IMG/VR virus record: IMGVR_UViG_3300015360_000090
Coordinates: 1-39,855 of that record
DNA from: a virus
Reading direction: 5' to 3' (one strand)
Length of the DNA stretch: 39,855 bases
Position 1 is the first letter of the stretch; each line of letters begins with the position of its first letter. A model generated the notes under the pieces. The model had not been told where the DNA came from. It made no database searches and worked only from the letters and a program-made list of their open reading frames with translations. The position numbers and the translations under genes are program-made. This document shows, in pieces, positions 1 to 39,855 of this stretch.

Positions 1-1031
1 CCCTCGACCTCGAAGTTGTAGACGTCGGCCTCACCGTAGAACGACGAGTACTCACGGATCGGCAAGGCCCATAGGTCGCCGTAATCCTTGTAGATGTTCT
101 TCGTCTTACCGATCTCGGAGTGAACGGCCTTTACACAGTAGCCGACGAACTGACCGGCCCACTGCTTTCCGATCGATACCACCCACTCGTAGGTCTCTTC
201 GCGAGAGCGACCGGAGCCCGCCTTGTGGCGGAGAAGCTGGTAGGACGTGGGGATGCCGAGCCGGAAGAGGATCTCTCGAACCTGATGGGCCAGGTCTTCA
301 GATGATGTACTGCACAGCAGATCTCCCCCGGCCGAGAAACCGTCGCCGTTGAAGTACGCCCCGAGAAGACTGAACTGAAGGAGGGGTTCCCAATAGAGAA
401 CTTCTTCTGCGAGCTTCTTGGTTTTCGAGTACCTCCCGCATAGTTGGACACAGGTCTCCGCGAGGCTCGGATCATAGATGCCGATCGCGAATGCCTCTTC
501 GCAGTTCTCGCGTTGCCGCCAGACCGGCGCGTTCCGCGTACCCACAGCTTCGCAGAGACCAGCGATCTCATCGTTGACTGCATCAGACTTGTTGACCGTC
601 AGCTCGATACCGGCGTAGGCGCCCTTCTTGTCGAAGACAACGTGGCCTTCCGCCAAGTAGTACCCGAGGATCCGCGCCATCTTAGGAGTGATGCTGGTAG
701 GAAGGGTCTTCGTGGCCTTCGGGCGGGCCAAGACCATGCCCTCCAGGTCCTTGGCGTACGTCCACCCAAACTCCGGCTTGTCCTTCTTCCAGACACGATG
801 AGCATCTTTTGCCGCAGATGCCGCCCAAAAGGGATGCTCGACCGTGGCGACGAAGGCATCTTCGTTCGCCGGCTTGATCTCGAAGAGTTCGCCCTTGTAC
901 CGGCGGTGATGAAGCTCGGTGACCCGGCCAGTTCCGCCGGTATGCGTACGTACGCGATCACCAACTTCAATCTGTTCGATGGGCTTCTTCGTGCCATCCG
1001 CCAGCGAGATCATGGCTCCAGCACAGAAACA
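1..1031 (-). mobile_element. Intein with LAGLIDADG homing-endonuclease domain (C-terminal end beyond the window)
   Basis: The intein starts at Cys181 of the host protein. Block A reads CFCAGAMISLADG and is followed by a Hint-type PIEQIEVGDRV segment. Block B is VEHPFW with His246. Two dodecapeptide motifs of a LAGLIDADG (DOD) endonuclease follow: ILGYYLAEG around residues 301-309 and LLGAYFNGDG around 402-411, each with its acidic residue (Glu308, Asp410). At the window edge ADVYNFEVEG (about 515-524) matches block F. Only block G, with the terminal His-Asn and the C-extein nucleophile, is missing, so the full intein is probably about 360 residues. The junction, SMG before the Cys, lies in what looks like a conserved extein motif, as expected for an intein. 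Known family behaviour: self-splicing from the precursor, with the endonuclease spreading the element into intein-free alleles. Confidence 0.9.
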
Positions 1032-1571
1032 GCCCATAGATACGTCTACACGCTCGTGTGCAGCTATACGATCTAGGATGCTGCTGTGCCCCTTCTTCGC
1101 AGCCTCAGCGTTGAAGACGCGCTCGACAAGCTCTACGCGCTTCATCACTGGATTGATCGCGACGTAAACGACGTCACCAAAACCGAGCTGTTCTGGGTCT
1201 GTGTTTTTGTGGTGCGCGTAGACTGTGGCGCCGTAGTAGCTCGGGTAGCCGTAGGGCCAGGCGAGCCCCTGCATCTTGTCTACGTCGTAGGAACGGCCAA
1301 AGCCTTCTGGGGCGTGCAGGAGGCCGTTGAAATCAAGATGCTCGTTGTGGCCGTACCAGTCGCGGTTCGAGTTCGCGCCATAGAACTCGCTGTAGCCCAT
1401 GGCGTTGACGAGCACGTAGGTGTAGCGGGGATCTGGCTCGAGCTTATCAATGAAGCTCTGGACCTCCGGCAATACCTGACTCGCGGTCTTGGTATGCTCT
1501 CCGGGGCGGATGATGGAGATCAGAGACTCGCCATCATGCTCCCCGGCAAAGTAGGCCCTCTTGATATGCAT
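1..1571 (-). CDS. Phage head/structural protein interrupted by an intein (partial, runs off the left edge)
   Basis: Open for 523 codons from the ATG at 1571, one base after the stop of the upstream gene, to the window edge. The start is fixed by an in-frame TGA 24 bases upstream. Residues 1-180 form the N-extein. It contains a Tyr/Asn/Gly-rich segment (NAMGYSEFYGANSNRDWYG), an HHKNTDP segment and a stretch ending in VDVSMG. Residue 181 is Cys and begins a typical intein. I associate the N-extein with virion or head-maturation proteins of large phages, but from memory of motif style only; the function is not established. The gene is the last visible one of a minus-strand block of virion-like genes. 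The C-extein and stop lie outside the window. I am sure it is coding and carries an intein, and unsure of the extein's role. Confidence 0.85.
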   Translation of the reverse strand, partial: MHIKRAYFAGEHDGESLISIIRPGEHTKTASQVLPEVQSFIDKLEPDPRYTYVLVNAMGYSEFYGANSNRDWYGHNEHLDFNGLLHAPEGFGRSYDVDKMQGLAWPYGYPSYYGATVYAHHKNTDPEQLGFGDVVYVAINPVMKRVELVERVFNAEAAKKGHSSILDRIAAHERVDVSMGCFCAGAMISLADGTKKPIEQIEVGDRVRTHTGGTGRVTELHHRRYKGELFEIKPANEDAFVATVEHPFWAASAAKDAHRVWKKDKPEFGWTYAKDLEGMVLARPKATKTLPTSITPKMARILGYYLAEGHVVFDKKGAYAGIELTVNKSDAVNDEIAGLCEAVGTRNAPVWRQRENCEEAFAIGIYDPSLAETCVQLCGRYSKTKKLAEEVLYWEPLLQFSLLGAYFNGDGFSAGGDLLCSTSSEDLAHQVREILFRLGIPTSYQLLRHKAGSGRSREETYEWVVSIGKQWAGQFVGYCVKAVHSEIGKTKNIYKDYGDLWALPIREYSSFYGEADVYNFEVE

Positions 1572-1572
1572 C

Positions 1573-2301
1573 TTAGCCGCCGCAAGCTGCGATCAGCCGC
1601 TGACCCGCCGTAGCTTTGCTCGCGCTCTTGCTCGCCTGTTTCGGTTTGTAGTACCCGATGAGTGCGTGCATGATCTCTTTGGCCTGGGTAGGGTTCCTAG
1701 CTACGGCCTGCTCGTAACGACCAGTCAGCTTGCCTGTGTCGTCGTGTATACGCTGCTTGAGCGAGTCCTCGAGCCCCTTGATGCGCTTCTCTTTCGTACC
1801 GAGCTCGCCATGTTCTTTCTCGAGAGTGTCGTAGCGCATGAAGCCGTGCTCGACCTGACGCGTTACGCCGGCGCCGATAGCACGACCCACGCTGCTCTCA
1901 CCGCGCTGCGCCTGGGACAGGTGAGATCGAATCTGAGCCAGCTCTTTTACGCCCTCGAGCAAGGCGCGACCGGACTGGCCTTGGTCGAGACCGCCGGACT
2001 CCATGATGGTGTCGACCCAGGCGCCGGCCACCATAGGATCGCGAGCCATCATGGGGTTGACGTTGTGCAGGCTAGTGTAGATGCGCTTCACTAGCTTGGG
2101 ATCACGTCCGCTCTTGAGCTGCGGGTGGATGTCGAGCATCTCTTTGAACGCCGTGCTCTGGGCCTTGGCTTCGCGGACCTTTTCGAGGTGGCCCATGCCG
2201 GCTGCGGCTGCAGCTCCCATACCCAGGGCTACGGTAGGCGCCCAGAACGCGGGGTCCTTGAGCAGCTTTCCGAACCCGCCGGTCTTAGTGTACTTAGGCA
2301 T
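1573..2301 (-). CDS. Hypothetical virion-type protein, 242 aa
   Basis: The ATG is preceded by a strong GAGGAGAG ribosome site seven or so bases upstream. The N-terminus has an Ala/Gly-rich hydrophobic segment at about residues 18-36 that could be a membrane helix. The rest is polar and rich in Lys, Glu and Gln, with a probable helical or coiled section at about 150-190 and a basic, Ala/Ser-rich tail. I do not recognise a family. It lies between two small virion-like genes and the intein-containing gene, whose ATG follows this stop after one base, so the two are likely translationally coupled. A membrane-associated or virion-internal protein fits, but this is inference. Confidence 0.7.
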   Translation of the reverse strand: MPKYTKTGGFGKLLKDPAFWAPTVALGMGAAAAAGMGHLEKVREAKAQSTAFKEMLDIHPQLKSGRDPKLVKRIYTSLHNVNPMMARDPMVAGAWVDTIMESGGLDQGQSGRALLEGVKELAQIRSHLSQAQRGESSVGRAIGAGVTRQVEHGFMRYDTLEKEHGELGTKEKRIKGLEDSLKQRIHDDTGKLTGRYEQAVARNPTQAKEIMHALIGYYKPKQASKSASKATAGQRLIAACGG

Positions 2302-2310
2302 GATCTCTCC

Positions 2311-2583
2311 TCAGTATCCGTTGCCGTACGTCATCCGGTACTTCAGCTCACGAGCCTCGTTTCGGACCTTGCGACCGCCGAGGAGTGTTGCGCCACCTAG
2401 GGCGGCAACGCCTGCAGCTCGGCCTATGTTCTCGTGCGCACCGAGGCCCTTTGCAAGGCCAGCGCCGAGGTCAGCCGAGCTAACAGCTACGCCCTTCAAT
2501 CCCTTGGCCAGACTCTCCCCGACTTGGAGGGCACCGGCGCGCTTGAGCAGCGTGATTGCGATCGCATCACTTCGGCGTGTCAC
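2311..2583 (-). CDS. Small hypothetical protein, about 90 aa, with Ala/Gly-rich hydrophobic segment
   Basis: I place the start at the GTG at 2583 because a GGAGG ribosome site sits five bases upstream, immediately after the preceding gene's stop. An in-frame ATG at 2595 would overlap that gene by 11 bases and lacks a good site. The protein is Ala/Gly/Leu-rich, with a hydrophobic stretch (AAGVAALGGATLLGG) near residue 65 and a basic C-terminus. No family is recognised. Its composition resembles the glycine-rich segments in the neighbouring virion-like proteins. Confidence 0.6.
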   Translation of the reverse strand: MTRRSDAIAITLLKRAGALQVGESLAKGLKGVAVSSADLGAGLAKGLGAHENIGRAAGVAALGGATLLGGRKVRNEARELKYRMTYGNGY

Positions 2584-2584
2584 A

Positions 2585-3403
2585 TCAGCCTCCATGCTTC
2601 TTGAGCCATACGCTGACCTTGTTCAGCTCTGCCTCTACGGCCTTCAGTGCTGCAGCGTGGGCCGCGGCGCTAGAGGCGTGCTTGGTGAGATCAGTGAACA
2701 GCGACACGACCCTAGTCTCAGGGTTGAGCCGACGCCCAGCGACCTTCGTGTTCTCGGTGCGCATTGCACTGGCGAGCTTGGTGTAGATCGTCTTGGCGAG
2801 TTCAGGGTGTACCGCCGACCATGCCCAGAACAGCTCTTCCGGCGCTGCTCCGGCAGCCGATGCCGACTTCACGGCCTCGACAAGATCGTCGTACGCCTCG
2901 GCCACGCGGCCCTTTGAGGCCTCGACATTCTGAATCAGCTCATCGTGCGCGGCCGAGAGTTTCGACCTCAGGCTGTAGACCTCACCGAGTGCGCCGGTAC
3001 GCGTGCGCTCGGCGACGAAGCCGAAGTCTTCGGCAGAGGAGTGCTTCGAGAAGCTAGGCGGCATGGAGTACTCGAGGGAGTCCATGACGACCTCTCTGGG
3101 CCGAGCGGCGTCGTTTAGGGTCTGCATCACTTCCACAGGGTCGGCGGGTCCGCCGTCGATATGAACAGATCGCGACGACCCAGAGATGGACGCGAACTTA
3201 CGGTTGAACATCTCGATGTTCGCGAACTCCACGACGCGGCGAACCTGTTGGGAGTTTAGCTTGACGTGTCCGACGGTCTGAACGACGGCATCGGTCATGT
3301 TGAGTCCGGAGGTCTCAGAGACGTGCGCGGCCTGCTTCCCCAGGGCTTCTAGGCTAGTGGGGTCGACCGGCCGCCCGCGCAGCGGAATGTCATGGCTGGT
3401 CAT
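2585..3403 (-). CDS. Hypothetical virion-type protein, 272 aa; first gene of its block
   Basis: I prefer the ATG at 3403 over the GTG four codons upstream, because GTGGAG lies about seven bases before the ATG. The protein is soluble-looking with long Ala-rich helices: about residues 145-185 (EVYSLRSKLSAAHDEL onward) and the C-terminal 40 residues. No catalytic motif was seen and I do not recognise the family. It is the first gene of the minus-strand block leading to the intein-containing gene and is divergent from the gyrase-containing block. Confidence 0.75.
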   Translation of the reverse strand: MTSHDIPLRGRPVDPTSLEALGKQAAHVSETSGLNMTDAVVQTVGHVKLNSQQVRRVVEFANIEMFNRKFASISGSSRSVHIDGGPADPVEVMQTLNDAARPREVVMDSLEYSMPPSFSKHSSAEDFGFVAERTRTGALGEVYSLRSKLSAAHDELIQNVEASKGRVAEAYDDLVEAVKSASAAGAAPEELFWAWSAVHPELAKTIYTKLASAMRTENTKVAGRRLNPETRVVSLFTDLTKHASSAAAHAAALKAVEAELNKVSVWLKKHGG

Positions 3404-3464
3404 GGTGTTCTCCACGGGATCTAGTTGTGAATGGTAGCCTACTTCTGCATTAGAGGGGAATCCT
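3404..3464. promoter_or_regulatory. Divergent intergenic spacer between two blocks
   Basis: Sixty-one bases separate two divergent genes and must hold, or overlap, promoters for both. On the plus strand TTGTGA (3425-3430), 17 bases and CATTAG (3448-3453) is a weak sigma-70-like pair. It would leave only a very short leader, so I do not trust it. No TTGACC-type site like those at 19368-19403 or 30165-30200 is present. Confidence 0.25.
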
Positions 3465-5877
<2,413 letters not shown>

Positions 5878-5895
5878 TGTGAAAAACTGATCACA
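5878..5895. promoter_or_regulatory. Inverted repeat TGTGA-N8-TCACA
   Basis: The perfect five-base half-sites lie directly after the gyrB stop and before the next gene. They could be an operator or chance. The spacing is eight bases, not the six of a CRP site, so I do not call it CRP-binding. Confidence 0.2.
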
Positions 5896-5955
5896 ATCCA
5901 CTATTAGTAGATGAAGAGAGAACCTGGTTCCTCAAGTCAACTCACGGAGACGAAC

Positions 5956-6492
5956 ATGAACGAAGAAAAAGTGATCGAGAAAGTCCAGACCATCATCGAC
6001 CAGGGACGTACGGAGACGACGAAAGTCGTCGAAACCATGCTGAACAACTTCGCTGCAGCCGCGGCGAAGATCGAGGTCGTCGCAGGGGGGTTCGACCTCC
6101 CGGTGGCGGATGCGGTGGAGATGACCGGTGGGGTTCGTGCGGAGAGCAGCCTGCTCAACCGGCTGCGCGGGCGCCCAATGGCCCTGTCCGTCGGGTTCAA
6201 GAAGGCCGAGGCATTCAAGGCGCTGGCGAATGGGACGGCCACTGCCGAGGTGGTCGGGGCGGCGCACCTCGGGCTGTATGCGCTCGGCCTCGAAGAGGCA
6301 TTCCGGCTCGGCATCGTGGAGACGAAGCCGTCCCCACTCAGCAAGCTGCAGATCGCCGCTCTGGCAATCGGCGGCGCGGTCGTAGTGGCCGGAGCCGTAG
6401 GGCTCACGGCCCGCGCGGTGCGCAACGCACGTGCGTCGCGAGACGAGCGTGCGCTGCGCGAGCTGATCAGCGGTGAAGCCATCACCGAGTGA
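5956..6492 (+). CDS. Small membrane-anchored hypothetical protein, 178 aa
   Basis: I choose the ATG at 5956, with ACGGAGA about six bases upstream, over the ATG at 5911, which lacks a ribosome site. The N-terminal 45 residues form a charged, probably coiled-coil helix. The middle is Ala/Val-rich. A single membrane helix lies near residue 130-150 (IAALAIGGAVVVAGAVGL), followed by a basic, then acidic, C-terminal tail. No family is recognised. It is the last gene of the gyrB block and is followed by a strong hairpin. Confidence 0.7.
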   Translation: MNEEKVIEKVQTIIDQGRTETTKVVETMLNNFAAAAAKIEVVAGGFDLPVADAVEMTGGVRAESSLLNRLRGRPMALSVGFKKAEAFKALANGTATAEVVGAAHLGLYALGLEEAFRLGIVETKPSPLSKLQIAALAIGGAVVVAGAVGLTARAVRNARASRDERALRELISGEAITE

Positions 6493-6509
6493 CACTGCGA
6501 TGGATCTAT

Positions 6510-6533
6510 AGCCCTGGGCGAAAGCTCAGGGCT
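6510..6533. terminator. Hairpin terminator with GAAA tetraloop between convergent genes
   Basis: AGCCCTGGGC pairs with GCTCAGGGCT (10 pairs, one G-T) around a GAAA loop. The site is centred between the convergent small membrane protein and terminase genes, so it could stop transcription from both sides. No U-tract follows on the plus strand, so it may act only partly or mainly as an mRNA 3' stabiliser. Confidence 0.7.
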
Positions 6534-6550
6534 TAGAGCCGTCGCTTTGC

Positions 6551-8380
6551 TCAGATGACGGCGTAGTCATCGCCGATCAGTGCTTCAATCTCTTCCATAG
6601 CTCTGTCTTCCCTGATACGTGCCGCGGCCTCTTCGCTCGAGGGCTCTTGGATCGGTGCAAAGATATCGGGACGCTTGACGTGAAACAGGCTCACGACCAT
6701 GCAGTAAAGGATGGCGTGGAAGGTGTCGTCGGGGATGCTGCGGGGCTTATCGTATTTGATCATACGCAAGGTCTCGCTGTACTCAGCGTGGATGCTGAGG
6801 ATGTCTTCGGCATACGGTACTTTGAACACGTCGTAGGCCGGAAGTCTGATCTTCCCGGTCTTGAGTGCTGAAAAGATGTCAGCCATGACTACGGTGCGGA
6901 AGATAATGGAGCGGTAGAGCGCGGCCTTGAACGTGATCTTCTTGGTCGACTTGGCAGCGTACTGGAACTGATGCACGCGCTTAGGGCCGTAGATCGAGGT
7001 GAGCTTCTTGTTTTGCACAAAGCCCATACCGTAGTCGGACCCGATGAGCTTGATGCTGAACTTATTGATCAGCCTCAAGATTTCTCTCATCTGAGGTTCC
7101 GGGTCGGTGAGCACGCCATCGAAGCGCTTCGTGAACACAATCTGGAAGCTGCTGTCGTTTCTAACGTACCCGCCAATCGTGATCACCGAGTAGGCGTTGG
7201 CGCCGGTTCCCCAGTCGAGTCCGGCATAGAGGTTATGCGTCTTGCCCAGCACTGCGACCTGGTCTTCATCCATCAGGTAGGTGTTGGTCTCGTCGCAAGC
7301 CCTAGCCACTTCCATTCTAGTGATCGGCTTAGTACCGCTGTCGTAGCTCAGTGCCATGACCTCATTCATGAACTGTGCTGTGGGGTACGTCTCCATGGTG
7401 TGGAGGATCGAGTTCCATGCCTTGTACGGGTTCTTGTCGCTGAAGTCAGGCTTGAAGTACCACGGCACCATGAGGCGGCAGATGCGGTAGCCCTCTACGG
7501 TGGCACCGGGGTTCATGGCCACCCACCGAGATAGTGGGTGCTCTGGGTTCAGTCCGTTGCCGCAGCGTTCACAGATCGGACCTACCTTGCCGATGTTCTT
7601 CGGTCCCAGCACCACCCAGTGAATCGGAATGTGATGCTCGCAGGGCACCACCCACTCCGACATCGTGGACTGCTTGGACCAGATGTTCTCGATCGAGTTA
7701 TCGAAGCTCTTCGGCGTGCCGCTGTAGACGTGCAGTGCGTTTCGAAATCTCGATGCCGACTCCCTGATAACAGGAAGGACGTCCTTGAGTAGGTCCTGTA
7801 CCTCGTCATAGAAGATCGAGGAGACCGAGATGCCGCGGATGCGGTCAGCGTTGAGGAAGGCGTACCGAAGATAGATCTTCGACTGCGTCAGGAACTCCTT
7901 CTCGAGGATGTTCCAGGTCAAGCTCTTGTGCGTAAGCGCTTTGACCATCGGGCTGATCTCTACGATGTCATCGATACGCGCAGAGCTAAACACCTTGGTC
8001 TGACTAGCCGAGGGCGTCACGAACATGACGTTCTGGTACCAGTTCATCCCGCACAGGGCGATCAGCTTGTTCCCTAGCGTGGTCGACTTTTCGGTCTGGC
8101 GTGAGGTCATGAACAAGACCTCACGCGACTCGGTGTCGTAGGGGCGCAGAAGGTACTTACGCTCCGAGAACTCGATCGGAGCTACGCGGCCCTTCTCGCC
8201 GTCCTTCACGCGGACCATGTGCGTGGTCCACTCCGATGTCTTCATCGCGAGCTTCTTCACGCCTAGCTTCTTTTTCTTTGCCATAGCGCTGAATGGATCA
8301 GCGACATACAGTTCCTTCGAGCGGTCACCCTTCTCGAACGCGGAGTAGTCGATGTCACCGAAGATGGGCTTGGACGCCAT
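6551..8380 (-). CDS. terL: Terminase large subunit (DNA-packaging ATPase/nuclease)
   Basis: I start at the ATG at 8380 (609 aa) because AGAAAGAGA lies about eight bases upstream; an upstream in-frame ATG at 8476 has no such site. The ATPase half has a variant Walker A, SRQTEKST (93-100), with Glu where Gly is usual, and a Walker B, SIFYDEVQD (188-196). A small insertion has a possible zinc site: CEHH at 247-250 with CERC at 270-273. The RNase H-like nuclease half has YAGLDWG (Asp389), GSDYG (Asp449) and DDTFHA (551-556). Family role: the motor that threads and cuts concatemeric DNA at the portal. The portal gene is about 15 kb away on the same strand, an unusually wide separation. It is the last gene of the RNA polymerase/spike block. 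Confidence 0.93.
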   Translation of the reverse strand: MASKPIFGDIDYSAFEKGDRSKELYVADPFSAMAKKKKLGVKKLAMKTSEWTTHMVRVKDGEKGRVAPIEFSERKYLLRPYDTESREVLFMTSRQTEKSTTLGNKLIALCGMNWYQNVMFVTPSASQTKVFSSARIDDIVEISPMVKALTHKSLTWNILEKEFLTQSKIYLRYAFLNADRIRGISVSSIFYDEVQDLLKDVLPVIRESASRFRNALHVYSGTPKSFDNSIENIWSKQSTMSEWVVPCEHHIPIHWVVLGPKNIGKVGPICERCGNGLNPEHPLSRWVAMNPGATVEGYRICRLMVPWYFKPDFSDKNPYKAWNSILHTMETYPTAQFMNEVMALSYDSGTKPITRMEVARACDETNTYLMDEDQVAVLGKTHNLYAGLDWGTGANAYSVITIGGYVRNDSSFQIVFTKRFDGVLTDPEPQMREILRLINKFSIKLIGSDYGMGFVQNKKLTSIYGPKRVHQFQYAAKSTKKITFKAALYRSIIFRTVVMADIFSALKTGKIRLPAYDVFKVPYAEDILSIHAEYSETLRMIKYDKPRSIPDDTFHAILYCMVVSLFHVKRPDIFAPIQEPSSEEAAARIREDRAMEEIEALIGDDYAVI

Positions 8381-8447
8381 GAGTGGTCTCTTTCTAACGT
8401 GGCTGGGTAGCTCTGTAGCCGGGAACCTCAGGGATAAGGAAGGATCA

Positions 8448-8660
8448 ATGTGGTTCCGCTTTGCGGCGCCTCCCACTGATCACTTCCGTCTGGCCGCCCG
8501 TAACTACCTTTCCGAGTACAACCGTGCGCATGGCACGTCGTTTTCTGTAGCCTTCCCGAAGGCCTATCGCATGAGGCTCAAAGAGGGGCGTCGATCTCCT
8601 CGAAGAACCGATGGGCAAAGTAGAAGGGATCAGGGGAAGCCCCAACCCCCTTCGCGATGA
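8448..8660 (+). CDS. Possible small protein, 70 aa, opposite to its neighbours
   Basis: A near-perfect AAGGAAGGA ribosome site (8436-8444) precedes an ATG at 8448. The first 47 residues (beginning MWFRFAAPPTDHFRL) look protein-like and fill the otherwise unused 197-base gap between terminase and the next gene. The last 80 bases overlap the 3' end of the oppositely oriented 128-aa gene, and that tail is low-complexity and basic. It has no plus-strand neighbours. It could instead be a leader of the terminase mRNA with no coding role. Confidence 0.35.
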   Translation: MWFRFAAPPTDHFRLAARNYLSEYNRAHGTSFSVAFPKAYRMRLKEGRRSPRRTDGQSRRDQGKPQPPSR

Positions 8661-8964
8661 TGCAGAAGGACTGGTTCAGCTCCGTGAAGCTAGCCTTCAG
8701 GAACTTCACGTCGAACACCTTAGGCATCGCGCGCTCGAGGCGATCGTTCATCGCATACGCTGCTGCCCACGAACCTGGTGTCGTCGGAGGGTAGTAGGTC
8801 CAGTCCGTGTCGGGCGGATAGAAGTGAAAGATCATGGCGTTGTCATCGATACGGACACCGTATTCGACGTGGTAGTTCTGGGTCTGCTTCATCAGCCTCC
8901 CAGGGATGGCGTCGAGCAGGCCGGTCGCTGGGGACCAATCTGCGCTTTCGAATGCTTCGTTCAT
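8578..8964 (-). CDS. Hypothetical protein, 128 aa
   Basis: The ATG overlaps the stop of the preceding gene (ATGA), so translation is probably coupled. The protein is rich in aromatic residues (YHVEYGV, FHFYPPDTDWTYYPP, PFYFAHRFF) and has a compact alpha/beta look. No motif or membrane segment is evident. It lies between a possible packaging accessory gene and terminase, but position alone does not give a function. Confidence 0.7.
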   Translation of the reverse strand: MNEAFESADWSPATGLLDAIPGRLMKQTQNYHVEYGVRIDDNAMIFHFYPPDTDWTYYPPTTPGSWAAAYAMNDRLERAMPKVFDVKFLKASFTELNQSFCIIAKGVGASPDPFYFAHRFFEEIDAPL

Positions 8965-9944
8965 GTGATCACCTCGTCGGTTTCAGGGTCGATATCGTAG
9001 ATGTCGGCGGTGCTATCAGGGATCTCAGTGTTCTCTGTCTCGTCGAAGAGCGGAACGAGCTCTCCGGCGGTGTCGATAACGGCCGAGAGTGCTGGCATAT
9101 CCTTCACGCTAGCGAGCTTCGAGGCATCATAGAGGGTTTCGATCTTCTTGAACTCCTCGAGCAGGTCTGCGCTGCCACCACGATGCGTCTTCAGCTCTTC
9201 GTCGGCCTGCTTGACCAGGCTGAAGGCCAGCAGGGCTGCTTGTGTGCGTGCCAGGGCGGGCTTTGAGTCGAGCAGGACGTGCTCCATGAACAGGGCGAAC
9301 CCGTGGTCTCGGAACGCGCTGTACTGCTCCACTGGGGTGAGAGACTCTGCGCTGCGATCTACCATAGCCAAGGTAAGGGCGGCTCCGGCGGCCGACCTAG
9401 GCGAGTTCAGCGCGGCCAGGTAGTCGTTGTTGTTACCCTCAGGAAGCCACCTTCCGATGATAACTTTCCAGTCGTTTGCGGACAGCGTCGAGGCATCCCA
9501 GAAGTAGTGCGAGTACGCCTTCACGACGCGCACATTCATGGTGGAGTCGTCGAAGCCGAAGCGGCTCTTGATACGTTGAGCTATCGAGGCTGGGCTCAGG
9601 GGCCCTAGCATCAGTGCCTCGATCATCCTACGGATGATGGGCTCGTTCAGTAGGTCGATCGCGGTATTGACGAAGCTATCCCTTCGCCACATCCCTGCGA
9701 TCTCCCACTTGTCCAGGAACTGTATGGTGTTTCGGTTCAGGTTATCTGCGAGCGGGTCGAAGTCTGGTGGGAACACCATCTTCTTGCGCTCGCTGACTAC
9801 GGATACGATGAACTTTGCGAGCTCGTGCTCTTTTTGCGGGAGTGGAAGCCTGAGATCAACGAGGTGGTTGATCACATCTGTAGTGCTCAGGCCTCTCTTA
9901 CTGAACAGATAGTTGATGTAGTTCTTGGAAGGGTGTCTGATCAC
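8961..9944 (-). CDS. Hypothetical protein, 327 aa; possible packaging accessory or small-terminase-like
   Basis: The start is the GTG at 9944, whose GTGA overlaps the TGA stop of the upstream gene and is preceded by GAGGA. A longer reading in the same frame from 10103 is only the shadow of the upstream gene, being Arg/Ser-rich and unlike the rest. Around residues 110-155 a helix-turn-helix-like region (LSPASIAQRIKSRFG) is followed by an aromatic segment (YSHYFWD). This arrangement resembles DNA-binding parts of phage small terminases and regulators. The C-terminus is very acidic. Placement two genes upstream of terL supports a packaging role, as inference only. Confidence 0.7.
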   Translation of the reverse strand: MIRHPSKNYINYLFSKRGLSTTDVINHLVDLRLPLPQKEHELAKFIVSVVSERKKMVFPPDFDPLADNLNRNTIQFLDKWEIAGMWRRDSFVNTAIDLLNEPIIRRMIEALMLGPLSPASIAQRIKSRFGFDDSTMNVRVVKAYSHYFWDASTLSANDWKVIIGRWLPEGNNNDYLAALNSPRSAAGAALTLAMVDRSAESLTPVEQYSAFRDHGFALFMEHVLLDSKPALARTQAALLAFSLVKQADEELKTHRGGSADLLEEFKKIETLYDASKLASVKDMPALSAVIDTAGELVPLFDETENTEIPDSTADIYDIDPETDEVIT

Positions 9945-12007
9945 ATTCCTCGTCCGTCCTCCCGAACGTCGCGTAGTGCGAGCGCCTTGAGCCCCTGGAT
10001 GACCTCGTCGAGCGCGCGTGCTGCCCGTGCAGCTGCGAACTCTGGGATCTCGGTAAGCCCGAGACGGCTGCCGAGCACTAGCTCGCAGACCTTCGACAGG
10101 CACTTCTCCAGGTAGGGAATACTCGAGATGTACATGCGCACGTTCTCGGAGTTGATGAAGCCGAGGCTGAGAACAGCGTCGACTGTCATGGCGTCCGGAA
10201 GAACGGCTGCCTCTTTCACGAGGCTCTGCCGCAGCGCCCTTACCTCGTGGCTACGGGAAGACGCTAGCTTACGCGTCTGCTCGACCACATCGCTGGCCAG
10301 CCGCACGTCCTCTAGACCGCTCACCATCACGGTCTCCCCGGCCTGGGCCCGCGCGATCTTTTCGTAGGCCAGCTTTGCCGGCGTACCAGCAAGACAAAGA
10401 ACGAACGCAGCCTCTTGCACACCAAGCCGCGGCGCCGTTACCGCAGCGAGCTTTGGCATGCCATGGAACCGCAGAACGACATCGTCGTAGTCACCACCGA
10501 ATACGGTGATCGAACGGGTACCAGATGCCGTCTTCGACACCTGCTCCTCAGTGTCGATCAGAGGGACCATGGTCTCTTCGTTCAGGCTCAGGAACCTGGC
10601 CGAGCTCGGCATGTGGAACTCGTTCTTGAGCACGACGATCTTCGAGAGCCCAGGCACGAGCCGCACTCGAGACTCCTCACCGGTCAGGCTTCTCACCAGA
10701 AAGCTCTCACCGGAGTCGTTGCTTTCGCTGCCCAGCACCATGACTGGTACCGTGGCCTGTACACCGCCCTGCCCCGCGGCGTAGAAGACGCCGGTGCCCT
10801 TTGCCGGTGCTGAGGGTAGGTCGACGCCTGCAGCGACATGAGAGCCTACGATCTGGCCCTGCACCATAGCGCTGGCGCCGTTCGTGAAGACTGCCATCGG
10901 AACGAAGGTACCGTCGAGGTCGAGCAGGTTAGGGATGACCCAACCGACCTGCTCCTTGCCATGCACAGTCTTGACCTTGTAGATGCCAGGCTTGTCGATC
11001 ACTGACCATGTCGACGAGCTGAGATCGATTTCTGTAACCTGGACCGCGGTGGGAGCCACCGTGACTGCACCATCGGTGTCCACCTTCGCTACGACATCGG
11101 TACCGGCGAACTTGATGGCCTCTGCGCGGCTCATGAGCGTGATGCTTGGATCACTGTAGGTCTTGCGGCTGGCCTGCTTGCGCCAGTACCCAGACTCTTC
11201 ACTGAAACCGATCTGCACTACGTCAGCCGCTACGCTAGCCGTGGCGAGCTTCATCAGGTCCTTGATCCCAGCATCGCGCATCACCGTCTTGTCAGCCCCA
11301 GCAAGCACACGAAGTGCACCTACGAAGGCAGAGTCGGACGCAGCAGAACGAATGACCTCCGCTGCAGTCTTGCCTACGACATCAATGTCTTGGCCAAGAA
11401 TGGTAGGCAGGATGGCGTTGAGCATGGTGTAAGCGGCGTCCGACGAGAACTTCATACCGGGGCCTGTGATCGTAGTCATACCATCACCACTGCCACCGCC
11501 GCCGATCCCCGAACCGAAGCCAGCACTTCCGCGGCCCGGAGGATGGAACTGGTTGTAGATCGATGTATCGCCCCAGTCCTCCGTCGTCATCTCGAAGGTC
11601 TCTGGCCGAAACAGCGCCTCCCTCAAGGTCTGGCCCTTGAGCGGGAGCATGCGGCCATTGCGCATCATGATGAGGTCAAGCGGACAGAGAACGTGGTTCT
11701 TCACGATCACTGGAATGAGTACCCGTCTGCTCGTAGGACCAGGGCGAGCAACAGCAAGCGAGCTGTCCGTCGTGTTCTCGATGATCACGACACCCATGCC
11801 GAAGCCCGACTCCTCGTCGATCTTCATCATCTCGACTCGAGGGGTGTAGTCGCTTGTCTCCGGGGTCGTCCGAAACAGCTCCGTCAAGATCTGACGCGGC
11901 CATGCCGTAGGATCCTCGTCGAGATGAGCCGACGCCGCCTTTTCCGTGGAAGCGGTCTTCTGGAACGTGAGTGCAGCCGTCGTGACGAAGAGATCCATGT
12001 TGGACAT
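9941..12007 (-). CDS. Large hypothetical virion-type protein, 688 aa
   Basis: The ATG at 12007 has AAGGTG eight bases upstream and follows the spike gene by 11 bases. A Gly-rich linker (GSAGFGSGIGGGGSGDG, about residues 160-180) splits the protein. The N-terminal part is mixed alpha/beta. The centre is beta-rich with many Val/Thr/Gly strands (about 300-520). The C-terminal 150 residues are helical and Ala-rich. No enzyme motif is seen. Being next to the spike in a virion block, it is likely a tail or baseplate component or a large structural protein; I do not recognise the family. Confidence 0.75.
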   Translation of the reverse strand: MSNMDLFVTTAALTFQKTASTEKAASAHLDEDPTAWPRQILTELFRTTPETSDYTPRVEMMKIDEESGFGMGVVIIENTTDSSLAVARPGPTSRRVLIPVIVKNHVLCPLDLIMMRNGRMLPLKGQTLREALFRPETFEMTTEDWGDTSIYNQFHPPGRGSAGFGSGIGGGGSGDGMTTITGPGMKFSSDAAYTMLNAILPTILGQDIDVVGKTAAEVIRSAASDSAFVGALRVLAGADKTVMRDAGIKDLMKLATASVAADVVQIGFSEESGYWRKQASRKTYSDPSITLMSRAEAIKFAGTDVVAKVDTDGAVTVAPTAVQVTEIDLSSSTWSVIDKPGIYKVKTVHGKEQVGWVIPNLLDLDGTFVPMAVFTNGASAMVQGQIVGSHVAAGVDLPSAPAKGTGVFYAAGQGGVQATVPVMVLGSESNDSGESFLVRSLTGEESRVRLVPGLSKIVVLKNEFHMPSSARFLSLNEETMVPLIDTEEQVSKTASGTRSITVFGGDYDDVVLRFHGMPKLAAVTAPRLGVQEAAFVLCLAGTPAKLAYEKIARAQAGETVMVSGLEDVRLASDVVEQTRKLASSRSHEVRALRQSLVKEAAVLPDAMTVDAVLSLGFINSENVRMYISSIPYLEKCLSKVCELVLGSRLGLTEIPEFAAARAARALDEVIQGLKALALRDVREDGRGM

Positions 12008-12018
12008 CGTAACACACC

Positions 12019-13143
12019 TTATTCGAGGAAGACCTTTGTCGACAGAATGCTCTGTAGCGCAATGATGGACGGAGGCGAGAGCGTCGCAGTACTAGTCGCA
12101 GGGTTCACGATCCAGATCGCCGATGCCAGGAACTGAACCAGCTCTGGGCCCTTCACAGCCTGCTTGATAGCAAGTCGGCTACCTAGCTTCACCTGGGCGC
12201 CACCAAGGACATTCGCCTGCGCCGCAATGGATTCGATCTTACCGTTAGCCGTCGTGACCTCGTCACCTGTGATGGTAACACTACGATTCCCACCCACTGT
12301 GAGCTCATCGTTTCCAGTGACGTGGATCTCACGGCCAGCCCCCACGATCTCAGCTTTGTCGCCGGAGGTGGTGATCACCATGCTGTAGACCTCGTTCTCT
12401 ACGGTGCCATCATCCCGGCTGATGCCTTGGGGTGCGATGTGTACCTGCCAGGCTGCCTTATCGCTCCCACCAAGCGGTAGGTGCTGGATCCGCACCGTAG
12501 CCTTAGCATCCTGAGAGAACTCGTTGAGATGGAATGTGTAGGTCGCCGGGGCTTGTCCCGAGGGATCATCCTCCTGCCTACCCACAGTCCACGCGATGTC
12601 GCCCCCGAAGCTGTGCATCTCGTAGTTCTCGCAGAAGTCCTTGATGTAGTTCAGGACCGGGATGTACACGCGCTGTGCAATCGGAGTAGCTCCGATCTGC
12701 ACCACACCACCCCGGCGAAGCATGATGAAGTTCTCGTCACGCGTGGTGATCGCGATATCACCTGGGTTCAGCTTCGGTCGCCTAGATCGAAAGCTCACGT
12801 CGGTTGACGACCCCTCAGCAGCAACGCTCGGCCGCGCCGGTGCATCGGTGGCACTGACCGTAGCGCTAGCGGCTCCTATATACCCAAGAATGAACGGCGG
12901 CGTGTTGTCGTTCGGCCATGCGATATAGCAGATCGATCCAACCTCTGGGAGGTGGTGGATGCCCTCACCATTGGCGGGGTTGTGGTACGGCGACATCGTC
13001 TGGATGTCTTCGACCGTTTTCGCGGTATGCCGAGACTCCGCCGTGACCGTATACGTCTCGCGATTCACATTAGTGATCGTGCATTCCTCGCACCGGAAGT
13101 GTGAGAAGCGAGAGTGTGAGGGTGCGCCTGGTGTACGGGCCAT
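12019..13143 (-). CDS. Baseplate central spike / cell-puncturing protein (gp5/gpV-like)
   Basis: At 374 residues, the N-terminal third has an OB-fold signature: a Gly/Pro-flanked segment GSICYIAWPNDNTPPFILGY at about 71-90, the style seen in gp5, gpV and VgrG spike proteins. The last third (about 270-330) has alternating short strands (HVTGNDELTVGG, NRSVTITGDEV, ANVLGGAQVKLGS) typical of the beta-helix spike of contractile tails. A Cys pair (RCEEC, 18-22) lies near the start. Family role: a trimeric tip of the tail tube that pierces the cell envelope. This is the main evidence for a contractile tail. Its ATG overlaps the RNA polymerase stop (TAATG), so the two are coupled. The family assignment is good; lysozyme activity is not apparent. 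Confidence 0.75.
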   Translation of the reverse strand: MARTPGAPSHSRFSHFRCEECTITNVNRETYTVTAESRHTAKTVEDIQTMSPYHNPANGEGIHHLPEVGSICYIAWPNDNTPPFILGYIGAASATVSATDAPARPSVAAEGSSTDVSFRSRRPKLNPGDIAITTRDENFIMLRRGGVVQIGATPIAQRVYIPVLNYIKDFCENYEMHSFGGDIAWTVGRQEDDPSGQAPATYTFHLNEFSQDAKATVRIQHLPLGGSDKAAWQVHIAPQGISRDDGTVENEVYSMVITTSGDKAEIVGAGREIHVTGNDELTVGGNRSVTITGDEVTTANGKIESIAAQANVLGGAQVKLGSRLAIKQAVKGPELVQFLASAIWIVNPATSTATLSPPSIIALQSILSTKVFLE

Positions 13144-16100
13144 TATTTCGGAGCTCCAAAGGGCATGGCCCCAGGCTTAGCGCCTACGGTGATTCCTACT
13201 GCGAGCGCCGGGATGGGGTGGCGCCCGGTGACGTCGCTACGCTGACCGTGTTGGATACCCGTGAGGATGCTCTGGCCGATGCGCTCACCCTGCAGGCGTG
13301 CGATCCAATCATGCTGCCTGCGCAGCGGGTTCGTCTTAGTCGGCAGCAGCATCGACGCGTACTGTATCTGCTCCTGGTCCTTCATCTTGTTACGGTTGAT
13401 CTCGTCCAGCACCGACTTCTGCACGTAGTCTCCGCGAACGTAGCCGCTATGGCTGCCGGGATCGACGACCCTGACGACGCCTGTGGCGTTACGTACAGCG
13501 AGCTCGACGTGCCGACGTAGCACACCTTCGCGGCCGTAGATGTTTCCGATCTTGTCCACCATGTGCGCCTGCACAGCGTCTAGGCCCTTCGTCGCGAGGA
13601 TGTCGTGGATGTTCGGATCACCTGTAGTCAGGGAATCCCCACGCTTCACTTCAGCGCCAGGCTTGATGTGCTCGAACGGCTTCTGTCGCGTCTTGACCTT
13701 AGTGCGATCGAACGAAATCACCCAGTCGCCACCCTTGCTGTGGTGAACGTCTGTGACCTTCCCCGACAACGGGGCAAGCGCAGCGTCTTCGCGGCCACGC
13801 TTCGCAGCATCGAAGAGCTTCTGGACATCGCCGAAGTCCGAGATGTTCTGCCCACTTGTACTGACGATGCCACCGCCATGCGTCTGCTTCAGCATGATCT
13901 GCGCCGCGCGCTCGCCGAGCGCCTGAGCCGCTACAATGCCGACGTTCTCGCCCATCGCGTACTCTTTGCCGCTTGGATGTACGCCCATGCAGGTAGAGCA
14001 GATCCCTTGCGGCATTCGGCACTTCAGCGGAGATCTCACGACCATCTGGTCTACGCGATGCTCCTTGGCCTTCGATAGCATGTCAGGGGTGACGACATGC
14101 CCTGCAGCGTAGGTGTGCGTACCTAGCTTCAACGCATGCGCGAGATGACGATCGATGACGTCCTTGTGGCCGATGGGCATAGACAGGCCATGTGGCGTGC
14201 CGCAATCATGAGACGTGATGGGCTGATCGATGTTGGCCTGCACAAGGAGCTTGCTCATGTAGCCAGGCTCCCGGACGGAGTCAGTCTTTTGGATCACACC
14301 TCGGCGAGCTCCAGCGGCCTGAAGAAAGTAGCCGCCGACATCGATACCCTCAGCGAAGCTCTTCACGATAGGTACTCGAGACGGCGCACCTAGGTGATCC
14401 TCTACCAGCATCGGTGCCATGAGGAGGCCCTGGAACTGCTCTCGCTTGGCCTTGATGCCAGAGCCTAGAGGCGCCGGCGCCATGTCCGAGACATTCGTAG
14501 GATTCTTGCGCAGCTCAGCAGTGTAGACATCATGGATATCACGGGTCGCCTTGAGCCACACGTTCGTGATATGCGACTGATCTTTACCGCTCGCATGCAT
14601 CGCATCCGTCTCTTTGCGCGCAGCTGCAATGATCTTATCTCGCGGAGCCCGGAGAGGCTCAATGTCCTTGAGCCCTACAGTGTGTCCTGAATCGTAGGCC
14701 ATGCGGAAGCCTAGGCGAGACATACCGTCTACGATCTCGACGAAGTGCTTCGGAGAGTTCTTCGCCACGTCTTTCAGTATCAGCTCTTGGTACTTCCGAT
14801 CGACAGGCTTCTCGAGGTTCGTAAGTACGTCGGCCTTGTACTTTTCTGGAACTGCCTCAGCGATACGAAGGCGCCCAAGCGTAGTCTGCCCTACGCCCTT
14901 GACGTTGATCTGCTGATTCAGGTTGATCACGTTATCTGTGAACGCCTTCTCTGCGTCCACGTGGCTCTTCAGCACGGTGTTGTGCTTGCCACGAGGGATC
15001 GACATACGATAGAGGCTGAGGGCGGCTTCGTTCGCTGGGGCGTAGAGAACATCACCGCTGGAATCAGACAGCGTGCGCTGCGACGGCATGATGCGACGCG
15101 CTTCTTCCACGGCCTCATGTGTGAGCGGGACCATGAGCGCTACGGTATCGCCGTCGATGTCTCCTCCCAGGGGCGGAAGGATCAGCGGGCTGACCTTGAT
15201 GGCGTTGTCGTTGGTGAGCTTCACGCGCTGTCCGACAAGGCCATACTGATGCAGCACGGGGTCGCGCTTCATCAGCACAGGCCGGTGCAAGATCTCTTGC
15301 TCGAGTGCCTTGATGGCGACAGGATCTTTCCGGCTAACCATGCGCTGTGCTTCATCCGGCTTGATGCGTGCCTGGATGAGCCGGCTAACGATCATCGGGC
15401 GCATCAGCTCGAGAGCAATCTTCTTCGGTAGGCCGATCTCATCGACGCTCAGGTTCGGGTCGACAACGATAGTGGCTCTAGCAGTGTAATCCTGCTTCTT
15501 CGCGATCATCTTGTCTTGAAAGAACCCGTCCTTGGGCTGCTCGCCAGAGATCATGTGAAGAATCCCGGGCAGGGTCTTGTCGGGGTCTTCCTTCGTGCCC
15601 CGCATGTCTAGCTCGAGGGCCTTCTTGCCCTTCGGCGTAGTGCCGAAGAGGTTCGACAGCTCTTGGTACAAACCAGCACGGGCATCGAGGGTGTTGTTGT
15701 ACGGGACCTTGTTGTCGCCCTTGCGCAGCGACTCATTCACCATACCAAGCCTGCGGTACAGGCTGTTGAGCGGGTTGTTCTTGACCGTACCATCGGGGAG
15801 CGTGGTCTGAGGACGGAACACAGGAGGCAGCACAGGAACAGCCTTGATGGTCCACGCCTCGTCCAGTCCCTTACCTGAGTCAGCGACGTTCTTCAGTGCC
15901 TTGTACTTGAAGTGCAGCTTGTCCAGCTGTGCGCCTTTGATCTTTGGGTCCTTGAGCTGCGCCGCCGCAAGCTTCATCTCCTTCGTCACATCGATCCGCT
16001 TCAGCGCATCGCGCATGGCGCGACCACCGAAGGTTCCATCAGGAAGCGTCTCCTTGCCCTCGATGATCTTGTGGATGTCGGTCTCCTTGATCCCTAGGGT

Positions 16101-19100
16101 GTGCGCGATGGCTCTAGAGTACACAGGGTTCGGCATCGGCTCTACAAGCTCGATATGTCCCCAGTGATGCCCGATCGCACCGCCCGTGATGTTGGGATCA
16201 AACAGGCCACCAGGCTCCGCCTTCTCATCCTTGCCCCTGATGGTGCGGGTGGGTCGTGTGATCTCTCCACGACTCAGCTCACGCGTCTCCTTATCGCTAC
16301 GAGGCATCAGTCTGATCTCAGCACCAGACTTCTGAACGTTCACTCCTAGGCCAGTGAGCATCGCCTCGAACTTCTTGAAGACAAACGGAATCTTCGGGGC
16401 CGGGATTCGATCACCGTTAGCCAAGGCACCCCACACCTCACGTGCCTGGCCTTGGTCTGACTTGAGGGTCTGCATCTCGCGGAGGTTGTCGTTGAGGCCC
16501 GCGGCTAGGGCGGCGTAGATACCTAGCGAGCCCAGGCTCTGGGCGCCGCTATGGCCGCCACCACGAGGCACCTGGGTGTCGTTGTCGTAGTGCATCTTGG
16601 GTGCGTCGAACTGGGTCATGTCTGGCCCACCCGAACGCATGTGCGTCTTCTTATCGATCTGATGCTCGAGCTGGAACGCGTAGTGAGGGCCCGTCATGAT
16701 GTCACCGAGCTTGCGACCGCTCTTCGGGTCGTAGAGCGCATCAGTGTCCGTGAGCCCGTGATGCTTCAGCTCGTCCTGCACCTTCTTCAGGTAGTCGACA
16801 CCACCCTGAAAGTTCTTCACGAGGTATGTCTTGCCGGTCTTGTCCGCGATCTTACCGGCAGCAGTCTCGAGCAGCTGACCTGGGTTCATGCGACCAGCAA
16901 TGCCGAGGGGGTTGAGCAGCATCTCGACGTGCTTGCCTTTGGCGTCATGCGGCATCTCTGCATCAGGCAAGATCTGCGTAACGATGCCCTTCGCGCTATG
17001 CCGCGTAGAGATCTTCGACCCAATCTGCGCCGGCTCCAGGGTCTTGAGATGTACGACGACATTCTTACCGACACGCTCAGAGCGCACTACCTCGGCCTCG
17101 TAGTCCCCATCCCAGATCATCGACGAGTTCTGGTACTTGTTACGTAGGCGCTTTCCGATCTTGTACTTCGCGTTGATGTCTGCCGTACCCGGCAGAGAGA
17201 CCTCACCTAGCGCAAGCACCAGCGGGTCACCTGGCTTGACCTTCGTGCCAGGCTTGACGATGCCATCGTCGCCGATCTTAGCGATGCGGTCGTTCGAGTA
17301 GACACCAGGCTTGCCGATCAAGAACTCCTTGCGGCCGATGACATGGGTGTCTGACACCAACATGCTCGGCTTGTACAGGTGCTCCGAAGCCATGCGACGC
17401 GCTGCACTGTCCGAGATGACGATGCCGTCCTCGTGGTTCGAGCCGTTGGCGAGGTACGCCGTCCTGAGGTTAGTACCGATCGCAAGCACACCTTTCTTGG
17501 TGTAGTTGTTGTCTGCGATGACCTGGCCAGCGCGGACCTTGTCCCCTACGGCGACCAGAGGCGAGCTGTGTAGCTGGCCTTTGGGATCATTAGTGGGGTA
17601 GTGGTGGTAGAGGTGGACGCTGTGCTTTGCACCGTCCTTGCCCTGAATCACTATCTCGTCTGATCTAACTTCCTTCACCACACCGTCATGCGCAGCCGTG
17701 TGCGCGAGGAAGCCGCCACCGACAAGAGACTCGAAGGACTTACCGGCGCCAGCCTCGACCTGAACCTTCGGGGCCTCTCGCCCGACTACACTGATCGCCT
17801 GAGCCATGTGGCGCGCAGACATCGTAGATCTGCCCGCGCTATCGCTTTGCATGAACGGAACCAGGTTGGTCTCGACAGCGAAAACCTGCGCTGCGCTAGG
17901 CATGACGTAGTCAGCCTTCGCGAAGGCGATGTCATCGCGCATCTGCCCACGGCCATCGCTCATGCGTGTGTTCCGGTTCAGCGGAACCGGCTTGCCCTTG
18001 TCCCAGCGAACCTGGTCCGGCAACACGAGGTTGCTCACAGCAGCCGTCGCGGCATCGACATCCTCGAGCTTGCCCGTCTTCATATTGTGAAGGCGAACAT
18101 GCGGCTTACGGTCCTTGATCGTTACGCCGAATGTAAGGTGCGTGTTCACACCAGCATTCGACTCCGGGGTGAACACCGGGTCGAGGAAGCCGAGGTGGCT
18201 GGGATCTAGGGAGGTGTTCGACTTCGACAGCGCGTGGGGGTTCTGGATGCCGCCAGGGCCCGTGATAGTAACCATCGAGCGGTCGGCGAGCATGGACAGC
18301 GGGTTCGTTTGCTTGCTGTTCGCGGCAAGGGACGTCGTGAAGACATGGTAGAGCGGGCGCTGAATCAGGTCCGGGGCGAAGACGTCACGGATCACACCTG
18401 CGTCACCCGCAGCCAGGCGTCGCTGAACCGTAGGCTTGTTGAGCTGCTTCTGTATGCGCGACGTGATATCAGGCGCCGCCTTTTGAATGCGGTCTATGAA
18501 CTGATCTTTCGCGGTCCACAGTTCCTTGTATCGCAAGCTATCGATCGGGTCCGGGGACTTCCGTCTCGCCGCGACATCGAGCAGCTTCTTCGACGCTTCG
18601 AACAGCACAGCACCGTCGACCCTGTCGGACTTGACCCCGACGTTCGCGTGGGCAACCGACGCGTCGATCTTCGTGCCCTCGAAGATAGCTTTGATCTCCA
18701 CCATCGGGTCCGACTTCGGGTCGAGCGGCTCTTTGCGCCAGGTCTCGTACAGGGACTTGAGGTCCCTCGCAGGATTTGCCTTTTTCTTCGAGGCCTCGTA
18801 CGCGTCGTCTCCCCAGCCCTTCTTCATCTGCTCATCCGAGACGCCTAGCGCACTCAGCACAGAGTAGAGCGGGATCTTTCGTGCCCCGAGCTTCATGTGG
18901 ATCTCTCCACCATCACCGGTCTGGACGTCGAAGCTACGGCCCTTGGCGAGCTGGAACTGTGCCTCGAACTCGCCCTCCTTCTCGGTAGCCTTGACGTAAA
19001 CACCAGGACGCAGACGCCACTGGTTGGAGATGAACTTCTCGGTACCGCCGATGATGTAGCTGTAGTGCCTGGTGAGCTTAGGGATCTTGGCGATCGCCGA

Positions 19101-19367
19101 GTTCTTGCGGCTCACCATGACCTTACCGGTCGCGACGTCGACCACTTCGATGGTGCCCAGCACGGGCGAAGCCCATGAGCGTCCCTCCATCTTCGACTTG
19201 AACTGACCCTTCAGATCATCGACACCAAGATGGTCGTCAACCCTGAGGTTGGTGACCCTAACTTCGAACTTCCCCGTCCGGTCCTTCACCGGAAAAGTAG
19301 ATCCGATTTGCTGGAGAAGCTGATCTTTCAGCTCTTCGAACTGTTGATGCGGGTCGGATGTCAGCAC
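13143..19367 (-). CDS. Single-chain multisubunit-type RNA polymerase: beta fused to beta'
   Basis: 2074 residues from the GTG at 19367; an in-frame TAG four codons upstream leaves no earlier start. The beta half has GGTEKFISNQW near 107, a rifampicin-pocket segment ending ITGPGG near 370, GTNLRTAYLANGSNHEDGI, Lys785 and Lys793 in GSKISTRHSAKG (equivalent to E. coli K1065/K1073), NPLGIAGRMNPGQ, and a beta C-terminus with MQTLKSD. At about 1015-1045 it passes straight into beta'. That half has RPTRTI and GLFDPNITGG, LPVLPPVFRP, KKQDYTARATIVV, the catalytic GGDIDGDTV (Asp1403/1405/1407), a bridge helix and trigger loop (GYFLQAAGARRGVIQ near 1685), zinc site 2 (Cys1722, 1783, 1790, 1793), GENVGIVAAQALGERAAQ and a complete C-terminus. 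The beta' N-terminal zinc site (first four Cys) is absent. No alpha, omega or sigma gene is visible here. The role is DNA-directed transcription by an enzyme with the bacterial two-barrel layout, not the T7 type. Confidence 0.96.
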   Translation of the reverse strand: MLTSDPHQQFEELKDQLLQQIGSTFPVKDRTGKFEVRVTNLRVDDHLGVDDLKGQFKSKMEGRSWASPVLGTIEVVDVATGKVMVSRKNSAIAKIPKLTRHYSYIIGGTEKFISNQWRLRPGVYVKATEKEGEFEAQFQLAKGRSFDVQTGDGGEIHMKLGARKIPLYSVLSALGVSDEQMKKGWGDDAYEASKKKANPARDLKSLYETWRKEPLDPKSDPMVEIKAIFEGTKIDASVAHANVGVKSDRVDGAVLFEASKKLLDVAARRKSPDPIDSLRYKELWTAKDQFIDRIQKAAPDITSRIQKQLNKPTVQRRLAAGDAGVIRDVFAPDLIQRPLYHVFTTSLAANSKQTNPLSMLADRSMVTITGPGGIQNPHALSKSNTSLDPSHLGFLDPVFTPESNAGVNTHLTFGVTIKDRKPHVRLHNMKTGKLEDVDAATAAVSNLVLPDQVRWDKGKPVPLNRNTRMSDGRGQMRDDIAFAKADYVMPSAAQVFAVETNLVPFMQSDSAGRSTMSARHMAQAISVVGREAPKVQVEAGAGKSFESLVGGGFLAHTAAHDGVVKEVRSDEIVIQGKDGAKHSVHLYHHYPTNDPKGQLHSSPLVAVGDKVRAGQVIADNNYTKKGVLAIGTNLRTAYLANGSNHEDGIVISDSAARRMASEHLYKPSMLVSDTHVIGRKEFLIGKPGVYSNDRIAKIGDDGIVKPGTKVKPGDPLVLALGEVSLPGTADINAKYKIGKRLRNKYQNSSMIWDGDYEAEVVRSERVGKNVVVHLKTLEPAQIGSKISTRHSAKGIVTQILPDAEMPHDAKGKHVEMLLNPLGIAGRMNPGQLLETAAGKIADKTGKTYLVKNFQGGVDYLKKVQDELKHHGLTDTDALYDPKSGRKLGDIMTGPHYAFQLEHQIDKKTHMRSGGPDMTQFDAPKMHYDNDTQVPRGGGHSGAQSLGSLGIYAALAAGLNDNLREMQTLKSDQGQAREVWGALANGDRIPAPKIPFVFKKFEAMLTGLGVNVQKSGAEIRLMPRSDKETRELSRGEITRPTRTIRGKDEKAEPGGLFDPNITGGAIGHHWGHIELVEPMPNPVYSRAIAHTLGIKETDIHKIIEGKETLPDGTFGGRAMRDALKRIDVTKEMKLAAAQLKDPKIKGAQLDKLHFKYKALKNVADSGKGLDEAWTIKAVPVLPPVFRPQTTLPDGTVKNNPLNSLYRRLGMVNESLRKGDNKVPYNNTLDARAGLYQELSNLFGTTPKGKKALELDMRGTKEDPDKTLPGILHMISGEQPKDGFFQDKMIAKKQDYTARATIVVDPNLSVDEIGLPKKIALELMRPMIVSRLIQARIKPDEAQRMVSRKDPVAIKALEQEILHRPVLMKRDPVLHQYGLVGQRVKLTNDNAIKVSPLILPPLGGDIDGDTVALMVPLTHEAVEEARRIMPSQRTLSDSSGDVLYAPANEAALSLYRMSIPRGKHNTVLKSHVDAEKAFTDNVINLNQQINVKGVGQTTLGRLRIAEAVPEKYKADVLTNLEKPVDRKYQELILKDVAKNSPKHFVEIVDGMSRLGFRMAYDSGHTVGLKDIEPLRAPRDKIIAAARKETDAMHASGKDQSHITNVWLKATRDIHDVYTAELRKNPTNVSDMAPAPLGSGIKAKREQFQGLLMAPMLVEDHLGAPSRVPIVKSFAEGIDVGGYFLQAAGARRGVIQKTDSVREPGYMSKLLVQANIDQPITSHDCGTPHGLSMPIGHKDVIDRHLAHALKLGTHTYAAGHVVTPDMLSKAKEHRVDQMVVRSPLKCRMPQGICSTCMGVHPSGKEYAMGENVGIVAAQALGERAAQIMLKQTHGGGIVSTSGQNISDFGDVQKLFDAAKRGREDAALAPLSGKVTDVHHSKGGDWVISFDRTKVKTRQKPFEHIKPGAEVKRGDSLTTGDPNIHDILATKGLDAVQAHMVDKIGNIYGREGVLRRHVELAVRNATGVVRVVDPGSHSGYVRGDYVQKSVLDEINRNKMKDQEQIQYASMLLPTKTNPLRRQHDWIARLQGERIGQSILTGIQHGQRSDVTGRHPIPALAVGITVGAKPGAMPFGAPK

Positions 19368-19403
19368 CCGCGCAGTCTACCCGCCTCGGAGATTGTGGGT
19401 CAA
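19368..19403 (-). promoter_or_regulatory. Sigma-70-like promoter giving a leaderless RNA polymerase mRNA
   Basis: On the minus strand TTGACC (19403-19398), an 18-base spacer, TAGACT (19379-19374) and six bases (GCGCGG) lead directly to the GTG. Counting the GTG as +1 puts the hexamers at -36 to -31 and -12 to -7, the usual positions. There is no ribosome site. The same layout recurs at 30165-30200. Confidence 0.6.
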
Positions 19404-19441
19404 CGCGAGCCTATCTACAGCTATCAGCATGTGGAGTAAAC

Positions 19442-19579
19442 ATGACTGGTACTCGCGATCAACAAAACCATCAGCAACAAGACAGCCTCACCATGTACGA
19501 GCGCGCACTGACCCAAGCCCTCGAGGACTCGATGGATGGTACGCAGAACGATGGGGACGACGAGAAAGAGGACGAATGA
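19442..19579 (+). CDS. Small acidic hypothetical protein, 45 aa
   Basis: The ATG at 19442 has GTGGAG about five to eight bases upstream. The peptide is Gln/Asn-rich at the N-terminus, has one short helix (YERALTQALEDSM) and ends in a strongly acidic tail. It is the first gene of the plus-strand island carrying the MoxR/VWA pair and overlaps the next gene by ATGA. No family is recognised. Confidence 0.6.
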   Translation: MTGTRDQQNHQQQDSLTMYERALTQALEDSMDGTQNDGDDEKEDE

Positions 19580-19680
19580 GTTTGATGTCCGTGCTTCTGT
19601 GGTCTGCGCTCGCCGGCTTCATGCTCGGGGCAGCAGACGGCGTCCTGTTCAGCTCAGCATGGAGGTGGCTGCTGTCATGA
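19576..19680 (+). CDS. Tiny single-span membrane protein, 34 aa
   Basis: ATGA overlaps link it to the genes on both sides, which is the main argument that it is real. Nearly the whole peptide is hydrophobic (SVLLWSALAGFMLGAADGVL), consistent with one membrane helix and little else. It is too small for family assignment. A membrane anchor for, or partner of, the following AAA+/VWA proteins, or a small membrane-active peptide, are both possible. Confidence 0.55.
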   Translation: MSLMSVLLWSALAGFMLGAADGVLFSSAWRWLLS

Positions 19681-20015
19681 AAGATGCGAACCACAGCAAG
19701 GCTATGCCCGCGACAAGATCTCCCATAGAGACTACGCCGGGATGTGATGCCTGCGGAGAAGAAAGTATCGGCATGGGCATCGCCGTCGTGATGGCCGTAC
19801 CCGGGATGCTGTTCCCGAGCACTGAGTACGACGTCCCTGTCTTCATCCCCGACCCCGACGTGAAGTTCCGCAGCATCGTGTTTCCAAACGGAGCAACCGG
19901 CTTTGTCACTGACGAGACTACGACCAAGTACCTGCACCGCGAGTGTTACGACGATCTAGTCGAAGAGCTCGCTTACGCTGGTCTCGAAGAGATCGATGAT
20001 GATGACGATGAATGA
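19677..20015 (+). CDS. Small hypothetical protein with possible zinc site, 112 aa
   Basis: The start is the ATG at 19677, in an ATGA overlap with the tiny membrane protein; the in-frame sequence further upstream is a shadow. CDAC at about residues 24-27 and HREC near 91-94 could together bind one zinc ion. The body between is beta-rich (VPVFIPDPDVKFRSIVF) and the last 25 residues are strongly acidic. It lies directly before the MoxR-type ATPase. No family is recognised. Confidence 0.65.
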   Translation: MKDANHSKAMPATRSPIETTPGCDACGEESIGMGIAVVMAVPGMLFPSTEYDVPVFIPDPDVKFRSIVFPNGATGFVTDETTTKYLHRECYDDLVEELAYAGLEEIDDDDDE

Positions 20016-20033
20016 TCGAAACCGAAAGCACAA

Positions 20034-21188
20034 ATGACCTACGGATTTCAACAAGCCCTGGAACTGGTTCGGCGAGAGCTGAACATGCAGAAGACCCTGA
20101 CCGCCAAGGGCGTGCAGCACCCACTGAACAACCCGCTGATCCTCGGTCCCGTAGGCGGCGGCAAAACTGCGATCGCCCACGAAGCCTGTGAAGCTGAGTC
20201 GCTCACCCTCCTCGCTATCAACTGCGGTGAGAACAGTGACGCCACCGACGTCTCAGGTGTCCCGGTCCCTAGCATGATCAAGCACCTCATGGACGAGGGC
20301 ACGGTCGGCGAGAAAGCCGGAGCACAGGGTGCCTACATGGAGTGGGTACTGAATAGGTACGCTTCGATCGCATGCGCACAGCCTGGGTTCCTGCTGTTCG
20401 ACGATCTCGACAAGGCCCCTCCAGCGGTTCAAGGGGCCCTGCTCGGGGTCACAGCAAACCGAAAGTTCCGCGACAAGTCTCTTCATCCGGGCACGCTCAT
20501 CATGGGGGCGGGCAATCGGCTCGGTGACGACATCTACGCCAATGAGATCTCTGAGTCACTGCGCACACGCATGACTATCATCGAGATGGCCCCCGACCTC
20601 GTCAGCTTCTCGAAGTACGGCCGAGCCAAGGGTGAGATCCACGAAGCCGTGATCGGATACTTGCAGTACAAGCCGAGCCAGCTGCATCAGTGGAAGGAAG
20701 GTGCATTTCGCTTTCCCACACCCCGAGGCTGGTGGGAGGCGTCGCAGCAGATGTTTGCGTACCCCGTAGCTGACGAAGACCTCTTCAGCACCGGGAGCCG
20801 CGACAACTGGAAGGGCATCGTTTCGCGCAAGCTCGGTGAGCACATCGGCAGCGACTTCTGGGCCTGGTATCAGATCATCAGCAAGGTAGACGTCGATGCG
20901 ATCTTGATTCGCGGAGACATGGCGACCACTGGCGATTCCGCCGCTGTACGCATGCAGCAGTACGCCGCAGTGTTCCGTATCGCCCAAAAGCTGAACCAAG
21001 ACGGTGTGAAGCCTGCGTACGTAGGCCTCGGGGCCTGGGTCCCACAGATCGCGCCTGAGATGCGCGTGGCCCTGATTATCCAGCTCTCAACGAAGTCAAG
21101 GACCTCGATCGCCACTATCTTCCCAAAAACCGCAACCGACATGCTCGCAGAGTATGTCTCTACGCCGTCAGGTACAAAGAGGACATAA
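20034..21188 (+). CDS. MoxR-type AAA+ ATPase
   Basis: 384 residues. Walker A GPVGGGKT is at 38-45, Walker B LLFDDLDKA at about 120-128, and a sensor-1-like region GAGNRLGDD follows. The Arg-rich stretch ESLRTRMTIIEM shortly after matches the arginine finger/sensor area of MoxR ATPases. Family role: hexameric ATPases that remodel or activate partner proteins, usually encoded beside a VWA-domain protein, as here. Its TAA overlaps the ATG of the next gene (TAATG), which supports a joint complex. The ribosome site is weak, so it may depend on coupling to upstream translation. The substrate is unknown. Confidence 0.85.
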   Translation: MTYGFQQALELVRRELNMQKTLTAKGVQHPLNNPLILGPVGGGKTAIAHEACEAESLTLLAINCGENSDATDVSGVPVPSMIKHLMDEGTVGEKAGAQGAYMEWVLNRYASIACAQPGFLLFDDLDKAPPAVQGALLGVTANRKFRDKSLHPGTLIMGAGNRLGDDIYANEISESLRTRMTIIEMAPDLVSFSKYGRAKGEIHEAVIGYLQYKPSQLHQWKEGAFRFPTPRGWWEASQQMFAYPVADEDLFSTGSRDNWKGIVSRKLGEHIGSDFWAWYQIISKVDVDAILIRGDMATTGDSAAVRMQQYAAVFRIAQKLNQDGVKPAYVGLGAWVPQIAPEMRVALIIQLSTKSRTSIATIFPKTATDMLAEYVSTPSGTKRT

Positions 21189-22378
21189 TGATCGATGAGC
21201 GCAGTATCACGAACAAGGAAGCGCTTCATGCTGTAAAGCAGGCGCTCCAAGACCTGATGCTGTTCTTTCCGCTGTGCGGTCTCTCCTACTTTGGAGAGGC
21301 CGTGCAGGTTCGGGAGGAGCGCAGCATACGAACGCTGATGACTGATGGGCGCCGGGTTTTCTACTCCCCGGACTGGATCAACGGCATCACGCCTAATGCT
21401 CGGATTTTCGATTTGCTCCACGAGTGGCTGCACATCTTTTTCAACCACGTCGCCCGTACTGGAGATCGTAACAAGAAAACGTGGAACGTCGCGGCCGACA
21501 TGGTCGTAGTCCGCGAGGCCTGCTTGATCCTGTCTCGAGGCGGCAACATATGGACTGCACCTCCGGACGGAATCATACCGCAGCCCTGGGCCGCGGACAT
21601 GACAGCCGAGGAGATCTATGACGAGCTGATGAAGCAGCAGAGCCTGCCCGCAGGCAAGGGAAGCGGTGAGCACGAGAGCGGCGAGGACTTCGCGGAGCCC
21701 GAGCATGACCCAAGCGTAGGTGAGGAAGAAGACTTCCTTCGTACGTTCATGGAGGAGATCGCCCAAGCTGTGCTGATACAAGAACAGATCACGAGCACAC
21801 CAAAATCGGAGATGCTCACAAAGGCCATCAGAGACAGGCTCACTGATCTTGAGAAGTCTACGGTGCCCTGGAGTCGGCTACTACGCGGCACACTGATCTC
21901 CCAGATGGGGCAGGTGGCTCCGACGTACTCGCCTCCGCGCATGCGCTATTTCCCTGCCATTACGCTGCCCTCGATGCGGTCTCTGAAGGAGGAGAAGCTA
22001 ATCATCCTGATCGATGTCTCGACGAGCGTAGGGCCTAGGCTGCTGAAGACCTTCGTCTCAAACGTACTGCCTGCAGCCCAGCGCGCGAATGAGGTCATGA
22101 TCGTCACCTTCGATAGCGATGTGCGCGAGACGATTCGGACTAAGAACCCGAAAGCTGTGTTCAGCTCCCTGACCTTTCAGCCGGGTCACCACAAATACAC
22201 CTCCGTGGTATCGGCATTCGATATCGTAGAAGCGTACAAGCCCAAAGCGATCGTATGCCTTACCGACGGAGAGATCCTATTGCCAACAAAAACGTACCCA
22301 CAAACGCTATGGGTGATCCCACAGGGAGGGAGGTCACAGCCATGGGGACGGAACTTCGTGATGGACGTCTCGTGGTGA
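21188..22378 (+). CDS. Putative metallopeptidase fused to VWA-like domain (DUF2201-type)
   Basis: 396 residues in two parts. The N-terminal half has a zinc-peptidase motif, HEWLHIFFNH (His78, Glu79, His82, with a further His87). An acidic, Gly/Glu-rich linker follows at about 150-185. The C-terminal half has a VWA/MIDAS motif, LIDVSTS (Asp276, Ser278, Ser280), and later CLTDGEI, matching the third metal-binding position. This order, peptidase-like then VWA-like, is that of the DUF2201 families, usually paired with a MoxR ATPase. Whether peptide bonds are cut is unknown; in some relatives the zinc site may be structural. Its 3' end overlaps the next gene. Confidence 0.85.
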   Translation: MIDERSITNKEALHAVKQALQDLMLFFPLCGLSYFGEAVQVREERSIRTLMTDGRRVFYSPDWINGITPNARIFDLLHEWLHIFFNHVARTGDRNKKTWNVAADMVVVREACLILSRGGNIWTAPPDGIIPQPWAADMTAEEIYDELMKQQSLPAGKGSGEHESGEDFAEPEHDPSVGEEEDFLRTFMEEIAQAVLIQEQITSTPKSEMLTKAIRDRLTDLEKSTVPWSRLLRGTLISQMGQVAPTYSPPRMRYFPAITLPSMRSLKEEKLIILIDVSTSVGPRLLKTFVSNVLPAAQRANEVMIVTFDSDVRETIRTKNPKAVFSSLTFQPGHHKYTSVVSAFDIVEAYKPKAIVCLTDGEILLPTKTYPQTLWVIPQGGRSQPWGRNFVMDVSW

Positions 22379-23715
22379 TCGACGTTCTTACACAGCTCGG
22401 TAGGGCAATGATCACTGAGCGCGTGATCAACTACCGCATAGCCGAGTCCTCCAGCGCACTCTGGGCCGCGGCTGGGGAGGATACCCTAGACGTTCTGAAG
22501 AAGATCAGCCCTACGTACATACATAGTGGCTGGTGGCCCAGGGCTCAGTTCGTGATCTACGGTATTCACCCCGCTAGCCCAAAGCTCCCAGGGTACCGAG
22601 ATTCACGTGGTCCCCCAGACCACGAGGGCATCTCAAACCCACTTCAGCTCGCTGCCTTCTTCGCCGTGTTCGGCATGAAAGACGAGGCTGCTCTGGAGCT
22701 GAGATATCTGGATGAACAAGACGCGAAGGCTACCGACAACGGCAAGATTAGGCTCTACTCAGAACGCACGCTGCTCGTACCAGACTACTCAGAGCTAGGG
22801 CTAAAGAAGCGAGCGATGCGGGCCCGCGACAGTATCTGGCTTCGTGGCGCGTTCACTACTGGGTCGTACCAAAAGCTGGTACGTAGCCTGGCTCAGAACC
22901 TTTCCGATCTCGTTGACCTCGCCGTAATCTCGGCATCACGAAAAGAGTGGCCTGATCCAGCAATCCAGGACATCGCCTATGATATGGCGAGCAGGATCCT
23001 GGTGAACACAGGAACGAGCAACTTCTACTACGACGCCGCCACTAGCATCCAGCTGTGCACTGCTGCAGCCGCAGCAGACGCACTCCAAGGGCGTAACGGG
23101 GTCGCAAGGGTAGCTGGTCTCTATAGATCTGACTGTGACTCCACGTTCATGAAGGGCCTCTACACCCTAGCCTCGCTAGGTAAAGGTCCTCAAGACATAG
23201 TGATCCAGCGTATGTCACGGGGACCTAGGGTCGACGAGCTTCTCAAGATCCGGCATCTTGGCGTCATTGGTATGATCGATCGGATGCCATGGGAGTTCAT
23301 AGAGCCGATTCATAACGATCCCGCGCTAATAGGCCGCGCGCTGCCATGGGCAGAATCGGCAGGCCCAACACTGCTGCGACGCTTCCTCACCGATCATGTC
23401 GGCAGGCTAAAGAGGTTGCCTAGCCTAGAGCATGATCCCGAGACCTATGGCTACTCTCTGCGCAGACTATCGAACAGCTCCCCGATGGAGTGGGAGTACG
23501 TGATGTCAAAGCTACATGATCGATGGAAAGCATCCAGGGAACTGCGGTCGAAACTTCTCGAGCTCACTGGTAGCTATGAGATCTCGTTCCTGGCGCTGGA
23601 AAGCTACGACAAGGACCATGGCGCTAAAGTAGCGCTACAGCAGCACCCCAACTACGATGCCATCAAAGCGATCACCGATGGGTTCGTCCTGCCGGAAGTA
23701 GGTAGCATCTGGTGA
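22342..23715 (+). CDS. Hypothetical protein, 457 aa; third member of the MoxR/VWA cluster
   Basis: I start at the ATG at 22342, which has AGGGAGGGAGG about eight bases upstream and overlaps the VWA gene by 37 bases. A GTG at 22375, in a GTGA overlap, is the alternative. The protein is largely helical, with many Arg/Leu-rich helices, an Ala-rich stretch near residue 240 (CTAAAAADAL) and no recognised motif. It looks like an all-helical repeat or scaffold protein. Overlapping translation with the MoxR/VWA pair suggests it acts with them, perhaps as target or adaptor. This is inference. Confidence 0.75.
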   Translation: MGTELRDGRLVVIDVLTQLGRAMITERVINYRIAESSSALWAAAGEDTLDVLKKISPTYIHSGWWPRAQFVIYGIHPASPKLPGYRDSRGPPDHEGISNPLQLAAFFAVFGMKDEAALELRYLDEQDAKATDNGKIRLYSERTLLVPDYSELGLKKRAMRARDSIWLRGAFTTGSYQKLVRSLAQNLSDLVDLAVISASRKEWPDPAIQDIAYDMASRILVNTGTSNFYYDAATSIQLCTAAAAADALQGRNGVARVAGLYRSDCDSTFMKGLYTLASLGKGPQDIVIQRMSRGPRVDELLKIRHLGVIGMIDRMPWEFIEPIHNDPALIGRALPWAESAGPTLLRRFLTDHVGRLKRLPSLEHDPETYGYSLRRLSNSSPMEWEYVMSKLHDRWKASRELRSKLLELTGSYEISFLALESYDKDHGAKVALQQHPNYDAIKAITDGFVLPEVGSIW

Positions 23716-23719
23716 AGAG

Positions 23720-23741
23720 AGCCCGGGGTCATTCCCGGGCT
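23720..23741. terminator. Hairpin terminator between convergent genes
   Basis: AGCCCGGG and CCCGGGCT form eight perfect pairs around a six-base loop (GTCATT). The site lies between the end of the MoxR/VWA block and the end of the portal gene, so it can act in both directions. No clear U-tract follows. Confidence 0.7.
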
Positions 23742-23746
23742 GCTCC

Positions 23747-25687
23747 CTACTGGTTTGCTCGTCTAGGCGGTCGCTGCTCCGGCATCGGCCGCATGTCGAC
23801 TGTCGGGGCTGCAGGGCCCGTAGGCTGCGTCCCGGCGCCTTGTGGGCTCTGCTGAGGCGGCTGGCCTTGCGGAGCGCCCTGCGGAGCGCCTTGCTCGGGC
23901 ACTACGCCCTGGCTGGCCAGTAGCTGTAGTGCCTCAGGCTGGCTCTTCAGCTGCTCGAGGTACACGCGCTGCTGCTCAGGCGGCATCGTCTTCACTCTAT
24001 CCGCTAGAGCTGCCGCTACGGCATCAAGGCTGTAGCCCGAGGGCTGTGCTGCTGCGCTGGAGCCTTGGATCTCGTCGAACGGCGTCCTGGGTGGAACCGA
24101 TGCGCGTGCCATGGTCTGCTGCGCCGCGGACTGTGCCTGGGCCTGGTACTTTGCCATGACGAGCTGGGCCTCGCCTTGGGCCTGTGCCTCGACCAGCTGC
24201 TTCTGCCGCAGTGCTTCCGACTTGATCTTGGCCTCGCCAATCATCAGCTCGGACTCGTCTTCGACGTTTAGATCAGTGAACGACAGCAGGGTCGAGTCAC
24301 TGATTTTCCCCGCCATGTTGAGCTGCAGCATCATCGCCTGACGCTGAAGATCATCGGCCATCTTGAACGGCTTGAACTTACCTTGAGGCAGTGGCCAGTT
24401 CATGTAGGCGCCGAAGCGCTTCGTGACCCAGTCGAGGAGACGTTGGTGTGCGAGCACGTTGCTGAGAAAGAAGTTCTCGAGCATCCGCATCGAGACGCTG
24501 GTCCCTGCGTAGGTTCCTCGACCGAACACGAGATCGACTGGAAAGCCCATTCCGGCGACCATGACCTCTGCTGCTTGCTGGATCTCCGGCATCAGCAGCA
24601 GTGAGCGCCCGTTCTCCCCGATGACCTGATGGCCAAGGGGGAATGGGAGGATGCCGTAGTACGCAGGATCAGCGCGCTGCCTCGCGAGCTCGCGTCGAAT
24701 ATGGTCTCGCCAGTTCGCGAGGTCGATCGTCGAAAAGGGATCTGCGTTAGCCGTTGCAGGCTGCGGGAACAGAAAGATCTGCGGTACTAGGTGCGTGAGC
24801 AGCACAGCTTCTTGGGCCTTGCGCATCACCTGGATGTAGAACGCGTCTTTCAGCACAGGCATCAGCAGAGGGATGCCCCAGCCACGGCTCATGCTAGACA
24901 ACCCGGGTCTACGCATGTGAAAGATCTCAGACTTATCGAACACGAGCTGGCGTCGTGTCTTCACGGCCTCGAGAAAGATCTCAGGGGTCGTAGCTACAAG
25001 GTCCTTGCGGCCCATCATGATCTGACCGCGAAAGTCAGGACTGATGTCGAGCGCATAGTCCATGCGCCCCGTGGACTCGTTGTAGAAGATGTGGACGTTC
25101 TCAGGGTTCCAGCGAATCAGTCCGATCTCGCTGTACTTCGGGTAGTAGTCATCGCGTGAGGTCGCGAAGTCGTGCTGACCACAGGTCGGGCATTCAAGCC
25201 AGAACCTGTGATTCATGTAGCGCCAGTTAGGGCGTATGCTCAGCGCGTCGTGCTCCGCCGTGCACATCGAGTTCCCGCACAGCAGCTTCTTACGGAACGG
25301 GAAGCTCGCACTGACGAACGCATTGCCGTAGACGAAGTAGTCTAGGTTGATCTCATACTGGTGAACACGATAGTTCACAACACCGAGAAGCAACTCTTCC
25401 CACTTCTCGCGCACGCCGGCATCGCGGTGCTGAATGATCAGGTCGGTGACCGGATACTCAGACGCCTTCGTCACAACAGCATTGACGATGCCGTGCGTGA
25501 GGAAGTAGAACCGACAGAACCCAAACAGGTCTTTGATCGATGGCGGAGTGTACGTCGAGGCCTGATCGAAGAAGGGGTTGCTGAATGGCTGGTACTTCCG
25601 GCCGAGCACCTGACTACGATCAGCGTTGCCGCCCATGGCCGAGTTTGCGCCACCAGCGCCCAGCCCATTCGTACCACTGAAAAACAT
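23747..25687 (-). CDS. Portal protein
   Basis: 646 residues. The portal core is recognisable by its order: an N-terminal disordered Gly/Asn-rich stretch, helices around RFYFLTHGIVNAVV, the wing segment YFVYGNAFVSASF (about 115-130), a long stem/clip region, and RGTYAGTSVSMRMLENFF (about 400-415). A four-Cys insertion (CGNSMC near 138 and CPTC near 170) could bind zinc. The C-terminal 150 residues are Gln/Ala-rich, then Pro/Gln-rich with short GAPQ repeats, and probably disordered. Family role: a dodecameric ring at the capsid vertex for DNA entry and exit. It is the last gene of its block; the ATG overlaps the stop before it (TGATG). Confidence 0.85.
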   Translation of the reverse strand: MFFSGTNGLGAGGANSAMGGNADRSQVLGRKYQPFSNPFFDQASTYTPPSIKDLFGFCRFYFLTHGIVNAVVTKASEYPVTDLIIQHRDAGVREKWEELLLGVVNYRVHQYEINLDYFVYGNAFVSASFPFRKKLLCGNSMCTAEHDALSIRPNWRYMNHRFWLECPTCGQHDFATSRDDYYPKYSEIGLIRWNPENVHIFYNESTGRMDYALDISPDFRGQIMMGRKDLVATTPEIFLEAVKTRRQLVFDKSEIFHMRRPGLSSMSRGWGIPLLMPVLKDAFYIQVMRKAQEAVLLTHLVPQIFLFPQPATANADPFSTIDLANWRDHIRRELARQRADPAYYGILPFPLGHQVIGENGRSLLLMPEIQQAAEVMVAGMGFPVDLVFGRGTYAGTSVSMRMLENFFLSNVLAHQRLLDWVTKRFGAYMNWPLPQGKFKPFKMADDLQRQAMMLQLNMAGKISDSTLLSFTDLNVEDESELMIGEAKIKSEALRQKQLVEAQAQGEAQLVMAKYQAQAQSAAQQTMARASVPPRTPFDEIQGSSAAAQPSGYSLDAVAAALADRVKTMPPEQQRVYLEQLKSQPEALQLLASQGVVPEQGAPQGAPQGQPPQQSPQGAGTQPTGPAAPTVDMRPMPEQRPPRRANQ

Positions 25688-26580
25688 CAGCTAGCTCCGC
25701 CTGGTGTGCTGCGTTTTTTAGTAAGGAACGTCGCTGCGGCGTCCACAGCAGTACCCCCTACTAGTTGCGGGATCACGGGTACGCCTGCGGTAAGCATACC
25801 GCCGGCAAGCCCGGAGCCTACACCAAAAAGCTTTTGCTTCACCGACCTACCGCCACGACTACTCTCATCACCTCTAGCGAGGTCGGGGGCAGCGATGGCG
25901 AGAGGCAGGCCTACAGCTATGGCTGCACCTGTGCCGGAGCCTCCAATCATCGTGCGACCCAAAGCCTTAGCAGTAGCGATCGGCTTCGTGGCCATGCCCT
26001 TGGCTACGCCTGGAAGGCTCGTGATACCTGCCTTGGTTGCAGCATCGCCAGCGTGGCCTTGGCTTTCGATATCCTTGAGCTTCTCACCGAGTGCCTTGAG
26101 GCGCTTAGGCGAAGCACCGTGTGCGGTCTCGTCAAGGATGCGGCGATGGTGCAGCCTGAGCTCCTTTGCAGCCTGCTCTGATCCACGCATGCCGATCGCT
26201 CCTGGGGTCGACGAGTACGCACCGGTAAGGCCGTGGAGCTGGCGCTGACCGAACCGCTTCACTGCGCCACCAATGCGTTTCGCTGTCTCACCCACGGCCT
26301 GGCCTTGCCCTAGCGTAGGGTTCAGCAGCCGAGTGTCGCGATGCATGCGACCAAGACCACCTGCAGCACCACCGACAGCGGCTCCGCGCAGGCCCCCGCG
26401 TAGTGCTGCAGTTATGCTGCCGTCGTCTCCACGATTCATCACGCCCTGAGTGGCCCCAACACCTGCACCTAGAACAGCGGCTCGATGTGGGGAGTCAGTA
26501 AGCCACCGCGCAGCTTGGCCAATGGCCTTCGTTGCTGCCGCTGACTTCATGATCTCGTAGAAGACATCATGTGCGTCCAT
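25687..26580 (-). CDS. Hypothetical virion-type protein, Ala/Gly-rich, 297 aa
   Basis: The ATG at 26580 overlaps the stop of the upstream gene (TAATG). In-frame sequence further upstream is a shadow of that gene. The protein has several Ala/Gly-rich hydrophobic segments (AAVLGAGVGATQGVM, GGLRGAAVGGAAGGLG, GTGAAIAVGLPLAIAA) between basic stretches, suggesting membrane-interacting or glycine-zipper helices. A similar composition occurs in the small proteins at 1573-2583. It is directly upstream of the portal and could be an internal virion or ejection protein, by composition only. Confidence 0.7.
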   Translation of the reverse strand: MDAHDVFYEIMKSAAATKAIGQAARWLTDSPHRAAVLGAGVGATQGVMNRGDDGSITAALRGGLRGAAVGGAAGGLGRMHRDTRLLNPTLGQGQAVGETAKRIGGAVKRFGQRQLHGLTGAYSSTPGAIGMRGSEQAAKELRLHHRRILDETAHGASPKRLKALGEKLKDIESQGHAGDAATKAGITSLPGVAKGMATKPIATAKALGRTMIGGSGTGAAIAVGLPLAIAAPDLARGDESSRGGRSVKQKLFGVGSGLAGGMLTAGVPVIPQLVGGTAVDAAATFLTKKRSTPGGAS

Positions 26581-27503
26581 TATTTTCCGCCGATCATCCT
26601 GAGCTGTTGGATCATCTGGGCCTTGACCGTCTTGGCCAGGTCCCATTCGACTAGCAGTCGGTATACCGCAGAACCCACCGCGGTGTCTGGAAGACTCTCT
26701 ACTGCCGCTGCCAGTGGTAGCTTGCCGAGGGTCTCGAACATCTCGCGGATCTCTGTCTTCAGGCCCTCGAACTCGAAGGGCACACGGCGAAGATCTTTAC
26801 CACCACAGCTCACGCAAGCGGTGTCATTGTCATCACGGTGTAGCGCTTCGCAGGTCTTGCACTCGAGCTGCGTGTCTTCCAGCTCCCGCTGCGCGAAGTT
26901 GAGGGGCTGAGGGATGTAGGGGACGCCGGCACTCTTGAACGTTGCAGCGATGAACTTGTCTACCTCGAACGAGGTCTCTCGCTTGTCCACCATCTGCATG
27001 ATCTCATAGCCGACCACAAGATGCCCAAGCTCAGGCTCTTCGAGGTAGACGAAGTTTGGCGACTCGCCGGCAAGGGCGCGGCACACCCAGTGGAACACTT
27101 CCCACTGTCGCCACGGCGATGGGGATGCCAGCACTACGCGGCCGGCCATGATCTTGTTCCAGACCTTGTTCGACAGTGCGATACCGTCGCGCTCAACCGT
27201 GAGGCGCAACACGTCGGGGTGCCATTCCGCGTACTCCATGCCGTACTTGTCGATGAGCATGAGCATCAGGACTACGGGATGCGCGTCGGGGTGGCGCCAG
27301 ATATCCCTCAGGTTCGGCGCAGACTCGACGGACGCGATCTTGTCGCCCAACTCTGCAGCAGTACATGACGACACTGCACGAGCCGCCAGCGATTCCACAC
27401 TAGCGGGCTCGTGCGGAGCCTGAGCCTCCGGTACAGCGCCAGAGCCCGACCATCCTTGCGGTGGCCAGGCTCTTGTGTTGCTCTCATCGAGCAGGAGGCT
27501 CAT
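26580..27503 (-). CDS. Hypothetical virion-type protein with zinc ribbon, 307 aa
   Basis: I use the ATG at 27503, four bases after the stop of the upstream gene. The centre is a mixed alpha/beta region with many Trp/Glu/His residues (WRQWEVFHWVCRAL). A four-Cys zinc ribbon follows at about residues 213-231: CKTC, 11 residues, CVSC. The C-terminus is helical. No enzyme motif is present. Its place between a beta-rich structural gene and the portal-side genes suggests a head, neck or connector role. The family is not recognised. Confidence 0.7.
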   Translation of the reverse strand: MSLLLDESNTRAWPPQGWSGSGAVPEAQAPHEPASVESLAARAVSSCTAAELGDKIASVESAPNLRDIWRHPDAHPVVLMLMLIDKYGMEYAEWHPDVLRLTVERDGIALSNKVWNKIMAGRVVLASPSPWRQWEVFHWVCRALAGESPNFVYLEEPELGHLVVGYEIMQMVDKRETSFEVDKFIAATFKSAGVPYIPQPLNFAQRELEDTQLECKTCEALHRDDNDTACVSCGGKDLRRVPFEFEGLKTEIREMFETLGKLPLAAAVESLPDTAVGSAVYRLLVEWDLAKTVKAQMIQQLRMIGGK

Positions 27504-27507
27504 GAGA

Positions 27508-28581
27508 TCAGGCCGGGTTGGGCAGGTAGACCAGGACGTAGCTACGCACGCCATCAGGCGCGACGTTCGGTGCGTACCGGCCGTATGGAGCCGCTGCTGT
27601 CCCAGCTGCGGTCAGAACAGTGCCAGCCGTGGGTACGACCCAGACACCGGTACCTGGATCAGTGCCTTCACGAAGAACCGAGACAGCGACGACGCTCGAG
27701 AGGACATCCTGGTCGAGGCCGAGTTCAGTGTTGAGAATACCGACCTCACAGGTACCAAGCACCCCACCTTGTGCCGGGACAGGGATCTTCGTGACCTGCA
27801 TGTAGAATCTCACCGAGTTGACCGTAGCGTTTCCGCCTGCAGGCACCGCGATGAGCTCCGTGATCCGGTTGCCACGGACATCGATGCCCTCGAGCGCGAT
27901 GTTCGACGCGATCCAGCTGGCATGGTTCGAGAACACGAACGAGATACGCCGCGGCACATCCATCACGCGATTGCCGACCCGCTCGCGATTGAACTCAGAG
28001 TTGGTGTCCAGGAGCTGTGCGGTCAGCGACGACGTGATGCTGTCGATCGAGCCGGTGTCGGCGAGGACACCGAGCTCGAGAAGCCCGCCTACGCCAGATG
28101 CTTCCGGAAGGTTGACCTGTGTCACCTCGGCGAAGAAGTTGACAGTCGTCGTGGTCCCTGCACCAGCAGTCGATGCAACAGTCTCGACGAGGGCAACACC
28201 CGACACGTTTTTGCCCGTGACTACGACGCTGCCGCCAAGCCAGTGTGCAGGCGTACCACCAGCGCCGACCGTGAGGGTGACGCGCTTGGGGCTCTTGATC
28301 ACCGCTGCACCAGCGCCTGGTGCCAGGATGCCATCAAAATCCGCAACCGTGAGCACAACCGGGGCAGCAACCGACGCGAACGAGGCCTTGATGCCATCGA
28401 CATCAAGGACACTCGTGCTGACGCGAAGGAAGAACTTGGAGACGCTCGTGGCCTTCTCGAAGGCTGCGAACGCGATATCGGTGTCCTTGCGAACCTCGAA
28501 GACCTCACCAGCCAGGCCGCCAGGCCCGTTGACGAGGTGAGGTACGGCCGGACCACTGGTGAACGTCTTGGAAATGGGCAT
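27508..28581 (-). CDS. Beta-rich structural protein with internal duplication, 357 aa
   Basis: The ATG has TTAGAGGAG about eight bases upstream. The protein is rich in Val, Thr, Gly and Ala with no charged catalytic clusters, typical of a beta-sandwich virion protein. Two parts resemble each other: about 108-160 (VALVETVAS then FFAEVTQVNLPEASGVGG) and about 230-290 (ITELIAVPAGG then FYMQVTKIPVPAQGGVLG). This suggests two copies of one domain. A tail-tube, tail-sheath-associated or head-decoration role is plausible, but no family is recognised. A long plus-strand reading across the same DNA is its shadow. Confidence 0.8.
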   Translation of the reverse strand: MPISKTFTSGPAVPHLVNGPGGLAGEVFEVRKDTDIAFAAFEKATSVSKFFLRVSTSVLDVDGIKASFASVAAPVVLTVADFDGILAPGAGAAVIKSPKRVTLTVGAGGTPAHWLGGSVVVTGKNVSGVALVETVASTAGAGTTTTVNFFAEVTQVNLPEASGVGGLLELGVLADTGSIDSITSSLTAQLLDTNSEFNRERVGNRVMDVPRRISFVFSNHASWIASNIALEGIDVRGNRITELIAVPAGGNATVNSVRFYMQVTKIPVPAQGGVLGTCEVGILNTELGLDQDVLSSVVAVSVLREGTDPGTGVWVVPTAGTVLTAAGTAAAPYGRYAPNVAPDGVRSYVLVYLPNPA

Positions 28582-28613
28582 GAGAGTCTCCTCTAAAATC
28601 TTGTTGCGCTGAT

Positions 28614-30164
28614 CTAGTGAACGTTTGCAGCGAGCCGCGAGAGTACCACCTTCTGCGGGCTCGGCATGCTCTTGAAGATCCCAACAGGGTCTGCACGAAA
28701 GCTATGTGCAAACCCCTTACCGAACATGTCATCGAGCGACATGTCGCGCCCAGCCAGTGCAAGGAGATCAGCGGCGCTGGTGTAGTCAGTGCCCTCCGAC
28801 CACGAATACGTGTCTTTCTCCTCGGGCTCGTTTGCAGCGATCTTTACGCTACCGTAGACCGCAGCAAACGGGTCGAGAAGCCCCACACCGGGACGACCAT
28901 ACGATCTCGATGCACCCGTGTCCTCGTCAGCCTCGCGGAGCATGTCAGCCATGACCATCGGAGAAATCTCTGATCGCTTCTCCAAGAGCAGCTCGTAGAC
29001 CGCTTCCTTGCCAGTGCCCTCATACTGAGAGATCCGAGCATGGAGTTCGGAAACAAGATGTGGACCGTAAGCGTCGCCGGCATACTTCAGCAGCTCGCCG
29101 GAGATCTTGGTGCCGAGCTCATTCGCGCGGTACGACACCGTCTGCGCGAACATACGACGCTCAGCCAGAGGGAACTCCGTGATGTGGGTATCGAAGTACG
29201 CGCTGGCCTGCTTGACCTGCATCGCTGTGTCGATGGGGTACTGCTGTAGGTGAGGCAGCGCGTAGTGTGACGCCGCAGCGATCTTACGGGTCGTCACAGG
29301 CTCTGCCTCAGTGACGTCACCACAATGCAGCCAGCCCTCAGCGACCGCTACAGCCGCAATCTTTGCCGCCGCCGTCTTCGCCGGAAGGCTGAGCCGGCTC
29401 GAGGGGCTGCGGCGACCGCTACCCGAACGCAGAGACCCACCCGCAGGCATCGCCTCAGTACCTACAAGGTCAGCCTTCTTCGCGCGTCCCGGAGGATACC
29501 CACCAAGCTGTGCCTCGGGCTGATCGATCTTCCTGAGCTGCTCATCGAGCTTACGCCACGTAGCGTCATGATCAGAAAAGTGGGACAGCGCATCCCAGAT
29601 GTGACCAGACTCCGGGCCCTTGTCCTTCGACAGTGCCGAAACCTGATCCTCAGACAGCTCAATCTCTCGTCCTGCCTGCTTGACGCCTGAGGCCTGCGCC
29701 ATACGGAACGCGTCCATGTTCGCCTTACCGCGCTGCGACCCCTCACGCACCTTGCCAGCCATGTCCATGGCCCCAAGGCCCGCAACAAGGGCACTACCGA
29801 CCATAGCGATCTTCACGATAGCCGCAGGAGGGTCCATCTCGTACCACGAGCACCCATTGATCAGGTTCGCGGCAACCTTCTGCTGAGCCGTGCCGGGAAG
29901 AAGATGACCGGTCTCGTTGAAGTAGATCATGGACAAGACGAGGTGTGCCTCGTCGTGCATGGCGTACTTACGCACCACGTCATCGCCGTTCGTAGCGACG
30001 AACGCGAACAGTCGATCGGGCAGGCGCCCTAGCTCCTCTTCGCTGAGAATACGGGCCGATGCCAGCTTCTCCGGTAGTTGCCGCCCTGAGGAGGCGATCT
30101 TGGTCCGAAGGACAGCGCCCTTCGGATCGTCGTAGAGGTCGAGCACGATCCCGGCGATTCGCAT
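28614..30164 (-). CDS. Hypothetical virion-type protein, 516 aa; first gene of the portal block
   Basis: I start at the ATG at 30164. The possible TTG start at 30200 is itself part of a promoter -35 box, which argues against it. The N-terminal 100 residues are helical, with HDEAHLVLSMIYFNETG. A hydrophobic stretch near 115-135 (IVKIAMVGSALVAGLGAM) could be a membrane helix. The middle is charged with a Ser/Arg-rich linker near 255-275. The C-terminal half is helical, with several KxA-type repeats. No family is recognised. Position and composition suggest a large internal virion protein. Confidence 0.75.
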   Translation of the reverse strand: MRIAGIVLDLYDDPKGAVLRTKIASSGRQLPEKLASARILSEEELGRLPDRLFAFVATNGDDVVRKYAMHDEAHLVLSMIYFNETGHLLPGTAQQKVAANLINGCSWYEMDPPAAIVKIAMVGSALVAGLGAMDMAGKVREGSQRGKANMDAFRMAQASGVKQAGREIELSEDQVSALSKDKGPESGHIWDALSHFSDHDATWRKLDEQLRKIDQPEAQLGGYPPGRAKKADLVGTEAMPAGGSLRSGSGRRSPSSRLSLPAKTAAAKIAAVAVAEGWLHCGDVTEAEPVTTRKIAAASHYALPHLQQYPIDTAMQVKQASAYFDTHITEFPLAERRMFAQTVSYRANELGTKISGELLKYAGDAYGPHLVSELHARISQYEGTGKEAVYELLLEKRSEISPMVMADMLREADEDTGASRSYGRPGVGLLDPFAAVYGSVKIAANEPEEKDTYSWSEGTDYTSAADLLALAGRDMSLDDMFGKGFAHSFRADPVGIFKSMPSPQKVVLSRLAANVH

Positions 30165-30200
30165 GAGCGCAGCGTATCTCGTAGAGGGGAAAGCGGTCAA
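30165..30200 (-). promoter_or_regulatory. Sigma-70-like promoter giving a leaderless mRNA
   Basis: On the minus strand TTGACC (30200-30195), 18 bases, TACGCT (30176-30171) and six bases (GCGCTC) lead directly to the ATG at 30164. Spacing is identical to the promoter before the RNA polymerase gene, and CTGCGC is shared at the -10/start junction. No ribosome site precedes the ATG. Confidence 0.55.
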
Positions 30201-30227
30201 ACGCTCCTATCAGTAAGTAGAGGTGCT

Positions 30228-30872
30228 ATGCCGCAAGACCCGCTCGATAGTTCGGTGCCCGATATCAGCAAACGAAACTGTACGACATGGGCTGAATATG
30301 AAACGCCGGGGTCATCGAGGACGGCGAACCTGTGCAACGGTGGATGGTACACAAACCGAGATGGTAGCTCCGAGCGCTACGAGGCATGTCTATCCAGATA
30401 CGAGTGTAAGCAGGCCACAGCTCGCGAACGTGTTCACCTGCCCGTGGTCCAGCAGACCAACCCAGAACGACCATTCGGTAATCGACCCTCGAGCACTATC
30501 GTGGGGTCCAGCCCAAATCTACCGTCTGCTGCAGATCGTCTTTACGGTGGATCATGGGCCCCTGCGATGCCCAGTAATCTACCGCAGCGACAGCCCACAG
30601 GGCCCGGCATGCCGGCACCGTCACAGGTACAAGTGCCCCTGCCCTACCCAGTGCAGCCACCAAAGGAGTGGCCGCAGGCGATGCACACGCCGTATGCTGG
30701 ACCCACGCCCGTTCACGGAGGCGGCATCACGCCGACCTTCCTACCAAGCAAAGATGAATCGATCTTCAGTAGGCTGTTCCTCAACGTAGCGCAGGGCATG
30801 ATCGGTGCCAGCGGCTGGCACGTATTCGACTACAGCCGAACCGTAGATCTGTTCAGTCGACCTAGGAGATAA
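30228..30872 (+). CDS. Cys-rich / Pro-rich hypothetical protein, 214 aa
   Basis: The ATG has AGAGGTG about three bases upstream. The N-terminal 70 residues hold four Cys (C18, C36, C54, C60 by reading), in a small module ending in YEACLSRYECK. A Pro/Gln/Ser-rich, probably disordered region follows (about 75-165). The C-terminal 40 residues form a hydrophobic helix segment ending WHVFDYSRTVDLF. No catalytic motif. It is the first gene of the DNA-metabolism block, but its composition is more like a virion or membrane-associated protein. No family is recognised. Confidence 0.65.
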   Translation: MPQDPLDSSVPDISKRNCTTWAEYETPGSSRTANLCNGGWYTNRDGSSERYEACLSRYECKQATARERVHLPVVQQTNPERPFGNRPSSTIVGSSPNLPSAADRLYGGSWAPAMPSNLPQRQPTGPGMPAPSQVQVPLPYPVQPPKEWPQAMHTPYAGPTPVHGGGITPTFLPSKDESIFSRLFLNVAQGMIGASGWHVFDYSRTVDLFSRPRR

Positions 30873-30877
30873 CAGGG

Positions 30878-30893
30878 GGCGGCTTCGGCCGCC
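30878..30893 (+). terminator. GGCGGC-TTCG-GCCGCC hairpin before the helicase gene
   Basis: A six-pair all-GC stem closed by the very stable TTCG loop, extendable by AGGG/CCCT across a two-base bulge. It lies between two same-strand genes and ends ten bases before the next ATG, where a ribosome site would be expected. It could terminate, attenuate or mask initiation. Confidence 0.55.
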
Positions 30894-30903
30894 TACCCTC
30901 ACC

Positions 30904-32304
30904 ATGAAGTTCCCCAAACGCCAACCCGGCATCGGGTACATCGACTCGTGGTTGTGGCTGCCTAAGTCACACGTCAGTGGGCAGATGATCGAAAGCTCTT
31001 TTTTCTTTGAGAGCGGAGGTAAGTCGATCGAAGCCTGGCAAGAAGAGCGTCACCACTACAAGGTGCCGCGTAACTTCCTGCACCAGCAGACGCTACCTAA
31101 GCTGCCCTACCCGATCTACGACACCAGGCCGCAGACGTACCCGTACGTCAAGTTCAACAGCAAGGTCGTTCTAGACTCTCGAGAGGTCGGCAAAACCTAC
31201 CAGACCGAAGGTAGCGCCGCGCTTCTCGCCACCACCGACGGTATTCTTTGCCTTCGTTGCGGTGCCGGTAAAACCGTCGTGGCCCTGCATAGCGCGGCCC
31301 AGCTAAACGGCCCCATCCTGATCACTGTCACTGATGCCGGACTTCAGGAGCAGTGGGTCGAGGAGATCGAGCTGCACCTCGGCATCCCAGCATCCGAGGT
31401 GGGCATCATCGGTGGTGGAAAGTTCGAGTGGAAGAAATCTATCGTGGTGGCACAGGTGAACACGCTCGCGCGACGCGCAGAGAACGATCAGCTGCCACCC
31501 GAGATGCTCTCGTACTTCGCCGTAATCATCTCCGATGAAGCACACGTCATGGGGGCTCCGTACTTCAACAGCGCGATCCCTCCGTTCTTTGGTCGCCGCT
31601 GGGGGCTCACAGCAACACCAGAACGCGAGGATGGCTTCGACGTTCTGCTCAAGTACACGATGGGGAACGTAGTCTACAGCTACCTCACCCCTGATCTCAA
31701 ACCCAAGTTCGTGTTCTACCAGCTCCCGACCAAGCTGGATCCCAACTCCAGAGAAGATTTCGAGAGCACGCACGACAAGACCGGTGAGTTCCACTTCGGT
31801 ATGACCTTCGGGTACCTCGCCCGAAAGAACAAGGACGACCGCACCACGCGCATTGTCGTTGAGATCAAGAAAGCGCTGGCAGTGGGGAGAGAGGTGCTCG
31901 TTCTGGCACACAGCAAGGAGATGACCGAGATCTTGGGCCAATGCTTCCCGAATGCTGGGGTGGTGAACGGCGATGTGAAAGGAGCAGAGCGCTCTCGACG
32001 TATCAGAGAGTGTAACCCTGTGATCGCCATCATGACACTAGGCAAGCAGGCCCTGAACAAACCTAGGCTCGACACGCTGTTCATCGTTGAGCCGTTTTCG
32101 AAGAAGGGGATCCTGCAGCAGACCATGGGGCGTATCCTTCGCCGCTTCACTGGCAAGAAAGAGCCCCTCGTGGTTGTGTTCGAGGACATCTTCGTACGAC
32201 CGTTGACATTGCTATGCGGCAAGATCCGGATGCTCCTGCACCGCTGGCCCGAGTCTAAGGGCGGAGCAGTTCCCTACACGATCGTAAAGCTGAAAGCACC
32301 ATGA
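30904..32304 (+). CDS. SF2 DNA helicase, UvsW/XPB-like
   Basis: 466 residues with the superfamily 2 motifs in order: an N-terminal recognition region, Walker A CGAGKT (119-124), motif II DEAH (211-214), motif III LTATPERED near 240, and in the second RecA domain LVLAHSKEMTEIL and motif VI QQTMGRILRRF near 413. The layout matches XPB/Ssl2- and T4 UvsW-like enzymes, which in phages reshape recombination and replication intermediates. There is no obvious ribosome site; a strong hairpin precedes the ATG. It overlaps the next gene by ATGA. The family call is firm, the exact role inferred. Confidence 0.9.
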   Translation: MKFPKRQPGIGYIDSWLWLPKSHVSGQMIESSFFFESGGKSIEAWQEERHHYKVPRNFLHQQTLPKLPYPIYDTRPQTYPYVKFNSKVVLDSREVGKTYQTEGSAALLATTDGILCLRCGAGKTVVALHSAAQLNGPILITVTDAGLQEQWVEEIELHLGIPASEVGIIGGGKFEWKKSIVVAQVNTLARRAENDQLPPEMLSYFAVIISDEAHVMGAPYFNSAIPPFFGRRWGLTATPEREDGFDVLLKYTMGNVVYSYLTPDLKPKFVFYQLPTKLDPNSREDFESTHDKTGEFHFGMTFGYLARKNKDDRTTRIVVEIKKALAVGREVLVLAHSKEMTEILGQCFPNAGVVNGDVKGAERSRRIRECNPVIAIMTLGKQALNKPRLDTLFIVEPFSKKGILQQTMGRILRRFTGKKEPLVVVFEDIFVRPLTLLCGKIRMLLHRWPESKGGAVPYTIVKLKAP

Positions 32305-32717
32305 CGAAACTAACGAACAAGAAGTTCACGATCGACCGCACAGAGCCGGTCTCCTCGCAAAAATGGCGCAAGTTCCTCGTGGTAGTAGCGACAGGCAATA
32401 CGCGGCTCGTCGGTACATACGACAATCAGACCCGTGGCGCTCCAGACCACGTGTACGCCCATGTCGAGGGTCAGTTCACACTCCACGGCGCTATGCTCTA
32501 CATCTGCAACTTCAGCTTTCAGCCAGCATCAAATGGCTTCCAAGCACACATGGGGCTTCATTGCCTCGCGCCCTACGACCTGTCCGGGGCCATGTCGATC
32601 CAAATCGGTAAGTACGATCACATGCTGTGGGCGATGGACCAGCCTGCAGAGTACCGGGACTGGCTGTACGCAACGTACACCGACGCGTTTGATCCTCCTG
32701 TCATCAAGATGAGCTGA
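32301..32717 (+). CDS. Hypothetical protein, 138 aa
   Basis: The ATG overlaps the helicase stop (ATGA). A compact alpha/beta protein with many aromatic residues, including VYAHVEGQFTLHGAMLYICN in the centre. No motif was recognised. It is part of the DNA-metabolism block between a helicase and a UDG-like gene. Confidence 0.75.
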   Translation: MTKLTNKKFTIDRTEPVSSQKWRKFLVVVATGNTRLVGTYDNQTRGAPDHVYAHVEGQFTLHGAMLYICNFSFQPASNGFQAHMGLHCLAPYDLSGAMSIQIGKYDHMLWAMDQPAEYRDWLYATYTDAFDPPVIKMS

Positions 32718-32719
32718 GC

Positions 32720-33397
32720 GTGCTCAATACAGCGACCAAGCTAAAAGTTCTGCGGGACAAGTGGATCGGTTGTACGAAGTGCGGGCTGTGCAAGCTACGC
32801 CAGAGCCCGGATATCGTCTTCGGCTCCGGCCCGTACGACGCCGACTTCCTTCTACTCACTGACGCTCCCGGTGAGTACGACGTCGAATGCGGCACCCTAC
32901 TGATGGGAGAAGAGGGGCAGCTTGTAGAGGACATGCTGTCGAAGTCCAACATCAACCCGTCGAAGATCTTTCGTGTATCTGTCGTGGGATGTCGTCCTTA
33001 CGTCGTCGTACCCGAGACCGAGAACTCACCCGAGAGAATCCAGGACCGAAGCCCGCGCAAAGAAGAGATCGACGCCTGCTGGACGAGGGTTCAAGAGATC
33101 ATCTACCTCGTCGACCCGCGCATCATCATCGCCATGGGAGACGAGGCCTTCAGGGCTCTCGTCCACGTCAAGTCCCGTAGCCGGCATAAGAGCACCTCGA
33201 CCGCTGTAGGTGATCTATTCGATGCCTGGGTACCTGGTCGCTTACGCGCCGTTCGGTATCCCGTAATCGCCACGCTGTCTCCGAGGCAGCTGGTCGCCAA
33301 CCCTAGCGCTGCAGCCCACGGGCCGATCGCTACAACACTCGATGCTTTCATGAAAGCGTCAAAGTACGTCTCCACGATCAAGAAAGAGGAAACTTGA
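32720..33397 (+). CDS. Uracil-DNA glycosylase superfamily protein (family 4/5-like, Fe-S type)
   Basis: GTG start, 225 residues. Four Cys match the Fe-S ligands of family 4/5 enzymes: the pair in CTKCGLC near the start, the Cys in VVGCRPY near residue 93 and the Cys in EEIDACW near 119. The uracil-pocket motif is TDAPGEYDVE (usual form GEAPG plus acidic), and a DRSP and IIIAMGDEAFRAL region follows as in the family. The second catalytic motif, usually His-Pro-Ser/Ala, reads TLSPRQLVANP here, so Ser stands where His is expected. Activity may be altered or lost. Family role: removal of uracil from DNA; phages also use inactive relatives as polymerase or DNA-binding accessories. Confidence 0.8.
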   Translation: MLNTATKLKVLRDKWIGCTKCGLCKLRQSPDIVFGSGPYDADFLLLTDAPGEYDVECGTLLMGEEGQLVEDMLSKSNINPSKIFRVSVVGCRPYVVVPETENSPERIQDRSPRKEEIDACWTRVQEIIYLVDPRIIIAMGDEAFRALVHVKSRSRHKSTSTAVGDLFDAWVPGRLRAVRYPVIATLSPRQLVANPSAAAHGPIATTLDAFMKASKYVSTIKKEET

Positions 33398-33813
33398 AAA
33401 AGCTACCGACGACCAACCCACCGATCACATTCGTATCAAAGCTGTCAGCCTTCGAGCAGTCCAGAGAGGCGCTTCAGGCGTTTCGAACACAGACCGCGAA
33501 GGTCCTGGAGCAGTACGATCTTCTCGTGGCCTCCTACAACTCTGCGCTCGACGATGTGAAGGCCACCTACCGTGAGAACTGGGAGACGATTGGCTCACCG
33601 TACGGCGAGTTCAAGATCACGAAGAAGACGGACATCGACGCGGAGCTACTGCTCAAGCTGATGCCGCAGGCTGAGGCTGCCGTAAATATCGAGTACAAGA
33701 TCGACCGTAAGGTCTACGAACAGCTCGTGCGCAAAGGGCTCATCCCGGTCGAGGTCACCAAGGAGATCGAGTCTCCCGGTAGCATCTCGGTGTACGGACC
33801 CAAGCCCGCATGA
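33394..33813 (+). CDS. Hypothetical protein, 139 aa, helical then beta
   Basis: The TTG start overlaps the preceding TGA and has AAAGAGGAA four bases upstream. The N-terminal 60 residues form a long helix, probably coiled-coil (REALQAFRTQTAKVLEQYDL). After it come a Gly/Pro turn (IGSPYGEFKI), an ASP/Leu-rich helix and a C-terminal segment ending in GPK. The shape, a helix hairpin then a small domain, recalls Gam-like and other DNA-end or polymerase accessory proteins, but I cannot support that call. Confidence 0.7.
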   Translation: MKKLPTTNPPITFVSKLSAFEQSREALQAFRTQTAKVLEQYDLLVASYNSALDDVKATYRENWETIGSPYGEFKITKKTDIDAELLLKLMPQAEAAVNIEYKIDRKVYEQLVRKGLIPVEVTKEIESPGSISVYGPKPA

Positions 33814-34169
33814 ACGGAGGCGCAAGCATCAAGGGCTCCATTGATCTCTCAGACGACGAAGGCAGCCCCATCGCGGAAACGAGAATCGAAACCATGCGAG
33901 AGAACGACAAGTACAAGGCGATCATGGGTGACTGCAGCGCGAGAGTTACCGTAGGCCTCGATGAGAGCATCGGAGGCCCGTACGGCTACAGCAACGCTAA
34001 GATCAGGGTCAGCGTCACGTTGTCCTGCGATCAGAGTGAAGAGAGCATGGAGAAGGCCAAGCGGTATGCGCTCGATGAGTGCCTCACGTTCATCGAGGAC
34101 CACATCGGCACGTCCTACAAGCAGCTCACTGATCACCTAGAGCGCTACTACCACAAGGAGGCACGGTGA
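33810..34169 (+). CDS. Hypothetical protein, 119 aa
   Basis: The ATG overlaps the previous stop (ATGA). The N-terminus is polar. A beta-rich centre (KIRVSVTLSCDQSEESM) is followed by two helices (KAKRYALDECLTFIEDHIG). No motif is recognised. It is coupled to the next gene by a GTGA overlap. Confidence 0.7.
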   Translation: MNGGASIKGSIDLSDDEGSPIAETRIETMRENDKYKAIMGDCSARVTVGLDESIGGPYGYSNAKIRVSVTLSCDQSEESMEKAKRYALDECLTFIEDHIGTSYKQLTDHLERYYHKEAR

Positions 34170-34498
34170 GTAATGACGGCTTCCTCGGCACAGAGATCCG
34201 CATCGCTGGCATTCAGATCGAAGGGCGTGGTGGTTCAGGTACTGTCGTGAAGTACCGCATCCAGTTCGCAGACAAGGAGGGCAGGGTTCACGGAGCAACC
34301 AACCACGAGGTAGAGATCTCCGGCGACCCGACGTTCTTGGCCCCCGTAAAGGAACTGCTAGACGCCATACGATCACACGCTGAGAAGACCCACTTCTCGT
34401 CCCCCAATCATACCGCGAAACAGGCAGGTGTCCGTGGAATCGCTGAAGCCCTTTCTAGATCAACTGATTCCTCTGACGAGCCTGGCAGCCAGGGTTGA
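34166..34498 (+). CDS. Hypothetical protein, 110 aa
   Basis: The GTG start lies in a GTGA overlap, with an AAGGAGG ribosome site about five bases upstream. The first 60 residues look beta-rich (IRIAGIQIEGRGGSG, KYRIQFADKEGR); the last 40 are polar and probably disordered. Its 3' end overlaps the next gene by up to 71 bases. No family is recognised. Confidence 0.65.
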   Translation: MSNDGFLGTEIRIAGIQIEGRGGSGTVVKYRIQFADKEGRVHGATNHEVEISGDPTFLAPVKELLDAIRSHAEKTHFSSPNHTAKQAGVRGIAEALSRSTDSSDEPGSQG

Positions 34499-35486
34499 GG
34501 AGTTCGCCGAGCGCTGCCACCCCGACTTCATCTACACCGACGCCGAACCTCGAGGTCTGAGGTTCATAGAGCTCGATCTCGCAGAGCATGTCGGAGAGGA
34601 CTTCCCTCGAGTAGTCACGGGCCTGTCGATGCTACTCGGAGACAAGCCTGAGCCTTTCGCCTTTACCGACTGGAGCAGGCAGCAGCTACTGTCCCACCTA
34701 GGCACCAGGGAGAAGTGGTTCGATCCCGTCAGCCGCACGCAGGAGGTCGCCGAGCTAAACGCACGCCTGCATGCGATGAGCGGATCAGTATTTCGAACCA
34801 TGCGCGGCTTCGATTCCCCTGACCTCAACCTGTTCCGTGGTCTCGTCAGCTCGAGGTTCGCTGACCTACCTGACACAGAGATCATGAAGACCCTCGTGGA
34901 CCTGCTACCTGAGGGCTACGCGCTGAAGCGCTTCTCTGGTAAGACTGATCGCGCCTTCTACGCCTACGCCCTCACTGCGGATACGATAGGCGTTCCTGGG
35001 TCACTACTACACGGGCACCCTGGGATCGTAGTGAAGAACAGTGAGGTCGGGTTTACCTCGCTCTACCTCATCCCAGTGCTCTACCTACACGACAGGCGCA
35101 TTCCGCTGGTGCTGAAGCGGCATGCAGTGCTACGCAGGGTTCATCGTGGCGACGTCAAGGCCCTGACATCAGCCTTCGAGGAAGCACTCACGAGGGCCTC
35201 AGAAATCTGGGGACCCTTCGAGAAGCGTGTCGCTGGAATGAAGAGCATCACGTATGCTAGCACTGACACCGCGATCCAAGCGATGACTAGCTTCCTCATG
35301 TCCGCTGGATCCGACAAGCGGTTCATCAGCAAGTGCGAGACCACATACCGTAAAGCCACGATCACAACACACAGCGCCATGAGCGTGTTCACCGCAGTGC
35401 TCGATAGTATCGACATCGACCACAACCAAGATGCTGCATACGTAGCTGCCGAACTGGCCGGCGCTGTGCTCATGCTCATCAAGTAG
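34428..35486 (+). CDS. Hypothetical protein, 352 aa; weak resemblance to DUF932
   Basis: GTG start at 34428; a second GTG at 34434 is equally possible. The overlap with the previous gene is unusually long for this genome. Mixed alpha/beta, with a central segment (VVKNSEVGFTSLYLIPVLYL, about 197-216) and a following His/Arg run (RHAVLRRVHRG) that recall DUF932-type phage proteins. The C-terminal 120 residues are helical. DUF932 has no firm function, so this adds little. It ends two bases before a sigma-70-like promoter. Confidence 0.7.
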   Translation: MSVESLKPFLDQLIPLTSLAARVEEFAERCHPDFIYTDAEPRGLRFIELDLAEHVGEDFPRVVTGLSMLLGDKPEPFAFTDWSRQQLLSHLGTREKWFDPVSRTQEVAELNARLHAMSGSVFRTMRGFDSPDLNLFRGLVSSRFADLPDTEIMKTLVDLLPEGYALKRFSGKTDRAFYAYALTADTIGVPGSLLHGHPGIVVKNSEVGFTSLYLIPVLYLHDRRIPLVLKRHAVLRRVHRGDVKALTSAFEEALTRASEIWGPFEKRVAGMKSITYASTDTAIQAMTSFLMSAGSDKRFISKCETTYRKATITTHSAMSVFTAVLDSIDIDHNQDAAYVAAELAGAVLMLIK

Positions 35487-35488
35487 TG

Positions 35489-35517
35489 TTGACCTTCTCG
35501 GCCAGTACCCTTAGAAC
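35489..35517 (+). promoter_or_regulatory. Sigma-70-like promoter before the replication helicase
   Basis: TTGACC (35489-35494), a 17-base spacer and TAGAAC (35512-35517) fit the 54-base gap before the helicase gene. The predicted start near 35524 gives a short leader that includes the CAGGAGAG ribosome site. The -35 box is the same as in the two minus-strand leaderless promoters. Confidence 0.5.
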
Positions 35518-35540
35518 GGCAAGCCCCTCCAGGAGAGTCT

Positions 35541-37043
35541 GTGGTCAATATCGAACTCCGCCTACTTGCGAAGATGCTCCACTCCGGTGACTTCACCCCG
35601 ATCATGAAAGGGGAGATTACCGCCGAGAGCATGACGACCGAACAAGGACTGGTCTTGTTCGAGTTCATCACGACGTACAGAACCTCGACCGACAACGTGG
35701 CGGGGTTCCCGTCTCTATCGGTGGTGCGAGGGCGCTTCACGAACTCTGCGATCGAGCTTACGGACCCAGACCCTGGGGACACGATCGAAGCGCTGGTCTA
35801 CGAAACGCAGATGCAAAAGATGAGAGCGAAGGTTCAAGAGATCGCCGTGGATCTCGATAACCTAGCGAAGAGCTCGGAGTCCCTCACCGAGCCTCTCATC
35901 AAGAAGCAGAACGAGCTTCGCAAAATGACGGACAAGCTGCAGAGATCGCAGCATGTCAGCCTGGCCCGAGGGTTCGACGACGTCCTCGCCGACTACGACA
36001 ACGGGGAGATCATGGTCGAAGGCATCCCGTGGCCATGGCCGTCGATGCAAAAGCCGACCAAGGGGATGCAGAGGGGCGAGTTCATCATCATTGCGGGGCG
36101 TCCCAAGTCTCGCAAGACGTTCACTGCTCTGATGGTTGGCGTACACGCCATGATCAACTCGGGTGCGCGGGTGCTGGTGTTCACGCCCGAGATGAAGCGG
36201 CGCATGGTCTTGCTTCGCGTTGTCGCTTTCGCCTGCCAGCTTCGCTACACCGAGTTCAAGGATTCATCGCTCGATTCGATAGAGACCATGCGGCTACTCG
36301 AGGCTGCGCGCCTCTACGGCCGGATGCCTGACGAGACGGATGCGCAGTACGGCTTCCGCCTGTTCTCTAACCTCCCTGGGATCAATCCGGACCGTCCCCC
36401 GTCGATCGACATTGTAGAGTCGACTGGGCGCACAGTGTCCTGGATGGAATCGCAGATCAAGCTGTTCAGCCCAGACATCGTCATCGCGGACTCGTTCTAC
36501 CGTCAGGTCGCTGATGGTCAAAAACGAAACGACACCGACCACAAGGCCATGTCCCAGCTCAGCCGGAACATGAAGGACATGGCCATGACTGAGAACGTCG
36601 TACTGATCGGTACGCACCAGCTCAACCGTGAGGCCGAGAACAAGGTGGGTTCTCTATCGAACCTTGGGTACTCAGACGCGTTCGGTCAGGACATGGATCT
36701 CGGCTTCCGTGTCATCACGGGCAAGCTGAACGGAACCGACGTCTCAGCCTTGGTGGTTCTAGGCGGACGCGAGGTACCCTTCGATGGTATCTTGATCAAC
36801 AACGTCCCGTGCTGCGACTTCACCGAGATCGCACCGATCACCAACAAGTCTATGCTGACCGCGCTCCTCAACCAAGAGGACGAGCAGGATGCCAAGGACG
36901 AGGCCGACGCTGCCAAGGACAAGGTTCGCAAGAGCACCTTCAGCAACAAGACCGCGAACCAGCTCAAGAAATCTACTGCTGCTGCTGAGGTAAGGGCAGG
37001 CATCAAGCACAACCCATTCGACAAATCCGAGGTCGATGACTGA
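35541..37043 (+). CDS. Replicative DNA helicase, DnaB/RecA-fold family
   Basis: 500 residues from a GTG with CAGGAGAG upstream. The N-terminal 140 residues are helical and include a probable coiled-coil linker. The RecA-type motor follows: Walker A GRPKSRKTF (about 186-194), in which Arg replaces the usual Gly before Lys; VLVFTPEMKRR, matching the Glu-containing H1a region; Walker B IVIADSFYRQ (about 313-322); and IGTHQLNREAE, matching the H3/H4 Gln-containing region. The C-terminal 70 residues are Lys/Asp-rich and probably disordered. Family role: a ring helicase at the replication fork. It overlaps the primase gene by eight bases, which fits a helicase-primase pair. Confidence 0.88.
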   Translation: MVNIELRLLAKMLHSGDFTPIMKGEITAESMTTEQGLVLFEFITTYRTSTDNVAGFPSLSVVRGRFTNSAIELTDPDPGDTIEALVYETQMQKMRAKVQEIAVDLDNLAKSSESLTEPLIKKQNELRKMTDKLQRSQHVSLARGFDDVLADYDNGEIMVEGIPWPWPSMQKPTKGMQRGEFIIIAGRPKSRKTFTALMVGVHAMINSGARVLVFTPEMKRRMVLLRVVAFACQLRYTEFKDSSLDSIETMRLLEAARLYGRMPDETDAQYGFRLFSNLPGINPDRPPSIDIVESTGRTVSWMESQIKLFSPDIVIADSFYRQVADGQKRNDTDHKAMSQLSRNMKDMAMTENVVLIGTHQLNREAENKVGSLSNLGYSDAFGQDMDLGFRVITGKLNGTDVSALVVLGGREVPFDGILINNVPCCDFTEIAPITNKSMLTALLNQEDEQDAKDEADAAKDKVRKSTFSNKTANQLKKSTAAAEVRAGIKHNPFDKSEVDD

Positions 37044-38127
37044 TATCGCATCCGCTCTGTTCGCGTTTGCGCCGCACCTAGAATCCACTGCGAAGCGATC
37101 GAGTGGGTACATCATGATCCAATGCCCGTTCCATGGAAGCGGGCAGGAAAAGAACCCGTCGTGCAGCGTAGCGCTCGAGAAGCCCGTGTTCTTTTGCCAC
37201 AGCTGCCAGACCTCGGGACATGTGTCCTTGATCTTCAAGTCTATGGGGCTTGGCAAGGACAACATCGCCACGATCCTGAAGTCCTCGGGCCTAGACAAGC
37301 CCTATGAGAAGACGTCACGGCGGGGCAAGGTTGCAGCACGCCTGACTGCAAACATGAACGTCTTCCGGGGACCGTTCGTCCTCGATGAGGACGTTCTCGA
37401 CGAGTACCGCCACGCCCCGAAGATGCTGCTGCGCGCAGGCTATGCGAAGTCGACGCTTCGGCACTTTGAGGTCGGGTACGACCCCAATAATCTCCGCATC
37501 ACGTTCCCCATCCGCAATGTCTACGGAGATCTAGTAGGCATCTCGGGCAGGGCGATGCTCGAGGGCCAGGAGCCACGCTACAAGATCTATGACTCCGAGA
37601 TGAAGATGCGGGAAGGCTTCCACATCCCGAAGGAGTACTCGATGGAAGAGGTCAAGGACTCCGTGCTCTGGCATGGGCATGTCGTCCGCCCCTTCTTCTA
37701 CACCTCCGAAGAGCAGTCTGAGATCTTCGTAATCACCGAAGGGTTCAAGGCCTGCATGTGGGTATGGCAGTCCGGCTATAAGAGTTCGGTCGCCACCATC
37801 GGTGCCTACCTGACCGACATGCATGCCGAGTTGATCGCCTCCTCCGTACAGCACGTTGTCCTATTTCTGGACAACAACGAAGCGGGCTGGCGTGGTACGG
37901 TCCGCGCCGGGAGAATCCTCTCCTCGTACGGGATTGATGTACGTGTTGCTAAGTATCCTGATGAAAGACAACAGCCTGACGACCTAACGCCTGAAGAAGT
38001 AACCTTTTCGATCTCAAAGCCTGAATCATACATCCTGTGGAGACAACATAATCATGTCAGACAATACGTTCATGAAGACGCGGAGCGCAGGCGCCCTCGG
38101 ACCCCGCCTGGGAGAACAAGCGCGTAG
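37036..38127 (+). CDS. DNA primase, DnaG-type
   Basis: 363 residues. The N-terminal zinc-binding region is CPFHGSGQEKNPSC followed by FFCHSC, near residues 30-57. The RNA-polymerase/TOPRIM region has GDLVGISGRAM, then the TOPRIM motifs VITEGFKAC with Glu near 240 and FLDNNEAG near 280. No helicase-binding C-terminal domain is seen, so the protein is shorter than bacterial DnaG (about 580). Family role: synthesis of RNA primers for the lagging strand. Its last 74 bases overlap the next gene in another frame, and that tail is Arg/Pro-rich. Confidence 0.88.
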   Translation: MTDIASALFAFAPHLESTAKRSSGYIMIQCPFHGSGQEKNPSCSVALEKPVFFCHSCQTSGHVSLIFKSMGLGKDNIATILKSSGLDKPYEKTSRRGKVAARLTANMNVFRGPFVLDEDVLDEYRHAPKMLLRAGYAKSTLRHFEVGYDPNNLRITFPIRNVYGDLVGISGRAMLEGQEPRYKIYDSEMKMREGFHIPKEYSMEEVKDSVLWHGHVVRPFFYTSEEQSEIFVITEGFKACMWVWQSGYKSSVATIGAYLTDMHAELIASSVQHVVLFLDNNEAGWRGTVRAGRILSSYGIDVRVAKYPDERQQPDDLTPEEVTFSISKPESYILWRQHNHVRQYVHEDAERRRPRTPPGRTSA

Positions 38128-39289
38128 ACGCGTAGTTCCGCGGAACAACGAGAAGCGAACCATCCCGGAAGGGCAGTTCGACCGCTTCTTCCCCAATGAG
38201 GTCCCGCTTTGGATCAACCTCTCTCCGTGCTCTGGCTATGAGCAAGAGGTCTACGATCGTGCCGAGAAGGCAGTGATCAAAGTCGAGACGACGTGGTTCG
38301 AGAGCCAGAAGCACTATGTCGCCCGCAACAAGGGCAGGGTCGACAAGTACAACAAGCGGCTCGAGACCGAGTTCATCTGCTCGTGCGGCGCGTACCAGGA
38401 AGCGCCGTGCTACGGCTGCGCAATCCGCAAAAACCACTACGACGCGATGGACACCATCCAGGCCGAGAAGGGTATCCGACCGGATAAGGAAGCCCCGATC
38501 AGCCGCATGTCGCAGTTCAGCTTCGCCATCACTGTCGCCGAGAAGATTCTCGCGATCCCTCTTCGCGACGCCAAGGGCGACATCCGCAAGATGAAGGGCA
38601 CCAACAACACCATCTACCGCTACGTCCCGTACCCGGTGGCATCCCAGACGATGACCGACTCTGAGATGGCTGTCTTCACGTCCGCCTACGGGCACAAGAT
38701 GCACTGGACCCTTGGGCCACAGGACCTGAGCGTCCTGGTCGAAGCCGACGACAAGATGCGCAACAGCTGTGGCAACTGCGCAGATCCTCTGTTCAGCGCC
38801 GCTATGGTGTGTCCGGGCTGCGAAAACGTCACGGCCCTCCCCGAGATGGTTTCAGGAGTCGATCTCACGCAGGCGCGTAACAAGATCCGGAACTGCGAGC
38901 ATTGCCACGAGAGAGGGCCGTTCGTGCCGGTGATGCAGTGCGGCGGCTGTGGTGTCGCCGTCGAAGGTCGCCTGACGAGCTTCGACATCCGCATCACGCG
39001 CAAGAAGGTCGGAGACAAGTACCTCACAGACATTCTCGCGATCCGCATCCCCGGCTCGAAGAACGCAGAAGACAACGCGCGCTTCAAGCACCTCACGGAG
39101 AACCCCCTGCACCTCGAAGACATCTTCGCACCGACACCCCTCGAGCGGCAGAAGTACATCTGTGGCACCGACCTGACGCACGGCATCCGGCCTGAAGATG
39201 CGATCAGACGCGCCAAGGGTGAGAGCGAAAGCAACACCGCGACAGAGCCGTACTCCGCTCCCGAAGAAGACGACGGAATCCCCTTCTGA
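38054..39289 (+). CDS. Three-zinc-ribbon protein with SSB-type acidic tip; probable ssDNA-binding or replisome protein
   Basis: 411 residues. Three four-Cys clusters are visible: CSCG with CYGC near residues 110-124, CGNC with CPGC near 239-256, and CEHC with CGGC near 280-299. The C-terminus ends in EEDDGIPF, very close to the DDDIPF tip with which bacterial SSB recruits partners. Between are beta-rich stretches (FDIRITRKKVGDKYL, DILAIRIPG) that could form an OB-like fold. I infer ssDNA binding and recruitment of replisome proteins from this tip and from the position between primase and DNA polymerase. No known family covers the whole. The TGA overlaps the polymerase ATG (TGATG). Confidence 0.75.
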   Translation: MSDNTFMKTRSAGALGPRLGEQARRRVVPRNNEKRTIPEGQFDRFFPNEVPLWINLSPCSGYEQEVYDRAEKAVIKVETTWFESQKHYVARNKGRVDKYNKRLETEFICSCGAYQEAPCYGCAIRKNHYDAMDTIQAEKGIRPDKEAPISRMSQFSFAITVAEKILAIPLRDAKGDIRKMKGTNNTIYRYVPYPVASQTMTDSEMAVFTSAYGHKMHWTLGPQDLSVLVEADDKMRNSCGNCADPLFSAAMVCPGCENVTALPEMVSGVDLTQARNKIRNCEHCHERGPFVPVMQCGGCGVAVEGRLTSFDIRITRKKVGDKYLTDILAIRIPGSKNAEDNARFKHLTENPLHLEDIFAPTPLERQKYICGTDLTHGIRPEDAIRRAKGESESNTATEPYSAPEEDDGIPF

Positions 39290-39855
39290 TGCCTAGACTT
39301 CGTCTACTGCCGCCGGTAACGGCGGCTGAGACGACGGACCAGGCCGCCCCGATCATCGAGTACTTGATGAACCGGGGCGGCTCGATCTCGATTGACACAG
39401 AGACGACAGGCCTAGACCGGATGAGGTCTACCGTTCTCTACTGGTCAATGGCGACGGAGGACCGGCGCTACTTCTTTCCTAAGGAGCTGCTCGGGTTCTT
39501 CGGTCCGTTGTTTCTACGCAAAGACCTGACCTGGTACCTGGCCAACGCCAAGTACGACATGCACATCCTTCGAAACATGGGCCACAGCCTCGAGGGCGAT
39601 GTCTGGGACATCATCGACATGGATGCCATGGACGACGACACACGTGGTCACGGCCTGAAAGAACAGGCGTGGCGCGCGTATGAGTCCCGCTGGGGTGAGT
39701 TCAACGAGCTGTTCCTCGATCCACGCTTGGTCAGCCAAGAACTTGAGCTCGACAAGTCTAGCTTCGACAAGTTCAAGACCCTCGACAACGGAAGGAAGCT
39801 TGAGCTCGTCTACAGCCAGTGCCCTGAACTCGTAGAGAACTACGCCAGCTGCGAC
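39289..39855 (+). CDS. DNA polymerase I-type (family A), N-terminal exonuclease domain (partial, runs off the right edge)
   Basis: The first 189 codons are in the window. The 3'-5' exonuclease motifs are present: Exo I SIDTETTGLD near residues 34-43, Exo II ANAKYDMHIL near 84-93, and Exo III YASCD at the very edge (185-189). All four metal-binding acidic positions are therefore intact, pointing to an active proofreading domain. No 5'-3' exonuclease domain precedes it. The polymerase domain lies outside the window, so family A is inferred from the exonuclease style and the helicase-primase context. The ATG overlaps the previous stop. Confidence 0.85.
   Translation, partial: MPRLRLLPPVTAAETTDQAAPIIEYLMNRGGSISIDTETTGLDRMRSTVLYWSMATEDRRYFFPKELLGFFGPLFLRKDLTWYLANAKYDMHILRNMGHSLEGDVWDIIDMDAMDDDTRGHGLKEQAWRAYESRWGEFNELFLDPRLVSQELELDKSSFDKFKTLDNGRKLELVYSQCPELVENYASCD

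Follow-up and report, generated by a model that had tools for sequence, protein, structure and literature searches.

A single gene for both large RNA polymerase subunits

The window, by which we mean the whole stretch of DNA analysed here, is the 39,855-base IMG/VR phage contig IMGVR_UViG_3300015360_000090, which is classed as linear and is probably a genome fragment. The 2,074-residue open frame in which an earlier note had read a joined β-β' RNA polymerase, with no statement of strand, lies exactly at the coordinates given there, on the minus strand. Its features are:

13143..19367, minus strand: single-chain RNA polymerase, 2,074 codons, with a GTG start at 19367
16332..19367, minus strand: β part, residues 1 to ~1012 (Pfam Rpb2_6; alignment to Enterobacteriaceae β)
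13146..16331, minus strand: β' part, residues ~1013 to 2074 (PDB sequence search, alignment and AlphaFold model)
17013-17015, minus strand: codon of β K785, equivalent to E. coli β K1065 (alignment)
16989-16991, minus strand: codon of β K793, equivalent to E. coli β K1073 (alignment)
15147-15161, minus strand: β' DxDGD motif, residues 1403-1407 (alignment)

Along the chain the Pfam domains follow the order Rpb2_6 (4e-50), Rpb1_2 (4e-20) and Rpb1_5 (2e-18), with weak matches to Rpb1_1, Rpb1_3 and Rpb2_3 that fall under the curated cut-offs. The Rpb2_6 match and the two aligned lysines bear out the β motifs reported earlier. On the β' side, alignment to Enterobacteriaceae RpoB and RpoC equates D1403, D1405 and D1407 with E. 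coli β' D460, D462 and D464. The PDB sequence search aligns residues 1014-1062 with the extreme N-terminus of Thermus β' (residues 4-51) and residues from 1109 onward with the remainder, and β' homology begins at residue 1013-1014. Hence, β ends at about residue 1012 and β' follows directly, with no linker. An AlphaFold model spanning residues 920-2074, i.e. the β' half and the end of β (pLDDT 87.4; pTM 0.84), retrieves a Foldseek list headed solely by RNA polymerase β' chains. It matches T. thermophilus β' with a Z-score of 29.7 over 1008 residues at 4.2 Å, the match starting at model residue 94 (protein residue 1013), opposite residue 3 of the T. thermophilus chain. As modelled, the β' half is shown to keep nearly the whole bacterial β' fold.

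Both β lysines and the three β' aspartates are invariant in all 17 phage sequences compared, as are R513, E646/D647, R826, R1368 and the trigger-loop H1830. The second zinc site (C1722/C1783/C1790/C1793) is retained in the window chain, and its four cysteines are present in 17/17. The β' N-terminal zinc domain (C70/C72/C85/C88), however, is deleted in the alignment of these same 17 sequences and also in the Salmonella phage Arash and the Vibrio phage D69. The β' motif set earlier described as full is therefore incomplete by this domain. In the rifampicin pocket the window chain has Q513 replaced by A, D516 by K, H526 by D, S531 by T and I572 by N, and rifampicin resistance is therefore predicted. 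These features point to a complete bacterial-type RNA polymerase core in one chain, which is presumably active.

The single chain is the standard form of a large phage clade

Two profile scans of IMG/VR recovered only single-chain genes at intact loci (68/68 and 72/72, with zero split). These 140 loci represent 109 distinct sequences, reaching down to ~31% identity; clustering with a 70% identity cut-off yields 76 groups. Among near relatives, six have the chain in full, with 74-83% identity, on contigs of up to 177 kb. Pairwise comparison with three of the near relatives gives a dN/dS of 0.10-0.13 over the whole chain and of 0.05-0.08 over residues 980-1060, which span the junction: there is strong purifying selection across the β/β' boundary. 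The single chain is the standard form of a large, mostly uncultured phage clade, and the reading of an intact, bacterial-like β-β' enzyme in a phage is upheld by the joined relatives and the retained catalytic residues.

In most cellular genomes rpoB and rpoC are two distinct genes, and a sequencing error joining such a pair had been named at the outset as a way in which this reading could fail. The 140 intact relatives come from many metagenomes and are joined at the same place, the junction is under purifying selection, and the isolate genomes of Arash and D69 show the identical junction; these independent assemblies refute an assembly or sequencing artefact, to which we attach a negligible probability. 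A degenerate or non-transcribing derivative, such as a decoy or a structural protein, could account for the loss of the first zinc domain and for the great abundance of the polymerase in Arash virions (PMC10585845), but active-site residues that are invariant over 17 divergent sequences and a dN/dS near 0.1 argue against this, and we hold it to be highly improbable.

No full-length single-chain homologue was found in 50,697 GenBank phage records. The best matches there are the Vibrio phages D69, D148 and D181 and the Salmonella phage Arash, at 27-31% identity and with β' in two genes; the remaining high-coverage matches are unannotated records that look like bacterial contamination. When 84,980 cellular genomes were screened for copies linked to a host, the best 80 matches listed were all cellular rpoBC. 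Within the phage genomes themselves there is one locus per record, a second Rpb2-type RNA polymerase not being found. In the literature searched, which excludes preprints and most subscription papers, we likewise found no account of a phage RNA polymerase that is single-chain, bacterial-like and full-length.

Gene order, the Arash-like relatives and the history of the fusion

The genes around the polymerase to which we refer are:

23747..25687, minus strand: portal protein, homologue of the Arash portal gp204 (28% over 592 aa), with a weak match to the phrog_2833 portal
12019..13143, minus strand: 374-aa protein, weakly similar to a family of baseplate hub/tail lysozymes
6551..8476, minus strand: terminase large subunit, whose nearest relatives in phage records are from Arash and Vibrio D69/D148/D181

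The portal gene lies upstream of the polymerase gene on the same strand, as in Arash (gp204, then gp206), with a divergent pair encoding an AAA ATPase and a metallopeptidase-VWA protein between them. Downstream on the same strand follow the genes for the 374-aa protein, a 688-aa protein and the terminase; the start of the first overlaps the polymerase stop by one base, and this gene is kept beside the polymerase in relatives.

Arash gp206 (1,525 aa) comprises β and the first part of β' including DxDGD, joined at the very junction of the window chain, while gp216 (606 aa) supplies the rest of β'; D69 has the same arrangement. Arash (gp206, gp216 and gp10; OQ632216; PMC10585845) and the Vibrio D69/D148/D181 phages thus resemble the window clade in the β-β' junction, the loss of the first zinc domain, the upstream portal, a gp10-like sigma factor and the terminase, and form its sister group in the tree. 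They differ in that the C-terminal half of β' is a second gene (606-609 aa) and in their low identity to the window chain. The suggestion that the enzyme is a distinct and possibly undescribed form holds for the full-length single chain; the joining of β to β' in itself can already be seen in the genome published for Arash, although we found no remark on it in the literature. Close identity to a characterised phage fusion polymerase, which would have made the window enzyme a known one, is not seen in the phage records, these distant relatives being the nearest there.

Trees of β, β' and both jointly, covering phages and bacteria only, were built with FastTree, and a reduced set was run through IQ-TREE in its -fast mode. 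All single-chain phages group together (support 0.96-0.99 across the three trees) and then join Arash/D69 (0.997-1.0); the next to join is the Cobetia phage Carin-5, where β and β' are encoded separately. Phage polymerases separate from bacteria with a support of 1.0 in every tree, so that the comparison with viral and bacterial polymerases proposed in the earlier note sets the phage clade apart; SH-aLRT values from IQ-TREE for the groupings are 97.6, 100 and 100. The β and β' trees are concordant, and the chain was therefore inherited as one unit. On these trees the simplest history would be one β-β' fusion in a phage ancestor.

Two subsequent orders of events are compatible with the tree: a later split of β' in Arash, or a later joining in the single chain.

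Comparison with other multisubunit and single-chain polymerases

Cellular rpoB-rpoC fusions, with the two genes head-to-tail in one, occur in Helicobacter and Wolbachia, which keep alpha and the host sigma. Two metagenome-assembled contigs (L141 and L147) carry such cellular fusions, of 2,469-2,515 aa, which group with bacteria in the tree. In contrast to the window chain, cellular fusions are longer, retain alpha and host sigma and are bacterial in phylogeny.

Three phage groups invite comparison. The first is that of the phiKZ/AR9-type jumbo phages, which have two multisubunit RNA polymerases, with β and β' cut into 4-5 polypeptides and no sigma homologue (PMC7598289). They share with the window enzyme the lack of alpha, and one of their two polymerases is in the virion; however, they are split into several polypeptides and far more divergent, the window enzyme being one chain. 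The second comprises the crAss-like, YonO and P23-45 polymerases, which likewise have both catalytic barrels in one chain, and some of which occur in virions or as fusions with the tape measure; unlike the window enzyme, they have little similarity to cellular RNA polymerase beyond the active site (PMC10770324). The distinction drawn earlier from the fragmented phiKZ/AR9 and the far more divergent YonO/crAss enzymes therefore stands.

The third is mReC, a group of Caudovirales with a deep-branching, multisubunit, bacterial-like RNA polymerase (Weinheimer and Aylward, 2020; PMC7481178). As in mReC, β and β' of the window clade are alignable to cellular ones and lie apart from bacteria in trees. 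The mReC paper describes β and β' subunits and mentions fusion for crAss alone; all eight capsid proteins detected belong to PF07068, and only 8/97 mReC contigs had one (PMC7481178). This capsid family is found in 0/24 records examined here and is present in the controls Rhizobium phage RHph_Y65 and Cobetia phage Carin-5. With a capsid detected in so few mReC contigs, its absence is compatible with an overlap of the two groups. Some mReC, compared here with the window clade by description only, may be single-chain, because the survey drew on IMG/VR contigs and its thresholds could be passed twice by one fused chain.

No detectable alpha, and linkage to a sigma70-family protein

The alpha family PF01193 was detected in 13/14 control genomes and in none of the 25 records examined; the clade is without detectable alpha, though a very divergent alpha is possible. 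A sigma-like protein was first spotted in two relatives and resembles Arash gp10. A profile built from these three proteins finds the gp10-like sigma in 23/27 records: 21/22 IMG/VR records longer than 130 kb, Arash and D69. It is not found in one long record (G024) and in three short contigs, the window included; neither Pfam nor the profile detects a sigma gene within its 39.9 kb. Conversely, all three new contigs found via the sigma alone carry the single-chain frame (2,099-2,101 aa). This linkage with the single-chain polymerase, in long records and in reverse, and the concurrent absence of alpha are new here.

Pfam Sigma70_r3 scores above its cut-off in three gp10-like members, with regions 2 and 4 weak; the latter two alone missed the protein in most records, where the dedicated alignment detected it. 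The best PDB fold matches of a structural model are sigma70-family chains, although the model has only moderate confidence (pLDDT 75) and matches between helical folds come easily. On this evidence the gp10-like protein is a member of the sigma70 family, and the polymerase of the window clade is likely to depend on it. The sigma gene adjoins homologues of Arash gp6 and gp8 in 7/8 neighbourhoods and is near those of gp12 and gp13 in two, which shows it to be linked and syntenic with virion genes. The earlier term 'minimal' polymerase fits the alpha-free core but not the clade's transcription system as a whole, which includes a dedicated sigma factor.

Candidate promoters

Four putative elements stand before genes in the window:

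19374..19403, minus strand: candidate polymerase promoter, TTGACC-18 bases-TAGACT-6 bases-GTG; the mRNA would be leaderless
30171..30200, minus strand: candidate promoter, TTGACC-18 bases-TACGCT-6 bases-ATG at 30164, before the operon reaching the portal gene
19421..19427, plus strand: putative CTATCAG element ahead of the divergent ATPase/VWA pair
30207..30213, plus strand: putative CTATCAG element before plus-strand genes including a helicase, a DnaB helicase and a primase

TTGACCC and GTAGACT before the polymerase GTG are invariant in six aligned relatives. The pattern TTGAC-N19-TANNNT, followed at a distance of 5-8 bases by a start codon, has two occurrences in the window and two in G001, a relative of 172 kb; in each, one precedes the polymerase gene and the other the operon that extends to the portal. 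These small counts are suggestive of a TTGACC-N18-TANNCT element common to the polymerase and portal operons. It resembles an ordinary host sigma70 promoter, and host RNA polymerase may therefore transcribe the polymerase gene.

With a Shine-Dalgarno sequence and a start codon a short way downstream, CTATNAG is seen 17 times in G001 and 16 times in the record G002. For 900 rearranged patterns the means are 1.0 and 1.7, and not one of them reaches the observed count. CTATNAG also precedes the sigma gene in both. In the window alone it is not significant (3 sites, one probably spurious). The motif emerged only under the Shine-Dalgarno/start constraint, a first k-mer scan having been confounded by codon-like words, and its choice was partly post hoc. 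We regard CTATNAG as a candidate phage promoter.

The resemblance of TTGACC-N18-TANNCT to housekeeping sigma70 promoters would also suit a phage core that uses the host sigma (and host alpha or omega), with the gp10-like protein acting otherwise, e.g. by redirecting host RNA polymerase. Sigma-like phage proteins often act in that manner. Such redirection has been stated for other jumbo phages (PMC7598289). The near-strict two-way co-occurrence of the gp10-like sigma and the single-chain polymerase points instead to a partnership of the two. Further, the E. coli clamp-helix sigma-contact residues R275, E295 and A302 are not conserved in the aligned phage chain, which argues against unchanged binding of host sigma. 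Use of the host sigma is accordingly improbable in our estimate.

A putative virion-packed transcription machine

The polymerase gene lies among portal, tail-like and terminase genes and the sigma gene among virion genes, a setting that favours a virion location for both proteins. In purified Arash particles gp206 accounts for 3516 spectra, the most of any virion protein and in excess of the major capsid protein, gp216 for 1210 and gp10 for 467, and gp6, gp8, gp12 and gp13 are likewise found (PMC10585845). Virion location in the window's clade is likely by analogy with this one published relative; the joining, its conservation, the non-detection of alpha and the sigma linkage are computed results for the clade itself.

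We consider it probable, with some reserve, that an alpha-free single-chain core and a dedicated phage sigma are both carried inside the particle and delivered together with the DNA. The joining of β to β' would replace the role of alpha in assembly; promoter recognition would be supplied by the gp10-like protein, encoded elsewhere in the full genome; and core and sigma, packed together and entering with the DNA, would let the phage start its own transcription even where host RNA polymerase is inactive or inhibited. The single-chain enzyme may in this sense be a self-sufficient transcription machine brought by the phage. Activity, sigma binding, independence of alpha in vivo and use of either promoter type would all be expected of it.

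Alternatively, the chain and its sigma could be made during infection for middle or late genes and not be injected. The host-like TTGACC-N18-TAGACT before the polymerase gene fits expression by host RNA polymerase, CTATNAG is short and, in the manner of phage late promoters, lies near the start codon, and the Arash authors warn that abundant enzymes may remain bound to virions or contaminate them (PMC10585845). Yet Arash polymerase spectra exceed those of the major capsid protein, sigma is also in the particles (PMC10585845), the genes for both lie within virion-protein clusters, and with one Rpb2-type locus per genome a separate injected enzyme of such kind is not seen. Synthesis only during infection thus seems to us unlikely, if a serious contender.

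Several points weigh against this main reading of a packaged core with its sigma: the lack of a sigma gene in the window, the long but sigma-negative G024 record, the warning of the Arash authors about contaminating enzymes, the moderate confidence of the sigma model, and the host-like promoter type.

The packaging reading can be widened to a scheme in which a widespread clade injects a two-protein machine, the alpha-free chain and its sigma, that reads CTATNAG promoters, and in which the split Arash/D69 form and the single chain derive from one ancestral phage fusion; this whole we put forward tentatively, as somewhat more doubtful than not. To our knowledge, all cellular RNA polymerases need alpha-like subunits for assembly, and the alpha-free phage enzymes known to us are in pieces or too divergent for easy comparison with bacteria. 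If the reading is right, the single chain and its sigma would offer a simple two-component model for what alpha is for, for sigma-dependent initiation with a reduced core, and for the passage of a large polymerase through a phage tail. The chain, represented by no fewer than 109 distinct sequences, is also a further conserved genomic feature of this clade, which is largely uncultured and has Arash and the Vibrio D69-type phages as its cultured relatives.

Intein-like segments in the relatives and at the window's edge

The single-chain RNAPs of three related phage loci (L093, L089 and L091) are interrupted by extra segments of 353-416 aa, which are placed as follows in the residue numbering of the window's chain:

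L093: insertion at residue 1406, inside the catalytic motif of β' (DxDG^D)
L089: insertions after residues 1792 and 1830, in the zinc site and the trigger loop, respectively
L091: insertion after residue 402, in β

Two of these insertions possess a C-terminal HN, and the segments are intein-like. A further protein with intein-like domains is encoded at the window's edge:

3-1571, minus: protein with Hint and LAGLIDADG domain matches, truncated by the contig end

The N-terminal portion of this product is similar to a protein from the virion-gene region of the cultured relative Vibrio phage D69.

Candidate promoter elements

The element CTATNAG is found 15-25 bases upstream of start codons in the window and in two relatives (G001 and G002), and is a candidate phage promoter. 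The window also holds a second element, and the two are placed there as follows:

19421 and 30207, +: CTATNAG
19374-19403 and 30171-30200, minus: TTGACC-N18-TANNCT, immediately upstream of the start codon

Since the latter directly precedes the start codon, its position suggests that the mRNAs of the RNAP and of the operon leading to the portal gene may be leaderless.

Other genes of the window

Three further loci of the window encode recognizable products:

3955-5877, plus: DNA gyrase subunit B of the phage's own, carrying the full set of GyrB domains
20034-22378, plus: two genes lying between those of the RNAP and the portal, the first for an AAA ATPase and the second for a metallopeptidase-like/VWA protein
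32720-33397, plus: uracil-DNA glycosylase superfamily protein, within the replication block

Both the GyrB gene and the AAA ATPase-metallopeptidase-like/VWA pair are kept in relatives. The PHROGs label of the metallopeptidase-like/VWA protein, 'HNH endonuclease', is without Pfam support.

RNAP genes in other genomes

Cobetia phage Carin-5, whose capsid is PF07068, displays an annotated sigma factor gene followed by adjoining, separate β' and β genes, and is a further phage sigma-RNAP pairing. Among bacterial MAG contigs, β and β' share a single frame in an Omnitrophota (L141; 2,469 aa) and a Vermiphilus (L147; 2,515 aa) MAG: these are possible additional cellular rpoB-rpoC fusions.
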